Below, one piece after another: positions 1 through 64,000 of a DNA stretch of 64,000 nucleotides; the stretch's first letter is position 1; every line of letters starts with the position of its first letter. Origin of the DNA: Leptolyngbyaceae cyanobacterium (GTDB lineage Bacteria; Cyanobacteriota; Cyanobacteriia; Cyanobacteriales; Aerosakkonemataceae); contig DATNQN010000072.1 of the NCBI GenBank assembly GCA_036703985.1, positions 1 through 64,000 on the forward strand, in the 5' to 3' direction. A program made the translations under genes and the position numbers. The notes below the pieces were generated by a model, which was not told the origin of the DNA, made no database searches, and saw only the letters and a program-made list of their open reading frames with translations.

Positions 1-43
1 TGGGTGTAAAATGAAGGTATTAAATTCATTTTTTTTCATTAGT

Positions 44-79
44 TAGGTCTTCTTGAGAATAGCAGACCTATTTTTTTTT
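44..79 (+). terminator. Rho-independent terminator for a gene upstream of the window
   Basis: TAGGTCT at 44-50 pairs with AGACCTA at 64-70, and nine T residues follow at 71-79. This is the canonical plus-strand order of stem then U tract. The gene it serves lies before base 1. Confidence 0.6.
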
Positions 80-130
80 GACAACAATCGGTCAACCCCG
101 CACGCAGTAAGGGGTTGACCGATTGTTGTC
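80..130. repeat. Perfect 20-bp inverted repeat with 11-nt loop
   Basis: Arm 80-99 (GACAACAATCGGTCAACCCC) is the exact reverse complement of 111-130, separated by an 11-base loop. There is no T tract after it on either strand, so it is not a simple terminator. It abuts the T run of the preceding terminator. It could be a small mobile repeat or a recognition site. Confidence 0.75.
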
Positions 131-171
131 TCCCCTCCAGGTCACTAAAGCACCCTACAAAACAAATCAAT

Positions 172-777
172 TTAAATTTTGGTAATAGTGATATGTCGAG
201 GCTGATGTTTTACTCTTTCCAGCCATGCTTGGATCGCTGGAAATCCACTTAAATCGAATCCACCTTCATCAGCTACATGAGTATAAGCATACAAACTTAT
301 ATCAGCGATCGTATATCGTTCTGCTACAAAAAATTTGCGATCGCGTAAATGCCTTTCCATCACCCCTAGCGCTGCATAACCCCGTTCCCATTTTTCCTTG
401 AGGGCGTCCCGATATTCCTCAGCTTTGCCTAAAATAGAAATCCAGTATCTCGATGTGGCAATATTAGGTTCGTGGCTGTACTGTTCAAAAAATAGCCATT
501 GGAGAACTTGCGCTTTTTCAAAACTATCATTTGGTAGAAAATTTGTACTTTCGCTCAAGTAAAATAAAATGGCATTTGATTCGGCTAGTAGCTGTCCGGA
601 CGAAATTTCTAAAATAGGAACTCGCCCGTTATAATTTTTACTTAAAAATTCTGGTGTACGGGTTTCTTCATTGAGGATGTTGACATCTATTCGTTCAAAA
701 GGAATATTCAATTGAGTTAATAAAAGACGGACTTTATAGCAGTTACCGGAAGGCAAAAAGTCGTATAATTTAAACAT
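172..777 (-). CDS. Glutathione S-transferase family protein
   Basis: A 201-residue cytosolic GST-like protein. The N-terminal thioredoxin fold begins MFKLYDF and has S/G-N-C-Y-K near residues 10-15, the position of the catalytic Ser/Cys of GSTs. The cis-proline motif RVPIL and the glutathione-binding ESNAI segment (ES..ILFYL) follow. The C-terminal all-helical domain carries the GST N-capping box region (ERYTIADISLYAYTH). The ATG at 777 is chosen; the longer frame would need TTG and would overlap the divergent gene. It starts only 28 bases from that divergent gene, so the two share a promoter region. The substrate is unknown. The family conjugates or reduces electrophiles with glutathione. 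Confidence 0.88.
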   Translation of the reverse strand: MFKLYDFLPSGNCYKVRLLLTQLNIPFERIDVNILNEETRTPEFLSKNYNGRVPILEISSGQLLAESNAILFYLSESTNFLPNDSFEKAQVLQWLFFEQYSHEPNIATSRYWISILGKAEEYRDALKEKWERGYAALGVMERHLRDRKFFVAERYTIADISLYAYTHVADEGGFDLSGFPAIQAWLERVKHQPRHITITKI

Positions 778-805
778 GGGGATTTTCAATTTTGAGGAAA
801 AGTTT

Positions 806-1474
806 ATGTGCGGGCGCTTTACTTTAATTCAGATAGAAAAGCTATTAACTGACATATTTCAGGTATCTTCTGTTCCCAGCTTATCCCCACGATACAATAT
901 TGCACCAACCCAATCAATCGCCACGATTTTACAGAACTCGGAAACTGAGGAACGGGAATGTAAAATGATGAAATGGGGTTTAATTCCGTCTTGGTCTAAG
1001 GATACGAAAATCGGTGCAAAAATGATTAACGCTAGGGCAGAAACCCTAGCGGAAAAACCTGCTTTTCGGTCAGCTTTTAAGCGGCGGCGCTGTTTGATTG
1101 TAGCTGATGGTTTTTATGAGTGGAAAACGCAAGATGGCAAAAAGCAACCGTTTTATTTTCGGTTAGCAGATGGTAAACCTTTTGGGTTTGCTGGGTTGTG
1201 GGAAAGATGGGAAAAAGAGGACTCAGAAGCGATCGAGTCTTGCACCATTATCACGATAAGTGCTAACGAGTTAATGCAGCCAATTCACGATCGAATGCCA
1301 GTGATTCTCGATGAACGAGATTACGATCGCTGGCTAGATCCAAAAGTGCAAAAACCCGAATCGCTACAATCGTTATTGCAACCTTATCGATCGCAAGAAA
1401 TGACTTGTTATCCGGTTAGCACAAAAGTAAACAACGCTAGAACGGATAGCCCGGAATGTCTCAAGCAGGCGTGA
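806..1474 (+). CDS. HMCES/YedK-type abasic-site DNA-protein crosslink protein (SRAP domain)
   Basis: 222 residues, the usual SRAP length. The start is set at ATG 806 because the family requires Cys at position 2, exposed after Met removal, and here the protein begins M-C-G-R-F. A GAGGAAA ribosome site sits just upstream. Other catalytic residues visible are the Asn in YNIAPTQ (about 31), Glu105 in DGFYEW and His161 in PIHDRMP. Known family role: Cys2 forms a stable thiazolidine with abasic sites in single-stranded DNA and shields them from cleavage. The 3' end overlaps the convergent gene at 1461-2027 by 14 bases, so the two transcripts are mutually antisense at their ends. Confidence 0.95.
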   Translation: MCGRFTLIQIEKLLTDIFQVSSVPSLSPRYNIAPTQSIATILQNSETEERECKMMKWGLIPSWSKDTKIGAKMINARAETLAEKPAFRSAFKRRRCLIVADGFYEWKTQDGKKQPFYFRLADGKPFGFAGLWERWEKEDSEAIESCTIITISANELMQPIHDRMPVILDERDYDRWLDPKVQKPESLQSLLQPYRSQEMTCYPVSTKVNNARTDSPECLKQA

Positions 1475-2027
1475 GATGATGACCGCAACGGGCGCAAAAG
1501 CGATCGTCCTCACTCACCTGATTACCGCATTGAGTACAGAACCGCCTGGTAGCTTGGGCGTTCTCCCCAGACGAACCCATCTTTAATTCCATATTTCCCA
1601 TCCGCATTTCCATATTAGGGGACATCCGCATTTCCATGTCCCCCATCCGCATCGGCTTCATCGGTTCCATTGGCTTCATCGGTTCCATTGGCTTCATAGG
1701 AGACATGGACGACTGAGGATTTTGCGTAGTTTGCTCGAGTGCTAGAGCCTCCGCATTACCCAGAAAAGGCGCTTGACTCATGGCGCTAATGCTATTCGCT
1801 TGCAAAAGCACGAACCGAGAACCTTCCGCCACCTCAATTTGCAAAACATAACCCCCGCCATTGCGGAATAAAGTTGGCGGCTTCACCCAAGTCCCCGTCC
1901 CAAAACTAGTACTTTGGCTTTGCTGTTGTCCCGAACTACTACTAATCAGGCCAATTACAGTTTGCGTTCCCCGATTTTCTACATAAACCTGTTGACTGCT
2001 GCCCAGGTTGCCTACGTAAGTTACCAT
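1461..2027 (-). CDS. Zinc-ribbon protein with methionine-rich repeat linker
   Basis: 188 residues in three parts. Residues 1-about 105 are a Gly/Ser/Gln-rich beta-type region, unrecognised. Residues about 105-155 are a low-complexity linker of PMKPME units followed by MRM/MEM units, extremely rich in Met. The C-terminus is a four-cysteine zinc ribbon (CTQCG ... CARCG) of the type found in many membrane- or complex-associated bacterial proteins. No signal peptide or transmembrane helix is visible. Met-rich linkers can bind copper(I) or act as oxidant sinks, but this is inference. The linker is encoded by tandem DNA repeats near 1620-1700, so its length may vary between strains. Confidence 0.75.
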   Translation of the reverse strand: MVTYVGNLGSSQQVYVENRGTQTVIGLISSSSGQQQSQSTSFGTGTWVKPPTLFRNGGGYVLQIEVAEGSRFVLLQANSISAMSQAPFLGNAEALALEQTTQNPQSSMSPMKPMEPMKPMEPMKPMRMGDMEMRMSPNMEMRMGNMELKMGSSGENAQATRRFCTQCGNQVSEDDRFCARCGHHLTPA

Positions 2028-2116
2028 AATTGGAAATTAACTTATCAATTTATCATTTTAAAATAATTTTTTGGATAGAAATTCTAATTTTATTTTTTAC
2101 TAATAATTGAGCTACT

Positions 2117-2149
2117 AGAAACCCGGGTTCTCTAAGCAACCGGGTTTCT
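2117..2149. terminator. Hairpin between the zinc-ribbon gene and DUF4336
   Basis: AGAAACCCGG at 2117-2126 pairs perfectly with 2140-2149 around a 13-base loop. Related GAAACC/GGGTTTC hairpins occur near 36864-36896 in this window, so this is a dispersed cyanobacterial hairpin family. No T tract makes its strand clear. Confidence 0.45.
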
Positions 2150-2262
2150 GTTCACCCGCTAATTTTCCACACAATCAACAACCTTATAGGTTGGGTTGGG
2201 GAACAAAACCCAACATAAGCCCTGACTTTTCCAGGTTTCTTTTAAGTTACGACATAATAAAA

Positions 2263-2365
2263 TATAGCGATCCTATTTAAGTAATCAACCCCTCCCAACC
2301 CTCCCCTTACCAAGGGGAGGGTTGGGAGGGGTTTAGTTATTCGCAAATCATTTAGGATCGCTATA
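2263..2365. mobile_element. MITE-like element with 13-bp terminal inverted repeats and a central 22-bp palindrome
   Basis: TATAGCGATCCTA at 2263-2275 is repeated in inverted form at 2353-2365. Inside, 2287-2308 (CCCCTCCCAACCCTCCCC core) is the exact reverse complement of 2312-2333 across a 3-base loop. The 103-bp unit has no coding capacity. It ends 21 bases from the stop of the DUF4336 gene. Size and nested symmetry fit a miniature element or a RNA-level hairpin repeat. No clear target duplication was identified. Confidence 0.6.
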
Positions 2366-2386
2366 AAAACAAATTCAGTTATTCCT

Positions 2387-2932
2387 TTAGAGAGACTTTC
2401 CTAAAAACCACTCATAACCCAACTGAAGTTGCTTTTTAGCATCTCCTTCTAAAATATTGCCGTGAAAATAAAATGCTAAATCGGTGAGAATTAAGGTGCG
2501 ACTTTTGGAATGGAAGAATACCCATTCATTTAAAGGTGCGTATCCTGTGACATCTAGAGTATTGAATCCCGTAACTAATGTCGCTTCAATGCCATCAAAA
2601 AATTCAGTAATACGCTCGCTCAAAAAACGATCGATCTGTAGATCGTGGAGTTTGTGTTCTAAACCTGATGTAGCCCAAACTTCTGCATCTGGATATACCT
2701 GTTTGAATTGAGAAACGAACAAATGATGATATAAATTGGGAGCAACGATGTAACTTACCTTTCCCAATTGATTCAATTGATGGATTATTTTTTCTTGGGT
2801 ATAGATTGGTGAAATAACCATCAATTTGCCATTAATTAAACGGATTACCGTCATTCTAGTACCAACTTCTAACCCAAAATACTTTAATGGTTGCTCGGCA
2901 ACCCAAAGGTCAGTGTCAATTGCTCTTAACAT
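2387..2932 (-). CDS. DUF4336 family protein, probably with an internal deletion
   Basis: 181 residues. The N-terminus (LRAIDTDLWVAEQPL, GTRMTVIRL, VISPI) and the middle (SYIVAPNLYHH, LNEWVFFHSKSRTLILTDLAF) are characteristic of DUF4336, a metallo-beta-lactamase-like fold common in cyanobacteria and chloroplasts. From memory of the family, about 50 residues are expected between LTDLAF and the C-terminal HG(N/S)I...YEWFLG block. Here the two blocks are almost adjacent, suggesting an in-frame deletion of a core segment. The reading frame is intact and starts at ATG 2932, preceded by a GATTTTA heptamer repeat. No enzymatic function is established. It may be non-functional. Confidence 0.7.
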   Translation of the reverse strand: MLRAIDTDLWVAEQPLKYFGLEVGTRMTVIRLINGKLMVISPIYTQEKIIHQLNQLGKVSYIVAPNLYHHLFVSQFKQVYPDAEVWATSGLEHKLHDLQIDRFLSERITEFFDGIEATLVTGFNTLDVTGYAPLNEWVFFHSKSRTLILTDLAFYFHGNILEGDAKKQLQLGYEWFLGKSL

Positions 2933-2951
2933 TGTGATAGTTCAGTCATTC

Positions 2952-2972
2952 GATTTTAGATTTTAGATTTTG
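2952..2972. repeat. Heptamer tandem repeat (GATTTTA x3)
   Basis: Two exact copies of GATTTTA and one GATTTTG lie directly upstream of the DUF4336 gene. The same heptamer recurs as five copies upstream of menG at 32861-32895. This matches the short tandemly repeated sequences known from filamentous cyanobacteria. Confidence 0.7.
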
Positions 2973-3087
2973 GATTGGCTGGGCAACGATCGGGCGGAGA
3001 TTGAAATAAGCGAGAATTTCTTTGATAATTCCCTTTGAAAGGGAGGCTTGAAACCCTTTTTTTCCGGTCAAATGAATTAGTCAAACA

Positions 3088-3591
3088 TCAAAATTGCTGC
3101 ACGCTATAGTACAGACACGCCACGCTACCGATGATGTAAACCAGCCAAGTACCGAAAAAGCCGATCGCGCGTCCAGGCGAAGGCCCATAAGTTTGCATCA
3201 GCCCCCAAGCATGGGCAATTCGTGCCACAATTAACATCGCGCCCAACATCCAAATCAACGGAGTTGGAGCTTGCATCAATTCCAGAGCAACTAGAAACAA
3301 TAAACAGATCGGAACATACTCGATAAAATTGCCGTGCGATCGCATCGTTCGCTGCAACGCGCCATCATCTGCTTCTTTCGTAACCACAGTTTGTTGCGTC
3401 AGTTTCTCCACAAAAGCAGCCCAAGCATTAGGATCTTTCAAGTAATCAGGCTGCGAAGCAACTTCTGCCTTTGTTGCGCCATGCCAAATGCGCCTCCGGG
3501 TTCGTTCGATGACGACCTGATAGGATAAACCCAGAGCCAGTAATCCATGACAGCCAATGAAAAAGGTTGAGATGGGAATCAGTGCGGACAT
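3088..3591 (-). CDS. MAPEG family integral membrane protein
   Basis: 167 residues with about four transmembrane helices: residues 5-25, 95-115, 118-135 and 145-165. The diagnostic segment is RTMRSHGNFIEYVPICL, in which the Arg, Asn and Glu of the MAPEG glutathione-binding region are kept. A charged loop of about 60 residues separates helices 1 and 2. The family contains membrane glutathione transferases and related proteins; the bacterial substrate is unknown. It is monocistronic, with 92 bases to the next divergent coding start on the plus strand at 3684-3720. Confidence 0.85.
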   Translation of the reverse strand: MSALIPISTFFIGCHGLLALGLSYQVVIERTRRRIWHGATKAEVASQPDYLKDPNAWAAFVEKLTQQTVVTKEADDGALQRTMRSHGNFIEYVPICLLFLVALELMQAPTPLIWMLGAMLIVARIAHAWGLMQTYGPSPGRAIGFFGTWLVYIIGSVACLYYSVQQF

Positions 3592-3719
3592 CGATCGATT
3601 AAACAGTCAATTTTCTGTGTTGAGGTTAATCGATTTAGGCCAGAACAGTCTTTTTAATTCTTGCGGACTTAACTAAAAGCTTTTTGAGACAATCAAGAAA
3701 TCATCCCACACAGCCGTTC

Positions 3720-4616
3720 ATGAATCCTTGGCAAGAGTTTTTCTTTAATCCTACCGATCGCAAGATTCCTTTGAATGGGCCACCACAGTCAACCTTACCG
3801 CAATGGGGACATTGGCTGGAAACGCCAGAATATATGGTGGCAATCATTCCACCCGGACATCTGGAAGTAAATTTGCGATCGCCCCTCAACCTTGTCGTCA
3901 CCAGTTTTGGCATTACTAGTGGAGTAGCAGCCTTTGATAGCGATCGCTTACAACCCTACCAAGCAGTACCGGGAGGATTCGACATCGTACCGCAAGGTAG
4001 CACTTATCGATCGATCGAAGATGCCTCCTGCTTTGTAGTATTTGGGTACTCGCCAAAATTCTTATCTAGTACGGTAGCGGATGGGCAACCCGTAGAATTA
4101 TTGCCGGGACAGATCCCGAAAACTCACTGGGGATTGAGTGCAGCCACAGCCATACAGGAGTTTTTCAGCAACGGACAAGTGGGGGGTGCATTCTACCTAG
4201 AATCTATAGTCACCGCAGTATTGGGACAAATCATCTATCGCCACTCAACCCTCTCTAAACGTTTCAAACGTCCGCCAGAATTTCTCGAACCCAAGTTGTT
4301 GAAAACCAGCCTGGACTATATCCGAACCAATGTATCGCAGACATTGAGCCTCAACGATCTTGCCACAACGGTGGGATTTAGCCCCTACCATTTTGCCCGC
4401 GCATTCAAAGCCACAACGGGATTATCCCCCTATCAATACGTATTGCGATTTCGGGTAGAACTGGCACAACAACTTTTGCAGCAGCCAGCGCGATCGCTAG
4501 CTGAAGTTGCAATAGAAGCAGGATTTGGCAATCAGAGCCACATGAGTGCTGTCTTTCGCCGAGTATTGCAAACTACTCCAAAACGTTATCGTCAGGAGAA
4601 AGGATCGCAGCCCTAG
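3720..4616 (+). CDS. AraC family transcriptional regulator
   Basis: 298 residues from ATG 3720; the frame is open further upstream but only from a TTG. Residues 1-185 are an unassigned cupin-like sensor region. The C-terminal about 100 residues hold the double helix-turn-helix. Helix pair one is SLNDLATTVGFSPYHFARAFKATTG and pair two is SLAEVAIEAGFGNQSHMSAVFRRV. They are followed by the family signature TPKRYRQ. It is a DNA-binding activator or repressor. The target and ligand cannot be read from the sequence. No adjacent gene on the same strand is intact. Confidence 0.93.
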   Translation: MNPWQEFFFNPTDRKIPLNGPPQSTLPQWGHWLETPEYMVAIIPPGHLEVNLRSPLNLVVTSFGITSGVAAFDSDRLQPYQAVPGGFDIVPQGSTYRSIEDASCFVVFGYSPKFLSSTVADGQPVELLPGQIPKTHWGLSAATAIQEFFSNGQVGGAFYLESIVTAVLGQIIYRHSTLSKRFKRPPEFLEPKLLKTSLDYIRTNVSQTLSLNDLATTVGFSPYHFARAFKATTGLSPYQYVLRFRVELAQQLLQQPARSLAEVAIEAGFGNQSHMSAVFRRVLQTTPKRYRQEKGSQP

Positions 4617-4697
4617 AGGAAAAGGCTATTTGTCAAAAAAATTTATCAATCCCTGACAGCCTTTCCTTCTCCTGACAGATGCAAAAGAAAAAGCCAC

Positions 4698-5153
4698 ACT
4701 ATCAACCTACAAAAATACTTCCCTTTAAAAGATCTCTTCAAGCGCGACTTTACCCAATGCCGCCTTGTCACTCTTTTTACTTGCGAAACAGGCTTGACAG
4801 ACCTCACCAGTATCAGCGATCAATATATAGGTTTAACCAGTACTTTATTAATGGCTGGTACTCCCAGCATGGTGAGTATCTCAAGGAGCTTAGGCAATTT
4901 GTCAACCGCATTTTTAATGATTAAATTCCTTAAAAACTAGCAAAGTCAGATGTTTGTCACTCTAACCCTCAACCAATCTAAAATTTACCTGCGGTATGTT
5001 AGTAAACAAACATTTTGACAGTGGACTAATCACTTAAGTTTAAGCGAAAATTGGATAGAGAAAATCCAAGCTAAACTGAAAGTGTTTGGCTCGGATCGAA
5101 CGCCTCTCGCCCAACCTATTGATTGGCCTGCTTTTTGTGCCATAGGGCAATAA
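4698..5153 (+). pseudogene. Decayed CHAT-domain (caspase-like) protein, C-terminal part
   Basis: One continuous reading frame (stop at 5151-5153) encodes recognisable CHAT protease segments. CRLVTLFTCETGLTDL carries the catalytic Cys motif, normally S-A-C-E-T-G. AGTPSMVSISRSLGNLSTAFLM and TLNQSKIYLRYV follow, and the end is DWPAFCAIGQ. Two stop codons interrupt it, TAG at 4938-4940 and TGA at 5016-5018, and there is no start or N-terminal partner domain. CHAT proteins in cyanobacteria are caspase-family peptidases, often attached to TPR, NACHT or other sensor domains. Only the last about 150 codons remain, so it cannot make an active protease. An 81-residue overlapping frame at 4679-4924 is an artefact of this decay. 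Confidence 0.8.
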
Positions 5154-5189
5154 AACCGATCGCGCTTTATATCAAATTACACGACGAAA

Positions 5190-5510
5190 ATGGATCAAAC
5201 TATTCCCGCATTACAGCAAGTCTTAAAAACTAGTCCTGCCCTTTTTACTACTAAAGTTTTAAAAGAACTAGATCAAAAACTAGCAAGCTTGGAGGCTGAA
5301 AACATCCATATTGTTGCTAAAGAAGTTAAGGAATGGGTCAGTAAACAAAATCGCCAATTCAAAGAAACTGTTAATCTGTTTGCCCAATCTTTCCGGGAAA
5401 TCAAGAATGTCAAAAAGGCAGAAGGTTCCGAAGAAGAAATTTTGGAAAATCGTTTCCGTGAATTGCGAGAAGCTGTAAAAATTAAAATTAATCCTCCTCA
5501 AGCTTCTTAA
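5190..5510 (+). CDS. Conserved hypothetical helical protein
   Basis: 106 residues, ATG start, unrecognised. It is predicted to be almost entirely alpha-helical and highly charged. EI/EEE-rich stretches and heptad-like spacing (residues 20-90) suggest a coiled coil. There is no signal peptide, membrane helix or cysteine. Codon usage looks like the neighbours. It stands alone between the CHAT remnant and a long non-coding stretch, so context gives no function. Confidence 0.55.
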   Translation: MDQTIPALQQVLKTSPALFTTKVLKELDQKLASLEAENIHIVAKEVKEWVSKQNRQFKETVNLFAQSFREIKNVKKAEGSEEEILENRFRELREAVKIKINPPQAS

Positions 5511-6219
5511 ACAAATTGATAGTTATATTCTGTTATGTTCGATTACCCCCGATCGCAGCCAAGTCTGTAGCAAATACCAAAGTCATCTCTTAACAATAAG
5601 AATCAAGACTAAAACCCTTACTGCGAACTCTATCGGACATCATATCGATCGGTAAATAAGGGGACGCAAAAACGCAGATTAACTTTATTTAAATTAATCA
5701 ATAGATTTTATATCCACCAGCAAATCTATGCGCCAAACGTCCACCTGTTTACCATAAAAGATTAACCAAATTAAATATAGCCATTTCGATCTGCCAACCA
5801 GAACAATCCGGATATCGTTGCTTCCACTTCCGATCGCCCAGCCTTTCCCGAACTCCTGATTTTTGCGCGTTATAGCTATTTGTCCCAGGCACTAATCCTT
5901 TCCTATCTCCAGCTTTGAGGACTTTACTCCTTAGAACCAGCTTTTTAAAGTAATCTGCAAACTTATTTTGTGACACTTTCAAAACTGTCCGTATATATTA
6001 ACCCTTAACCAAGCTTGGAAAGCGCTATTTACTGTTAAATTTTATAATTCTACAACATACACTTAAAAAAGTGTCACCATAGCGTCGCTTCTTACAGAAG
6101 ATGATTAGAATATCATGAAAACAAGGAATTGGGTAATAATTCTGCAATTTAGAATTCATTCATAATTCTGAATCTTCAATACTGTTTCAACTTATCAACT
6201 TAATCTTAACGCTCAACTT
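5511..6219. other. 709-base stretch without a confident gene; 10-bp inverted repeat
   Basis: A minus-strand frame at 5749-5982 (77 codons, only TTG or GTG starts, no recognisable domain) may be a gene remnant. GTGACACTTT at 5970-5979 is repeated inverted at 6068-6077, delimiting about 108 bases that could be a small element. The rest is AT-rich leader for the gene at 6220. Confidence 0.35.
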
Positions 6220-6507
6220 ATGTCAGTCACAAATGTTTCTCCCAGACAAAAAGACACCACAGCTTGGATTATTCAAGTTTGGCTTTCTTTCGTTCTTTCT
6301 CTTGCTGCAACTTCAGTAGGAATAATTTACCTACCTGTAGATAATTGGATTAAAGGTTATATGGGTATGGGTTTACTTTTTTCCGTTGGTTCTACTTTTA
6401 CTTTAGCTAAAACCACCAGAGACAATTATGAAGCCACTAAAATAACAGCCAGAATTGATGAAGCAAAAATCGAAAAAATTCTTACCGAACATCATCCACT
6501 TAAATAA
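6220..6507 (+). CDS. YiaA/YiaB family two-helix membrane protein
   Basis: 95 residues. Two transmembrane helices are evident: residues 16-38 (WIIQVWLSFVLSLAATSVGIIYL) and 45-65. In between sits the short polar turn PVDNWIKGYMGMG characteristic of YiaA/B proteins. The tail, TTRDNYEATKITARIDEAKIEKIL, is soluble and helical. The molecular function of the family is unknown. It is monocistronic and followed by a dispersed hairpin repeat. Confidence 0.8.
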   Translation: MSVTNVSPRQKDTTAWIIQVWLSFVLSLAATSVGIIYLPVDNWIKGYMGMGLLFSVGSTFTLAKTTRDNYEATKITARIDEAKIEKILTEHHPLK

Positions 6508-6522
6508 ATTAGAATATTTCCT

Positions 6523-6547
6523 AGTTCCCAGGCTCAGCCTGGGAACT
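6523..6547. repeat. Dispersed hairpin repeat (AGTTCCCAGGCT / AGCCTGGGAACT)
   Basis: The 12-base arms at 6523-6534 and 6536-6547 are exact reverse complements with one central base. A second smaller GAGNCTCAGCCTC symmetry follows near 6556-6570. It lies in the convergent gap between the YiaA gene and the lasso cluster, so it may also end transcription from both sides. Confidence 0.6.
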
Positions 6548-6609
6548 AAAGAGCGCGAGACTCAGCCTCGCTTAACAAGCGTGCCATTCGCCTACATACC
6601 CCCCTCTTG

Positions 6610-7740
6610 TCAACTCCCCGATACTCGTCGCAAACCCCGCAACCAACGGTAAGGATAATAAAAGGGTACTAGAAGCGAATGAGGAATGCGATAGCGATGC
6701 TGCATATACTCAAAAGTGGGAAATAAAGTATCCCAAATAATCCGGAAACGCTGACGCCAATCTTTAGCACCTGCCACATCATCAAATAAACGTAAAGCCA
6801 TAGTTTGATGTTGCCAGAGATAAGTTCTTACTTCCTCTCGTGAAGGTTTTAAATTTCGTAATTTATCGATAACTTCTACCGGAATAGGCACTTTCCAATC
6901 ATCAAATAATTGAATTAGTATTTCTTTAACAGACAAAGCCAAATCATATTCTTTAGTCTTATTTATAATTTCTTGCCAATCTATTTCTTTTTGATACAAA
7001 TCAATTACTTTCGCCACATCATATAACCACAGCACACTTTCGCCTCCATGATGTAGCATTAAATGAGCGCATAAGTAAACAATTTGCGCTTCTAAACCCA
7101 AAACCATTGCAGGTGTTTGATTAACTTTAATTGACAAAGAAGTTTGCCAAAACCAATCTTTATAAAAAGTACGTTGATAATAAATTGGTGCAATTAATCG
7201 CCAATGCAAATCAATATAAGTATCAACTAATCCCCGTTGATAAAAAATCTCTTCATTGCGAAATTCTTCTGTAAAACCAACTTGCATATCTATGCCAGTT
7301 GGATGATAACCTAACTCAGCTAAAATTTGCCTAGTTAGCGATAAATCTTCTGGATGAATAAGTAAGTCTAGATCGCTCATTGGGCGTGCTGCAATATCAC
7401 CGTAAACTATTTCAGCTAAAGCAGCACCTTTAAGCACGATCGTATTAACACCTGCCAATCTTAATTTATCGAGTATTTTAGCTAATTCTTTTAGTAATAA
7501 AGCGTTACGGCAACCATGATAATAATAAGAATTACGCCATTTATCTTCTACGGATATAGGAACTATATTCTTTCCTTTGCTCAGATGATAAAGTAGCGGG
7601 GCTAAAGATTCGCGATCGATAATACGTTGCAAATTATCCCAGTCTAAATTATCAGAAGCAGCTATTTCCCGTGCTGATTCTAATGCTGTTTCATCCCAGT
7701 TACTACGGAGAATGCAACTGATTAGAAGAGAATTTTTCAT
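6610..7740 (-). CDS. Nucleotidyltransferase family protein of the lasso cluster
   Basis: 376 residues from ATG 7740, two bases after the stop of the exporter gene; a GTG at 7770 would overlap it. The core NT-fold signature is clear: LKGAALAEIVYGD, then the metal-binding S-D-L-D-L-L-I, followed by a helical region rich in Trp and His (LHWRL, LCAHLMLHHGG). This is the family often called NTP_transf_5 and is a recurrent companion of HPr-kinase-like genes in lasso clusters. As I recall, in the Bacillus pseudomycoidin pathway such a protein adds sugar to a phosphorylated C-terminal Ser. A similar transfer onto the product here is inference. It is the last gene of the operon. Confidence 0.8.
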   Translation of the reverse strand: MKNSLLISCILRSNWDETALESAREIAASDNLDWDNLQRIIDRESLAPLLYHLSKGKNIVPISVEDKWRNSYYYHGCRNALLLKELAKILDKLRLAGVNTIVLKGAALAEIVYGDIAARPMSDLDLLIHPEDLSLTRQILAELGYHPTGIDMQVGFTEEFRNEEIFYQRGLVDTYIDLHWRLIAPIYYQRTFYKDWFWQTSLSIKVNQTPAMVLGLEAQIVYLCAHLMLHHGGESVLWLYDVAKVIDLYQKEIDWQEIINKTKEYDLALSVKEILIQLFDDWKVPIPVEVIDKLRNLKPSREEVRTYLWQHQTMALRLFDDVAGAKDWRQRFRIIWDTLFPTFEYMQHRYRIPHSLLVPFYYPYRWLRGLRRVSGS

Positions 7741-7742
7741 TG

Positions 7743-9605
7743 TTAATTTTGCTGCATTTGGCTTTTCCACGATCGAGCATATCGCCCGCCTAACGTCAAT
7801 AGCTCATGATGACATCCAGATTCTACAATTTGACCTTTTTCCATGACGTGAATAATATCAGCACGTCTGGCGATCGTAAAACGATGAGTAATAATAATAG
7901 CAGTGCGATCGGCAGCTAACTGACAAAACCTATCCATCCAATCTGCCTCCGCCCAAGAATCCATTGCGCTCGTTGGTTCATCTAGTATAATTAAAGCAGC
8001 CTGACGCAAAAAAGCACGAGCTAAAGCAATCCTTTGCCATTCACCACCGCTTAATTCCGTTCCACCTTCAAACAATTTACCTAACAAAGTATCGTAACCT
8101 TGGGGCAAACGGGCAACAATTTCTTTCGCACCCGCTGCTTCTGCCGCCATATTAATATCAGATAAACCAGGTAACGCAGTTAGATCGCTAAGCGCAATAT
8201 TTTCACCAACAGTAGCATTATAATCTACTGGTTTTTGGAATAAAACTGTAATCAATCGCCGCAAATTTTGAATTGGTAGATCGCGCAGATCGATACCATC
8301 CCAAGTTATCATACCTTCTTGCGGATCGTACAAGCGGCAAAGCAATTTCAGTAGAGTACTTTTACCTGCACCATTTGCACCAACGATCGCAACAATCTTG
8401 CCAGCTGGAATCGTAAAATTAAAATTAGTTAAAGCTGTTTTCCCGCTACCAGGATAACCAAAACTAACATTGTGAAAACGAATCTCTTTTTTTAAATTAG
8501 TTGGTACAGCTAAAGGTTGCGGAGAATCTACTAATTGTGGTTGCAATTCTAGAAAATCAAAAAGATTACCTAAAAACAGCATATTACTATAAACTTGTCC
8601 TACATTTTCCAGCAGACTTCGCATTACCCCTTGTCCTCTTTCAAAAGCTTGGTAAAATAAAGCTAAGTCTCCTAAACTAAACCGCCTCTGCCAAACTTTC
8701 CAAACCATCCAAGCCATTGCCACTGCGGTAATTAAAAGCGCGATCGCACTTGCACCCAAATTAGCTAAACTCTCATTCTTCGCTAATTTTATTTTTTCCA
8801 ACCTTAACTTTTGTCGCAATCTTTGATAAGAAGATTTAAAATATTCTCCCAATCCAAATACTCGTAACTCCGCCGCACTTTCAGCTTCCGTCAGTAACCA
8901 ATAATAATACCAACTGCGGCGTTCATCAGCAGTAGTTCGCAACCACCATTGATAATTCTCAGTACTATATCGCAAAATCACATAAAAAGCAGGCAAAGTA
9001 CTAATTACCAATGCCACTGGTAACCAAATATTAAATTGAGTTACCACGGCTGCCATTGCTACCAAAGTAATCGTATTTTGCAGTAAACTCCCGCTATTTT
9101 CCAGTAAATTTATCGGACGAAAATAAGCATCTTGACGAACGCGATGTAAGCGATCGTAATATTCTGGCAACTCATAAAAAGCATAATCAACTGTAATAGA
9201 CTTTTCATGAATTAAAACACTAATATAATCTCTTACTAATTCCGATTGAACGGTGCGAACCCAAGTAAGTAAACTACCTAATAACTGAGTTAATAATAAA
9301 ATAACACCCATCAAGGCAACCAGCATTAAAGTAGATCCTAAACTTCCCTCCTTTCCTCCTATTAATATAGATAAATTACCAGAAGAATTATCCACATTCA
9401 AAGCTGCAACTAAACTATCTACTAATTGTTGAGTTAAATAAACTGTAGCAACAGGTAATAATCCTTGTATTACTAATAAAACACTCCAAGCAATTGTCCA
9501 ATTTTTCGCAGAAGCCCATACTAAGGCAATCGTTTTGGGTAAATACGGTAACTGACTTAAACAATTTTGTAGCTTATTCTTGATAAAATAAAATTTAACA
9601 GTCAT
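7743..9605 (-). CDS. Lasso peptide ABC exporter (D protein)
   Basis: 620 residues, a fused half-transporter. Residues 1-340 are the membrane domain with about six helices (for example near 35-60, 95-120, 175-210, 285-305). The nucleotide-binding domain has Walker A GANGAGKST, a Q-loop (LFQKPVDY), signature LSGGEWQRIALARAF, Walker B LIILDEPTSAMD and H-loop ITHRF. No peptidase C39 domain is present, as expected when a separate B2 protease cleaves the leader. It should dimerise and export the mature peptide, giving self-immunity. ATG 9605 is 25 bases from the methyltransferase stop, and its own stop nearly touches the next gene, so it is operonic. Confidence 0.92.
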   Translation of the reverse strand: MTVKFYFIKNKLQNCLSQLPYLPKTIALVWASAKNWTIAWSVLLVIQGLLPVATVYLTQQLVDSLVAALNVDNSSGNLSILIGGKEGSLGSTLMLVALMGVILLLTQLLGSLLTWVRTVQSELVRDYISVLIHEKSITVDYAFYELPEYYDRLHRVRQDAYFRPINLLENSGSLLQNTITLVAMAAVVTQFNIWLPVALVISTLPAFYVILRYSTENYQWWLRTTADERRSWYYYWLLTEAESAAELRVFGLGEYFKSSYQRLRQKLRLEKIKLAKNESLANLGASAIALLITAVAMAWMVWKVWQRRFSLGDLALFYQAFERGQGVMRSLLENVGQVYSNMLFLGNLFDFLELQPQLVDSPQPLAVPTNLKKEIRFHNVSFGYPGSGKTALTNFNFTIPAGKIVAIVGANGAGKSTLLKLLCRLYDPQEGMITWDGIDLRDLPIQNLRRLITVLFQKPVDYNATVGENIALSDLTALPGLSDINMAAEAAGAKEIVARLPQGYDTLLGKLFEGGTELSGGEWQRIALARAFLRQAALIILDEPTSAMDSWAEADWMDRFCQLAADRTAIIITHRFTIARRADIIHVMEKGQIVESGCHHELLTLGGRYARSWKSQMQQN

Positions 9606-9630
9606 CCTATTACTTTATATTTCTAGTTTC

Positions 9631-10782
9631 TCAACTATATCTTCTAGATAGTTCCGTAACTCGCTTTAAGGTATCGTGCCAACTGACAAAACGGGTGGGA
9701 AATTGTTCCCATACCATACTAGCAATATCGCCTATCGTCTTCCCGCTACTCATCAAATTCAAAATTAGCCGATCGATTTCTCCTTCTTCATTGATTTTCG
9801 GTACGTAGTTAGCAGCACTTTTACCCAATTGTTGCAGAGATACAGGCATCCCGAAAAAAGTTGACTGCTGAAACTTTGCCTTAACTTTTTTTGGATTTCC
9901 CCGATCTAAAATACAAGTATTCCATCGCCAAATATAATCATCGCCCACTAAATTAGCTTGTAAAGTAACGGAAACTGTATCGCCAATTGCCAAGGAAACA
10001 GGTGTTAACCAGGGAAGAAAACCCATGCCATAAACCAATTCAGGCATACTTGGGGCGTTGGAAAAACCAATCCCTTCTGCTAAAATTGCATCAAACCAAA
10101 TACTTAATCCATGTGCTGTGCCATTGCGGGTTACGATCCAATTTAATTGGGCGCTAACGTCAGGGCTGTTGATAGTTGTATAGTCGAGAGTTACCCAAGA
10201 TTGAGGTGTTGTTAAAAGTTGTTCTGAATTTATTTTACCTTTACTCCAATTATTAAGCACAATTTGCCGCACTATTGCCATGTTTAAACCGTAGGCGTTG
10301 TTTTCCCAGACATCGACAATGGGGCTGTACAATTCGGGCGCTTCTACAACTGCTGCCCACAAAATATCTCGTTGAGGAATTAATATCCCATCGGGAGACA
10401 GCAAGCGTTTTCTAGCATCAATGATTACCGGAATATGGGATTTTAGTAAAGGTATAGTACCGCGTAAATCTGATATAACAATATCAACTAATTCTGGCAA
10501 TCTAACATTAGTTGAAAATTGTTGAATAAATTGAATGCGATCGCTATATCTATTTATATTGGCTATCTTTTTTCCTACTTCAATCGCATCGCTTGGTTCA
10601 ATAGCATAAACTTTTTTAGCACCAAACTGACAAGCAAGTAAGGCAAAAATTCCCGTTCCCGTACCAATATCTAGTACAATTGAATTCGGCTCGATCGCGG
10701 CTTGTAATGCTTTATAGTAAGCATCCATACGAACACGATCGGCAATCATATTGCCATAACCAAAGATACTATACATTTTCAT
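9631..10782 (-). CDS. PRMT-fold SAM-dependent methyltransferase with RRE-like C-terminal tail
   Basis: 383 residues. Residues about 5-300 match the protein arginine methyltransferase architecture. There is an N-terminal YGNMI..RVRMDAYY helix, SAM motif I VLDIGTGTGIFALLA at 36-50 and the acidic ribose contact AIEPSD. The post-I strand DIVISDLRG (101-108), the RKRLLSPDGILIP segment and a beta-barrel follow. The PRMT double-E loop is degenerate: Asp replaces the first Glu in SDLRG and no second Glu is evident, so arginine specificity is uncertain. Residues about 325-383 (GEIDRLILNLMSSGKTIGDIA, FPTRFVSWHDTL) resemble the helical half of PqqD-like leader-recognition domains. It lies between kinase and exporter in the lasso operon. 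The predicted core has one Arg inside the ring. Modification of that Arg is inference. Confidence 0.78.
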   Translation of the reverse strand: MKMYSIFGYGNMIADRVRMDAYYKALQAAIEPNSIVLDIGTGTGIFALLACQFGAKKVYAIEPSDAIEVGKKIANINRYSDRIQFIQQFSTNVRLPELVDIVISDLRGTIPLLKSHIPVIIDARKRLLSPDGILIPQRDILWAAVVEAPELYSPIVDVWENNAYGLNMAIVRQIVLNNWSKGKINSEQLLTTPQSWVTLDYTTINSPDVSAQLNWIVTRNGTAHGLSIWFDAILAEGIGFSNAPSMPELVYGMGFLPWLTPVSLAIGDTVSVTLQANLVGDDYIWRWNTCILDRGNPKKVKAKFQQSTFFGMPVSLQQLGKSAANYVPKINEEGEIDRLILNLMSSGKTIGDIASMVWEQFPTRFVSWHDTLKRVTELSRRYS

Positions 10783-10850
10783 TCACTAGGGTTTTTATTA
10801 ATTGAGATAAAACCACAAACAATAAATAGCCAAAATTTATTTTTGATTAA

Positions 10851-11837
10851 TTATGTAACTTGATAAACTTTTTGAAAATCTTCTAAAATTAGTTGGCAAA
10901 GTTTGGGTAAATAAGCCGTTTTTTGGTTGGGAATCACTTTTTTAACTGTTACTTTATTGACTATATCGCTCAACAAATCAAACTCTTTGGCACGCATATC
11001 TTTGTTTAACAAATTATTCATATAAGTGTTTTTTACCAAAGAGATTAAAGCGGTGTGATTAGGTATCATTTCTACCCAAGGTGCTTCTAAAGAGGGAGAG
11101 CGATCGCCTAAAATATAGATAGCTGTCAAAAGTAATGGTTCTTGCTGAAATCGGTAATCTTTTTGGGTTAAATCTAAGTAACGTTTATCCCAATTTGGTG
11201 TCAGACATGGTAAAATATCGGGCTTACCATAAAGAGCTTGAACAGATGTAGGCCATAGACGCAAACGGGGATAAGCAGGCTGTACCCAAAATTTACCATC
11301 TCGATCCAACAGTGCCACCACATCATCTGCCAACACTGCCACACCAGATTTTGCCAAAGCAGCTGCCGTCGTCGATTTCCCAGCGCCTCCTGGCCCAACT
11401 ATGGCCATCGCTTGATTGCCAATCGCTACCGCACTAGCGTGCAAGCAGACTACACCCCGCAGACGCAACACGAACCCCAATACTGGCCCAAGCAAATAAG
11501 TTGCCGTATCCTCCAACGTTAAATTATCCGGCCAAATTGACCAAATTTCCGTGCCTGTTTGGTTAACGATAAACTGAGTACGATCGCAATAAATAATCTG
11601 AAAATAAGCCCCATCCATTAATTTCCATATCGTCATCACGGGATGATTGTCTTTATCCACATAAGGACTGACGTACCACACCCTTGATGAAACTTGAGAA
11701 TGTTCGCTTAACCAAGATGGTGTAACATCTAACCATATTTGTACATCTGCTTCCCAGCTATTACTCAAAGCTAGTAATCCCGGAATAGGCAAATTTGAAT
11801 TAAGATGCAGGCCAAATACACGATAACTAAAATGCAC
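10851..11837 (-). CDS. HPr-kinase-like lasso peptide kinase (K protein)
   Basis: 328 residues, cytosolic. The C-terminal HprK/P domain has LHASAVAIG (His133), the P-loop GPGGAGKST at 148-156, and the acidic pair in LADDVVALL (Asp171, Asp172). It lacks the full catalytic and regulatory features of genuine HPr kinase/phosphorylase, as is normal for the RiPP-associated group. Characterised relatives (paeninodin ThcoK type) phosphorylate the side chain of a C-terminal Ser on the precursor. The precursor here ends Ser-Gly-Gly, so Ser50 (core Ser21) is the closest candidate. It follows the precursor gene by 152 bases, which hold a small hairpin. Confidence 0.87.
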   Translation of the reverse strand: MHFSYRVFGLHLNSNLPIPGLLALSNSWEADVQIWLDVTPSWLSEHSQVSSRVWYVSPYVDKDNHPVMTIWKLMDGAYFQIIYCDRTQFIVNQTGTEIWSIWPDNLTLEDTATYLLGPVLGFVLRLRGVVCLHASAVAIGNQAMAIVGPGGAGKSTTAAALAKSGVAVLADDVVALLDRDGKFWVQPAYPRLRLWPTSVQALYGKPDILPCLTPNWDKRYLDLTQKDYRFQQEPLLLTAIYILGDRSPSLEAPWVEMIPNHTALISLVKNTYMNNLLNKDMRAKEFDLLSDIVNKVTVKKVIPNQKTAYLPKLCQLILEDFQKVYQVT

Positions 11838-11958
11838 AAAAGGTCTGATTAATTAGTTGGCTAGATTACAGAAAATTAATAAACTGATGTGCTTTTAAAT
11901 TGCCCATTCACCAGCTTTGATAAAAATTTTCAAACTATCTCCCCCTCACCCCACCCCC

Positions 11959-11982
11959 ATCACTAGCAACTTAAATAGTGAT
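11959..11982 (-). terminator. Hairpin just after the lasso precursor gene
   Basis: ATCACTA at 11959-11965 pairs with TAGTGAT at 11976-11982 around 10 bases, 7 bases after the precursor stop. No U tract follows. Instead a G-rich minus-strand run (11937-11960) follows. It could act as a partial attenuator or a 3'-stabilising stem that raises precursor mRNA over the downstream genes. Confidence 0.4.
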
Positions 11983-11989
11983 TAGCTGA

Positions 11990-12148
11990 CTATCCACCAC
12001 TTTTAAAAGTAGGATTTTGCGGGTTAGCCGGACTGTCAATATTTGACCTACCATTACCTCCCTGCGTCATCTCTCGTATGTCGCCGTAAGCTACCAGCGT
12101 AGGGCTGTGATATGCTTTTTTCTTTGGTGTTTGATTATTCGATCGCAT
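11990..12148 (-). CDS. Lasso peptide precursor (A), 52 residues
   Basis: ATG at 12148, with AGGAG at 12156-12160 as ribosome site, 13 bases after the cyclase stop. The leader obeys the lasso rule YxxPxLxxxGxxxxxTx exactly: Tyr13, Pro16, Leu18, Gly22, Thr28, Gln29. Cleavage after Gln29 leaves a 23-residue core. It starts G-G-N-G-R-S-N-I-D, which would form the ring, and continues S-P-A-N-P-Q-N-P-T-F-K-S-G-G as loop and tail. Asp38 (core position 9) is the only acidic residue in the core, so a Gly1-Asp9 isopeptide giving a 9-residue ring is unambiguous. Phe19 and Lys20 are candidate steric plugs. The hand-summed monoisotopic mass of the unmodified lasso is about 2253.05 Da. The gene is too short for routine ORF calls. 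Its place after the cyclase rather than first is less usual. Confidence 0.93.
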   Translation of the reverse strand: MRSNNQTPKKKAYHSPTLVAYGDIREMTQGGNGRSNIDSPANPQNPTFKSGG

Positions 12149-12161
12149 AATATTTCTCCTG

Positions 12162-13997
12162 TTAGCAGTTAATAGTTTCTAATTGTTGTAACCAATAAGC
12201 AAGACTCAGGGGACGGATATTAATCCAAACTTCACTATTTTCAGTTCTCCTTTCGGAAATAGATCTTAAAACATCTAAATTAATATATTCTGCCATCGCT
12301 GGTGAAAATTCCCATCTATTTAGCCAATTTTCTTGAGTTCCCTCCAAAATTTGTACCAATGGGTCACCAGCTAAGAAAGCTTTTGGACGCTGACGAACGG
12401 TTTCCGGTAAACTTCCCCGCATCGCTACCCTAACTAATTGTTTATTGACAAACCAAGGTATCGGTGGAATTGCCAACAAATAATTTACCAATCGCAAGTC
12501 AAAAAATGGATGTCTTACCTCAACTGGAAAACCCGTCACCCCCGGATCGTAACTTTCAAAAAAAGAAGGCCAAGTCGATGCTACCATCGCATCATATGCT
12601 TCCGATCGAATAGGATGAGAAGGGGTACTCGTACTGGTTAGTTTTTCCCAACGCGATCGCAAATCCAAACGACTTGCCAAATCTCCATTTAACCATTCAG
12701 GATAACTAGGACGCCAAGGACGTGCCAGCCCCAACCACCGCTTAACTTGAGTACGCAAACCGATAGCAGGTAGGCGACTATTCGATCGCAAATACTGCCA
12801 GATACCCCGGGCTAAACTTTCCCATTGCCAACTTTTGAGCAAATCGAAAAAGTAAGAAGCCGAAGCATACAAAACCGGATCGCCACCATATCCAGTCAAC
12901 ACCACTCGGCTGTAATTGGCAACTTCTTTAAATTTATCCACTAAAATCGCCAAAAACGGGTTATTCACGGGCTCCGGCAAATACCATTCCGGTTTGTCCC
13001 ACCGATCGAATAACTGGTAGTCATCCGCCACCAAATAATCAATCGGCATCCCTAAAGCTTCAGCTACCAATCCTGAATAGTAACGCTCTCGATCGGGAAT
13101 TAACTTATCGTAGACGATCGTATAAGCCCGCAAGTCAAAATTCACATATTTTTCTGAGCATATTTTCCCAGCCACAGCAGCGACAGTGGTAGAGTCCAAT
13201 CCCCCACTCATAAAGACACCAGCTTTATCAGTTCTCAGCCTATCCGCCACCGCGATTTCCATTAACTCTTGAAAATGCTCCACATAGTCATTTGCTTGTT
13301 GATAGCGGATATAGCCATCTACAGGTAATTGCCAATAACGAGTTAATTGTAAATTTTTATCCGTAGCTATTAAATAGTATGCTGGCGGCAAGCGATGAAT
13401 ATCTGTAAAAGCAGTTGTATCTAATTGCTGATTGCCATCAAACAGCAAAAAATCGGCAATAGCTAAGTCATTTAGCTGATTCGATACCTTAGGATGAAAT
13501 TTCAGACAATTTAGCGTATTGCTAAAAATCAGACAGTTTTCCACCAGCGCGTAATAAAAAGGTTTGACGCCAAAATGATCTCTAGCGCAAAATAATCGCT
13601 GCTTTCTGTTATCCCAAATCACAAAAGCAAAGTCACCCAACAGATATTTAACGCAATCTTCTCCCCAAACATCGTAAGCATTCAGGATCAGTTCTACATC
13701 TGTTGCCTTTTCCAGACTCCTACACCCTTTAGCTTGTAACTTTTCGATTAATTCCCTTCGACTATCGATCCGTACATCCGCCGCAATCCAAACTCGATCG
13801 TCCAAGCTAAAAGGTTGCCGCTCTAACCTAGATTCGTCAGTCGTTGCTAGTAGCGCATGACCGAAACCTACATTACCCGCGACCCAAATCTGCCGAGCAT
13901 CTGGCCCTCGATAGGCCATAAACTCAGTCATTTCTTGTAATAAATCGCGATCGACTGGCTCCCCATCTAGGTTAATCATACCCACAATGCCGCTCAT
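12162..13997 (-). CDS. Lasso cyclase (C), asparagine-synthetase homologue
   Basis: 611 residues. The N-terminal Ntn-type glutaminase fold begins MSGIVGMIN, with Ser where active glutaminases have the catalytic Cys2, so ammonia release is lost, as is typical of lasso C proteins. The C-terminal ATP-pyrophosphatase domain has the PP-loop SGGLDSTT near residue 265. It activates the Asp side chain of the core as an AMP ester so that the Gly1 amine can close the macrolactam. The ATG overlaps the B2 stop by 4 bases (ATGA), showing translational coupling. The precursor follows after 13 bases. Confidence 0.93.
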   Translation of the reverse strand: MSGIVGMINLDGEPVDRDLLQEMTEFMAYRGPDARQIWVAGNVGFGHALLATTDESRLERQPFSLDDRVWIAADVRIDSRRELIEKLQAKGCRSLEKATDVELILNAYDVWGEDCVKYLLGDFAFVIWDNRKQRLFCARDHFGVKPFYYALVENCLIFSNTLNCLKFHPKVSNQLNDLAIADFLLFDGNQQLDTTAFTDIHRLPPAYYLIATDKNLQLTRYWQLPVDGYIRYQQANDYVEHFQELMEIAVADRLRTDKAGVFMSGGLDSTTVAAVAGKICSEKYVNFDLRAYTIVYDKLIPDRERYYSGLVAEALGMPIDYLVADDYQLFDRWDKPEWYLPEPVNNPFLAILVDKFKEVANYSRVVLTGYGGDPVLYASASYFFDLLKSWQWESLARGIWQYLRSNSRLPAIGLRTQVKRWLGLARPWRPSYPEWLNGDLASRLDLRSRWEKLTSTSTPSHPIRSEAYDAMVASTWPSFFESYDPGVTGFPVEVRHPFFDLRLVNYLLAIPPIPWFVNKQLVRVAMRGSLPETVRQRPKAFLAGDPLVQILEGTQENWLNRWEFSPAMAEYINLDVLRSISERRTENSEVWINIRPLSLAYWLQQLETINC

Positions 13998-14476
13998 AAC
14001 GCTTTTACCCCGAAAGGCTCGATCGCGCTGCTAAAAGCCGCAAAATGTCGATCGATATCATTGCGATCGTTTAAAACCTTACCTGCGTATTCCACCCAAG
14101 CATGAGCCTCAAACCGTCCCGCTCGCTTGCGTACACCAATTCGCAAATCGCTCTCCATACCTTGAGTACGCAGTAACCACCACAAAACCAACGACCTTTG
14201 CAAGCAATTCGGTCGGTAAAAGCCATATCTGCTGGCTATACTTACCATTCGTACAGTTATATCTGCTTGGCTCCTACAAACACCAGATGCGTCCACCGGA
14301 ATTAGTTGCGAATTATACTTACAACTCGCTCTCCCCATTGTCGAGTATAAACTTTTAAACCCCCAAAATTTTATCCACAAAGCTGTTAGCGGTAATAAAA
14401 ATAACGCCCGTGTCAGCAGTTGCAACTCTGCTCTAGAGAGCTTCTTTAACTTGCCCCAACTACTGACTATCAACAT
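13994..14476 (-). CDS. Lasso leader peptidase (B2), transglutaminase-like
   Basis: 160 residues. The catalytic triad of the Transglut_core3 family is visible: Cys91 in RPNCLQRSLVLWWLL, His125 in EAHAWVEY and Asp137 in VLNDRND. The N-terminal about 60 residues are a variable helical extension with a hydrophobic stretch near 20-36. It cleaves the leader one residue after the conserved Thr, in complex with B1. The start at 14476 overlaps the B1 stop by 17 bases, and its own stop overlaps the cyclase start. The split B1/B2 arrangement is the usual one outside proteobacteria. Confidence 0.92.
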   Translation of the reverse strand: MLIVSSWGKLKKLSRAELQLLTRALFLLPLTALWIKFWGFKSLYSTMGRASCKYNSQLIPVDASGVCRSQADITVRMVSIASRYGFYRPNCLQRSLVLWWLLRTQGMESDLRIGVRKRAGRFEAHAWVEYAGKVLNDRNDIDRHFAAFSSAIEPFGVKAL

Positions 14477-14726
14477 TCACCAATCCGTGTTCTACAAGGT
14501 TTTCGATTAATTTATACAAATCATTACGTAACTGTTCCGGAACTACATCATATTCGCTCAGCAAAACTTCGTAGGCATCCTCGATCGATTCGCAACTAGA
14601 AAGAACCTCCCACATTCGAGTGCCAACCTCATCTAAACCGAAATAACGTTCGCTCTTCAGATTGAGAATTACCGATTCCCCATCTAATTCCCGAAACAAA
14701 ACATCCTCTGCGATAGAAATCCTCAT
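14460..14726 (-). CDS. Lasso RRE protein (B1), PqqD-like
   Basis: 88 residues from ATG 14726 (MRISIAEDV); a TTG at 14744 would add six residues. The winged-helix RiPP recognition element pattern is clear. It has a beta hairpin LFRELDGESVILNLKSERYFGLDEVG, then helices TRMWEVLSSCESIEDAYEVLLSEY and LRNDLYKLIENLVEHGLV. It binds the Tyr/Pro/Leu region of the leader and presents it to B2. It is the first gene of the operon. The upstream 100 bases hold a 14-bp palindrome and the terminator of the preceding ferredoxin operon, so the cluster promoter must lie between 14727 and about 14830. Confidence 0.9.
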   Translation of the reverse strand: MRISIAEDVLFRELDGESVILNLKSERYFGLDEVGTRMWEVLSSCESIEDAYEVLLSEYDVVPEQLRNDLYKLIENLVEHGLVNVDSQ

Positions 14727-14770
14727 TTCAAAGGAAAGTGTCAAAATTAAGCTAACCTCTCAAATAAATC

Positions 14771-14784
14771 AGCGTTTCAACGCT
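14771..14784. promoter_or_regulatory. Palindrome AGCGTTTCAACGCT upstream of the lasso operon
   Basis: AGCGTT and AACGCT are exact inverted hexamers around TC, 45 bases upstream of the B1 ATG. Position between the preceding terminator and the first cluster gene suggests an operator. No regulator gene lies in the cluster. Confidence 0.4.
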
Positions 14785-14830
14785 ATCTTACCTATTACGC
14801 TTAAAAACGCCCACGGTCACCTGGCGATCG

Positions 14831-14861
14831 AAAAAGGGGCTGTAACGATTAGCCCCTTTTT
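14831..14861 (-). terminator. Strong terminator after the ferredoxin operon
   Basis: AAAAAGGGGCT at 14831-14841 pairs perfectly with AGCCCCTTTTT at 14851-14861 around 9 bases. The symmetric A and T tails make it bidirectional. It ends the DUF2997-Ycf35-ferredoxin transcript 29 bases past its stop and insulates the lasso operon. Confidence 0.88.
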
Positions 14862-14889
14862 AGTATTAATTTAGTATTAACCGCAACCA

Positions 14890-15348
14890 TTAAACACTTT
14901 TCCTGCGGTTTGCTTTTTGCTGCTTTAGCTGACGGTGTTTGATAGTAACTTGGGCGCGGTCTACAGGAAACCCCACTACTGGTGGAATCACCTGATATTC
15001 CCGGTCGGCTTCCAGTGATTTTAGCTCCGTGTAATCTACCCAATGGATACAATCCACCGGACAGGTATCTATAGCCTCTTGAATCACCTCTTCCGAGTCA
15101 CCATCTTGGCGAACTACGCGGGAGCGGCCATAATCGGGTTCTATGTAGAAAGTATTCCGGGCAACATGAGCGCAATGCTTGCAGCCGATGCAAGTAATCT
15201 CATCTACATAAACTCCCTTTTGCCGGAACGCTCCCCCCAGTTCTGGTTCCAAACCGGAACGTTCTGGCTCATCTCTCCAGACACCACCTAGTTCTGGTTC
15301 TAAACCCGAACGCTGCTCATCTATTGGTGGGTCAGAAAAATCAGCCAT
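14890..15348 (-). CDS. Bacterial-type 4Fe-4S ferredoxin of the Ycf35 operon
   Basis: 152 residues. A tandem duplicated leader, two copies of ERSGLEPELGG followed by (V/A)(W/F)R, occupies residues about 12-42. The ferredoxin core follows: CIGCKHC then CPVDC, enough for one [4Fe-4S] cluster, with the insertion FYIEPDYGRSRVV between. The basic C-terminal tail (KQQKANRRK) is long. Electron-transfer partner unknown. The start ATG shares its A with the stop of ycf35 (TAATG), so the two are translationally coupled. The terminator at 14831 ends the operon. Confidence 0.9.
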   Translation of the reverse strand: MADFSDPPIDEQRSGLEPELGGVWRDEPERSGLEPELGGAFRQKGVYVDEITCIGCKHCAHVARNTFYIEPDYGRSRVVRQDGDSEEVIQEAIDTCPVDCIHWVDYTELKSLEADREYQVIPPVVGFPVDRAQVTIKHRQLKQQKANRRKSV

Positions 15349-15734
15349 TAGCCCCTCCAGCGTTGTACCACTAGTCGGATCGAACCATCTTCATTTTGTT
15401 GTTGTTCGGCAACTTGGAAACCCTGTTTAGTGGTTTCGTTTAATACCGTCTGGAAAGCATATCGCTGGGTAACTTTACTGATAAATCTATCTACTGACCA
15501 AGCTTGTTGCCAAAACTGTAAATCGGCAACCAACTCATATTCTTGGCCGTTCCAGCTGAAACCGATATCATGACCGTTTTCTTGTTCGATCGCAATATCA
15601 GCCGTTGCATTTTGGCCCCGATAACCGCGTACCGGGCAAGGGCCTTCTTTCCAGTCAATTCCCAAATCTGTCAAGGCAGCTTGCAGGGAAGCAAGATTAC
15701 GGATTTGAGTTTTAATTTGGCTAAAGTGTGACAT
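15348..15734 (-). CDS. ycf35: Ycf35 (DUF1257) protein
   Basis: 128 residues, matching Ycf35 over its whole length: SHFSQIKTQIRNLASLQAALTDLG at the N-terminus, GYRGQ, IGFSWNGQEYELVADLQFW and the final Arg/Trp (VVQRWRG). The gene is conserved in cyanobacteria and in red-algal and other plastid genomes. Biochemical role unknown. It lies between DUF2997 and ferredoxin, the usual order, and overlaps the latter by one base. Confidence 0.93.
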   Translation of the reverse strand: MSHFSQIKTQIRNLASLQAALTDLGIDWKEGPCPVRGYRGQNATADIAIEQENGHDIGFSWNGQEYELVADLQFWQQAWSVDRFISKVTQRYAFQTVLNETTKQGFQVAEQQQNEDGSIRLVVQRWRG

Positions 15735-15773
15735 ATGCTCTGGTCAACTAATTGAACTAGACTGAAAAAAAAT

Positions 15774-15983
15774 TTACCAATCACTGAATGTCGCTTGGGC
15801 TTCTGCTGTATTAGTTTGTTGCTGCGCCGCCGCGAAAAATTCAGAAGTTTGCTCTTGGCTTAGAACTTGCCCGAGTTGAGCTTCAATGGCAGCAGTCACT
15901 TCCGCACAGGAACTGCCAACAATGCCAGTAACTTTTTCTTTTACCCGACCATCGGGATAAATGACAAACTCTAGTGTCTCCAT
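15774..15983 (-). CDS. DUF2997 protein
   Basis: 69 residues: METLEFVIYPDGRVKEKVTGIVGSSCAEVTAAIEAQLGQVL, the DUF2997 pattern with its conserved D-G-R-V and G...C segment. It is small, acidic and cytosolic. It starts the DUF2997-ycf35-ferredoxin operon, 39 bases ahead of ycf35. The conserved trio implies a shared role with the ferredoxin, but no function is established. Confidence 0.9.
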   Translation of the reverse strand: METLEFVIYPDGRVKEKVTGIVGSSCAEVTAAIEAQLGQVLSQEQTSEFFAAAQQQTNTAEAQATFSDW

Positions 15984-16379
15984 GCTCTTGGCTAAACCCT
16001 ACAGACTCCTTGAATTCAGCTATTTTGCTGATAGCAGGCCGATTGAGGAAGCCAATGGTTGCTTTATAAAAGCTTCTCCATCGAGATGCTAACTAGCTTG
16101 TCTTTCTCTTTAATTCACTTTACCCAAACAGGCCAAAACGAATTAAAACTTAACAAAGCTTATTAAGTAGGTGATTAATTCCTCAATTATTTGTCAGTTT
16201 CGCTTAACTTGCCCTGGCAGTCAAGATACCCAATGGCATACAAACCAACTTTTTACAAGTAAATTTCTCTTACAAGTAAATTTCTCTATCGAATTACAGT
16301 AATTGCTGACCAGTCAACTGTTCTATGGCGGAAATAACCCAGGATAATGAGAGATTGTCTGATTAAAGGAACAAGCGAC
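15984..16379. promoter_or_regulatory. Divergent intergenic region with 17-bp tandem repeat
   Basis: The 396 bases separate the divergent DUF2997 and oxidoreductase genes and must contain both promoters. TACAAGTAAATTTCTCT occurs twice in direct tandem at 16254-16270 and 16271-16287. AAAGGAA at about 16366-16372 is the ribosome site of the gene at 16380. No other structure was seen. Confidence 0.45.
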
Positions 16380-17381
16380 ATGAGTCACGAGCAAGTCATC
16401 AATCCTATTCGCGTGGGAGTGCTAGGTTTTGGCGGACTGGGACAAGCTGCCGCCAGAGTTTTAGCCCCTAAACGGGAAATGCTTTGGGTAGCAGCCGCAG
16501 ATCAAAAAGGTTATGCCTATGCCCCTGAAGGGTTAAATCCAGACTCTTGCATTAAAACTTATCAGTCTCAAGGTTCTTTAGGCTATTTAGAACCGCTCGG
16601 CACTCTCAGCGATCGTAGCATCCAAGATTTAAGCGAAAAAGCCTCTGTAGATGGTTATTTCTTAGCCCTACCCAACCTACCGAATACTTTCATCGCTTCT
16701 GTAGTAGAACAGTTTATCGAATCCGGCTGGCGAGGCGTTCTCGTAGATGCCATCAAGCGTACCAGTGCTGTCGAGCAACTGTTGGGATTAAAAGATCGAA
16801 TAGCTGCGGCAGGAATTACTTATATGACTGGCTGTGGTGCAACGCCCGGACTGTTAACCGCAGCCGCCGCCCTCGCCGCACAAAGCTATGCAGAGATACA
16901 CAGCGTTAAAATTACTTTTGGCGTGGGAATTGCCAACTGGGAAGCTTATCGAGCTACAATCCGTGAAGATATCGCTCATTTACCAGGCTACAGCGTGGAG
17001 CAAGCCAGGAATATGACAGATGCAGAAGTAGAACAACTGCTATCACGCACCAATGGAATACTAACCCTAGAAAATATGGAACACGCCGACGATGTAATGT
17101 TAGAACTAGCAGGAATTTGTCCTCGCTCTAGTGTTTCCGTCGGCGGCGTAGTCGATACCCGCAATCCCAAAAAACCCCTCAGCACCAACGTACAGGTTAC
17201 AGGACGCACCTTTGAAGGCAAAATATCTACCCATACCTTTACACTAGGAGACGAAACCAGCATGGCTGCTAACGTTTGCAGCCCGGCTTTTGGTTATCTC
17301 AAAGCTGGCGTAAATTTATACCGCCAAGGCATTCACGGTTTGTTTACAGCCGCACAAATCATGCCCCAATTCGTCCAATAA
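16380..17381 (+). CDS. Saccharopine-dehydrogenase-like NAD(P)-dependent oxidoreductase
   Basis: 333 residues from ATG 16380, chosen for its AAAGGAA ribosome site; an ATG at 16347 would add eleven residues. The Rossmann dinucleotide-binding loop is [18 protein letters not shown] central [13 protein letters not shown] segment, the VLVDAIKRT strand and the glycine-rich [20 protein letters not shown] follow. No catalytic motif identifies a substrate; the fold resembles dihydrodipicolinate and saccharopine reductases. It is widely conserved in cyanobacteria with unknown role. No operon partner is present. Confidence 0.78.
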
Positions 17382-17454
17382 CAAAAATGAGGATGGGGGG
17401 ATGGGAAAATGGGAGAAAAATTTTTATTTCATCCTTTCCTTCTGCCCCCTTTTC

Positions 17455-18045
17455 CTACGCCGATGGACTTTCTGGGGACAAAGCAGGTGGAATTTCTTCC
17501 TCTTCTATCACGGGAGCTAAATTCTGCTCTACAAAAGGTAAGTAAGCTCCTGCCAGTCCCCGCTTGACCCGTTCGGGCGTTTCTGGAAAAACCACGAACA
17601 GGGGATGGATATTTTCAGCTTCTTCACTCAAAACGTGCTTGTAACGAGCAGGCATGACCCACTCGTAGCCTCTATCCAGCCAAACTTGTGTCTGTCGCCA
17701 GCGACTTAACAAATCAGAAAAATCTTCCTGAGGTCGATGGATAAATACCAGGATTTCAACTCCTGTTTTGATTTTCCACTCGGGGTCACACATTAAAATA
17801 GCGACATCACAGGGCAAGCAAGTAGCTTCTTTAGTAGCTGTCACCACACCGCTATGCTTAGCCGATGATACGCTCTGACTCACCCGTATAATTGGCAAAG
17901 GGATAGTAATAACGCTTTGATCTGGTCTTCGCAGACTGGGGAGCAACTCCAGATAGGGTCGATGCTGCTTCAAAAGATCGATCGCTCCCATCTGGTTGCT
18001 GTACTCTGCTAGTAATGCTTCGTAATGAGATGCTTTAACAGACAT
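17455..18045 (-). CDS. Conserved cyanobacterial hypothetical protein
   Basis: 196 residues, unrecognised domain. The middle (CLPCDVAILMCDPEWKIKTGVEILVFI) and the RWRQTQVWLDRGYEWVMPARYKHV segment look like a compact alpha/beta fold. The C-terminal tail is acidic and Pro-rich. No signal peptide or membrane helix. It is convergent with the oxidoreductase (73-base gap) and lies downstream of pilC on the same strand, but a long hairpin at 18317-18375 separates it from pilC. Confidence 0.65.
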   Translation of the reverse strand: MSVKASHYEALLAEYSNQMGAIDLLKQHRPYLELLPSLRRPDQSVITIPLPIIRVSQSVSSAKHSGVVTATKEATCLPCDVAILMCDPEWKIKTGVEILVFIHRPQEDFSDLLSRWRQTQVWLDRGYEWVMPARYKHVLSEEAENIHPLFVVFPETPERVKRGLAGAYLPFVEQNLAPVIEEEEIPPALSPESPSA

Positions 18046-18316
18046 TTTCCTGATTGCAATTCCAAATAATTTACCCCATTACTTGTATTGTAGTCAGCCA
18101 TCTCTGGCTAGACAAAAATTTTCTCAGCCCACTCCTAATGCCAGTGGCTAGTTATTAATCTTGGTGGGTTTTTTAGGCTGTAGCGTGCATCAGGTTCCAT
18201 AATTGGGAAAATAATCACTAATTTTATCCTTTTGAGCAACCCTGCTTAATCTAAGTAGTAATTTAAATTAGTTCAATAAAGCATAACCAAAATATTAAAC
18301 CAATTCAGCCAATATT

Positions 18317-18375
18317 AATAGAAAAACTTTCATAATGCCGAGGTAATTAACCAGCATTATGAAAGTTTTTCTATT
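18317..18375. terminator. Perfect 22-bp inverted repeat downstream of pilC
   Basis: Bases 18317-18338 (AATAGAAAAACTTTCATAAT core) are the exact reverse complement of 18354-18375 with a 15-base loop. It sits 55 bases beyond the pilC stop. The stem ends in A/T-rich runs, which may serve as a terminator in both directions. The rest of 18046-18430 shows nothing else. Confidence 0.6.
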
Positions 18376-18430
18376 GTTTACACTAATTCTTTCTTAACAA
18401 GAAGATTGTGATTTTAGATTTCCTTGCTCT

Positions 18431-19666
18431 TTAGCCAATACCATCCATCACTTTGAACATTGGTAGATACATAGAAAGCAAAATCATACCCACCATACCA
18501 GCAATACCAACCATCATTAAAGGTTCTAGCATACTGGTCAGACCTTTCACCGCTTGTTCTACTTCATCTTCATAAAACTCCGCCAGTTTAATCAGCATTT
18601 TATCTAATTCCCCTGTCTCTTCACCAATACTCATCATTTGAATTGCCAGCGTTGGAAACACATTAGGTTTTTGTAAAGCAATACTGATCATTCCACCTTG
18701 TTCTACTTCCGATCTAGCTCCTTCGATCGCATCGGCAATAATCACGTTTCCTGATGTATCTCTCACGATTTCCATTGATGTTAGCATTGGTACGCCAGAG
18801 CGAGTTAACATCCCAAATATCCGACAAAAACGAGCCACAGCCGTTGTTCTGATTAACTCTCCCACAATTGGCAAATTCAACATCATTCGGTCGATTTGGT
18901 GTTGCCCAGCCGGAGTTTTATAGTACTGCTTGTAGGCGAATATAAAACCTATTATGGCTAAGAAACCAAAAAAGATGTTGAAATTTCTTTCTGGTGGAGG
19001 TAAGAACGGGCCACGCAAAAATTTACTGATACCCAGCATGAACAAAGTCAGACCAGGCAATTCCATATTCAGATCTTCAAAGATTTTGGCAAAAATTGGC
19101 AACAGGAAAGTTGTCATAGCAATAAAAATGACTACTGCCAAGCCACCAACCATTTTCGGATAAGCAGAAGCTGACTTAATTTGGTTTTGCAGGCGGCTGG
19201 CATCTTCAAGTAATTTTGCCAATCGGTTTAGCACTTCATCAAGAACACCACCGATTTCTCCCGAATCCACCATACTTACATAAAGGTTATCAAAACAATT
19301 GGGATGTTTACGCATGGCTTCAGCTAAACTGACACCCTCATTTACATCCGCACTAATTTTTGTCAAAGCTTTTTTCAGCTTGGCATTGGTACATTGATCG
19401 GTTAATACGGAAAGGCATCTCACCATTGGTACGCCGGCATTAAACATGGCGGCAAATTGGCGAGAAAACATGGACATTTCCTTGACAGTTATAGTACCAA
19501 AAATACTTGCAAAATCAGGTAACTCAAAGCCTGCTTTTTTCAAGTCTTTAACTGCCAAGCCTCTTTTACTAAGTCTCTCCCTAGCTTCTGCTATGGAGTT
19601 AGCATCAATCTTCTCGGTTTTAGAGTTTCCAAAAGCATCCTGAACTGTCGCAACGTAATTAGGCAT
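18431..19666 (-). CDS. pilC: Type IV pilus inner-membrane platform protein PilC
   Basis: 411 residues, the standard length. Two GspF/PilC repeats are present, one about residues 60-200 and one about 265-400 (FCRIFGMLTRSGVPMLTSMEIV). Each has the glycine-rich FxRxxxxxxxxGVP motif. Transmembrane helices lie near 170-195, 225-245 and 380-400. It anchors the PilB and PilT motors to the pilus base and is needed for twitching and phototactic motility. It follows pilB and pilT but is split from pilT by 429 bases and a terminator, so it may also have its own promoter. Confidence 0.96.
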   Translation of the reverse strand: MPNYVATVQDAFGNSKTEKIDANSIAEARERLSKRGLAVKDLKKAGFELPDFASIFGTITVKEMSMFSRQFAAMFNAGVPMVRCLSVLTDQCTNAKLKKALTKISADVNEGVSLAEAMRKHPNCFDNLYVSMVDSGEIGGVLDEVLNRLAKLLEDASRLQNQIKSASAYPKMVGGLAVVIFIAMTTFLLPIFAKIFEDLNMELPGLTLFMLGISKFLRGPFLPPPERNFNIFFGFLAIIGFIFAYKQYYKTPAGQHQIDRMMLNLPIVGELIRTTAVARFCRIFGMLTRSGVPMLTSMEIVRDTSGNVIIADAIEGARSEVEQGGMISIALQKPNVFPTLAIQMMSIGEETGELDKMLIKLAEFYEDEVEQAVKGLTSMLEPLMMVGIAGMVGMILLSMYLPMFKVMDGIG

Positions 19667-19949
19667 AGTTCATACCAAAAAGTTAAGGTTGTTTTCTTGT
19701 ATAAAGTTGCACTGGGATTCAGTAATTTTCCTGTTTTTTAATGGGTTTCAGTTGATAGTTTATTTTCGTCAAGCTCCACCGCCCTATACAAATTCACTCA
19801 AGCACTGTTACTATTACTATTTTGGCAGAGACCAGAGCGAAAATTTAGTAATGTCGATCGAGTGAAATGGTACTCAAAGTACAAATACTCTTGGTTAATT
19901 AACCATTCTTAAAATGGGCAAGGAGTCAACCACTTTTACTTACTAGAAA

Positions 19950-19991
19950 GTAAAAAAGCAAGGCAGTTTAGTTAAAACTGCCTTTTTTTAC
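19950..19991 (-). terminator. Terminator between pilT and pilC
   Basis: AAGGCAGTTT at 19960-19969 pairs with AAACTGCCTT at 19975-19984, flanked by AAAAAA before and TTTTTTT after. It is bidirectional in form and lies 105 bases past the pilT stop. The remainder of the 19667-20095 gap shows no gene. Confidence 0.8.
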
Positions 19992-20095
19992 TTAGTGGAA
20001 AGTGCCAGAAATAAACTCGCAAGGGTAAAAAGCCGACTAAGCTAACTAGTAAAAGCTTTTTTCCTGGGAACCTCCTGCCTAAAAGCCTTCTTCCA

Positions 20096-21205
20096 CTAGT
20101 GAGCGGCTGCTCTTTGACCAGCGCCGACAGGAGCGGGGCCAATCAAACGTTGCAATTCATCAGGTTTAGAAGTCTTGGCCATTGCTGAGTCGTAGGTAAT
20201 CTTGCCTTCTTTATAGGCAGCAGCTAAGGCCATTTCCATTGTTTGCATTCCTAATTTACCGCCTGTTTGAATAGCAGAATAAATCATGGAAGTTTTTCCT
20301 TCCCGAATCAAGTTGGCAATAGCTGAGGTGACCACCATGATTTCTTGGACGCATACCCGACCGCCACCGATTTTCGGTACGAGGTTTTGAGAGCAAACTG
20401 CCACTAAAGAGTTAGACAACTGAGCGCGAATTTGAGGTTGTTGAATAGGAGGGAAAACGTCTAGCATCCGGTCGATGGTAGCAGATGCGGAGTTGGTGTG
20501 CAGGGTTCCGAATACCATGTGACCTGTTTCTGCGGCGGAGATTGCCAGACCGATCGTTTCCAAGTCCCGCATTTCCCCCACTAGAATAATGTCAGGGTCT
20601 TGACGCAGCGCTCCTTTGAGTGCGTTGGCAAAACTCTTGGTATCTTCACCCTTTTGCCGTTGGTGAATCAAACTCTTAATATTCGGGAAGACATATTCGA
20701 TCGGATCTTCTACCGTTAAGATATGTTCCCCTCGCGTCCGGTTGATCAAATCGATCAAAGCCGCCATCGTGGTAGTTTTCCCAGAACCAGTTTGACCGGT
20801 TACTAACAACATTCCCCGAGGACGTTCGGTGAGTTCTCGCAGCACCATCGGCGTTCCCAGTTTTTCCGCATCGGGAATTTTAGAAGACAAAGCTCGCAAG
20901 CAAGCCGCCCAGCAGCCGCGTTCCCGATAAACGTTCACCCGGAAACGAGCTAATCCCTTCACCCCGTAAGCGCAGTCCAACTCCCAGTTCTGTTCCAAGT
21001 CTTTCCGTTGGGCGTTGTTTAACATACTGAAGATCAGTTTTTGACAATCTTCCGCATTCATAACTTCGCCAAATTGGGTTTGAGGAGTTAATTTCCCACT
21101 GATCCGAAAGAAAATGGGCGCTCCAGCTTGAATGTGCATATCTGAGCCACCTTGCTCGATCAGGGACTCCATCACATCTTCAATCATTAAATCCATCTGG
21201 GGCAT
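20096..21205 (-). CDS. pilT: Pilus retraction ATPase PilT
   Basis: 369 residues. The N-terminal PAS-like domain (SLIEQGGSDMHIQAG) is followed by the RecA-like core. This has Walker A GQTGSGKTTTMAAL, the Asp box, Walker B IILVGEMRD, the His box (GHMVFGTLHTNSA) and the PilT-diagnostic AIRNLIREGKT-like helix, here AIANLIREGK. It depolymerises pilin into the membrane and powers twitching. A strong AAGGAGAT ribosome site precedes ATG 21205. It lies 118 bases after pilB in the same operon. Confidence 0.97.
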   Translation of the reverse strand: MPQMDLMIEDVMESLIEQGGSDMHIQAGAPIFFRISGKLTPQTQFGEVMNAEDCQKLIFSMLNNAQRKDLEQNWELDCAYGVKGLARFRVNVYRERGCWAACLRALSSKIPDAEKLGTPMVLRELTERPRGMLLVTGQTGSGKTTTMAALIDLINRTRGEHILTVEDPIEYVFPNIKSLIHQRQKGEDTKSFANALKGALRQDPDIILVGEMRDLETIGLAISAAETGHMVFGTLHTNSASATIDRMLDVFPPIQQPQIRAQLSNSLVAVCSQNLVPKIGGGRVCVQEIMVVTSAIANLIREGKTSMIYSAIQTGGKLGMQTMEMALAAAYKEGKITYDSAMAKTSKPDELQRLIGPAPVGAGQRAAAH

Positions 21206-21323
21206 AGGGTATCTCCTTGAAGATATTGGTTTCGGTATTAGTTGTGAGTTATTTTTTCGCGATTGTCAGTTATAGGTAACGGATTTTGAGCTATTTACGA
21301 ATAACCGACGATCGATCGCTTCG

Positions 21324-23333
21324 CTAATCAATAAAGCGAGGTGTCAGGCAATACGGACACTCCAACCATTCCGGTTGAGCTTCCGCACTGCAAACTCGAC
21401 AAGTGAGAGAACTCTTGCGTTTGGCTCTCAATTCTGCCTCTAGACCAGTATCCGTGAAGGTAACCCGCTCTACTTCTTCAAAGGTAGTAGCACCCTCGCG
21501 TACCAGGTTTAAGCTGTAAGCCAACAAAGTGACCATTCCCTCTTCCACCGCCGCTTCTTTAATCCGCTCGGTGGGAGCGCCTTGGTTAATTAAGGTTTGC
21601 AGGCGTTCGGTTACCCGCAGCACTTCGTATACCCCACAACGACCTTTATATCCCACACCATTACATTTTTGGCAGATTGTATTTGCTTCGGCAGCGGCTT
21701 TTCGCTGGTCTGGGGTGAGAGTATTTGCTTTATAGAAAGTTACTTCCAGTTCGCGGGACGCCGATAAACCAAATTTAGCCAGTTCTTCTGGAGTCGGAGT
21801 ATAAGTAATGCGACATTCGCTGCAAACGCGCCGCATCAAACGTTGAGCGCACACGCCGATTAACGCACCGGACACCATAAAAGGTTCTACACCCATTTCA
21901 TCTAATCGAGCGATCGCACCTGCGGCGTCGTTGGTGTGTAGAGTAGTTAATACCAAGTGTCCCGTCAAGGCAGCTTCGATCGCGGTTTTTGCCGTTTCCT
22001 TATCTCGCGTCTCACCCACCAGAATCACGTCCGGGTCTTGCCGCAAGAATGCCCGTAGTAGGTTGGAAAAGTCCAAACCTTTTTCCCGAATCACCTGACA
22101 TTGAGTGATCCCGCCCAAAGCGTATTCGATCGGGTCTTCCGCAGTACTGATATTAACGCCGGGATCGTTGCGTTCTGCCAAAATCGAGTACAGGGTAGTT
22201 GATTTACCAGAACCCGTTGGCCCCGTCACCAAAATCAGCCCGAAGGGTCGGCTGGCCATTTCTCTCACCATCCCCAGCGCATTGGGATCGGTAATTAACT
22301 TATCTAAACCCAACTGGGTAGAAGAGTTATCCAAAATCCGCAATACGATTTTTTCACCGTAGCGAGATGGCAGACAGTTCACGCGGAAATCCACCGTGCG
22401 TCCCTGAAAAACCCGACGAATCCGACCGTCTTGAGCCTGACGCCGTTCGGCTACGTCCATATTGGAGATAATTTTGAAGCGAGAGGTAATCGCCGGAATC
22501 ACCTTCTTAGGTAAGGGTGGAAAAGGCTCTTGCAGCACCCCATCTTTCCGCATCCGAATCCGCAGAAACTCTTCTTGCGGTTCGACGTGGATGTCAGATA
22601 CTCCATCAGCTAGCGCTTTAGCTAAGATTTTGTTTACAGTTTTCACTACTGGAGCAGACTCGGCTTCTCCCAAAGCTTTGTCCAAGTCCATGTCCTCGTC
22701 GAGAGGAGCATCGTCCATATCTACCGACTCGAATTCCTCCGAATCGACATCTAAAGTCGCTCTTCGTTCTTCTTCCGCTCGTTTGGCCTGCTTTTTCACC
22801 TCTTCATCTAAATACTGGGTGATTAACTGCTCGTAGTCTTCACGAGTAATCACCATTCGGTTTAAAGATATTCCTTGAGGCCGTAAGATCCGATTGAGAT
22901 CGTCAAGTGCTTCTAAATCATCGGGATTTACCATCGCCACTAACACGTTAGGCGGCTGAGTGTCGTTTTTGGATAGCGGCACTAAGCGATAGCGACGACA
23001 AATATCAATGGGAATTAAGTTATCGATTAGTTCCCCAAGTTGATTGGTTTGGATTTGGGTAATTTCGGGATCCAAACATTCAACGCCAAAGAGGATTTTA
23101 AGTTCAAATAGCTGTTGTTTTTTGTATTGACGCAACAAATCTGGCGGAAGTTGTCTACCTGTAATAGACTCGAGTACTTCTGTCAGCGGCCTTCCCGAAG
23201 AGCGACTTTCGATCATCGCTTTTTTCATATCTTCAGGGTTAATATAGCCGGACTGAATCAGCTTGTTGCCGAAAGGAGAGAAATTAAGGGCAATTAGGCT
23301 GGTGCTGCGCCGCGATGATGAGGAGTTAGTCAT
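21324..23333 (-). CDS. pilB: Pilus extension ATPase PilB
   Basis: 669 residues. The N-terminal MshEN-type domains (FGNKLIQSGYINPEDMKKA) come first, then an acidic linker (about 195-225) and the GspE ATPase core. The core has Walker A GPTGSGKSTTLYSIL, Walker B VILVGETRD, GHLVLTTLHTNDA, and the tetracysteine zinc insert (CSECR ... CQKCNG). An extra C-terminal CxxC...CxxC zinc knuckle (residues about 644-665) lies past the usual end. It powers pilus assembly. It is first in the pilB-pilT-pilC order found in most cyanobacteria. Confidence 0.97.
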   Translation of the reverse strand: MTNSSSSRRSTSLIALNFSPFGNKLIQSGYINPEDMKKAMIESRSSGRPLTEVLESITGRQLPPDLLRQYKKQQLFELKILFGVECLDPEITQIQTNQLGELIDNLIPIDICRRYRLVPLSKNDTQPPNVLVAMVNPDDLEALDDLNRILRPQGISLNRMVITREDYEQLITQYLDEEVKKQAKRAEEERRATLDVDSEEFESVDMDDAPLDEDMDLDKALGEAESAPVVKTVNKILAKALADGVSDIHVEPQEEFLRIRMRKDGVLQEPFPPLPKKVIPAITSRFKIISNMDVAERRQAQDGRIRRVFQGRTVDFRVNCLPSRYGEKIVLRILDNSSTQLGLDKLITDPNALGMVREMASRPFGLILVTGPTGSGKSTTLYSILAERNDPGVNISTAEDPIEYALGGITQCQVIREKGLDFSNLLRAFLRQDPDVILVGETRDKETAKTAIEAALTGHLVLTTLHTNDAAGAIARLDEMGVEPFMVSGALIGVCAQRLMRRVCSECRITYTPTPEELAKFGLSASRELEVTFYKANTLTPDQRKAAAEANTICQKCNGVGYKGRCGVYEVLRVTERLQTLINQGAPTERIKEAAVEEGMVTLLAYSLNLVREGATTFEEVERVTFTDTGLEAELRAKRKSSLTCRVCSAEAQPEWLECPYCLTPRFID

Positions 23334-23904
23334 AACTGATCCAGGAGCTTCTCCTTATAGAGTATTCCCAAAATTTTTTGGTGAAATTGCACAGATGTTA
23401 AATATCTGGCACTGAATGGAGGTGAGCAGACTTTTCTTTTTTAAGTTTCCCCTTGAAAGGCTTCGCCTGATACCTTCGAGTTGAAACCGGAGCCATTAAT
23501 AAAAAAGCTAATATTTCAACTGTACCCAAGCTACTAGCACTGGCATCTGGGTGAAGTTTTTTTGGGGATAGGTGAAAGGGAAAATGTGGAAGGTTAGAAA
23601 GAGAGAAGCACTGATTTTCCAATGATTTTTTCTTTCCTGTTGCCTTGCTCGCTTTACCTTTTGCTAAACTGTCCCGCTTGATTTTTGATGGGCCGATGGT
23701 AACAGACAAGTTTGTCCGATCGTCTCGATAATCTGGAAGGATGCCGATGCCGTGCGCCAGCGGCAGAAATTACCAGCGGGTACTTGGTTTGATTACCCAA
23801 TCAGAGAAAGGTTGGTTTTACTCTGTATCCAGATGATAGCCTTTACACAAATAAGCTGGGAAGTCATCAGCTAGAAAGCCTTTTCCGTTTTCCTCTGCGG
23901 TTGC
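23334..23904. other. Gap with one doubtful frame
   Basis: A 103-codon minus-strand frame (23398-23709, TTG start only) encodes a Lys/Ser-rich sequence with no recognisable domain or ribosome site and is probably not a gene. The rest is the pilB leader (23334-23397) and the region beyond the ribbon-helix-helix gene. Confidence 0.4.
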
Positions 23905-24072
23905 CTATTTTTTTGTGACATCTTGCTGTAGTTCCGGTTCTGGAAGCGAACGAATGAATTCCCTAAGTACTTCGCTTTGAGAGCGTTGAGTTTGCTGGCA
24001 GTAAGAGCGAAGTCTTTCTTTTTCTTCTGGGGTGGCTTGAAAGTTGAGCCAAACACCGTTTTTTCTTGGCAT
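23905..24072 (-). CDS. Small ribbon-helix-helix-like protein (55 residues)
   Basis: ATG at 24072, TAG stop at 23905-23907. The sequence begins MPRKNGVWLNFQATPEEKERL and continues SYCQQTQRSQSEVLREFIRSLP. A beta strand with alternating residues, then two helices with the R-S-Q-S-E-V-L-R pattern, is the CopG/Arc-type ribbon-helix-helix signature. Such proteins bind DNA as dimers, often as antitoxins or plasmid regulators. No toxin-like partner lies next to it. It was missed by length-limited ORF calling. Confidence 0.72.
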   Translation of the reverse strand: MPRKNGVWLNFQATPEEKERLRSYCQQTQRSQSEVLREFIRSLPEPELQQDVTKK

Positions 24073-24460
24073 CGATAATATCTACTAAGTTGCTACTAAT
24101 AATTCTATCAGGATTCAGAAGCTATGCAAATATGGGCTACCCAAAGATGGAGTGCCGCTTTAGCGACACAGACAAGGGAGGGAAGCGGGAAAACCTTGGT
24201 GACGATCATCGCCCGGGCGGGTGCTTTGAAAAAACTTAATATTTAGTTAATCAGGGATGAACTGACAAGCTACAACAACCCCACACGCAATGTTCTAGCA
24301 ATATTTAGTGAGTTGCCGTTGCTCGAAAAGAAGTAGAAAGATTTTGATAAGCTACCTAGAGCCTAGAAAAGATAAAGTAAAGTTAAGGGGGGAGCTAGCG
24401 CAAAATTGAAACGAATAGAATCGCGATCGCTAGCAGTCTCTTAATTGGGATGAGTGGACG
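24073..24460. promoter_or_regulatory. Upstream region of the grpE-dnaK operon
   Basis: 388 bases before grpE must hold the heat-shock operon promoter. No CIRCE inverted repeat (TTAGCACTC-N9-GAGTGCTAA) was found, so HrcA control at this site is not supported. No further structure was recognised. Confidence 0.4.
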
Positions 24461-25192
24461 ATGATAGACGAAGCTAAGCAGACAGAAAACACTACGAATC
24501 AAACTACTCAAGATGCGCCAGAAACCATTTCCAGCAACAATGCTACGGCATCTGAGATGGACTTACAGGCAACAAGTGAGTTAAACTCGGAAGAAGTTCC
24601 TGTTGACCAAAATCTCACCCTAGAGGAGGAAGCGATCGCCGACGCCTCGGAGTGGGAGGAAATGGAAGCTACCATAGCTGCACTCGAACAAGAAGTCAAT
24701 ACCCTAAAAGCTCAGCTAGAAGAGCGCACCAACCAATATATGCGGATTGCGGCAGATTTTGAAAACTTCCGCAAACGCACTCAAAAAGAAAAAGAAGAGT
24801 TGGAGCAGCAAATAAAATGCGCCACTATTAGCGAGTTACTACCAGTAGTTGATAACTTCGAGCGGGCGCGAATGCAGATTAAAACTCAAACCGAGCAGGA
24901 AAAGAGCATTCAGGAAAGTTATCAGAGCGTTTACAAGCAATTGGTAAGCAGCCTGAAACGGCTTGGGGTTTCTCCCATGCGTCCTAAGGGTAAGGAATTC
25001 GATCCGAATCTTCACGATGCAGTAATGCGGGAACCAACTACCGAGTATCCCGAAGGAACTGTCATCGAAGAGTTAATGCCAGGGTACTATCTGGGAGAAC
25101 GTGTTTTACGCCATGCAATGGTAAAAGTTGCTGCGGCTCCTGACCCCGTGGTAACCTCAGAGGAAAATCAGCCTCAGTCACAAGAAAGTTGA
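24461..25192 (+). CDS. grpE: Nucleotide exchange factor GrpE
   Basis: 243 residues. The N-terminal about 65 residues are acidic and disordered. A long coiled coil (residues 68-140; EEMEATIAALEQEVNTLKAQLEERTNQYMRIAADFENFRKRT) follows, then the beta-wing domain with GVSPMRPKGKEFDPNLHDAVMRE and VLRHAMVKVA. It releases ADP from DnaK. The long acidic extension is typical of cyanobacteria. It is first in the grpE-dnaK-dnaJ operon. Confidence 0.97.
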   Translation: MIDEAKQTENTTNQTTQDAPETISSNNATASEMDLQATSELNSEEVPVDQNLTLEEEAIADASEWEEMEATIAALEQEVNTLKAQLEERTNQYMRIAADFENFRKRTQKEKEELEQQIKCATISELLPVVDNFERARMQIKTQTEQEKSIQESYQSVYKQLVSSLKRLGVSPMRPKGKEFDPNLHDAVMREPTTEYPEGTVIEELMPGYYLGERVLRHAMVKVAAAPDPVVTSEENQPQSQES

Positions 25193-25291
25193 CGGTTGCA
25201 AATGATTTTAGATTCTTAAATTAAATTAAAAATCCAAAGTCCAAAACAGAACAACCATCAACAAAAGCATCCACATAAATTGCCGCGATCT

Positions 25292-27256
25292 ATGGGAAAA
25301 GTCATTGGCATCGACCTGGGCACTACTAATAGTTGCGTCGCCTTTCTAGAAGGTGGTCAACCAGTCGTCATACCGAACTCCGAAGGAGGGCGAACGACGC
25401 CCAGTATAGTTGGATTTGGCAAAGGAGACGAACGCCTGGTCGGTCAACTGGCGAAGCGGCAAGCGGTAATGAATGCTGAAAATACGATTTACAGCATCAA
25501 GCGCTTTATTGGCCGTCGCTGGGAAGACACGGAAATAGAAAGGTCTCAGGTTCCCTATAACTGCGCTAAAGGCAAAGACGATACCGTCGATGTGAAAGTG
25601 CGGGGAAAAGCTTATACTACCCAGGAAATATCGGCGATGATCCTGCAAAAACTGAAGCAGGACGCTGAAAATTTCTTGGGGGAATCTGTAGACCAAGCCG
25701 TAATTACGGTTCCTGCATACTTCACAGATGCACAAAGACAGGCAACTAAAGACGCAGGTACTATTGCTGGGCTGGAAGTGCTGCGAATCATTAACGAACC
25801 AACCGCAGCTGCTCTGTCCTATGGCTTGGACAAGCAGGACGAAGAGCAGAGAGTACTGGTGTTCGACTTAGGGGGCGGTACTTTTGATGTATCTATCCTA
25901 CAGTTAGGCGATGGCGTGTTTGAAGTGAGAGCTACCTCTGGGAATAACCACCTGGGTGGCGATGACTTTGATAACTGCTTAGTCCGTTGGATGATCGAAA
26001 ACTTTCAACAAACGGACGGTATAGACTTATCAACCGATAAGATGGCCCTTCAGCGCCTGCGGGAAGCTGCCGAGAAAGCGAAGATAGAACTCTCCAGTAT
26101 GGTGAGTACCTCGATTAATTTGCCGTTTATCACGGCTGATGAAACGGGGCCAAAGCACCTGGAAATGAGCCTGACCAGAGCCAAATTTGAAGAGTTGGTG
26201 AGCCATCTGGTGGACAATACCGTAGAGCCAATGAAGCAGGCTCTTAAAGATGCGGATATGACACCGGATGATATCGATCGCATTATCCTCGTCGGAGGAT
26301 CGACCAGAATTCCAGCAGTTCAAGAAGCTCTGCGGGAGTTCTTTGGGGGAAAAACCCCCGATCGATCGGTTAACCCGGATGAAGCAGTGGCTTTAGGTGC
26401 AGCCATTCAAGCTGGGGTGTTAGGTGGTGAAGTTAAGGATCTGCTATTGCTAGACGTGACACCGCTATCTCTGGGTATTGAAACCTTGGGAGAAGTGTTC
26501 ACGAAAGTAATTGAAAGAAATACTACGATCCCCACCAGCAAGTCTCAAGTATTTTCGACGGCTACCGACGGCCAGACTTCAGTAGAAATTCACGTCTTGC
26601 AAGGTGAGCGAGCAATGGCTCGCGATAACAAGAGCTTGGGTAAATTCCTGCTGGCAGGTATTCCACCCGCACCTCGCGGCGTGCCTCAAATTGAAGTGTC
26701 TTTCGAGATCGACGTAAACGGGATTTTGAAAGTCTCCGCTCAAGATAAAGGCACCGGTCGAGAGCAAAGTATCCGCATCACTAATACTGGTGGTTTGACC
26801 CCCGGAGAAGTGGAGCGGATGCGACAAGAAGCAGAAGTGTACGCCGAAGAAGACCGCAAGCGCAAGCAAGTCGTAGAAGTGAAAAATCAGGCGGATAGTC
26901 TGTTTTATAGCTATGAAACGACTCTCAAAGAAAACAGTCAGTTTATCAGCGAGGATCTCAAAGCGCAGGCTCTCGAAAAAGCGGCACAACTGCGAGCCGC
27001 GATCGCAGATACTTCCATCACGCTAGAGGAGATGCGCCAAGAGATCGAAAGCTTCCAACAAATGCTGTTCAGGCTTGGGGCCGAAGTATACGGTAATGCC
27101 AGCCAGCAGCAAGATGACTACGGCGATCGGTCTTACGAAGCACCAACCGTATTGGCTAACCAGGATCTCGAAACCAGATCCGAACAAGAGGAAGAATTCG
27201 ACTTTAATTTTGAAGATGAAAATACGGTCAGTGCGGATTACGAGGCCGTTGAATAA
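25292..27256 (+). CDS. dnaK: Molecular chaperone DnaK (Hsp70)
   Basis: 654 residues from ATG 25292 ([17 protein letters not shown]); an in-frame TTG 12 bases upstream is ignored. The ATPase domain has the phosphate-binding [19 protein letters not shown] and [10 protein letters not shown] motifs. The substrate-binding domain follows the linker [15 protein letters not shown], and a helical lid spans about 520-610. The C-terminus is acidic, ending DYEAVE. The grpE-dnaK-dnaJ context suggests the DnaK2-type housekeeping/heat-shock paralogue, but paralogue assignment is inference. Confidence 0.97.
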
Positions 27257-27305
27257 TTTTGCACAATATCAGTAATACTCTTAGGTTCGTCTGCACCAGC
27301 GCTCT

Positions 27306-28436
27306 ATGGCCGACTACTATGAAACTCTCGGCGTTTCTCGCACCGCCGATAAAGAAGAAATCAAGCGAGCTTACCGCCGCCTAGCTCGGAAGTATCACCC
27401 TGACGTTAACAAAGAAGCAGGGGCTGAAGAGCGCTTTAAAGAAATAAATCGTGCTTACGAAGTCCTTTCAGAGCCAGAAATGCGGGCTCGCTACGATCGG
27501 TTTGGCGAGGCTGGAGTCTCTGGCGCTGCCGGAGCAGCAGGCTTTCAAGATTTAGGCGATATCGGTGGCTTTGCCGATATTTTTGAAAGTTTCTTCAGCG
27601 GTTTTGCTGGCGGGATGGGGACGCGACCGGGTAGAAGGCCGGGAAGCCCCACCCGTGGCGATGACCTGCGCCTTGACTTGAAATTGGAATTCCGCGAAGC
27701 CGTCTTTGGCGGCGAAAAGGAAATCCGGATCAGCCACTTAGAAACCTGTGAAGTTTGTAGCGGTTCCGGTGCTAAACCAGGCACCAGACCTCGCACCTGC
27801 CCCACCTGTAGCGGTTCGGGCCAAGTGCGTCGGGTAACTCGCACTCCTTTCGGCAGTTTCACCCAAGTGTCGGTCTGTCCCAGCTGTAACGGTACGGGTC
27901 AGGTAATCGAAGATAAATGCGAATCTTGTGATGGCAAAGGTCAAAAACAAGTCACCAAGAAGCTGAAAATTTCCATTCCGGCTGGTGTTGATGATGGCAC
28001 TCGTTTGCGAGTGGCTAGTGAAGGAGATACCGGACAACGGGGTGGCCCGCCTGGAGACCTTTACGTTTATTTATTCGTTAATGAAGATGCGGAGTTTCAG
28101 CGGGATGGGATCAATATTCTGTCCCAAATCCAAATCAGCTACCTACAAGCGATTTTAGGTTGTCGCTTAGAAGTGAATACGGTGGATGGGCCACAAGAAT
28201 TGCTGATTCCTCCAGGTACGCAGCCGAATACAGTGCTCAGGTTAGAAAATCGGGGCGTACCGAAATTGGGAAATCCGGTGAGCCGAGGCGATCATTTAAT
28301 TACGATCGGAATTGAAATTCCCAATCGCATCACCACAGAGGAACGCGAACTCCTAGAAAAATTAGCTAAAATTAGGGGCGATCGCATTGGCAAAGGCGGC
28401 ATTGAAGGGTTTTTGGGAAATCTCTTTAACAAATGA
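27306..28436 (+). CDS. dnaJ: Co-chaperone DnaJ (Hsp40, type I)
   Basis: 376 residues. The J domain has the HPD motif (KYHPDVN, about residue 33). A Gly/Phe-rich linker with [16 protein letters not shown] follows. The zinc-finger domain has four CxxCxGxG repeats ([32 protein letters not shown]). The C-terminal peptide-binding domains complete it. It stimulates DnaK ATPase and binds unfolded clients. The stop overlaps the next ATG by 4 bases. Confidence 0.97.
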
Positions 28437-28690
28437 GTAACCCTGCTTTATTAACTCCAGACGCGCATCTGGATCTGCGCGGTACACCCTGTCCGATTAA
28501 CTTTGTACGCACTAAACTCCGCCTGGAGCAAATGTCTCCAGGTTCTTTATTGGAAGTTTGGTTAGATCCGGGGGAACCGATCGAACAGGTTCCCGACAGT
28601 CTAGTCATGGAAGGTTACAAAATAGAAAAAGTAGAAGACCGCAATGGCTTTTTTGCCATTTTAGTAAGGCGACCTGTAGACTCGGCATGA
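28433..28690 (+). CDS. TusA/SirA-like sulfur carrier protein
   Basis: 85 residues. The TusA signature [22 protein letters not shown] carries the active Cys20 followed by P-I-N instead of the more common P-x-P. The persulfide-carrying Cys is kept. Relatives deliver sulfur to tRNA thiolation, molybdopterin or sulfur oxidation; which applies is unknown. It is coupled to dnaJ (ATGA overlap) and to rsgA (ATGA overlap), placing sulfur transfer in a chaperone/ribosome-assembly operon. Confidence 0.85.
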
Positions 28691-29781
28691 GTTCAGCTAA
28701 TGCAGAACCAGATGCTTTCCCACCAGTTTCCCCCCTGGTGGGAACCGTGCTAGCTGTACAGGCGAATTTTTATCAAGTAGGAATGGATAGCGAGAAAGAA
28801 TCTGACTCGCTTCCCACTAATCAATTACTTTGTACCCGACGCACCAGGCTAAAAAAAATCGGCCAACAGGTGATGGTGGGTGACCGAGTAATAGTTGAAG
28901 AACCGGACTGGTTAGGAGGTAGAGGTGCTATAGCAGAAGTTTTACCCCGCGAAACCGAATTAGACCGTCCTCCCATTGCCAATGCCAATCAAATTTTACT
29001 AGTGTTTGCCATTGCCGATCCTCCCCTCGACCCTTACCAAATGACTCGCTTTTTAGTGAAAGCTGAATCTACCGAGTTAGAGGTGTGTTTATGCCTGAAT
29101 AAAAGCGATTTAGTCAGCGATGAAGAACTCGGTCAGTGGCGCGATCGCTTTAGCAGTTGGGGATACCAACCAATATTTATCAGCGTTTTGCATAGCATTG
29201 GTTTAGCAGAGCTAAAAAAACAATTAAATAATAGAATAACCGTTTTAGCTGGCCCTTCAGGGGTTGGTAAATCAAGTATTATTAACTATTTAATTCCTGA
29301 TGTAGATGTCCGGGTAGGAGAAGTTTCCGGAAAACTTAACCGGGGGCGACATACCACCAGGCACGTAGAATTATTTCAATTACCCAGTGGTGGTTTTTTA
29401 GCAGATACTCCAGGATTTAATCAACCAGACTTAGACATTTTTCCCGCAGAATTAGATCGCTATTTCCCCGAAGCACAACAACATTTAGAAGTAGCTAGCT
29501 GTCAGTTTAGAGATTGCCTGCATCGCGATGAACCAAATTGTGCAGTGCGGGGAGATTGGGAGCGGTACGAATATTATCTAGATTTACTAGAAGAAGCGAT
29601 CGTATATCAAGAGCAATTCAATCAACAATCCGATCCAGATGCAGCATTAAAATTAAAAACTAAGGGAAAAGGTAAAAGTAAATACGAACCCAGGTTAGCA
29701 GCTAAAAAATATCGTCGTACCTCTCGCAAAACTCAGCAACAAAAGTTGCAGGAATTGTATAACGAAGATGAGGATATTTAA
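28687..29781 (+). CDS. rsgA: Ribosome small-subunit GTPase RsgA (YjeQ)
   Basis: 364 residues from ATG 28687, which overlaps the TusA stop. An N-terminal OB fold is followed by a circularly permuted GTPase domain with G4 CLNKSDL before G1 GPSGVGKSSIIN, the G2-region Thr in GRHTTRHVEL, and G3 ADTPGF. The C-terminal zinc site is C-QFRD-C-LHRDEPN-C. The tail is Lys/Arg-rich. It acts in late 30S maturation. Confidence 0.94.
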   Translation: MSSANAEPDAFPPVSPLVGTVLAVQANFYQVGMDSEKESDSLPTNQLLCTRRTRLKKIGQQVMVGDRVIVEEPDWLGGRGAIAEVLPRETELDRPPIANANQILLVFAIADPPLDPYQMTRFLVKAESTELEVCLCLNKSDLVSDEELGQWRDRFSSWGYQPIFISVLHSIGLAELKKQLNNRITVLAGPSGVGKSSIINYLIPDVDVRVGEVSGKLNRGRHTTRHVELFQLPSGGFLADTPGFNQPDLDIFPAELDRYFPEAQQHLEVASCQFRDCLHRDEPNCAVRGDWERYEYYLDLLEEAIVYQEQFNQQSDPDAALKLKTKGKGKSKYEPRLAAKKYRRTSRKTQQQKLQELYNEDEDI

Positions 29782-29786
29782 TAAAT

Positions 29787-30518
29787 ATGGAAGGATTCTA
29801 CAAAGAAGACCTCGCCTTTATTCATGATGTTGGCTTTCGTGATTACGCCCTCAAATCTGCGCCTGGAATATTAAAAATTTTACACGACTATCAAATCCAA
29901 TCTGGTTTAGTAGTCGATTTAGGTTGTGGTAGCGGATTGTGGGCAAAAGAGCTTATTTTGGCTAATTATCAGGTGTTTGGTATCGATATTTCTCATGCAA
30001 TGATAAATATTGCCCGCCAAAGAGTACCAGAAGCCGAATTTTTGGTGGGGTCATTATTCCAAACAGAGATACCTACCTGTAATGCCGTTACTTCTATTGG
30101 TGAATGTCTCAATTATTTGTTTGATACAGGCAATAATAACCAAGCTATTCGGCAACTATTTCATCGGATTTATAACGCCTTAAAACCTAGAGGGTTGTTT
30201 ATTTTTGATATTGCAGAACCGGAACAATTAACACCTGGGATTACCCATCAGGGGTTTACAGAAAAAGAAGATTGGATAGTACTAGTAGAAAAAGAAGAGG
30301 ATCGAGAACAACAAATTTTAACTCGTCGGATTATCAGCTTTCGTAAATTAGGAGAATACTATAGGCGAGATGAAGAAATTCATCGTTTACGCTTATATAA
30401 ATCGACAGATATTGCAGAACAACTGGAACAAGTCGGTTTTCAAGTACAAACAATTAATATTTACGGTGATTACCAATTACCGAAAGCTCATACAGCATTT
30501 ATTGCATTAAAAAAGTAG
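29787..30518 (+). CDS. Class I SAM-dependent methyltransferase
   Basis: 243 residues. Motif I is VVDLGCGSGLWAKEL, followed by the acidic loop VFGIDIS and the motif IV region AVTSIGECLNYLF. It belongs to a broad Methyltransf_25-like group. The substrate is not deducible. It starts 5 bases after rsgA, so it is probably the last gene of the grpE operon read-through. Confidence 0.85.
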   Translation: MEGFYKEDLAFIHDVGFRDYALKSAPGILKILHDYQIQSGLVVDLGCGSGLWAKELILANYQVFGIDISHAMINIARQRVPEAEFLVGSLFQTEIPTCNAVTSIGECLNYLFDTGNNNQAIRQLFHRIYNALKPRGLFIFDIAEPEQLTPGITHQGFTEKEDWIVLVEKEEDREQQILTRRIISFRKLGEYYRRDEEIHRLRLYKSTDIAEQLEQVGFQVQTINIYGDYQLPKAHTAFIALKK

Positions 30519-30526
30519 TAAATATA

Positions 30527-30593
30527 GGTTTGTAGTAAGGACTTTAGTCCTTAGTTTATGAATATGAGAGGACTGAAGTCCTCACTACAAACC
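30527..30593. repeat. Inverted repeat GGTTTGTAGT...ACTACAAACC
   Basis: Outer arms 30527-30536 and 30584-30593 are exact complements. Inside, TAAGGACT/AGTCCTTA and GAGGACT/AGTCCTC form smaller hairpins. It lies between two convergent genes. It resembles dispersed cyanobacterial repeats and may end transcription from both sides. Confidence 0.65.
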
Positions 30594-30604
30594 GACTTCA
30601 TCAT

Positions 30605-31837
30605 TCACTGTTGTAATATCAATATCACCACCTGCATTAATCCTACTATAAAACCTAAAATGCCACCTAAATTAACGATTGCTTGTAACTCGCTTCTCAC
30701 TATTCCTTGAATTGCTAACTCTAAATCCTTGGGAGAAGTTGCTTTTACCCTTTCCATAATTACTTGGTCAATATTCATAATTGGGATTGCTTGTTCGACA
30801 ATTTTTTGCAAATCTCGTTCCAAATATTTTTCTAAGACTAAAGCTAATTCCTTACTAACTACTTCTAAAGAAGAAGTAACCACAGTGGAATTTCGCAAGC
30901 GATTGAGAATTAAAGAAGCAGTTGCTTCCCAATTTATTGAACCTGTTAATCCTTGAAGCATTTCAGAACCGCTACTTTGGACATAGCTACGGATACTATC
31001 GCGCATGGTTTTACGCAATTGTCTCACTGTTGAAACAGGTAAATTTTGTAAAGATAAAGTTTCCAGCCATTGCTTCAATCTTTCTCTGACGGCTAAGGAA
31101 GAAAGCAATTCTTGCAAACGAGCATTAGTATCTTCTTTTTCATCTAGGCAATAAGTACGCAGACGAGTGAGGGTATTTTTCAAACCGAACAAGTTGGCAA
31201 CTACCCAATAAGTACCGCTGGTTTTTTCGCGAAATCCATCATCGATTACTTGAATATTGCGATCGGTCAAAAAATCAATCAAAGCTACTCGCAAAGCATC
31301 TGGTGGTAGCACTACTTGCAGTAACCAATCCGCTAGCTGACTCGCTTGTTGTTCGGTAAGTTGAAATTCTAATAAAACTTGGTCAAAAATATGGTTTATT
31401 TGCACTTCTAGAAAATCTTCTCGACGAGCTAAAACCTTTAGCAAGCGAGGTAAAGATTCTCCCAGTAAGTCTTTCAAAATACCTGCCAGTATTTTGGCGC
31501 TTTTTTGTTCTTTATCTATTTGAATTTGTTCGATCGCTAAACGCAACAACCAGAGAATCGCCGATTGGACGCGCTCGGTGTGGAGCAATTTCCGAGCCAA
31601 ATTTTCTAATTCTTCTGGTGTAAGCAGCGACCCCATAATTGTATCGGAGATTCGCTTTGCTAGGCGCTCTTGATTCGCTGGAATCAAACCGGGTGTAAAA
31701 GGTAGTCGCCGCTTACCAAGGTAAATCGCGCGATAAGGACGAAAGAGCATTTTGATGGCTATGTCGTTAGTAAAATAGCCAATTACTGCTCCTAATACGG
31801 GAGGACTAATGTAAAGCCAGATGTTAGGTGTAATCAA
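30605..31837 (-). CDS. DUF445 family membrane protein
   Basis: 410 residues. An N-terminal hydrophobic hairpin ([30 protein letters not shown]) and a C-terminal helix ([19 protein letters not shown]) enclose a long soluble helical region. The motif [18 protein letters not shown] ... [15 protein letters not shown] is diagnostic of DUF445/YheB. The only usable start is TTG 31837, since the upstream frame closes without ATG or GTG. Function unknown; likely cytoplasmic membrane. Confidence 0.85.
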
Positions 31838-32153
31838 CGCAGCAGTAGGATCGCTAAATTAATTAAGCTCAAAAAAACCAAATTTTATATCACCAGTTTC
31901 TTCAGACAACAGCCCTTGCGATTTAGATTAATCTTCTTTATTATTTAAGGATTACTATTAATCACTACATTTAAAAAAAGCGTGTCACAGAAATTATCTG
32001 GGTAACTCTTTTTTGGCTCTGCGGTGAAAAAAAGTAATAAATGACAATCTAATTAAAGGCAGCCCGTACTATAACAAAGAGGAACAAGGGACAATGATAA
32101 GTCCGCAGTCTGTAGTTTAGTGTTTGGGCTTTTTTGAGCTTACATCTTTTATT
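31838..32153. other. 316-base gap, nothing recognised
   Basis: AT-rich sequence between DUF445 and the 3' end of menG. No hairpin of note, ORF or repeat was seen. Confidence 0.4.
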
Positions 32154-32858
32154 TTATTTTGTGATTAGTAAAACACCCATCATGCCCCCTGCAATCTGAT
32201 AGTGAGTAGCAGAAGCAAAGCCAGCTTGACGAGCTAACTGAATCTGTTGTGTCCCGATGGGAAATTTGTCTAAACTGGGGCTAATGTAAGCATACTCCTC
32301 CGTTAAGCCGAACAGGTGAGCAGTGGGAACTACTAAGTTACCTAGATACCACTGCTGAAAGTTGCGTAGCATCGGATTGTTGGGGCGGTGAAAGTCAAGG
32401 ATGGCAGCTTTGGCACCGGGTTTGAGGACGCGATGTAATTCTTTGAGACATAGGGGGATGTCGGTGACGTTTCGCAAACCGTAACCCATTGTGGCGCAGT
32501 CGAAATAGTTGTCCTCAAAGGGCAGATCTAAAACGTCTGCTTCGATCCAGGTAATGGAGAGTGGGGGATAATAGTTTGCCAGTCGTTCGGCGGCTTTTGC
32601 TAATTGGGCGCAGGAAAAATCGACTCCGAAGACTTTGCCAGTGCTTCCTACCTGACGCGCTAGCCCGATCGCTAAATCTCCGCTTCCACAACACAAATCT
32701 AAACAAGTATTTCCGGGACTGGCATTACTCCAGTCGATCGTCATTTGTTTCCAGATGCGATGCTGGGCTAGACTCAACCAGTCGTTAAGGGAGTCGTAAA
32801 CCGGGGCAATTCGGTTAAAAATGGCTTGAATTTCGCTAGCACGACTATCTTGGGACAT
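32154..32858 (-). CDS. menG: Demethylphylloquinone methyltransferase MenG (UbiE family)
   Basis: 234 residues. UbiE/MenG signatures are FNRIAPVYDSLND at the N-terminus, SAM motif I CLDLCCGSGDLAIGLA, ATMGYGLRNVTD (the UbiE signature 2 region) and the GGMMGVLLITK end. In cyanobacteria this enzyme does the last methylation of phylloquinone, the A1 cofactor of photosystem I. It is monocistronic, with a five-copy heptamer repeat upstream. Confidence 0.93.
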   Translation of the reverse strand: MSQDSRASEIQAIFNRIAPVYDSLNDWLSLAQHRIWKQMTIDWSNASPGNTCLDLCCGSGDLAIGLARQVGSTGKVFGVDFSCAQLAKAAERLANYYPPLSITWIEADVLDLPFEDNYFDCATMGYGLRNVTDIPLCLKELHRVLKPGAKAAILDFHRPNNPMLRNFQQWYLGNLVVPTAHLFGLTEEYAYISPSLDKFPIGTQQIQLARQAGFASATHYQIAGGMMGVLLITK

Positions 32859-32860
32859 TC

Positions 32861-32895
32861 GATTTTAGATTTTAGATTTTAGATTTTAGATTTTA
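32861..32895. repeat. Heptamer tandem repeat GATTTTA x5
   Basis: Five consecutive exact GATTTTA units begin 2 bases upstream of the menG ATG. Inverted units (TAAAATC) follow near 32910-32923, allowing a hairpin in the menG leader. The same heptamer precedes DUF4336 at 2952. Confidence 0.85.
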
Positions 32896-32951
32896 AATGG
32901 CTGTGAGTTAAAAATCTAAAATCGGTTTTTTGCTCAAAAACTCTTGGGTGA

Positions 32952-33899
32952 TTAAGCAGCGGCATTAGTGCTTAAGAGGGCGAGGGCTACTTGCTGCGCG
33001 GTGAGATGAATCAGTTTAATTTCGTCTTCTCGCAGTTGGCAAGGGCGTTTCCATTGGAGGGACAAAACTCCCAGTACTTTGTCTCGGTATGTAATGGGAA
33101 CGATTAAATGAGCTTCTACACCAGAAGCGGGGTAATGGGCTACGCCTGCTAAGTTAGCGTCTGCCGGTACGTTTACCGATACCTGCATTTGCTTTTTGGC
33201 GATCGCATCTTGAGTCAGGGGGTCTTGGGCCAGCCAATTATCTAGCGGGCCATTAGCGCTGTAAATACCTTGGGCAGAATCTAAACTATCGTTCTGCACT
33301 AGCTGAAAGATACAACCATCTGCGTCGAAGTTTTCGCCAAACGCGATCGCGATCGGTTCCAGACACGCTTTGACAGAAGAAGCTTCTTGAGCAACTTGTA
33401 CTACCGTAGACAGTAAAGCGGTTTGAGCTTGGGCGCGGCGCAGTTCTTCTGTACGCTGTTTGAGTAATTCATAAGTCTCGGTTGCCCTTTGTACTACTGC
33501 TTTCAGTTCGTTAGGGTCCCAAGGCTTGGTGATGTACTTGTAAACTTGACCGGAATTAATCGCATCCACCAAATCTTCTATATCAGTAAAGCCTGTCAAG
33601 ATAATTCGCACCGTGTCGGGAAATTGAGGCACGGTTTTACTGAGGAACTCTGTACCCTTCATTTCCGGCATTCGCTGATCGGAAATAATGACAGCAACTT
33701 CCCCTTCTAATGACAAAACTTCTAAGGCATGAATCCCGCTTTCTGCCTTAAGTACGTTAAAATCTCGCCGAAAAGTGCGGTAGAGCAGATCCAAGTTATC
33801 TGGTTCATCGTCTACTACCAGCATCTTGGGCTTTTTCCGTCGTTCTAGGCTCATAAGTTGACGCCGGATGCTCTCAAGTTCTGGAATGCCATTATCCAT
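32952..33899 (-). CDS. Response regulator with GAF domain (REC-coil-GAF)
   Basis: 315 residues from ATG 33899. The receiver domain (MLVVDDEPDN, phospho-acceptor Asp in IISDQRMPEMKG, Thr in ILTGFTD, Lys in YITKPW) is of the type preceding RpfG/HD-GYP outputs. A helical linker leads to a GAF domain of about 150 residues (LEPIAIAFGENFDADGCIF ... YRDKVLGVLSLQW). There is no DNA-binding or enzymatic output, so it probably acts through protein contacts. The cognate kinase is not adjacent. AGGAG lies 15 bases before the chosen start, further than usual. Confidence 0.85.
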   Translation of the reverse strand: MDNGIPELESIRRQLMSLERRKKPKMLVVDDEPDNLDLLYRTFRRDFNVLKAESGIHALEVLSLEGEVAVIISDQRMPEMKGTEFLSKTVPQFPDTVRIILTGFTDIEDLVDAINSGQVYKYITKPWDPNELKAVVQRATETYELLKQRTEELRRAQAQTALLSTVVQVAQEASSVKACLEPIAIAFGENFDADGCIFQLVQNDSLDSAQGIYSANGPLDNWLAQDPLTQDAIAKKQMQVSVNVPADANLAGVAHYPASGVEAHLIVPITYRDKVLGVLSLQWKRPCQLREDEIKLIHLTAQQVALALLSTNAAA

Positions 33900-34172
33900 A
33901 TTATTATGAATCAACTCCTTTCAGCCAACGAGGGTTGGCAACGCTCCTGCCTGAATCGTAACAATTATTGTCTTTCGATCTACCGATCGCGTTACCTTTA
34001 GAAAGGATTGTTTTGATTTTGGTCGATCGCTTTTGTTAAATCCAAAGCTGCTATTTTAGCAATTAACCGCGTAATTTTTCTGTTTGCTGTGATGAGCACA
34101 ACCAAACACGGTCTTCAGGCCATACTATTCGAGCCGTGGGCAAAATCTCAAATCTAAAATCGATTGACTTTT

Positions 34173-35258
34173 ATGACATCAGATGCTGCTAACTCTAGCC
34201 CTCAACCGACCAATTCTACAGGTGAGATGGAAAACTTATTACTGAGTCTCCGGCGGAAAGAAGGGACTTGGGTGGATTGGGGAAAAGCTTGCCAAACGTT
34301 GCAAAAGGCAGGTTATAACCCACAGGTAATTTTTCAGGAGACGGGGTTTGAGCCAATTCACCAAAATCAGGTGATCGTGGCTTCGCAAGTTTATACTAGT
34401 TTGGAAAATGCTGGGGTATCGGATGAGGTGCGATCGCATTTCCAACGTACTGGTAGCGATAGTTTGTACGAGTTTCGCATCCTCACCCAACCAGAGAGGG
34501 CGGCGGCGGCTACCTTTGCCGTAGAATCCAAGCTGGATTCGCTAGGGGCGAAAGATTTAGCTAAAGCAATGAAAGATGTTTCCCGTTTGCGGAGTTTGCC
34601 GGTTGGGTTTACCGATCGTCCGGGGGATGCTTTAGCTTATCAATATTGGAAATATGCTAGGGAACAGTCGGATTTGCCTGAGCGATCGCGCTTAATTGCT
34701 CAGGGTTTAAAATATGCCCAAAGCGATACGGCTAGGCAACAAATTGAAAAGTTGCTAACTGATTTTAGCGTGACGCCCCGCCGTCCCGCACCCCGCTTGC
34801 CTGTTTATCGATTGGAAGTGGAGGATGAATTACCCCGCGTTTTGCCGTTAGTTGGCAAACTCCCCTTGAGCGTTGCAGATGTGAAAGGGGTTCCTTTAGT
34901 GGAGGAAATCGGGGCGTTCCGAATGGTGAAATTTGCCGGAGAGGGGGCATGGGTTCCCGTTCCCGGTTGGCAAGTTATCGTCAATGGGGAAGATCCGATC
35001 GCCATTCTCTGTGATAGCGATCGATTGCCCAACCAACAAAACAATTACAAAGAAGAAGTTTTACTAGTGATCGATCGGGCGAATCGAGAATGGGACGCTA
35101 ATAGCTATTTTGCGATCGACGAAGACGGACAGGTACAAATTCAATGGTTTGAAGAATCTCCCCAACCACCTATTCTCGGAAAACTCCTTTTAGTGATGCG
35201 ACCGAAGAAAATTGTCGATGAAAATCTTAATAAAGATGTTTGGCAAATAGATGAATAA
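34173..35258 (+). CDS. raf1: Rubisco accumulation factor 1
   Basis: 361 residues from ATG 34173. The Raf1 alpha domain starts LLLSLRRKEGTWVDWGKACQTLQKAGY, with the characteristic DVSRLRSLP and YWKYAREQSDLPERSRLIAQGLKYA segments. A proline-rich linker (TPRRPAPRLPVYRLE) and the beta domain (FRMVKFAGEGAWVPVPGWQVI) follow. The dimeric chaperone brackets RbcL dimers during Rubisco assembly. It is specific to organisms with form IB Rubisco and is therefore a strong marker for a cyanobacterium. It is followed by a strong hairpin. Confidence 0.94.
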   Translation: MTSDAANSSPQPTNSTGEMENLLLSLRRKEGTWVDWGKACQTLQKAGYNPQVIFQETGFEPIHQNQVIVASQVYTSLENAGVSDEVRSHFQRTGSDSLYEFRILTQPERAAAATFAVESKLDSLGAKDLAKAMKDVSRLRSLPVGFTDRPGDALAYQYWKYAREQSDLPERSRLIAQGLKYAQSDTARQQIEKLLTDFSVTPRRPAPRLPVYRLEVEDELPRVLPLVGKLPLSVADVKGVPLVEEIGAFRMVKFAGEGAWVPVPGWQVIVNGEDPIAILCDSDRLPNQQNNYKEEVLLVIDRANREWDANSYFAIDEDGQVQIQWFEESPQPPILGKLLLVMRPKKIVDENLNKDVWQIDE

Positions 35259-35388
35259 AAGAAGGATGAAGACTCAGAATTGGGAAATTAGAAAGTTCTA
35301 GCTTCCCGACGATCGCCTCTTTTTAGTTTCCCGTGCGCGTGCGATCGCTTTTGAACTACTCTCATCATAGGATATTACCAACCCCTTG

Positions 35389-35440
35389 GTAAAAAAGGAT
35401 TCTGTCTTTTTTTTAGCCAGAAAAGGCAGAATTCTTTTAC
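35389..35440 (+). terminator. Imperfect long hairpin after raf1
   Basis: 35389-35410 (GTAAAAAAGGATTCTGTCTT region) pairs with 35421-35440 (AAAAGGCAGAATTCTTTTAC) with small mismatches, 131 bases after the raf1 stop. Strong T content in both halves. The 35259-35685 gap also contains the palindrome at 35471 and no gene. Confidence 0.6.
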
Positions 35441-35470
35441 TCACATTTTGCACCATGCTCAACCAGACCT

Positions 35471-35488
35471 GAAAAACCCGGGTTTTTC
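35471..35488. repeat. 18-bp perfect palindrome GAAAAACCCGGGTTTTTC
   Basis: Self-complementary over all 18 bases. It belongs to the same ACCCGGGT-type hairpin family seen near 2117 and 36884. Confidence 0.6.
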
Positions 35489-35685
35489 ACGAAAAATATC
35501 GGCTGGACAAGTGAAATGCTACAGTGCTTGCCCAGCCTACAAATAGTCCGTTTGATTTGCAGTAATTTTTCCGAAATGGAAATTTTAAAAATGTTTTAGT
35601 TAATGTAATATAGATGGCTAGAAAACACAACTTCCTATTTTTGGCAATTCCTAGTTAGGGTAATCAATTCTTTTGTGAGAAGTAA

Positions 35686-36786
35686 ATGCTGCAAGTTACA
35701 TTACCAGAAATCACCAAAACCCAAGCCCTGTTAAACTGCCCTTGGCTCGATTCTCCTTTTTTTGAAGAATTACTAGCGCAATCAAATCTAGATGAACAAA
35801 CTAAACAGCAAATCAAACAATTTTCCGATAATGGCTACCTAATTATCGATCCGGAAATCGATAATTTTGATGTAGTAGCGGAGCGATTAATTAATGATTT
35901 AAAACCCCACTACTTAGACCCGGGTAGGATTCAAGATGCTTGGAAATTTAACGATGATGTAAAACACATTGCTGTAGCACCAAAAGTTTTATCCATATTG
36001 AGAATACTTTATCAGCGCGAACCAATACCCTTTCAAACATTAAATTTTCCTAGAGGTACCGAACAAAGTACTCATAGCGATTCTATTCACTTCCACTGTA
36101 TTCCTCATGGATTTATGTGTGGAGTTTGGTTAGCTTTAGAAGATGTTGATTCCGAAAATGGCCCACTACATTATTACCCTGGTAGCCATAAGTTGCCCTA
36201 CTTCGATCTAAGTAATCTTGGCATAAGTGGTAGCTATCAACAACATCCTTACGAGCGATATGATGTTTATGAGGATTTACTAAAAGCTGTAATTGCCAAA
36301 TATCAATTAAAAAAAGTCGATATCTCTATTCGTAAAGGTCAAGCCCTGATTTGGGCAGCAAATTTGCTACATGGTGGCAGCCCTATTTTAGACCCCAATA
36401 GAACGCGCCATAGCCAAGTTACTCATTATTACTTTTCTGATTGCCTATATTATACACCTCTATTATCTGACCCATTTCTGAAACGAATTTACATGAAAAA
36501 AATTACCAATATTATGACAGGTGAAATCGTACCTCATTACTATAATGGGAAAAGAATTGAGGTAGAAGCAGAAGATAAAATCAAAATTTTTACCAGTGAA
36601 GAAGAACTGGATAAGTTGCGACTAGAACTTTATCAAACTAAAGCAGAATTAAAGAAAACTAATCACGTAATGCGTGCGATGGAAAGTAGCAAGTTTTGGC
36701 AGTTGAGAAATCGGTGGTTCATGCTGAGAAAAGCTTTGGGATTAGTGAAAGGGGAACAGATTTATAATCCTATCAACAATTCTTAA
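35686..36786 (+). CDS. Phytanoyl-CoA dioxygenase family protein with C-terminal coiled coil
   Basis: 366 residues. The PhyH Fe(II)/2-oxoglutarate fold has the H-x-D facial triad pair at His130/Asp132 (STHSDSIHFH), the distal His at about 229 (LLHGGSP) and a following Arg for 2-oxoglutarate. Past residue 290 comes an added helix (LDKLRLELYQTKAELKKTN) and a short aromatic segment (MESSKFWQLRNRWFMLRKALGL). A very similar tail is common on cyanobacterial glycosyltransferases of cell-surface polysaccharide loci. The adjacent convergent gene is a glycosyltransferase. A role in modifying a surface glycan is inference. The substrate is unknown. Confidence 0.82.
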   Translation: MLQVTLPEITKTQALLNCPWLDSPFFEELLAQSNLDEQTKQQIKQFSDNGYLIIDPEIDNFDVVAERLINDLKPHYLDPGRIQDAWKFNDDVKHIAVAPKVLSILRILYQREPIPFQTLNFPRGTEQSTHSDSIHFHCIPHGFMCGVWLALEDVDSENGPLHYYPGSHKLPYFDLSNLGISGSYQQHPYERYDVYEDLLKAVIAKYQLKKVDISIRKGQALIWAANLLHGGSPILDPNRTRHSQVTHYYFSDCLYYTPLLSDPFLKRIYMKKITNIMTGEIVPHYYNGKRIEVEAEDKIKIFTSEEELDKLRLELYQTKAELKKTNHVMRAMESSKFWQLRNRWFMLRKALGLVKGEQIYNPINNS

Positions 36787-36863
36787 TAGGAGAGAATTCT
36801 CCGATTTAAAATTGAGAATTCAGAATCGGTTAAAACAGCTTTTTGTTGTAGGAAATAAGCTTC

Positions 36864-36896
36864 AGAAACCAGGTTTTTTGAAGAAACCGGGTTTCT
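36864..36896. terminator. Hairpin between convergent PhyH and glycosyltransferase genes
   Basis: AGAAACC at 36864-36870 pairs with GGTTTCT at 36890-36896. An inner AAACCGGGTTT symmetry lies at 36884-36894. It is related to the hairpin at 2117-2149. Confidence 0.45.
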
Positions 36897-36911
36897 ATCT
36901 AACCTACGATT

Positions 36912-38612
36912 CTAAGAAACGCGATTATTATTGCAACGGTAAAGCTGATAGGGGATGCCAATGCGATGATATCCTGTGGGATCGATTTTACAATTGCCAT
37001 TGCTTGAAATTGGTAATTCTAGTGGATAGCTTTGCCTTTTCATTCCGGGAGCAATTACCCATAAATTCAGGGGAAATTTAGCAGGTGTAGCTAGTTGGGA
37101 AATTTTTTGCCAAACTGGTTCGTAGCCTGGAGAACGTTCAAAAAAAGCAATTTTTGGACAGGTTTCTAATTTTTTTGATTGGCACATAGCAGGTTTCATT
37201 TTATCAATTGCCAAAGCAAAGCTCAATCCCAAAGCTACGTCTTGAAAATCATTGTATCCAACTACAACCATCAGCGGAAGAGATGGTTCCGCGAGCATAT
37301 TATCTGCTATTTTTTGGGGATTGTAAGGCTTTTGAAAAACGAAGCCATAAATCACGAAAATACAGCTAAAAACACCTACTAATAAAGGATAAAGGATGAA
37401 GGATGAAGGATAAAATTTAGTCTTTTGTATTTCTTCTTTTTTGATTTTTTTAATGCTAAAAGTCGCACCTATTAGAGCGCAAATGGCTGGATAATAGACG
37501 AAGTTATAACGAGGAGCAACGGAAATGTCTTTACCTAATAAATAAATAATTGCTAAAAATTCTAATACTACGCAAATGATAAAAGTTCCTAAAGTAGCTG
37601 TAGGTAATAGAGTTGTAGGGGTGTTGGTTAATTGTTTAATTCCTTGAAAAAAATGCCATCCTAACCAAGTGCCAAATACAATCATTAAAATTGCAGCAGG
37701 AATAATTACCCAGAGTGGTTGGCTTTCGACGGGTAAAGCAATTACCATCAGCAACCAAGCAGCGATTATTTGATATAAAGGAGCGATGTTTTGTGGCTGT
37801 GGCAACCAACTGGTTTCGGGACGGCTAAAATGTCCTAATAATGCTGGTATCCAAGGGATAAATAAGGCAAAAGGTAAAAGACAAAAGGTAAAAGTTGAAA
37901 GATAAAGAGATATTCGTTTTATTTTTAGTTTTAAAAATAGCAATGCTAAAGTGGCGAATTGAGCGAGTAAAGCAAGAATAAAAAAGTAGTGAATGTATAA
38001 ACCGATCGCATTTACGATCGCCCAACTAAACCAAACGATCGGACGCCATTTTTTTTCAGATATGTCTTGTTGAATTTGAATTAATCCGATTAAAGATAAA
38101 GTGATTATCAGTACTGGGAGGGTGTAATGGCGTGCTTCCTGGGAGATGTAAACACCAAAGGGAGAAACTGCCATGAAAGCAGCGGCAATTAATCCAGCTT
38201 GGCGGGAGGAAAAAGCAATTTTATTGAGGAAGTAAATTGCTGCGATCGCACTGACGCCAAATAACGCAGGTAGCGATCGCAATTTGAATAACAGCCCTGG
38301 ATAATCAGTTCTGGTGTTTCCCAGCCAGGAGTGCATCAGGCAAAAAAACAAAGGCGGGTGGGTAGACTGATTGGCTAAGTTTTGGGCAATTTGGGGACAA
38401 CCAACCGCTGCATTAAAAGTAAAAATTTCTGGTAATTTGGTGAGAGAAAAAACCTCGTTAAGGGGTATATCATTGTAAGATTTCCCCATCGCGAACAAAG
38501 CAGTGATTACCTCATCTAGCCAGAGAGGTTTAAAATCGAGATTGACAAAGCGGAGGGTTGTTCCCAATGCGATCGCAAAAGCCAAACCCAAGTAATGACG
38601 AGAAAATTTCAT
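36912..38612 (-). CDS. Glycosyltransferase family 39-like membrane protein
   Basis: 566 residues with about ten or more transmembrane helices spread over residues 5-430. The N-terminal loop carries the acidic catalytic pair region (FKPLWLDEVITALFAMG), typical of ArnT/PMT-type polyprenyl-sugar transferases. The C-terminal about 130 residues form a soluble extracytoplasmic domain with several cysteines (CQSKKLETCPK; CKIDPTG; YRCNN). It should transfer sugar from a lipid carrier outside the membrane. It overlaps the kinase stop by 4 bases, so the two are co-translated. Confidence 0.82.
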   Translation of the reverse strand: MKFSRHYLGLAFAIALGTTLRFVNLDFKPLWLDEVITALFAMGKSYNDIPLNEVFSLTKLPEIFTFNAAVGCPQIAQNLANQSTHPPLFFCLMHSWLGNTRTDYPGLLFKLRSLPALFGVSAIAAIYFLNKIAFSSRQAGLIAAAFMAVSPFGVYISQEARHYTLPVLIITLSLIGLIQIQQDISEKKWRPIVWFSWAIVNAIGLYIHYFFILALLAQFATLALLFLKLKIKRISLYLSTFTFCLLPFALFIPWIPALLGHFSRPETSWLPQPQNIAPLYQIIAAWLLMVIALPVESQPLWVIIPAAILMIVFGTWLGWHFFQGIKQLTNTPTTLLPTATLGTFIICVVLEFLAIIYLLGKDISVAPRYNFVYYPAICALIGATFSIKKIKKEEIQKTKFYPSSFILYPLLVGVFSCIFVIYGFVFQKPYNPQKIADNMLAEPSLPLMVVVGYNDFQDVALGLSFALAIDKMKPAMCQSKKLETCPKIAFFERSPGYEPVWQKISQLATPAKFPLNLWVIAPGMKRQSYPLELPISSNGNCKIDPTGYHRIGIPYQLYRCNNNRVS

Positions 38613-40021
38613 TCCGTTGATAGCGGTTTTTTGAGGAAATCAGCCAGTTCTTGGGCTAACCACTCTTTTTCTTGGGTTGTCAGGGAAAAAATTAAACTGT
38701 GAGTACGAATTCCTTCCACCAAGCTAAACACTGTAATTGGTTGAGGAATTTGGTTTCTCACACCGGCTAGGAACTCATCCATTTTTCTCATGTGAGAAAT
38801 CAGTTCTAGACGATCGATATCTTTTGTTCTTCCCTGAACTTGGTAAAATACCCCCAATAAAGACCAACGCAGCCAGAAATGTTTACGAGAAATTTCCAAT
38901 CGGCTGCGTCCCCATAATTTGAACAAGGCGTCTTTTAATTTTACCGCTCCGATCATCCAAACCAACATGGAATAAAGGGTAAGGAACAAGAAAATAGAAC
39001 GGGTAAACTCAGCACCGATCAAAGAGAACACGAAAAACGGCGTGACAAACCAAATTAAAGCAAACACGAACTCCGCAACATCCCAATATTCCCATCCTTT
39101 CGGCGGAATTTCTGCTACTAAATGCTTGGCTGTTTTAGTTAGGGTAATCCGACTACCAGCGGGACGGCGATGCTTCGGGACTAAAAGACCTTCTCCTTTT
39201 AGTACGGAAAGGGCTTGTTTAGCTGACAAAAAGCGGTCTTCGACAGTTGGCTGGAGTAATTTTTCCAACCAATCGGTAAAATCTGGGGAGATTTGCAGAT
39301 GAGTTGCTAGATCGGTTTTGAGTTGGGTATGGTGAAATTCAATTGGCGATCGATGAGTCAGCAGAAAAACTAACGTCGCACCTAAATTGTACAGATCGGT
39401 AGCGGGAAAAGCTTGTCCCCGAAACTGTTCCGGTGCCATATATCCGTAAGTACCGACTACTGTATTACCAGCCACCATCGTACTTTGATAACTGGCGTTT
39501 ACCGATCCGAAATCTACTAAAAAAATATGCCCGTCATCTCGCCTGATGATATTTTGCGGTTTAATATCTCGGTGAATGACAGGTGGTGTAAATCGGTGCA
39601 AATAAGTCAAAATAGACAAAATTTGACTGGCGATATCTTTTACTTCGCTTTCAGTAGTATGCCAACCGCTTTCCACTAAGGAAAAAAGCGATCGCCCTTC
39701 TGCCAATTCTTGAACTAAATAAAAAGACTGATTTTGTGGTGTTTCGATTTGAAAATAGTCTATATAACGAGGAATGCCGGGATGATCGAGGTAGGAGAGA
39801 ATGCGGGCTTCTCGTTCAAACAATTCTAAAACTTTCCAGTCAGCCATGCGACGTAGAGACAGCACCTTGATTGCTACTCGCTGTTGAGTTTGTAAGTCCT
39901 CTGCTTCGTAGGTTGTCCCGATTCCCCCCTGCCCTAAAATATCGATAATTCGATACCGTCTTTCTTGGGCAGTCCCTCTTTGAACGGCAACGATATCTTC
40001 CGGCTGGTGCAACAGTTCCAT
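38609..40021 (-). CDS. Serine/threonine protein kinase with C-terminal membrane anchor
   Basis: 470 residues. Kinase subdomains are a Gly loop GQGGIGTTYEAED, VAIKVL (ATP Lys), HRDIKPQNII (catalytic loop) and VDFGSVNA (metal Asp). GYMAPEQFRG is present in place of APE. Residues about 325-375 contain two transmembrane helices (FALIWFVTPFFVFSLIGA; FLFLTLYSMLVWMIGAV), followed by an about 90-residue cytosolic tail. This is the SpkC-like cyanobacterial architecture without sensor repeats. Substrate unknown; coupling to the glycosyltransferase suggests control of surface glycosylation (inference). Confidence 0.9.
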   Translation of the reverse strand: MELLHQPEDIVAVQRGTAQERRYRIIDILGQGGIGTTYEAEDLQTQQRVAIKVLSLRRMADWKVLELFEREARILSYLDHPGIPRYIDYFQIETPQNQSFYLVQELAEGRSLFSLVESGWHTTESEVKDIASQILSILTYLHRFTPPVIHRDIKPQNIIRRDDGHIFLVDFGSVNASYQSTMVAGNTVVGTYGYMAPEQFRGQAFPATDLYNLGATLVFLLTHRSPIEFHHTQLKTDLATHLQISPDFTDWLEKLLQPTVEDRFLSAKQALSVLKGEGLLVPKHRRPAGSRITLTKTAKHLVAEIPPKGWEYWDVAEFVFALIWFVTPFFVFSLIGAEFTRSIFLFLTLYSMLVWMIGAVKLKDALFKLWGRSRLEISRKHFWLRWSLLGVFYQVQGRTKDIDRLELISHMRKMDEFLAGVRNQIPQPITVFSLVEGIRTHSLIFSLTTQEKEWLAQELADFLKKPLSTE

Positions 40022-40411
40022 GAAGGTTTTTATGCTTTGGGTTGTATTCCGATTTTAGTCATTGCTGATTGGTGATTGGTGTAAATTCGATAGAAAACTT
40101 TGCGGATTTAGAAAAATTTTATGTTTAAAACATTGACAAATAATCATTTGTATGCACTAGTTAGTTGACGATCTGGAAATTGGCTAAATTAACGGCAGAT
40201 GCACGCAGATAAACGCAGATAAAGACAGAAGGAGAAAAATGAAATAACTAGTGGGGCTACCCGCAACTGTCAATTCATCAGTCGCGCCTGCTGTCGAGGA
40301 TCGTGGAATTTGGTGTAAGTCCTGTCAGAGCTAGAAAACTGAAAAGCTTCTGAAAAACTTTTCCCTCTACTAACCGCGATCCTCGACAAAATAACTAACA
40401 AGCAATCGTTA
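40022..40411. repeat. 390-base gap with a 12-bp inverted repeat spanning 40292-40388
   Basis: TGTCGAGGATCG at 40292-40303 is inverted at 40377-40388, and the similarity extends a few bases inward. The 97-bp unit has no ORF and could be a non-autonomous element or a structured RNA just downstream of the phoD-like gene. Upstream, ACGCAGATAAACGCAGATAAAG direct repeats occur near 40203-40224. Confidence 0.5.
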
Positions 40412-43000
40412 TTAAACGCTTGCTACGATATCAAATCCTAAGATGTGCCTTACTGGATCTACTTGGCTAAGATCGGGGAAACTATTAGTAGGATACGGAT
40501 TCATTCCGTAAGTATTTACTGATAGTTTTTTGCCATCAGCACTTACATCAAGAGTGACATAATTAAAGGTATCCGGTGAATAAAAATCTACAGGCTGACG
40601 CAATGTATTTGCATTAGGATCGCCTTCGCGGAAAACATTTTGTAATCCGGGGAAGTTGGGATCTAAACCTAATGGATCGACCCCTTTTGCTTGCTGTTGT
40701 GCCACAATGCCATCAGCTAAAGATTTAATGTTCTCAAAACTGTGGTTATTAATTAAACCAGGGCCAAAAGCTGCCATTGGGCCAGCAACAATTGTCAACG
40801 CATTGGGTACGCGAACGCGAGCGCCTGTTACCGGATCTGTATAAGTTAATTCGTTAATTCGATTTTCGTGATCGTCAGTAGTCAGGAAGACGACATTATC
40901 GATTTTGTTATCGGCAATAAACTTGAGTAAATCGTTACGTTCGGCGCGATAACCTCCAATCCAAGTTTTACCTGTATCTAAGGGGATAATTTTATTTCCA
41001 CTGGTGCTGGCATTTTCATCAATTGGTGTGGAAATAGCCACCATTTTCCAGGTAACACCATCATTTTTAGCTTGGAGGAGTGTTTGTTTAAGCCAATCAA
41101 GTTGAGTAGCTCCCAACATTGTGCGATCGGGATTATCTGCACGAGAACCAACATCATCGACAATTCTACCCTCAGCGTTGGTTCTTCTCATCCGAATATC
41201 TCGGTAAGAGCGATCGTCAACGTTCACGAAAAGCGCATTTGCTCCCCACGGCTGAGCAAAATATTGTTGTAGAGTACCATCAGTGCGAGGATCGTTGGGA
41301 GCCGAAATGATTTTTTCCCGGATAGGTTGATATTCTTGATAAGGTCGTAATACTGATTGATATCCGGGTGTTTTATTAATAAAAGTGCCAGTTGTATTGG
41401 CATCGTAAATCGGATTTGTAGGATCTACGCCTGCACCCGCTGGCGTTCCTGCTGGCGCTCCACCATTAGCAAATTGTTTATCTCCCAATTCGTGATTATC
41501 TAACAGTGTATAGTTCCCTTGAGCAGCATAAAACGATCTCAATCCTGGGAAACCATTGGGTGTAACGGGTAATAAATTCTCCAGGTATTTACGGCGATAA
41601 TCAGCTAAAGCTTGCGCGGGATCTGCAAAAGGATCGGCAGTTGCTGGAGATATACCTACACCAGTAGTTGTATTACCGCTTGGTGTTTCGTAAATTGTAT
41701 CTCCCAAATAAACAAAAAAGTCCAAATTCAGTCGATCGAAATCTTTAATTAAAGGATAGGGTCGCCACTCACCCGCAGTATCTGCGCTAAAAGCCATGCG
41801 GAGAGGTGCTTGCTCGGTTTTATTGGGTGCAGTTTTAAATGTTCCGACTGGACTAGCTTCTCCTCCCGGTGCTAAAAATCGATAGTAGTAGCGCGTATTA
41901 CTCTGCAAAAATGTGTTATCTAATTTGGCAGTGTAATCGCGATCGGGATTAGTTTTAGTCAGTAATGTGCTTTGGATGCCGTTAAATTGCGGATCGGTGG
42001 CAACTTGCACGATTAAATCCGTAGCTTTGCCTTGGTTAGTGCTAGGATCGGCGGTGCGCGTCCACAGAATCGCGCTATTTTCGGTGGCATCGCCCGCTGC
42101 TACAGCATTGAAGAATATGTCAGTTTTAAGATTACCGACGCGACCTTCTTTCAAACCATAATTAACGAAATGTTGTAATCCTTGTTGGTAGTTGAAATCA
42201 GCATTTTGTAAATCTTGGTTGTTTGCCAGGTAATAACTAGCGCTGAAAAACTGCGAGGAAGCACGTCCTTCCTTGATGCCAAATTGTTGGAAATGTTCGT
42301 ATAATTGTTGGTTGTTGAGATTAGCTGCTACTAAATCAGGATTAACTGTCCGATAGTAATCTAGATCGAAAGCAGGAGAAAATTTTCTGCCTTCCTTTAA
42401 GCCAAATTGTTCAAAGTGTTGTAATGCTTGGTATCTATTTCCTTGGTAGGCTGTATTTACATCGGAATTGTTTTGCAAATAGAAATCTGCATCGAAGAAC
42501 TCGCTAAATTTTCTCTTTTCATTGATGCCATTTATTTTTAAATGTTCTAAGGCTTTTAATTTATCGCCTTGGAAAGCTGCATTTACGTCTCCATTAGTAG
42601 CTAAATAAAAGTCCAAGTTGACAAATTGCGAAAATTTACGTCCTTCCTCTACACCATAATTTTGGAGGTGTTCTAATGCTTGTTCTCTAGAATTACTGCT
42701 AAAAGCACTGCGTAAATCACCATAGTTAGATAAATAAAAATCTAAATCTACAAGTGCCGAAAATTTACGTCCTTCTCGAATCCCATTGGTTTGTAAATGG
42801 TTGAAAAGCTGGCTATTGTTAAAACTTGCTAAGTCAGAATTATCAGCTTTGTAGAAGTTTAAGTCTACAAAAGGAGAGAATAACCGATTTTCGTTCAATC
42901 CAAAATTTTGGAAATGCGATAAAGCTTCGGTATCATTTAAGCCAACTAAGTCTGGGTTGGCAACACGATAAAAGTTGGGGTCAAATAAGTTAACTGTCAT
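40412..43000 (-). CDS. PhoD-type alkaline phosphatase with seven N-terminal repeats
   Basis: 862 residues. Residues 1-about 295 are seven tandem repeats of about 40-44 residues, with consensus F-(D)-x-x-(F/Y)-Y-x-x-x-N-x-D-L/V ... ALxHFxxxGxxEGRxFS. A PhoD N-terminal beta domain (about 296-405) and the metallophosphoesterase domain follow. Its motifs are FFVYLGDTIYE, DNHELGD and FLTTDDHENR. PhoD enzymes are Ca2+/Fe-dependent phosphodiesterases/monoesterases outside the cytoplasm. No Tat or Sec signal is visible at the N-terminus, so the repeats might mediate type I secretion or surface attachment (inference). Likely phosphate-regulated, though no Pho box was identified. Confidence 0.9.
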   Translation of the reverse strand: MTVNLFDPNFYRVANPDLVGLNDTEALSHFQNFGLNENRLFSPFVDLNFYKADNSDLASFNNSQLFNHLQTNGIREGRKFSALVDLDFYLSNYGDLRSAFSSNSREQALEHLQNYGVEEGRKFSQFVNLDFYLATNGDVNAAFQGDKLKALEHLKINGINEKRKFSEFFDADFYLQNNSDVNTAYQGNRYQALQHFEQFGLKEGRKFSPAFDLDYYRTVNPDLVAANLNNQQLYEHFQQFGIKEGRASSQFFSASYYLANNQDLQNADFNYQQGLQHFVNYGLKEGRVGNLKTDIFFNAVAAGDATENSAILWTRTADPSTNQGKATDLIVQVATDPQFNGIQSTLLTKTNPDRDYTAKLDNTFLQSNTRYYYRFLAPGGEASPVGTFKTAPNKTEQAPLRMAFSADTAGEWRPYPLIKDFDRLNLDFFVYLGDTIYETPSGNTTTGVGISPATADPFADPAQALADYRRKYLENLLPVTPNGFPGLRSFYAAQGNYTLLDNHELGDKQFANGGAPAGTPAGAGVDPTNPIYDANTTGTFINKTPGYQSVLRPYQEYQPIREKIISAPNDPRTDGTLQQYFAQPWGANALFVNVDDRSYRDIRMRRTNAEGRIVDDVGSRADNPDRTMLGATQLDWLKQTLLQAKNDGVTWKMVAISTPIDENASTSGNKIIPLDTGKTWIGGYRAERNDLLKFIADNKIDNVVFLTTDDHENRINELTYTDPVTGARVRVPNALTIVAGPMAAFGPGLINNHSFENIKSLADGIVAQQQAKGVDPLGLDPNFPGLQNVFREGDPNANTLRQPVDFYSPDTFNYVTLDVSADGKKLSVNTYGMNPYPTNSFPDLSQVDPVRHILGFDIVASV

Positions 43001-43608
43001 AAATCTCTTTTCCGCTCAGTTTTAGTTAAAAACTGAGACGATCGAACATTGCAGTTATAAGTATACTTGATTACAACTGTTTCAGATTAGTATTAAATTT
43101 TATTTACAAAATTAATTGATTTTTATGAAAGTACTTATCATCTAACATTATATATAGCAGTCCTGTTTGAATTGACAAGGTATGATACATTTATACTCAA
43201 GTGTTAATTGCTCGTTATCAAGATGAAGAAGGGTAAATTATCCACAACTTATCCTTACGCAAAATAATCCGAAAGTTGGGATACCAAGGATTACGAGAAG
43301 GATAAATCGATCTCAAATTACCTTAAAAACTGGGTTTGACCCAGTTTTTAAGTTAACTTTTGTCTAAGTACCGCTAGGAGGTTTTTAGATGAGGAGGAAA
43401 CGGTTGCGATCGCTAAACCAAAAAAATTATCGATTCCCATCTAAGTTCCTAACAGACAAACTTCATCGACATCTGTGTTCATCTGTGTTTATCTGTGGAC
43501 ATCTGTGGTAAAAAAAAATCCTTAAAAATATTTAGGGAATAAAGCTAAAAATCTTCGACAGCAAAACACTTTAATCTAAAAATTTAAAGTGTAAAATATA
43601 AAATTAAT
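43001..43608. other. 608-base gap with hairpin and ATCTGTG repeats
   Basis: TAAAAACTGGG at 43324-43334 pairs with CCCAGTTTTTA at 43340-43350, a terminator-like stem with a 5-base loop. Near 43471-43507 the unit CATCTGTG/TATCTGTG recurs four times, a known kind of dispersed cyanobacterial repeat. No gene was found. Confidence 0.5.
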
Positions 43609-45885
43609 ATGCCTATTAACAAAGAACAAGCTTTACAACAAATCCGTAACAGTCTGCGGGAAGGGCAAAGACAAATGGCAGACTGGTCGGGTGGCCCTTT
43701 GGCGGTGTCTGCCGTTCCCGGTGCGGGAAAATCTACCGGAATGGCGGGTGCTGCGGCGATCGCGATCGCGCGTCAACAACTCCACAACCGCAAGCAATTG
43801 GTAGTTGTTACCTTCACCCGTTCTGCCGCCGCCAATATTAAAGCCAAAATTCGATCGTATTTAAGAGACACCCTCTCATTACCCCAAATCGGTTTTGTCG
43901 TTCATACCTTACACGGTTTAGCTTTAAACATCGCCAACCGACATCCAGAATTATCCAATTTAAACTTAGATAACGTTACCATTGTCACTCCCAACCAAAG
44001 TCATCGGTTAATTCGAGTCGCGGTAGAAAGATGGATCGCCGCCCATCCCCGACGTTATCAAGTTTTAGTAGAAGGGCAACAATTTGATGGAGAAGAAACG
44101 GAACGATTGCGCCGCCAGTCAGTTTTACGCACGGAAGTGTTACCTTCTTTGGCGCAGACGGTAATTCACGAGGCAAAAAGTTCTGGTTATTTGCCAGAAA
44201 ATTTGTGGGAGTTGAGCAGACAAAGTAAAGATGAATATGAGATTTTAGCGATCGCAGCTGGATTGTACGAAAATTATCAAGATTTATTGAAATCTCGCGA
44301 CTTCATCGACTACGACGAAATGATTCTTGCCGCACTGCGTGTGTTAGAAAATGAAAGCGCGAGGCGTTTGTGGCAAAACCAAGTATTTGCCGTATTTGAA
44401 GATGAAGCGCAAGATTCCTCACCATTACAAACCAAATTATTAGAAATTCTTGCCACCGATCCGGATAATCCAGATGCGCCACCCAATTTAGTACGAGTTG
44501 GCGATCCGAATCAAGCAATTAACTCTACTTTTACTCCTGCCGATCCAATTTATTTTCGTCGTTTTTGTTTGCAAAGCGAATCCCAAGGACGTTTAGCGAC
44601 TATGGATCGAGCCGGACGCAGTAGCCGCACTATTATAGATGCAGCTAACTTTGTTTTAGAGTGGGTAAATCGCTCTCAATTAGCAGGTACAGAACAACCT
44701 TTTCGCCATCAAATTATTCATCCCGTGGATGCTAACGATCCGCAACCTGATGCTAACCCGCCATCGGTGGGTAAAGGTTTGGAAATCAATACTCCCCGCG
44801 ATATTTACGAAACGGTGAAGTTGATCGGTGAAAGAGCGATCGAGTTATTAACACCTAATAATGAAGGTAAGAGAGGATCGACGGCGGTGTTGGTGCGGAC
44901 TAACGATCAAGGGAGATTCGTTCACCAACAATTAAAGCAAGAATTTGGCGATCGCATCGATATATATGATGTAGTTCAACAAACCCTTTATACGAAAGTT
45001 CCGGCGCAAATTTTATCTCTGCTGCAATTTCTCGATCGTCCTCATTCTCCCGACTATTTGAAAGCTGCCTTAGAAGTGTTAGTAGAAAGGCAGTTAATTC
45101 CACCCCAAGATTTGAACGCTCTTGCTAGTTTACCAGAACAATTCCTTTATCCCGGCCCCCTCGATCCTCCGCAAGCAGAAGAAGTAAAAAAAGCAAAGCG
45201 GTTTTGTAGTAAGTTACTCAGAGCAAGGTTGGAATTACCCCTTTATCAAATGATTTCCTTCCTAGCTTTAGCTTTAAATTATGACAAAAATGAACTTGCC
45301 ACTGCTGACAAATTAGCAGAACGAGTTTTCCGACAAAGTGCTGGCAACAGTTCGATGCCAAATATCATCAGCGTATTAAGTGAAATCGTTAGTTCGGAAA
45401 GATTTGAACCAGTAGATACGGAAGGTAATGAAAGTCAATATACCCAAAATGGTAAGCTGACAATTATTACCATGCACAAAGCAAAGGGTTTAGATTGGGA
45501 TTATGTTTTTCTGCCTTTCTTGCACGCTGGGATGATTCCCGGCAGTTTGCGCGTACCCACACCAACCCAATTTTTAGGTGATTTTACTTTAGCAGAAGTG
45601 GCACGGGCGCAGATTCGGGCTAGTTTGCACGGGACATTTCCTTTGCCAGAAGTAACCGCAGCTTGGGAACAGGCGGGTTATTTGAAAATAGCCGAAGAAT
45701 TTCGTCTTTTATACGTGGCGATGACTAGGGCAAAAAGGTTGCTGTGGATGTCTGCGGCTAAATCAGCGCCTTTTACTTGGAGTAAACCTGAGAATTTGCA
45801 AGAACAACAACCTTGTCCGGTTTTACCAGCTTTAAAAAGCCAATTTCCTCAATCAGTGGTTGCTTTGTCTGCGATGCGAACTTGA
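43609..45885 (+). CDS. UvrD/Rep-family superfamily I DNA helicase
   Basis: 758 residues. Helicase motifs are Q-motif region, I AVPGAGKSTGMAG, Ia VVTFTRSAAANIKAKI, II VFEDEAQDSSP, III VRVGDPNQAINSTF, V TIITMHKAKGLDWDYVFLP and VI LYVAMTRAKRLLWM. It is a 3'-5' DNA translocase by family. It lacks the long C-terminal nuclease domain of RecB/AddA. It stands alone, not beside repair or known defence genes. It is well conserved in cyanobacteria as an 'ATP-dependent helicase'. Confidence 0.9.
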   Translation: MPINKEQALQQIRNSLREGQRQMADWSGGPLAVSAVPGAGKSTGMAGAAAIAIARQQLHNRKQLVVVTFTRSAAANIKAKIRSYLRDTLSLPQIGFVVHTLHGLALNIANRHPELSNLNLDNVTIVTPNQSHRLIRVAVERWIAAHPRRYQVLVEGQQFDGEETERLRRQSVLRTEVLPSLAQTVIHEAKSSGYLPENLWELSRQSKDEYEILAIAAGLYENYQDLLKSRDFIDYDEMILAALRVLENESARRLWQNQVFAVFEDEAQDSSPLQTKLLEILATDPDNPDAPPNLVRVGDPNQAINSTFTPADPIYFRRFCLQSESQGRLATMDRAGRSSRTIIDAANFVLEWVNRSQLAGTEQPFRHQIIHPVDANDPQPDANPPSVGKGLEINTPRDIYETVKLIGERAIELLTPNNEGKRGSTAVLVRTNDQGRFVHQQLKQEFGDRIDIYDVVQQTLYTKVPAQILSLLQFLDRPHSPDYLKAALEVLVERQLIPPQDLNALASLPEQFLYPGPLDPPQAEEVKKAKRFCSKLLRARLELPLYQMISFLALALNYDKNELATADKLAERVFRQSAGNSSMPNIISVLSEIVSSERFEPVDTEGNESQYTQNGKLTIITMHKAKGLDWDYVFLPFLHAGMIPGSLRVPTPTQFLGDFTLAEVARAQIRASLHGTFPLPEVTAAWEQAGYLKIAEEFRLLYVAMTRAKRLLWMSAAKSAPFTWSKPENLQEQQPCPVLPALKSQFPQSVVALSAMRT

Positions 45886-45899
45886 GTGAAGTCTGCAAG

Positions 45900-46484
45900 T
45901 TAGGCTCTTTTTCTTTTCCGCATTAGCATGAAAGTGCTTGTTAAACCTAATGCGATCGCAACTGATGGTTCCGGAACGGATTTGACAGGTACGTTCAATA
46001 TATCTCCGGAGATTCCTCCTTTACCTCCCACTAAAGCCGATCCTTGGCATTCCATTACTTTGCACGCGCTTAAAGGCTTACCATCAGGTGCATGAACCGA
46101 TAGACTCAGTAAATATGCGTAAGGGCTATATAACCCACCGTATTCTACTGTTTGGTTAGTTCTAACTTGGAGCGAAAATCTATCCCCCCAGGAAGTTAAT
46201 TCTGAACTATGAACACCACTAGAGTCTGGTACATTGCCTCTCACAAACAATGAAAAATCTAACAAAGCGTTCTCAGCAAAACCATTAGTTGGAGAGTTAA
46301 TCACCTCATCGAAAATAGCATCGTCTAAGGTATAGCTGCTTTCAACAGGTATAACGCCGAAAAAATTGCCCTGAAATTTGAAAGTTATTGCATTTGCAGG
46401 CGCAGCGCTAACTGTTCCCATCGCAAAAAATGCAACTCCAGCAATAGCGCTCGATACTTTTTTCATCAAACTCGAAGCAGACAT
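45900..46484 (-). CDS. PEP-CTERM sorted exported protein
   Basis: 194 residues. The signal peptide spans residues 1-32 (MKKVSSAIAGVAFFAMGTVSAAPANA, cleavage after ANA). A beta-rich mature part contains one Cys pair (CKVMECQG). The C-terminal sorting signal is V-P-E-P-S, then a hydrophobic helix and RKRKR. PEP-CTERM proteins are processed by exosortase and linked to the outer surface or extracellular matrix. GAGGATTTCC precedes the ATG. It is convergent with the helicase by 14 bases. Confidence 0.9.
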   Translation of the reverse strand: MSASSLMKKVSSAIAGVAFFAMGTVSAAPANAITFKFQGNFFGVIPVESSYTLDDAIFDEVINSPTNGFAENALLDFSLFVRGNVPDSSGVHSSELTSWGDRFSLQVRTNQTVEYGGLYSPYAYLLSLSVHAPDGKPLSACKVMECQGSALVGGKGGISGDILNVPVKSVPEPSVAIALGLTSTFMLMRKRKRA

Positions 46485-47512
46485 GGAAATCCTCTCTATC
46501 TCTAATCAGTGAATGTCGATCGCGCGGATACCCTGGAGCATCTACTTGGATGGCACCGATCGCAAAAGTTATGTAATTCACAAACTTCTGCCATATTGTA
46601 TGATTTACTGAAATTTTTGATGTCGAGCTATTTTTCAAGAATCATCTTAAGTAATTACTCGGATAAAAATCCAGCCATCTAATTATTTTTACGTAATCTT
46701 CATCAAAAAAATATATTTAAATGGAAATTTTTAAAGATAGAATTAAGAAACTAGCGGGTACACTAACAAATAGGAGCGGTTTTCCCTTACCAGAAAACCC
46801 TGGTGGTAAGGTTGATATTTTTGGTAGAGCGAAATTAACCTTTAAACTTGTATCGTTGGGAGTAACTACTTTTATAAAATATTTATCTAATTTCAGAGCT
46901 AGCTCTGCATTAACCAACTTTTCTGCTTCCCACTAAGTCAGCCACTCGGAACAACTAAAAGCTTGATTTTGCTTTATAGTGAATTGTCAAGATTTATCAA
47001 AAAACTCTAGCTATCTGAAATAATTATGGTTTTCTTATCTCTGGAGATCGGTTAATTTTCAATGCTTGTTTCTGGAAAAATGCCAGTATAATAAGGGTTT
47101 TATGGGGAAGGTAAAGAAAAATAAAGTTGATGTGGCAGCCTTTTTACTTTTTGAAAATGAAAGTTTATTGCGATCGGGCTGCCTTAAAATAGCCATCAAT
47201 ATACAGAAGGGATAATTATGTTTATGTAGTGCAGTAAGTACTTACTAATTTTTGGTTAAGTATTCGGTACAAAACATGACTATTTAGAGCAAAGTTTGAG
47301 AGATAATACTTAATTTTAACAATAAATTTATATTAAGAATTTTATGAATGAATAATCAGTATAGTTGCGGATTTTCCGAATAATAATGTTGTTTTGTTAA
47401 GAATATTTTAATAATTATAATTTTTGCTCGTTATTTTAAGGATAAAAAGTAAGATAAAGATATGTGATTTAAATTACAGGCAATTTCTGCATAATGCTTA
47501 CAGGGAAACAGG
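46485..47512. other. Long 1.03-kb leader before the phototaxis operon
   Basis: It holds the divergent promoters of the PEP-CTERM gene and the pix-like operon. A 71-codon plus-strand frame at 46721-46936 has no ribosome site or recognisable domain and is left uncalled. GGCAGCC near 47134 and GGGCTGCC near 47176 could form a large hairpin. The last 300 bases are very AT-rich. A long 5' leader or small RNA is possible but unproven. Confidence 0.4.
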
Positions 47513-48889
47513 ATGACTACCAACGAAGTAGCTAATTACAAGCTAAGCGACCAAATCCAAATCCAAAGCCAAAAGCAATTTACTGGCAGGCTTGACGTAC
47601 AAGGTTCTACTACTTGGAGTTTATACTTTTGTTTGGGTCGCCTTGTTTGGGTAGCTGGGGGAGTACATCCGATGAGGCGGTGGCATAGGCATTTAAATTT
47701 GTACTGTCCCCAAATACCTCCGAATAGCGTGCGTTTGCGGGAGAGTGATTTAACTAGATATTGGGAGTACCAAGCGATCACGGTTTTGGTAAAACGACAA
47801 AAAATCACCGGGGAGCAAGCAGTAGCGGTAATTAAAAGCAACGTAGCGGAAGTATTTTTTGATATTCTGCAATATGAGGCAAAAGAGCCGCTAACTTTTA
47901 TTTGCGATCGAGAAAATATTTCCGATGCTTCCCTGACTTTAATCAATCCGAGTCAAGCACTACAAGAAGCCCAACAGGTTTGGGAAAATTGGCGTACTGC
48001 TGGTTTAGCCAATTTATCTCCTAATATCGCTCCCCTGCTCAAACAACCAGAGGAGTTAGAAAAACTTGCTTCTCCCCGCGTTTACCAAACCTTGGTCAAA
48101 GTGATTGATGGAGACCGCACTCTAAGGGATTTGGCAGTTTATATCAAGCAAGATTTACAAAAATTAGTGCGATCGCTAATACCTTATATTCGTCAAAAAA
48201 TTATCGGATTAGGGGAAGTTCCTGACTTAGTGATGCCAGCCATCAATGCCGCAGCACTAGCCCAACCAAATAATAGCGAACCACCAGTCAATCTTACAGC
48301 ACCAATCAGCGATCGTAGAAGCAAAACCGAACCACCACTATCAACTACTTCACCACCAGCCGTTAAAAATAGCAAAGCAGAAATATCTGTTTCTCCTCCA
48401 CCTACTCCTCTTCCCCTACCTCCTACTCAACCCGTTACCTCACCCCCAGTTACTAAACCAGCATCCTTACAAAGTCCTCTCATTGTCTACGTTGAGGATA
48501 GCGTAATTGACTGCCAAATTATGGAGGAAATTCTCACCAAAGCCAGTTATCGGTTTATCAGCATCAAAGATTCCATACACGCTTTACCGATACTACTTCA
48601 ACACAAACCAGATGCGATTATCTTAGATCTGGTTATGCCAGTGGCTAACGGTTATGAAATTTGCGCTCAAATTAGGAGAATATCTACTTTTAAAAATACA
48701 CCTGTAATTATTCTTACGGGAAACGATGGTTTAGTTGACAGAGTGCGGGCTAAACTTGTCGGTGCTACAGACTTTTTATCTAAACCAATCGTCGATCAAA
48801 AAGTACTAGCCACTTTGTTCAAACATTTAAATAATTCACCATCTTTAGCCGAAAACTCCTCACATTCTTTGGGTTATCAAGCTTCTTAA
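47513..48889 (+). CDS. pixG: PatA-type response regulator of the phototaxis operon (PixG-like)
   Basis: 458 residues. The N-terminal PATAN (DUF4388-related) domain covers about 1-230: FTGRLDVQG, WSLYFCLGRLVWVAGG. A Pro/Ser/Thr-rich linker (about 255-320) leads to a C-terminal receiver domain (IVYVEDSVIDC, Asp in IILDLVMPVANG, ILTGND, FLSKP). In Synechocystis the PATAN regulator PixG opens the pix operon, and PATAN proteins help set the direction of pilus-driven movement. It is followed by a CheY 94 bases on. Confidence 0.9.
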   Translation: MTTNEVANYKLSDQIQIQSQKQFTGRLDVQGSTTWSLYFCLGRLVWVAGGVHPMRRWHRHLNLYCPQIPPNSVRLRESDLTRYWEYQAITVLVKRQKITGEQAVAVIKSNVAEVFFDILQYEAKEPLTFICDRENISDASLTLINPSQALQEAQQVWENWRTAGLANLSPNIAPLLKQPEELEKLASPRVYQTLVKVIDGDRTLRDLAVYIKQDLQKLVRSLIPYIRQKIIGLGEVPDLVMPAINAAALAQPNNSEPPVNLTAPISDRRSKTEPPLSTTSPPAVKNSKAEISVSPPPTPLPLPPTQPVTSPPVTKPASLQSPLIVYVEDSVIDCQIMEEILTKASYRFISIKDSIHALPILLQHKPDAIILDLVMPVANGYEICAQIRRISTFKNTPVIILTGNDGLVDRVRAKLVGATDFLSKPIVDQKVLATLFKHLNNSPSLAENSSHSLGYQAS

Positions 48890-48983
48890 AAGAAAGCATA
48901 AACATTGGTGATTTTGGGAATCATAATTCTTGATTTCACCGACCGCTTCCGCTCGCTCTACGCTAACTATTGGAGAAAACCTC

Positions 48984-49346
48984 ATGAGTACTGTATTAGT
49001 AGTTGAAGATAGCTTGACCGACATGGAAGTTATGATCCGCTACTTACAACAGGCAGGGTTGTCTGTTGTAAGTGCCAAAAGTGTTGAAGAAGCTCAAGTT
49101 AAGCTAAATTTGCAAAAGCCAAACTTGATTATTCTCGATGTAATTCTGCCCGGTCAAAGTGGTTTTGAACTATGTCGAGAAATCAAAAGCGACCCGAATA
49201 CTAGCGAAATTCCAGTAGTAGTTTGTTCAACCAAAGATACCGACGTTGACAAAATGTGGGCAAATATGTTGGGTGCAGATGCCTACTTGCCTAAACCAGT
49301 ACAGCAAACCGATTTAGTACGCACTATCCGACAGCTAATGAAGTAG
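48984..49346 (+). CDS. pixH: CheY-like response regulator (PixH-like)
   Basis: 120 residues from ATG 48984, with GGAG 9 bases upstream; the frame extends further but only the ATG fits CheY length. A lone receiver domain: VLVVEDSLTDM, phospho-Asp in IILDVILPGQSG, Ser/Thr in VVCSTKD and Lys in YLPKPVQ. It is the diffusible output or phosphate sink of the CheA-like kinase at 53908. Confidence 0.93.
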   Translation: MSTVLVVEDSLTDMEVMIRYLQQAGLSVVSAKSVEEAQVKLNLQKPNLIILDVILPGQSGFELCREIKSDPNTSEIPVVVCSTKDTDVDKMWANMLGADAYLPKPVQQTDLVRTIRQLMK

Positions 49347-49402
49347 TTATTTGTCATTATCTTAGTGACTATATTATTTACCAATTCATCCTAAAAAATC
49401 AC

Positions 49403-49430
49403 TAATGACGAATGACAGATGATAAATGAT
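49403..49430. repeat. Heptamer repeat (AATGAC family) between pixH and pixI
   Basis: Four 7-base units TAATGAC, GAATGAC, AGATGAT, AAATGAT. The same family recurs between pixJ and pixL. Confidence 0.6.
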
Positions 49431-49445
49431 TAAGGACTAATAAAT

Positions 49446-50006
49446 ATGGTTGATTTTGTCAAACAAGCTTCTGCGCTTACTCGTGTTGCTGCTGCTCCAG
49501 GAGTAACTCCTTCCTCAGATTCAGGTGAAAAATTTTTACGATTTAAGTTAGGCTTAGAAGGAAAAGCTTTACTTTCGCTGAACATTATTCACCAGGTAAT
49601 GCGAGTGGCGGCATCTGAAATTCTGCCAGTCCCTCAAATGCCTAGTTGTGTATTAGGAATTTACAACTGGCGCGGCGAAATGCTGTGGCTAGTCGATATC
49701 GGGCAATTAATGGGATTTCCTCCCTTATATGGAGATCCTAATCTTAGTAAAGGAGGACAAATCGGTGAATTGATGGCAATTGTCGTGCAAACTAACGAGC
49801 AATATTTAGGGCTAATTGTTCCCCAAATTAATGATATAGAATTGCACGATATCCAGCGATTAAATGTTCCTTCCATCGGATTATTTCCTCCCGAAGTATT
49901 GCCTTACTTACAAGGTTATTTGATCGGAGAAAACCAAGAAGTTTTGATGGTACTTAATGCCGAAGCAATTGCAAGAACTCCTCTTTGGCAGGTGCATCGA
50001 CAGTAA
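49446..50006 (+). CDS. pixI: CheW-like adaptor (PixI-like)
   Basis: 186 residues. The CheW fold covers about 28-180: FLRFKLGLEGKALLSLNIIHQVMR, VLGIYNWRGEMLWLVDIGQLMG (the CheW core N-x-R-G region) and LGLIVPQINDIELHD. It couples the receptor at 50120 to the CheA-like kinase. Order and spacing match pixI. Confidence 0.92.
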   Translation: MVDFVKQASALTRVAAAPGVTPSSDSGEKFLRFKLGLEGKALLSLNIIHQVMRVAASEILPVPQMPSCVLGIYNWRGEMLWLVDIGQLMGFPPLYGDPNLSKGGQIGELMAIVVQTNEQYLGLIVPQINDIELHDIQRLNVPSIGLFPPEVLPYLQGYLIGENQEVLMVLNAEAIARTPLWQVHRQ

Positions 50007-50119
50007 TTATTATTGACTAGCTAAAACGGCTAATTACTGCCATAGGAGCTAGTTAAGATAGCTCCTCAAGAGGGTCTTTATTCCTAAATTCACTTAATTA
50101 ATTTATTGAGGTTTTTTAA

Positions 50120-53100
50120 ATGACTGCTCACTACGAACCAAAGCAAACCGAACAGCAAAACAATGGTAATGGTGCTACATTCGATCGCAATTTAGGAAAC
50201 GGTAATTCTCCGATCAGAATAATTGCTTCTGGGCTAAATAGTATAAAATCTGATATTCAGAGAACTCCTCTATGGGATAAAACCGAAATTTCCGAAAAAT
50301 TCCTAAGGTTAGAAAAACTAGTAGTAACTGCCGAGCAAAAATTTAAATCTTCTTGGGATGCTTCATTGCAAGGACAATTTAAAAGCGAACGAGAAAAATT
50401 ATTCGCGATTTCCACTGCCATACGCCAAGCAACAGACTTAGAGCGAAAACTAAAAATTGCTGTCAGCGAAATTCGCAAAGTTTTGAGATGCGATCGCGTA
50501 CTCGTTTATCGTTTCAACGGAGAAAGTTTCGGTGTAGTCGTTGCCGAATCCGTCGAACGGGAGTTAACACCCGCGCTCAACCAAAATTTAAGTAGTAGCT
50601 GCTTCGGAGCAAACACAGCCGCCGATTATTTAGCCGAAAAAATAGTAGCAATTGATGACATTTCCGCTCACGAAATTACCTTGCCGCAAGTTCAGCTACT
50701 GCAAAACTTACAAGTAAAAGCCACCTTAAGCGTACCCCTGATCGTAGGCGAACAAGTCTGGGGTTTACTAGTAGTACAACAATGTAATGCACCCCGTAAT
50801 TGGTTAGAAACAGAAATCAACTTAACCTATCAAATCTCTACCGAATTAGCTGTTTTCTTACAACCATTTGAATTACGCCAGCAAGTACAAAGACAAGTAG
50901 AACAAGAACAAACTTTCAACAAAGTAATCAGTCGGATTCGTCAATCTCAAGAGTTAGAAACCCTCTTTAAATCAACCAGTCGCGAAGTTCGACAACTACT
51001 AAATGCCGATCGCGTAGCCGTATTTCGCTTATTCCCAGAATCAGGATTTAACGAAGGAATATTTATCTCTGAAGACGTTTTACCAAGCTACTCTTCCACC
51101 GTCGGATTAAAAGTTTACGACCACTACTTTGGAGAAAGATTCGCACATCAATATCGGGAAGGACGCATTCAAGCCGTTGCCGATATTCACAACGCCGGAA
51201 TGTCCGAATGCCATGTTGAATTACTAGCGCAATTCCAAATTCGAGCTAACTTAATCGTTCCCTTAATTAACGGTGAAGACCTTTGGGGATTACTTTGCAT
51301 CCACCAATGTAATGGCCCTCGCGAATGGCAAAGTTATGAAATTGATTTTGTCAAGAAAATTGCCGGACAATTTGGCATTGCTTTAGGACAAGCCAGATAC
51401 TTAGAAGAACTCAAAGAAAAATCAAATCAATTAGCACTGGTAGCCGAACGGGAAAAGAACTTTATTCAAATTATCGGTAAAGTCGGACAATCCATTGCCG
51501 ATAAAATTCAGCATTCTCTAGATATCGACACGATTTTCAAAACCACTACCCAACAAGTTCGGCGGTTGCTAAATGTAGACAGAATAACAGTTTATCGTTT
51601 CAATCCTGATTGGAGCGGTAATTTTGTCGCCGAATCCGTCGCTAGCGGTTGGACTCAATTACTCAATCAACAATCAGTTGATAACCACTTTGTAGATGAC
51701 ATTGTTGATTATGGTAACTTGCTCAGAAAAAGCGGCACTAATTTCCGAGTAGCAGATACTTATTTACTACCAACCAGAGGAGGTCGCCGTCACGAACGTC
51801 ATAACTTTATAGTTGATGATGTTTCCCAAGCAGGTTTTCCAGAATGCTATCTAGAACTTTTAGAGCAATTTGAAGCAAAAGCTTACGTGCTAGTGCCGAT
51901 TATTGCCGGAGAAAAACTTTGGGGATTACTAGGTGCATATCAAAACACAGGCGCTCGTCATTGGGAAGATTCAGAAATTAACTTACTAACTCAAATCGCT
52001 ACTCAATTAGGCGTAGCATTGCGGCAAAGCGAATATCTCGCACAATTGCAAGCCAAAACTGAAAAACTAGCAGAAGTAGCACAACGGCAAGAAACCCTCA
52101 CCAAAGTAATCGATAAAATTCGCCAAACTTTAGATGTAAATAACATCTTTAAAACTACTACCCAAGAAATGCGACAATTGCTCAATTGCGAACGAGTAGC
52201 GGTTTATCAATTCCAGCCAGATTGGAGCGGTATATTCGTAGCAGAATCAGTAGCGAGCGGTTGGCCGAAATGGGTTGGCCCCGATATGACGACGGTTTGG
52301 GAAGATAGCTATTTACAAGAAACCCAAGGCGGTCGATACCGCAAGAATGAAAAGTTTTCTGTTGATAACGTTCACTCGAAAGCTGACGATATCAATAACG
52401 CAGGTTTATCTCGCTGCCACGTAGAAATATTGGAACAATACCAGATCAAAGCATATATCATCGTGCCGATTTTTGTAGGCGATGCTCTCTGGGGTTTGCT
52501 AGCTGCTTACGAACATTCAACTACTCGTTCGTGGGAAGAACCCGAAGTGAATTTGTTGGCGCAGGTTGGTATCCAAATGGGTGTAGCTCTCCGCCAAGCT
52601 AAATATGTAGAACAAGTAAAAAATCAATCCGAACAATTAGCGGAAGCAGCACAACGGGAGAAAACAGCCAAAGAGCAATTGCAACAACAAGCCATTCAAT
52701 TATTAAGCGCAATTCAGCCGACTTTGAAAGGTGATTTGACAGTGAGAGTTCCGATTACAACTAATGAAGTCGGAACGATTGCCGATGCTTACAACAACAT
52801 TATCCAAAGCTTGCGGAAAATTCTCGTTCAGGTACAAAGTGCTTCTGCTAAGGTAGCTCAAACTTCCCAAGTTAGCGGTACATCAATTCAATCACTTTCG
52901 GAAGAAGCGCAACATCAATTCCACGAATTGACAGAAGCTCTCAAGCAAGTTCAGGGAATGTTAAATTCCACTCAAGCAGTTGCCACAAACGCCGCTCAAG
53001 TGGAAATAGCCGTCCAAAAAGCCAATCAAATCGTGCAGAAAGGCGATTTAGCAATGAACCGCACGGTGAATGAAATCGTCGCCATTCGCGAAACGGTAGC

Positions 53101-53665
53101 GAAGACAGGTAAGAAGATTAAACGCTTGAGCGAATCATCTCAAAAAATCTCGAAAGCGGTGAATTTGATCGGCAATTTGGCTACTCAAACTAACTTGCTG
53201 GCTTTGAATGCGGCAATTGAAGCTACCAGAGCAGGTGAATACGGTAAGGGATTTGCGGTGGTAGCTGATGAAGTGCGTAGTTTGGCTCGTCAGTCGGCGG
53301 CTGCAACTACGGAAATCGAGCAATTGGTGCAGGAAATTCAAGCAGAAACTGGCGAAGTTGTATCGGAGATGGAAACGGGAATTCAACAAGTAGTTGAAGG
53401 TACTCAACACGTTAATGAAACTCGCCAAAATTTGAATGCTATTGTCTCGGCAACGGCGGAAATTCAAGAGTTAGTAGAAAGCATTACTCAGGCTACTTTG
53501 TTGCAAACTAAGCAATCGGAAGCGGTAACGGAAGTAATGAATAATGTAGCGGTAGTTGCTAATAAAACTTCTGAGGATTCGCTGCAAATTTCTGCTTCCT
53601 TTAAAGAGTTACTGGCAATGGCAGAAGAGTTGCAAAATAGCGTTGGTAAGTTCAAATTGAATTAA
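50120..53665 (+). CDS. pixJ: Cyanobacteriochrome methyl-accepting phototaxis receptor (PixJ-like)
   Basis: 1181 residues without a transmembrane helix. There are four GAF domains (roughly 105-250, 270-420, 470-650, 685-855), then HAMP (about 870-925) and an MCP signalling domain ([36 protein letters not shown] split across the hairpin). GAF2, GAF3 and GAF4 keep the chromophore Cys at Cys364-His, Cys576-Tyr and Cys766-His. GAF1 lacks it but has an S-S-C-F segment (Cys161) resembling the DXCF motif. GAF4 has W727-E-D729 and R739-Y740, the residues that define red/green cyanobacteriochromes. A 7-residue insertion precedes its Cys. It senses light direction for pilus-driven movement. Confidence 0.93.
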
Positions 53666-53675
53666 TTAGTTATTG

Positions 53676-53896
53676 GTCATTTGTCATTCGTCATTGGTCA
53701 TTAGGAATTCAAATTAGGACTAATAACTGATGGCTGATGACAAAAGACGAATGACCGATGACGAGTCAGGACTAACGCAGCGCTAAATATGGTGGATGGT
53801 ATGGATGGTGCGTTACGTTATCACGCTTCGCACCCTACAAATAGAGGTTTTGCGTAAGTCCTGCGAATGACCAATGACCGATGAACAATGACAAAT
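53676..53896. repeat. Heptamer repeats flanking the pixJ-pixL gap
   Basis: GTCATTn occurs four times at 53676-53703, and complementary AATGACn units occur at 53866-53896. The two blocks can pair across about 160 bases. They are the same short-tandem-repeat class as between pixH and pixI. Confidence 0.65.
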
Positions 53897-53907
53897 AATG
53901 AATAGCC

Positions 53908-56900
53908 ATGAGTAATGATAATAATATTCGGGAACAAGGTTATCAATATTTCGTTACAGAAGCACCGGAATTGCTGCAAGCGATCGAACAAGATTTACTA
54001 ACTTTAAGAGAAGATTACAGCTTAGTGAAAGTTCACGGTTTGATGCGGACGACGCATACCTTAAAAGGTGCTGCTGCTAACATGGGTTTAGAGACGATTA
54101 AGACGATCGCCCATCATTTGGAAGATGTCTTTAAGTCTCTTTATAATCCCGAATTGACAATTGATAATGAATTAGAGACATTGTTGTTTGAAGGATATGA
54201 ATGTTTGCGTTTACCTTTGATGGCGCAAATTCAAGGCGGTTATGTTAATGATGATGAAGCTCTAGATCGTGCTGTTGCTATATTTGCTCAATTAGAAGAA
54301 AAATTAGGTGATTATTTCGGGAAAGAAGCGCAAATTCCTTCTTCTATAGAACTAGGATTTGATATTACTAAATCTATCTTTGAAGTTGGTGTAAAACAAA
54401 GACTGGAAGAACTGGCAAATGTTTTAAATGATGTTCATATTGAAGGTTGGCAAGTAGAGCCTGCTTTAAGAGAACAGGCAGAAATTTTTATTGGTTTGGC
54501 GGAATCTTTAAATTTGCCGGGATTTGGAGTTATTGCCCAAAAAACTATTGCTGCTTTAGATATTCATCCGGAACAAGCAGTTAGTATTGCGAAGGTAGCG
54601 CTGAGGGATTTTTGGGAAGGTTGGGCAGCTGTAATTGCAGGCGATCGCACGAGCGGCGGAGAACCTTCTTTTGCTTTACAACAGTTAGCTGGAACCATTC
54701 TACCAGCGTCATTACAGAGAGTGGGAGATGGGGAGAGCAGAAGAGTGGGAGATGAGGAAAACCAAGCAGATGTTTTATTTGGCTCTGAATCGATATTCTC
54801 TTTAGATGAAACAGCACCAGAGTTAGCGCATTTAGTAGATTTTTCAACACCGTTAGTAGAGCTAAGCTTAGAAGAGATTTTCGGCAATTTTGCTGAAGAG
54901 ATTCAAGTTGAACAGCCTGTTTTGGAAAATCCTGGCTTAGAAAAGCAAGCACAAAAAGAAACAGCAAAAATAGAAAAAGAAAAAGTTGAAGAACATTCAA
55001 TAGAGCAACCGATCGCAAATTCACAACCGCAAGTTAATTCGGTTAATAATGGGCAATCAACCAATAGTAATAACGTTAAAACTCCGCGTCAAACTGTACG
55101 AGTTGAATTAGAACTGTTAGAACGTTTAAGTTACTTAGCTGGTGAACTTTTAATTAATCAAAATCGACTGGCTAATATTGCCGAACAACTGCAAGATTCT
55201 GTGGGCCGATCGCGTTTTCGTTTGCGACGACACCAGCAAACAATGAGCCAACTGCGGGATTGGTCTGACCAAATGATTATTGACCAAGCCCATCAACGAG
55301 TATTAGAAATCAAAGAATGGCCATCTAAATCAGACTTTGATGCTTTGGAATTAGACCAATATAACGAACTTCACGTACTTTTACAGTCAGTTTCAGAAGA
55401 AATGGTTCAGCTAGAAGAAACTATTGATTCAACTGACTTATTGGCAAGGCAATCTGGTCAAATCTTAGAAAAACAGCGCCGCCTATTAAATAATGTTCAA
55501 GATGACATGAGAGAGGCGCGAATGTTGCCAGTGGGAGAGATTTTCAACCGCTTTCCTCGCCTTTTGCAACAACTAGCAGCAGGTCATCATAAAAAAGTAG
55601 AATTGACATTACACGGTACAGATGTGCTGGTGGATAGAGCGCTAGCAGATAAACTTTACGACCCATTATTACATTTAGTCAGAAACGCTTTCGATCACGG
55701 TATTGAACCGCCAGAAATTCGCGCTGCTAGAGGTAAACCAGAAACTGGTCAAATTGAAATTATTGCTTATCATCAAGGAAATCAAACAATTATTGAAGTT
55801 AGGGATGACGGAGAAGGAATAAATTTCGATCGCATCCGTCAACGAGTAGTTGAACTGCAATGGATGACAGCCGAAAAAGCAAATAATTTATCCCATACTG
55901 CTTTATTAGATTTATTGTTTGAGCCGGGATTTTCCACTGCTGCAAAAGTTAGCGACCTTTCCGGTAGAGGAATCGGTTTAAATGTGGTTCGCTCCCAAAT
56001 GGATGCTGTTTCTGGATCGGTTTCCGTTTATGGCGAACCACATAGGGGAACTACCTTTGCGCTTCAGTTCCCGCTGACATTAACAATGGCAAAACTGATG
56101 GTTTGTGAGTCAAGCGGTTCTGTTTATGCCTTGTTATCTGATGCAGTCGAACAAATAATTATTCCCAAATCTGAACAAATTCAAAAACTAGAAGGACAAA
56201 AAGTTTTACGCTGGCAAAGAGGCAACAGCCAGTGTATGGTTCCCATCTATAATATGACTGAATTGTTAGGTTATAATCCTACCTCTGTGCCGTTATTTTC
56301 TACACCTCTAATTCTGTTAAAACAAAATCAAGAATTGATGGGATTAGAAGTCGATCAAATTGTCGGCGAACAAGAGCTTGTAATTAGACCTTTAGGCAAA
56401 GCAATTGCACCTCCTAATTATGTTTATGGAGGCAGCACTTTAGCTGATGGTCGCCTGACATTGGTGATTGATGGTAATGCTTTGGTTCATCATTTATTGG
56501 AGCGAATGAATCAGCGATCGCAAATTTCCAATTTACAATGGCAAATAGAAAATAAAAACCCCTCCTTCCATCTACCTGCCGAAATTCCTCGTTTGCAATT
56601 AAAGGAATCTGATTTATCTGCACCTCAGCTTTCTACCTCATCGCAGTTATCAGATACTCCTTCTACTCCCCTTTTTCCTCTCAATTCTTCTTTCCCACAA
56701 ATTCTCATCGTAGACGATTCAATTAGCTTACGGCAAACTTTAGCCTTAACTTTGCAAAAAGCTAACTATCAAGTGATTCAGGCTCAAAATGGTCGCGAGG
56801 CACTTCAGCAAATCCGCCAAAATCCCGGCATTCAATTAGTAATTTGCGATATCGAAATGCCTTTGATGAATGGTTTTGAGTTTTTAAACAATTATCGTCG

Positions 56901-57084
56901 CGACTCCGCTTTAGGGAAAGTTCCTGTAGTGATGCTGACTTCTCGCCGCAGCGAAAAACATCGCTTGTTAGCGCTGGAAATGGGAGCGGTAGACTATTTT
57001 ACCAAGCCGTATCGAGATGAAGAAATTTTGAATGCGATCGCTAATTTGTTAAATAGCAAAACACCTACTCTCGTGCGTTCTTAA
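53908..57084 (+). CDS. pixL: CheA-like hybrid histidine kinase with receiver (PixL-like)
   Basis: 1058 residues. An HPt domain comes first, with phospho-His50 in RTTHTLKGAAANMG. A variable linker covers about 110-385, with Gln/Glu-rich low complexity near 330-390. The dimerisation helices, ATPase domain (LLHLVRNAFDHGI, DDGEGI, SGRGIGLNVV, GTTFALQFPLTLT) and CheW-like domain follow. A C-terminal receiver (ILIVDDSISLR, Asp in VICDIEMPLMNG, MLTSRR, YFTKPY) ends the protein. It phosphorylates the CheY at 48984 and the PATAN regulator. One HPt domain only, like PixL and unlike multi-HPt ChpA kinases. Confidence 0.94.
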   Translation: MSNDNNIREQGYQYFVTEAPELLQAIEQDLLTLREDYSLVKVHGLMRTTHTLKGAAANMGLETIKTIAHHLEDVFKSLYNPELTIDNELETLLFEGYECLRLPLMAQIQGGYVNDDEALDRAVAIFAQLEEKLGDYFGKEAQIPSSIELGFDITKSIFEVGVKQRLEELANVLNDVHIEGWQVEPALREQAEIFIGLAESLNLPGFGVIAQKTIAALDIHPEQAVSIAKVALRDFWEGWAAVIAGDRTSGGEPSFALQQLAGTILPASLQRVGDGESRRVGDEENQADVLFGSESIFSLDETAPELAHLVDFSTPLVELSLEEIFGNFAEEIQVEQPVLENPGLEKQAQKETAKIEKEKVEEHSIEQPIANSQPQVNSVNNGQSTNSNNVKTPRQTVRVELELLERLSYLAGELLINQNRLANIAEQLQDSVGRSRFRLRRHQQTMSQLRDWSDQMIIDQAHQRVLEIKEWPSKSDFDALELDQYNELHVLLQSVSEEMVQLEETIDSTDLLARQSGQILEKQRRLLNNVQDDMREARMLPVGEIFNRFPRLLQQLAAGHHKKVELTLHGTDVLVDRALADKLYDPLLHLVRNAFDHGIEPPEIRAARGKPETGQIEIIAYHQGNQTIIEVRDDGEGINFDRIRQRVVELQWMTAEKANNLSHTALLDLLFEPGFSTAAKVSDLSGRGIGLNVVRSQMDAVSGSVSVYGEPHRGTTFALQFPLTLTMAKLMVCESSGSVYALLSDAVEQIIIPKSEQIQKLEGQKVLRWQRGNSQCMVPIYNMTELLGYNPTSVPLFSTPLILLKQNQELMGLEVDQIVGEQELVIRPLGKAIAPPNYVYGGSTLADGRLTLVIDGNALVHHLLERMNQRSQISNLQWQIENKNPSFHLPAEIPRLQLKESDLSAPQLSTSSQLSDTPSTPLFPLNSSFPQILIVDDSISLRQTLALTLQKANYQVIQAQNGREALQQIRQNPGIQLVICDIEMPLMNGFEFLNNYRRDSALGKVPVVMLTSRRSEKHRLLALEMGAVDYFTKPYRDEEILNAIANLLNSKTPTLVRS

Positions 57085-57240
57085 TTAGATACAGCGGTTC
57101 CCGCAGTAGTGAGGTACACCAAATATAGTGGTAGCGACTGTAAGAAATAAGTTTGGTAAATTCTGACTGTACCTCATAACAGAGAAAACCGCTGTAAATG
57201 GGAAAGGGAAGCAAGATTGTATTCTTACTTGCTAGAAGCA

Positions 57241-57598
57241 TTAGCGTAACGGTAAGAATCTGAATTGACCTTCCCATTCTCCTTCTAAACTACATTCAGC
57301 TATTAGCAAAAGTTCTTCGATCGCTAAACCAACTGAAACACGACGACTTACTTCAAACACTCCAGGCATCAACAAACCTGCTTGTATTCGATCGTAGGCA
57401 AATCCTGTCATTGTTGTCACATCGTGGGTTAGTACGATGCGCCCGTGTTGTGCTGCCCATTCCAATACAGTTGGATCGTCTGCTTCCGATAAGCCTACAT
57501 CTTGAACGCGGACAATATCAATATCAGGATTTTGACGCAGAATACCGCGAACAATTTGATTATTAAAGTTTTTTTTCATCAGCTAAAAATCGCACCAT
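57241..57598 (-). pseudogene. DUF5615 PIN-like toxin, frameshifted at an A8 run
   Basis: From ATG 57598 the sequence reads M-V-R-F-L-A-D-E and then runs into a stop because of eight A residues (57569-57576 as T on the plus strand). With seven, it would continue K-N-F-N-N-Q-I-V-R-G, the normal DUF5615 start. The remaining frame (57241-57579) encodes the rest: LTHDVTTMTGFAYDRI and so on. The lost block holds the first catalytic Asp (LADE). Either it is inactivated, it depends on slippage in the A run, or the assembly has a homopolymer error. It lies 6 bases after its DUF433 partner. Confidence 0.7.
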
Positions 57599-57604
57599 AC
57601 AAGA

Positions 57605-57937
57605 TTACCTTTGTTGGTTGCGTCTTGCTAATAAACGCTCGCGAATTCCAACCGGATTGAATCGTTTTTCAGCTTCTTGCCGAACTTCAGCAGCATGATG
57701 TTGACGTTCTAATAGATAAGCATCAACTTCAGCTTGGTGGCGTAAATAATAGGCGATGGCAGAATAAATGTCGGCAAGCTGAAGTGATGGGTACTGCTCC
57801 CTAATTTCTTCAGATGTAGCCCCCTCACGAAAAGCCGTGACAACTGTATCCAAGGTAACGCGGGTTTTGCTAATACGAATCACGCCATCAGGATCTATTT
57901 TCAGTGGAATAGGCTCGGAAGTGGGAATCAGTACCAT
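57605..57937 (-). CDS. DUF433 antitoxin
   Basis: 110 residues. The DUF433 helix-turn-helix core is IRISKTRVTLDTVVTAFREGATSEEIREQYPSLQLADIYSAIAYYLRH. A charged C-terminal helix (LLERQHHAAEVRQEAEKRF) probably wraps the toxin. DUF433/DUF5615 pairs are predicted VapBC-like toxin-antitoxin systems in cyanobacteria. It is divergent from a second pair 72 bases away. Confidence 0.85.
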   Translation of the reverse strand: MVLIPTSEPIPLKIDPDGVIRISKTRVTLDTVVTAFREGATSEEIREQYPSLQLADIYSAIAYYLRHQAEVDAYLLERQHHAAEVRQEAEKRFNPVGIRERLLARRNQQR

Positions 57938-58009
57938 TTGGTAATTAAAATAGTAGTGATGTGATATTTTTTTAGTATAAGCTATAAAAATATTAAAGTT
58001 CGCTTTGCT

Positions 58010-58240
58010 ATGAGCTATCGCAACATCATTACAATCGAACCTGGTAAACGTGGTGGCAAGCCCTGTATCAGACGAATGCGAATTACAGTATACGATGTTT
58101 TGGGTTGGCTAGCAGCTGGTATGTCTCATAAAGAAATTTTAGATGACTTCCCTGAATTGACAGAAGAAGATATTAGAGCTTGTCTCGAATTTGCTGCTGA
58201 CCGAGAACGTAGTTTAATTGCTGTGGTAGGTGAAACTTGA
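58010..58240 (+). CDS. DUF433 antitoxin, second module
   Basis: 76 residues: IITIEPGKRGGKPCIRRMRITVYDVLGWLAAGMSHKEILDDFPELTEEDIRACLEFAADRE, the compact form of DUF433 with the conserved G-G-K-P-C-I-R-(R/G). It binds DNA and neutralises the toxin encoded next. Stop and toxin start overlap by 3 bases. Confidence 0.88.
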   Translation: MSYRNIITIEPGKRGGKPCIRRMRITVYDVLGWLAAGMSHKEILDDFPELTEEDIRACLEFAADRERSLIAVVGET

Positions 58241-58569
58241 AATTACTATTCGACCAAAACTTGAGTCGGAAGTTAGTAAATCGTTTAGCTGATATCTTCC
58301 CTGATGCTAGCCACGTTCAGTTTCACGGACTTACAGATGCAGATGATAGCGAAATTTGGGAATTTGCCAAGACTGAAGGATTTTGTATTGTTACTCAGGA
58401 TGCTGACTTTGCAGAAAGGAGTCATCTTTACGGTTCACCGCCAAAGGTGATTTGGTTGCGGTGTGGCAATACACCTACAAGCAACGTGGAAGCAATACTT
58501 CGCGCTGGGGCAGAGGCAATTCAAGAATTAATCGGTAATACCAGTTTGGATTATCTAGAGCTTTACTAA
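58237..58569 (+). CDS. DUF5615 PIN-like toxin, second module
   Basis: 110 residues with a TTG start overlapping the antitoxin stop (TTGA). The PIN-like acidic residues are visible: LLFDQNLS, DADDSEIWEFA, VTQDADFAERS. Predicted ribonuclease toxin. Intact, in contrast to the homologue at 57241. Tight overlap supports translational coupling with antitoxin first. Confidence 0.87.
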   Translation: MKLLFDQNLSRKLVNRLADIFPDASHVQFHGLTDADDSEIWEFAKTEGFCIVTQDADFAERSHLYGSPPKVIWLRCGNTPTSNVEAILRAGAEAIQELIGNTSLDYLELY

Positions 58570-58749
58570 CTAACAAACTATCAAATTAAGTTTGTTGCCT
58601 ACTAATAGCGATCGCACTCCTTGCTACATCGCAGTATAACAGTAGCGATCGCATTCTGTTTGCTCACCAGGTAGCGTTTATCGCTCATATCATGCCAAGC
58701 TAAAATAGAGACATAGAACACTGTCTAATTAAGTTTATTTTCTTTGACT

Positions 58750-58917
58750 CTATCCCGGCTTTCGACGACGATACCACTTCAACAAGAATATGTCGCGAAT
58801 TGCTCCTCTAAATGATGATTCATGCCCTTTACCAGCAAGCCTCGATCCAGTATATGTTCCTAACCAAGCTACAATAACCACCAAACAAAAGATTAAGAAG
58901 CCTTCCGAGCTTTCCAT
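58750..58917 (-). CDS. Small single-pass membrane protein (55 residues)
   Basis: ATG 58917 to TAG 58750. It begins MESSEGF, followed by a transmembrane helix (LIFCLVVIVAWLGTY), then G-S-R-L-A-G-K-G-H and a very basic tail (LLKWYRRRKPG). The segment G-T-Y-x-G-x-R-L-A-G-K-x-H recurs in the 99-residue protein at 59247-59546 (10 of 13 positions). No known family was recognised. No strong ribosome site was seen, so the call rests on the shared motif and helix. Confidence 0.55.
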   Translation of the reverse strand: MESSEGFLIFCLVVIVAWLGTYTGSRLAGKGHESSFRGAIRDIFLLKWYRRRKPG

Positions 58918-59014
58918 GTACAATTCACTTTTGCAAAATAAACGGTAATCACTCTTTGTTCAGATCTAGCTACTCCAATATTTAGTAGGAGATAAGTTCT
59001 TAATTAAACTCGTT

Positions 59015-59089
59015 TTACTGATTCTTAAAAAGGGAAATTACAGCAAAAACCACGAAAATAGCTACTAACAGCAGCGCAATAGCGGCCAT
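59015..59089 (-). CDS. Candidate 24-residue membrane peptide
   Basis: ATG 59089 to TAA 59015, preceded by TTTAGG about 9 bases upstream. The peptide is nearly all hydrophobic (AAIALLLVAIFVVFAVISLF) with a K-N-Q end, resembling small bacterial membrane peptides or type I toxins. Length alone makes chance possible. Position between two related small membrane proteins on the same strand raises its credibility. Confidence 0.4.
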   Translation of the reverse strand: MAAIALLLVAIFVVFAVISLFKNQ

Positions 59090-59169
59090 ATAACAGTACC
59101 TAAAAATTTGGGTTTTAAGTTTTTACTAAGCTGTGGTAGAAATAATGATAGGGGAAGCAAGGGGAGAGG

Positions 59170-59201
59170 TATATTAATGTTCATTAAAGAACATTAATAT
59201 A
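59170..59201. terminator. 13-bp hairpin downstream of the 99-residue membrane protein
   Basis: TATATTAATGTTC at 59170-59182 is the exact complement of 59189-59201 around ATTAAA. It lies 46 bases past the stop of the minus-strand gene at 59247. Confidence 0.55.
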
Positions 59202-59246
59202 TTTCTTCTGAAACATAAGATATCTGGAACACCCTTGCTACACTAA

Positions 59247-59546
59247 TCATTTATTGAATTCAGAGGTTGTACTTTCAGCGAGGTGGTAGGCATTTTCAGT
59301 GACCTGAATTATGTCTATGCACTCTTTTATAATGCGGCAGGTGTCTAATGTATTCTTTCCCAAATTTTTCTTTGCTTCCTTATGAGTCTTGCCTGCAAGA
59401 CGAGCGCCTACATAAGTTCCACTAGTAGCAACCACAGCAGCTGCCGCCGTTATACCAACTGCACTTGCCACCACCAAAAGCACAGGGGGACTAGTAGCTA
59501 CAGCTACAACTGGTGCTGTCGAATGCCGAGCGATATGGTGAATCAT
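59247..59546 (-). CDS. Small membrane protein with GTYxGxRLAGKxH motif (99 residues)
   Basis: ATG 59546 is chosen because GGGAG lies 8 bases upstream; a GTG frame adds five residues. Residues 10-45 form a hydrophobic, Ala/Val-rich region (one long or two short helices). The motif G-T-Y-V-G-A-R-L-A-G-K-T-H follows, then a Lys-rich segment and an amphipathic tail with two Cys (CRIIKEC). It shares the motif with the 55-residue protein at 58750. It is divergent from the vMAP-like gene with 173 bases between them. Function unknown. Confidence 0.65.
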   Translation of the reverse strand: MIHHIARHSTAPVVAVATSPPVLLVVASAVGITAAAAVVATSGTYVGARLAGKTHKEAKKNLGKNTLDTCRIIKECIDIIQVTENAYHLAESTTSEFNK

Positions 59547-59610
59547 GCTATTTACTCCCACTTTCTGTCTATAATAGACCCCTCAGACCCAACCTGAAAA
59601 GACGCAAAAA

Positions 59611-59676
59611 GGCGGATTAAGGCGGATATTTGGAAAATTTTTGGAAAATTTAAACCCAAGGCGGATCGGGGCGGAT
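59611..59676. promoter_or_regulatory. Four phased GGCGGAT direct repeats
   Basis: GGCGGAT occurs at 59611, 59621, 59660 and 59670: two pairs with 10-base spacing (one helical turn), offset by 49 bases. TTGGAAAATTT is also duplicated between them. They lie 44 bases upstream of the gene at 59720, in the divergent promoter region, and look like iterated binding sites of a regulator. Confidence 0.6.
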
Positions 59677-59719
59677 TAAGTCAGCTATAATAATCCCCAG
59701 TTCTCTAACATCCTCACTT

Positions 59720-60229
59720 ATGGACAGCCGCGAGGTATTGCAATTTGTAGATCAAGTTGTCTACACTAAAACAGGCAAACATCTAAATGATTTACAGAGA
59801 GGAATTATCGAGGGAACACTGAAGCGGCAAAAATATTCTGATATTGCTAAATATTTTAATTGTACAACTGGTCATACTAAGGAAGTAGGTTACGAGCTTT
59901 GGCAATTATTATCTGAAATTTTTGGTGAAACAGTTGATAAAAAGCATCTTCAATCTGTTTTAGAACGTCAAGAAAATATTAATATATCATTGGGCGAAAA
60001 AAGTATTAATAGCAATATAATCGGCTGTATAAACGTTGGTTCAGAACAACCCAATTCCACCCCAGATAAAAATCAGCCTACAACTCCAGACTTTCAGCAG
60101 AGCAACAATAATCAAACAAAGAAAGAAAAAATTGATAAATTACGTAAGCATGGTTTAAGTGATGAGGAAATAGCAGAGTTATTAGACCTGCCATTGGAAG
60201 TAGTGAATCTGGTAGATAGTGAGGATTAA
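59720..60229 (+). CDS. Stand-alone vMAP-like N-terminal helical domain protein
   Basis: 169 residues. Residues 1-90 (LQFVDQVVYTKTGKHLNDLQRGIIEGTLKRQKYSDIAKYFNCTTGHTKEVGYELWQLLSEIFGE) match the helix-turn-helix-like domain that in cyanobacteria usually heads large NACHT, NB-ARC, WD40 or CHAT proteins (vMAP N-terminal type). A polar linker (about 100-135) follows. The C-terminal segment KLRKHGLSDEEIAELLDLPLEVVNLV resembles a sigma-like HTH. There is no ATPase or effector in the gene. It could be an adaptor or a regulator binding the upstream repeats (inference). Confidence 0.65.
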   Translation: MDSREVLQFVDQVVYTKTGKHLNDLQRGIIEGTLKRQKYSDIAKYFNCTTGHTKEVGYELWQLLSEIFGETVDKKHLQSVLERQENINISLGEKSINSNIIGCINVGSEQPNSTPDKNQPTTPDFQQSNNNQTKKEKIDKLRKHGLSDEEIAELLDLPLEVVNLVDSED

Positions 60230-60315
60230 ATCTTGTATTATACAATAATGGAAAATAACTTAGTTTTTTATTCAGTCTGCTCTACCGCATTTTTTCAGCT
60301 AGCTTAGGAGATTTT

Positions 60316-60534
60316 ATGCCTCTTACTGAACTTCTACCTCTTGTGAAGGAACTATCTCACAGCGATCGGCTCCTACTCCTTCATTTTTTGACATCTGAAC
60401 TTCTCAAAGATGCAAGTCTAATCCCATTGGGCGATCGAGATAAAATATCTATTCCTAACTTGTATGACTCTTTTGAAGCTGCTGCTGTTTTAGCGAAGGC
60501 ATTAGCAGAGGAAAAAGCTGCGATTCATGGTTGA
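60316..60534 (+). CDS. Small partner protein of a retropepsin-like protease
   Basis: 72 residues, AGGAG ribosome site at about 60306. It begins MPLTELLPLVKELSHSDRLLLLHFLTSEL, an amphipathic helical pattern common to small antitoxin-like cyanobacterial proteins. It overlaps the protease gene by 8 bases. A role as inhibitor or antitoxin of that protein is inference. Confidence 0.6.
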   Translation: MPLTELLPLVKELSHSDRLLLLHFLTSELLKDASLIPLGDRDKISIPNLYDSFEAAAVLAKALAEEKAAIHG

Positions 60535-60955
60535 TAAAGTTAGATTTACTTTTACTGAACTCAACAGAGAGATGGGTGCTTTTAGTACACTACCATACTT
60601 ACCACTAACACTCAGCTATCGGAATCAGTCTTTAAGAGTATCAGGTTTGCTGGATACAGGAGCCAGCGTTAATGTGTTGCCATATCAAATCGGGTTAAGG
60701 TTGGGAGCAGTTTGGGAACGTCAGATGTTAAATGTTCCTCTAGGGGGAAATTTAGCTCAGTCTGAAGCACGAGCATTGGTTGTGACGGCAGTCGTCGATC
60801 GCTTTACTCCTGTGGATTTGGCTTTTGCTTGGACGATGGATAGATCGGCTCCATTAATATTGGGACACATGAATTTTTTTGAAGAATTCGATGTGTGCTT
60901 TTATCGATCGGAGTTGGCATTTGAAATTAGCCCCAGGAGAATGCCAAAGGGTTAA
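60527..60955 (+). CDS. Retropepsin-like aspartic protease
   Basis: 142 residues. The retroviral-type active site L-L-D-T-G-A-S-V-N-V-L-P is near residue 45. The second conserved Gly-containing strand is LILGHMNFFEEFDV, close to the I-L-G-x-D/N-F-L element. As in other single-domain retropepsins it must dimerise. No signal peptide. It is commonly found next to small helical proteins in cyanobacteria; substrate unknown. Confidence 0.8.
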   Translation: MVDKVRFTFTELNREMGAFSTLPYLPLTLSYRNQSLRVSGLLDTGASVNVLPYQIGLRLGAVWERQMLNVPLGGNLAQSEARALVVTAVVDRFTPVDLAFAWTMDRSAPLILGHMNFFEEFDVCFYRSELAFEISPRRMPKG

Positions 60956-61039
60956 GAAGGTAGACCTGGAGGAGTGAGGCTGGTCTTCTTTACTAATAAA
61001 GCAACAAATAGGATTAGTATAGAAACTAAATAAATAATC

Positions 61040-61303
61040 ATGGAAGTAACACGCTTATCAAACAGTGGACAAGTAATTATTCCTAAAGCTTTGCGAGATG
61101 CTCACCGCTGGGAAGAAGGACAAGAATTAATTGCCATTGACATGGGTGATGGTATTCTTCTCAAACCTAAAAAGCCTTTTGTGGAAACTAAATTAGAAGA
61201 TGTAGGAGGGTGCTTAAAATATCAAGGAAAACCTAAAAATATGGATGATTTAGAAGATGCTATTCGCCAGGGTGTAGCGGAGCAGTGGCATGATTTCGGT
61301 TGA
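61040..61303 (+). CDS. AbrB/MazE-type antitoxin (swapped-hairpin DNA-binding)
   Basis: 87 residues. The SpoVT-AbrB domain is LSNSGQVIIPKALRDAHRWEEGQELIAIDMGDGILLKP. The C-terminal toxin-binding segment has DLEDAIRQGVAEQWHD. It overlaps by 14 bases the start of a VapC-type gene that is truncated, so the antitoxin is now an orphan. Confidence 0.88.
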   Translation: MEVTRLSNSGQVIIPKALRDAHRWEEGQELIAIDMGDGILLKPKKPFVETKLEDVGGCLKYQGKPKNMDDLEDAIRQGVAEQWHDFG

Positions 61304-61394
61304 TACAAATGTTGTGGTAAGGCTTCTGACACAAGATGATGAACGAACCTTTATAATAAAAATTAATTCCACACTTCAGTTAAATCTAAAATAA
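61290..61394 (+). pseudogene. Truncated VapC (PIN-domain) toxin
   Basis: ATG 61290 encodes MISVDTNVVVRLLTQDDER, the hallmark PIN N-terminus with the first catalytic Asp (V-D-T-N). After about 20 codons the homology stops, and the frame runs antisense through the 3' end of the Uma2 gene to a TAA at 61392. The junction near 61350 marks a deletion or insertion that removed most of the toxin. Confidence 0.78.
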
Positions 61395-61965
61395 ACTCAG
61401 GTAAAACATTTTCCCCTGATAAAGTAGCAGGATTATCCAGCATTTCTACTTCGCGATTTTTTCGATAAATTTCTACTTTTTTGTTTTTTCTATCAATCAA
61501 CCAACCTAAACGAGCGCCATTTTCTATATACTCTCTCATTTTGGCTCGCAAGGGTTCCATATTGTCATTTTTAGAACGCAATTCTAATACAAAATCAGGA
61601 CAGATGGGAGCAAAACTTTCTTGCTGTTCTTTGGTAAGTGTATCCCATCTTTCTTGACTTACCCAAGCGGCATCGGGAGAGCGATCGGCCCCATTTGGAA
61701 GATGAAAACCTGTTGAAGAATTAAATGCTTTACCCAGTTTAGTTTGACGATTCCACAACCAAAGTTGTCCCTCTATATCTAGGTTCCTGTTCCCTGTTTC
61801 GCTGCCTGTTGGTGGCATAACAATTAGCTCTCCTGTGCCATTTCTTTCTAACTGCAATTCTCGGTTAACCAGTGCTAATTCAATAAACTGTTCGTGGGAA
61901 ACTATAAGTGTTAATGTAGATGGAATATTAACTGCTATTGTTTGAGATAATTTAGTTTCTGCCAT
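61363..61965 (-). CDS. Uma2 family (DUF820) putative endonuclease
   Basis: 200 residues. The restriction-endonuclease-like core is FHLPNGADRSPDAAWVSQERW, CPDFVLELRSKND and NGARLGWLIDRKNKKVEIYR, giving the D...E-x-K-like catalytic pattern (Asp in SPDA, Glu in LEL). The family is hugely expanded in cyanobacteria; native function unproven. Its 3' end overlies the broken VapC gene. Confidence 0.88.
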   Translation of the reverse strand: MAETKLSQTIAVNIPSTLTLIVSHEQFIELALVNRELQLERNGTGELIVMPPTGSETGNRNLDIEGQLWLWNRQTKLGKAFNSSTGFHLPNGADRSPDAAWVSQERWDTLTKEQQESFAPICPDFVLELRSKNDNMEPLRAKMREYIENGARLGWLIDRKNKKVEIYRKNREVEMLDNPATLSGENVLPEFILDLTEVWN

Positions 61966-62003
61966 ATTTTTAACCTAAAAAAATCAAACTTTTCCATCTG
62001 AAA

Positions 62004-63782
62004 TCATCTTAATGGTAAAGTAAACCAATATGTCGAACCTTCGCCAATTTTACTATTTACGCCGATTTCTCCGCCGTGAGCTTTAATAATTTGACGGCAG
62101 AGATACAATTTTAAACCAATTCCAGTGGAACATCTAGCTTGCGGATCGCGGATGTAGAGATCGAAAAGGCGATCGCATTCTACTTGACTCATCCCCGCGC
62201 CGTTATCCTCGATCGTACAGCGCAACACGCCTGCTTGTACCTCTGCACTTAGGCTCAAGCTCAATCCGGGGGGATTGTGTTTTAAAATATTAGTAAATAA
62301 GGTATCAAAAACTCGTTGAATTTGAGTTGGATCGGCCATTAGTAATGGTAAATCGGTAGGGACAAAATTGTGAAGATTAGCTTTATTTTCTGCTAAAATT
62401 GGTTCTAAGTCTTTGATAATAGAATCGAGCAGTTTGTTGAATTGTACTGGTTCTCGATGGATAATTACTCCCTGCTCTTCATTAGCATGAGTTTCTAGCA
62501 AGGAGTTAATCATGCTGAGTTGGCGATCGCTAGCTGTCACCATTCTATTCAATGTAGAGCGAGGAACAGAAATGGTTTCTCCTGACTGATTTAACCAATT
62601 CTTAAATACCATTAATGTTCCGATGACCGATGTTCGTAAATCGTGAGATACCGTATGCAGCAAAACATCCTTAATGCGGTTTGTTTCTTGCAGTTCTCGA
62701 TTGCGTTTTTCTAGTTGAGCAGTGCGTTCTTTAACTTGATTTTCTAAGTTGGAATTGAGGATTTTTACTTGTTTGTAAAGTTGAGCTTGTTGAATGGCGA
62801 TCGCAACTTGTGCTGCTAGTTTTTCTAACAAATCAATTTCATATTTTTGCCATCGACGAGGACTAGCACATTGATTTGCTACTAACACGCCAAAAATTTG
62901 CTCCTCCACCATAATTGGCACGCCTAGACTAGCTCTTACTTGATACTTTTGATAGTATTCTTGTAAAAAAGTGCTATTTTCTACGTTTTCTATATATGTA
63001 TCTTCGATCGCTCTAGCATTTCGCTTTTGGTAAATTAATTTAATTTGTTGAATGTAATTTTGATTTAATTTAAATTTTTTAATTGATTTACAATTAGAAA
63101 GCACTGACTCTGCTACGATTTCCCCTTGATTATCCTCATTTAAGCAGCCAATAAAAACCCGATCGGCTTGCAAAAATTCTCGAACCTCCCGCACGGTAGA
63201 ATGAAGGATTTGTTCTAAATTGAGAGAATTACGAATTCGCTGCGCCATTTCACCTAATAAGTGAGCGCTACAAACCGCTTTATGGGGAAAGTAGGGACTA
63301 GCACATTTTAATTTTGCAGCAGGGAAGGCAACTTTTATTCCCTTTCGTTCTGTAATATTGTTGGTAACAGTTAATTCATATTGTTGAGAGTTTAAGTTAG
63401 TAATTTCTGCTGAAAGCAGTCCTATTAAAACTTCACCTGATTTTTTATGAAATTCATATTGTAAATTATGAACGGTTCTGCTGTCCTGAAATAGGTCTTC
63501 CATTCTCACTTTTTCGAGAGAATCTACCCAGGCGTTAATTTCAACTAATCGATCGCCAACTACTGTTTCTTCATAACCTGTAATACGAGCTATTGCCTGG
63601 GACGAATCAGACTCGTTCGGATTTTCTAAAGATAAATGATACGTGCTGAGGTGAGAATCGGAAGACTCGATTTGCTGGTAAAAAATTTCGTCTTTAGTGG
63701 CTAACCTCAGGATTTTTTTCAGCCGTTCAAAGGCTGCTTCATCTCGGCAACAGTCTCGTAAAGCTTTTAGGTAATCAGGCAT
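62004..63782 (-). CDS. GAF-domain sensor histidine kinase
   Basis: 592 residues. An unrecognised PAS-like N-terminal region covers about 1-170, followed by a GAF domain at about 185-335 (LEQILHSTVREVREFLQADRVFIG ... VEEQIFGVLVANQC). A coiled coil leads to HisKA with His in LLHTVSHDLRTSVIG (about 378) and HATPase_c (DNGAGM, STGIGLKLYLC, GEGSTYWFTLPL). Soluble; no membrane helix. The GAF has no CH chromophore Cys, so it is unlikely to be a bilin photoreceptor. No response regulator is adjacent inside the window. It starts 6 bases after the next upstream gene's stop. Confidence 0.9.
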   Translation of the reverse strand: MPDYLKALRDCCRDEAAFERLKKILRLATKDEIFYQQIESSDSHLSTYHLSLENPNESDSSQAIARITGYEETVVGDRLVEINAWVDSLEKVRMEDLFQDSRTVHNLQYEFHKKSGEVLIGLLSAEITNLNSQQYELTVTNNITERKGIKVAFPAAKLKCASPYFPHKAVCSAHLLGEMAQRIRNSLNLEQILHSTVREVREFLQADRVFIGCLNEDNQGEIVAESVLSNCKSIKKFKLNQNYIQQIKLIYQKRNARAIEDTYIENVENSTFLQEYYQKYQVRASLGVPIMVEEQIFGVLVANQCASPRRWQKYEIDLLEKLAAQVAIAIQQAQLYKQVKILNSNLENQVKERTAQLEKRNRELQETNRIKDVLLHTVSHDLRTSVIGTLMVFKNWLNQSGETISVPRSTLNRMVTASDRQLSMINSLLETHANEEQGVIIHREPVQFNKLLDSIIKDLEPILAENKANLHNFVPTDLPLLMADPTQIQRVFDTLFTNILKHNPPGLSLSLSAEVQAGVLRCTIEDNGAGMSQVECDRLFDLYIRDPQARCSTGIGLKLYLCRQIIKAHGGEIGVNSKIGEGSTYWFTLPLR

Positions 63783-63788
63783 TAGTAA

Positions 63789-64000
63789 TTAAGTCGCTCT
63801 CGCAATTTTCAATGTTGGCAGGTAATGACCCTTTTTTAAAGTTAACAACTCATCGAGTATCCCACCTGCACAGTAAGATAGAGAACGAACGCTTTCTGGG
63901 GAATACTGCGGTTTTTGGAAGTAAGATAACTTGTTCCGTTTGTCTTGATAGAGAGAGAGGAAAAACTCGACTTCTTTTCGGGCGCTATATTCGAGGTTTT
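63789..64000 (-). CDS. 3' end of an unidentified gene (truncated by window edge)
   Basis: The minus strand is open from base 64000 to TAA at 63789-63791, giving 70 C-terminal residues: NLEYSARKEVEFFLSLYQ, then PQYSPESVRSLSYCAGG and a final KIARAT. The composition looks coding. It is 6 bases upstream of the histidine kinase and probably co-transcribed. No family was recognised. Confidence 0.6.
   Translation of the reverse strand, partial: NLEYSARKEVEFFLSLYQDKRNKLSYFQKPQYSPESVRSLSYCAGGILDELLTLKKGHYLPTLKIARAT

Follow-up and report, generated by a model that had tools for sequence, protein, structure and literature searches.

What does the 52-residue open reading frame between a lasso cyclase gene and a kinase gene in the 64,000-nt stretch analysed here (the window) encode, and what would the neighbouring genes do to its product? 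The initial annotation had proposed a lasso peptide precursor, with a core released after Gln29 and closed into a Gly1-Asp9 ring. The genome that holds the window has two adjacent PsaA/PsaB genes and is cyanobacterial. Papers cited by PMC number are represented here by passages of their text.

The precursor gene and its cluster

The open reading frame (in the following called A) has 53 codons including the stop and encodes the 52-amino-acid peptide MRSNNQTPKKKAYHSPTLVAYGDIREMTQGGNGRSNIDSPANPQNPTFKSGG on the minus strand (12148-11990). It belongs to a set of eight close genes that run in one direction on the minus strand from 14744 to 6610, in the order B1, B2, C, A, K, M, D, N. The features are:

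14460..14744, minus strand: B1, PqqD-like leader-binding protein (RRE); PF05402, 58.9 bits, cut-off 23.4
13994..14476, minus strand: B2, leader peptidase; NF033537 lasso_biosyn_B2, 88.6 bits, cut-off 33
12162..13997, minus strand: C, lasso cyclase (asparagine-synthase family); PF00733, 111.3 bits, cut-off 21
12156..12160, minus strand: Shine-Dalgarno sequence AGGAG, 7 nt before the precursor ATG; read from the sequence
11990..12148, minus strand: A, lasso precursor; leader residues 1-29, proposed core residues 30-52, GGNGRSNIDSPANPQNPTFKSGG
10851..11837, minus strand: K, HPr-kinase-like peptide kinase; PF07475, E 1.5e-4, 21.8 bits, below the cut-off of 33.3
9631..10782, minus strand: M, PRMT-like methyltransferase, with a C-terminal three-helix part; PF22528 PRMT_C, 41.3 bits, cut-off 27
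7743..9605, minus strand: D, ABC exporter; PF00005, 121.6 bits, cut-off 25; membrane part inferred
6610..7770, minus strand: N, nucleotidyltransferase-family protein; PF14907, 181.8 bits, cut-off 31.2

A lies 13 nt downstream of the cyclase gene and upstream of K, and the AGGAG sits within the 13-nt gap between the cyclase stop codon and the precursor ATG, as expected from the earlier description of a gene with its own ribosome site at this place. The leader conforms to YxxPxLxxxGxxxxxTx, the rule invoked at the outset, with Thr at -2 of the proposed core, and scores 21.6 bits against the NCBIfam lasso leader model NF033521 (cut-off 19). The cyanobacterial lasso model NF033528 (lasso_cyano, NCBIfam) gave E 3e-7 and 30.3 bits, below its cut-off of 33. 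The sole acidic residue of the proposed core is the Asp at position 9, inside the interval of positions 7-9 expected for a ring acid; the tail contains three Pro and ends in Ser-Gly-Gly, all as first read. The computed mass of the cyclised core, 2253.052 Da, agrees with the neutral mass near 2253.05 Da predicted before. One match to A was found in its own genome at E ≤ 0.001. A PDB search with the proposed core had no match at E ≤ 1, and the strings GGNGRSNID and YHSPTLVAYGDIREMT did not occur in the literature searched. Leader, neighbouring genes and conservation agree in identifying A, at the level of sequence, as a real lasso precursor. This kind of precursor is already known, but this peptide and its combination of enzymes may be undescribed; what is new lies in the tailoring genes, the motif in the tail and the spacing of the ring.

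B1, B2, C, M, D and N pass the cut-offs of their general Pfam families, and B2 passes its lasso model as well. The lasso-specific B1 model NF033536 reached 58.3 bits (NCBIfam; cut-off 80), and the best NCBIfam match of C was the lasso cyclase model NF033535 with E 1.5e-126 and 423.6 bits (cut-off 525). The lasso_cyano, lasso B1, lasso cyclase and kinase models thus all stay below their curated cut-offs, which counts against the explanation that we prefer. No hairpin is indicated between precursor and kinase (11989-11838), where folding was no better than that of shuffled sequences (z 0.88; 162 of 200 shuffles did as well).

All six same-family genomes in which the cyclase was found retain the full order B1-B2-C-A-K-M-D-N, and related clusters carry precursors at the same location as A; in three other same-family genomes, no cyclase was detected at 1e-100 and no M at 1e-20. 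Among 291 genomes of the order, 31 have a cyclase match at E ≤ 1e-100 and 34 a methyltransferase match at E ≤ 1e-20, with 26 of the latter reaching 1e-50. By hand count, the cyclase is present in 23 of these 26 genomes versus 8 of the 265 others. A profile scan with the M alignment returned at least 68 loci, the closest among the matches listed having 48% and 46% identity, and among plasmids a single record, from Halopiger with 30% identity, matched the cyclase at E ≤ 1e-60. From its retention among relatives, the cluster of A is conserved and probably functional.

Some genomes may hold remains of such clusters. G492 and G501 (genus g184) have short methyltransferase fragments and gave no hit for the kinase at E ≤ 1e-30, possibly remnants of a lost cluster. 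L116 (G388:C120), a related cluster, has fragmented matches to kinase and cyclase and a lasso-leader open reading frame lacking the [KR][ST] tail described below, possibly a case of decay.

Comparison of 29 precursors

Precursors were sought in other genomes, as had been suggested for A, and 29 were compared: that of the window, 27 out of 26 further genomes of the order, and a single one on L123, a contig of a metagenome-assembled genome labelled Acidobacteria. The relatives' precursors were found by a leader pattern, so leader conservation among the 29 is partly built in; core and tail lie outside the pattern. Because the genomes are related, simple probabilities overstate the evidence. Left out were G388, whose kinase and cyclase matches are fragmented and whose lasso-leader open reading frame lacks [KR][ST], G418 and G516, which yielded no precursor, and the second locus of L096, whose two precursors have neither type of tail. 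Six Ser-ending precursors, precursors from the NF033528 search alone, the cyclase-less loci L211-L214, L139 (a distant cluster without the motif) and L122 (M and N only) were excluded as well. In G433 the precursor adjoins its cyclase and not its kinase. The L123 contig (L123:989-5365) has B2, C, A, K and M with a precursor ending in KTA, which would extend the family beyond Cyanobacteria or reflect a binning error.

Tail motif and kinase

All 29 precursors have [K/R]-[S/T] 1-4 residues from the C-terminus. Shuffling the tails (2000 rounds, 0-5 residues allowed) produced the motif in 4.1 of the 29 on average and never in more than 11. In A, the motif consists of Lys20 and Ser21 of the core, the Ser being third from the end.

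A tree of 34 kinases separated the 28 from genomes or contigs with [KR][ST] tails from the six beside Ser-ending precursors, with a support of 100/100. The kinase of G455 had been assigned to the Ser group before its Ser-ending precursor was seen, and G213, G426 and G437 have two kinases, one per kind, with the matching precursor type next to each. The pairing of tail and kinase is not universal: G388 combines a kinase match in pieces with a lasso-leader open reading frame of neither tail, the second locus of L096 has a partly matching kinase beside precursors of neither tail, and so have the cyclase-less loci L211-L214 with their kinases; all these kinases stand outside the tree.

Characterised lasso kinases differ in their target. 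PadeK and PsmK phosphorylate a C-terminal Ser (PMC9266682, PMC8498205, in the passages available), while BsfK modifies Ser3 of the core, and the passages of the same report list a His, a P-loop GKS and a DD pair as lasso kinase residues (PMC10368454). Reading K for these residues, we found an upstream His, the P-loop GPGGAGKS and a DD pair, as in an HPr-kinase homologue of a phosphorylated lasso system of the paeninodin/pseudomycoidin type, with a Pfam score below the cut-off and a match to HprK structures only at E 0.066. The C-terminal Ser acceptor of such systems is absent from A, whose tail ends in S-G-G. Given the motif in 29/29 tails and the separation of the kinases, the phosphate is therefore likelier on Ser21 than at the terminus. 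We infer that K modifies the Ser or Thr of the tail motif, which would be Ser21 in the core of A. The pairing of kinase branch with tail type offers a testable code for the residue that a lasso kinase modifies.

The methyltransferase

In a profile search against the PDB, M matched PRMT8 with E 3.5e-40, and the PRMT match covers residues 8-272. The double-E loop and the THW motif are the motifs of arginine catalysis in PRMTs. At the double-E loop M has SDLRG, the second Glu being K in the window and mostly Q in relatives, and at the THW position it has LVY or LIY. M thus shows the PRMT fold by profile and departs from both catalytic motifs, which makes arginine methylation by M doubtful. No PIMT-family model was among its Pfam matches at E ≤ 0.001. 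An AlphaFold model (4 sequences) was of low confidence as a whole, with a mean pLDDT of 61.6, and three helices at the C-terminus came out better. By eye, the C-terminal part of M looks like the helical half of PqqD, but an RRE domain at the C-terminus of M was rejected, as hhalign against 20 B1 proteins gave a probability of 0.5%; no PqqD match in M appeared in Pfam or NCBIfam at E ≤ 10, and only DUF4777 (E 0.25) for L122. At L094, L117 and L120 (G404, G468, G499), methyltransferases of ~320-340 residues lack the C-terminal three-helix part.

Lys is the motif residue in 22 of the 24 precursors from genomes or contigs with M, G426 and G499 having Arg, and Arg stands there in all five precursors of the four genomes that gave no M match at E ≤ 1e-5. 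Fisher's test gave 0.0007, and 0.010 within family f14 alone, the genomes being related. On the kinase tree, there are two independent pairs on well-supported branches and three on all branches; over 200 random pairings, Lys/Arg agreed in direction in 1.8 pairs on average and in no case ran the opposite way. Since two to three independent pairs cannot reach significance, for which at least six would be needed, lysine methylation by M is only a lead: M may be linked to the tail Lys, with too few independent losses for proof.

A pathway otherwise as we propose, with M acting on the C-terminal carboxylate, an Asn or Arg5 instead of the tail Lys, has only slightly less than an even chance. The PRMT-like fold and the Arg5 in the ring of the A core would suit it, as would the D-N seen after the ring acid in many of the relatives whose precursor adjoins M, and the motif Arg in the two genomes with M named above. 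Against these sites, the core of A has D-S and not D-N after its ring acid, the altered PRMT motifs count against arginine, and the Lys/Arg distribution favours the tail Lys. Arg5 as first-choice acceptor was set aside, as it is unconserved among the 29 and the ring sequence is peculiar to the core of A.

Some metanodin clusters contain methyltransferases, of a type left unstated in the passages available (PMC12670498). In the literature searched, largely without subscription papers and including passages of PMC10368454 and PMC12670498, we found no description of a PRMT-like lasso methyltransferase. If true, a PRMT-like enzyme in lasso tailoring would be a kind of methylation absent from these literature passages.

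Ring size and cleavage site

Counted from Thr(-2), 12 of the 29 precursors have the ring acid at position 9, 16 have it at position 10 and one at position 11, so that each has an Asp at core position 9-11. Further acids are present in some precursors; among the 16 with the acid at 10, only G116 has another at positions 7-9 and 15 have none there. On the kinase tree, the distinction between ring acid 9 and 10 or more requires at least 8 changes.

According to passages of a published review, lasso rings comprise 7-9 residues (PMC9266682), and published lasso leaders place Thr at -2, Ile/Val being a reported exception (PMC10368454, in part). At Thr+2, 28 of the 29 precursors carry Gly, Ala, Ser or Asn, and all 16 with the acid at 10 carry Ser, Asn or Ala; metanodin has been proposed to start with Asn (PMC12670498, passage). 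This small residue together with the Thr(-2) rule makes Gly30 residue 1 and Asp38 residue 9, and favours a cut after Thr-X in the acid-9 and acid-10 groups alike. The cut after Gln29 proposed initially for A fits both observations. The Gly1-Asp9 ring fared less clearly: it is the best reading for A from its sequence, but the position of the ring acid is not fixed in the family, and ring and lasso fold of A therefore remain predictions.

A leader cut later than after Thr-X would keep the family's rings within the published range. With a cut one residue later, the ring in the window would be Gly1-Asp8 and 28 of the 29 rings would be 8 or 9 long; with a cut three residues later, at Asn32 in A, 29/29 would be 7-9 long. 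The small residue is not unique to Thr+2, because Thr+4 is also Gly, Ala, Ser or Asn in 24/29. We consider such a cut unlikely: only 13/29 have one of these residues at Thr+3, compared with 28/29 at Thr+2, the exceptions at Thr+4 include two Pro, two Thr and one Val, and the Thr(-2) rule of published leaders speaks against it.

With the cut after Thr-X, 16/29 precursors need a ring of ten residues, so either the Thr(-2) rule or the 7-9 range fails in this family. In the literature searched, largely without subscription papers and including passages of PMC9266682, PMC8498205 and PMC13352647, we found no description of a ring of ten residues. The 16 precursors with a predicted 10-residue ring offer a direct test of both the 7-9 limit and the Thr(-2) rule.

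Loci without a cyclase

At L214:9682-12987 in the window's own genome (G000:C91), we found B1, B2, two short open reading frames with lasso leaders, a kinase and N, and no lasso cyclase match in 19 kb. The tails after Thr are QMPMQIAASQMPR and LALSQVVDN. These genes possibly make linear phosphopeptides with a lasso peptidase. L211, L212 and L213 (G278, G101, G030) have a lasso leader, B1, B2, a kinase, an exporter and N, with no cyclase match in 19 kb, and two glycosyltransferase-type genes each, family-checked in L211 only. Their cores (QQVGGSGGFxTT...) have no acid in the ring region, and there are asparagine-synthase-family matches elsewhere in these genomes.

Such loci give some ground for a modified peptide that is made on a lasso-type leader but never threaded, a phospho-glyco peptide of branched or linear form, yet for A this is very unlikely, as its cluster has a full-length cyclase, at the same place in relatives, and the Asp at core position 9-11 is kept in 29/29.

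Proposed pathway

Gene order, family membership, conservation and tail motif were observed directly for this cluster; the enzymatic steps below are modelled on characterised relatives, except for the methylation site, which is a guess. We hold it to be fairly probable that A is a lasso precursor matured by B1, B2 and C, phosphorylated on Ser21 by K, glycosylated by N, methylated by M and exported by D. B1 would bind the YxxPxL leader of A, B2 would cleave after Gln29, and C would form a bond between the Gly30 amine and the Asp38 side chain, which closes a ring of 9 residues and leaves a tail of 14. K would phosphorylate core Ser21 in the [K/R]-[S/T] motif, either ahead of ring closure or at about that stage. 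N would then add a sugar to the phosphate, presumably acting like PsmN in pseudomycoidin. M may methylate the peptide, Lys20 being our best guess for the site, and D would export the product. The more far-reaching reading, in which the family closes 9- and 10-residue rings and a PRMT-fold enzyme methylates a lysine next to a phosphorylated, sugar-bearing tail Ser or Thr, seems rather unlikely at present.

Comparison with known systems

The cyanobacterial lasso peptides of NF033528 share leader and ring region with A, the alignment covering residues 10-38. A stays under the cut-off of this model, and the tails of the best-scoring members (L002, L003) differ and lack the [K/R]-[S/T] end.

Methylation of lasso peptides is described in passages of PMC9266682 for StspM, acting on the C-terminal carboxyl, and for the PIMT homologues TceM and LihM, acting on Asp. 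M of this cluster shares the presumed substrate class and differs in being PRMT-like.

The Bradymonas system BsfA/BsfK resembles the one described here in combining kinase and N in one lasso cluster, with a kinase aided by B1 (PMC10368454, in part). It differs in the target, core Ser3, and in a leader with Ile(-2).

Pseudomycoidin likewise combines lasso genes with an HPr-kinase homologue, PsmK, and an annotated nucleotidyltransferase, PsmN (PMC9266682, PMC8498205, in the passages available; PsmK and PsmN are compared by description). Its phosphate sits on the C-terminal Ser, whereas A has a Ser third from the end within [K/R]-[S/T], and the cluster of A adds a PRMT-like methyltransferase.
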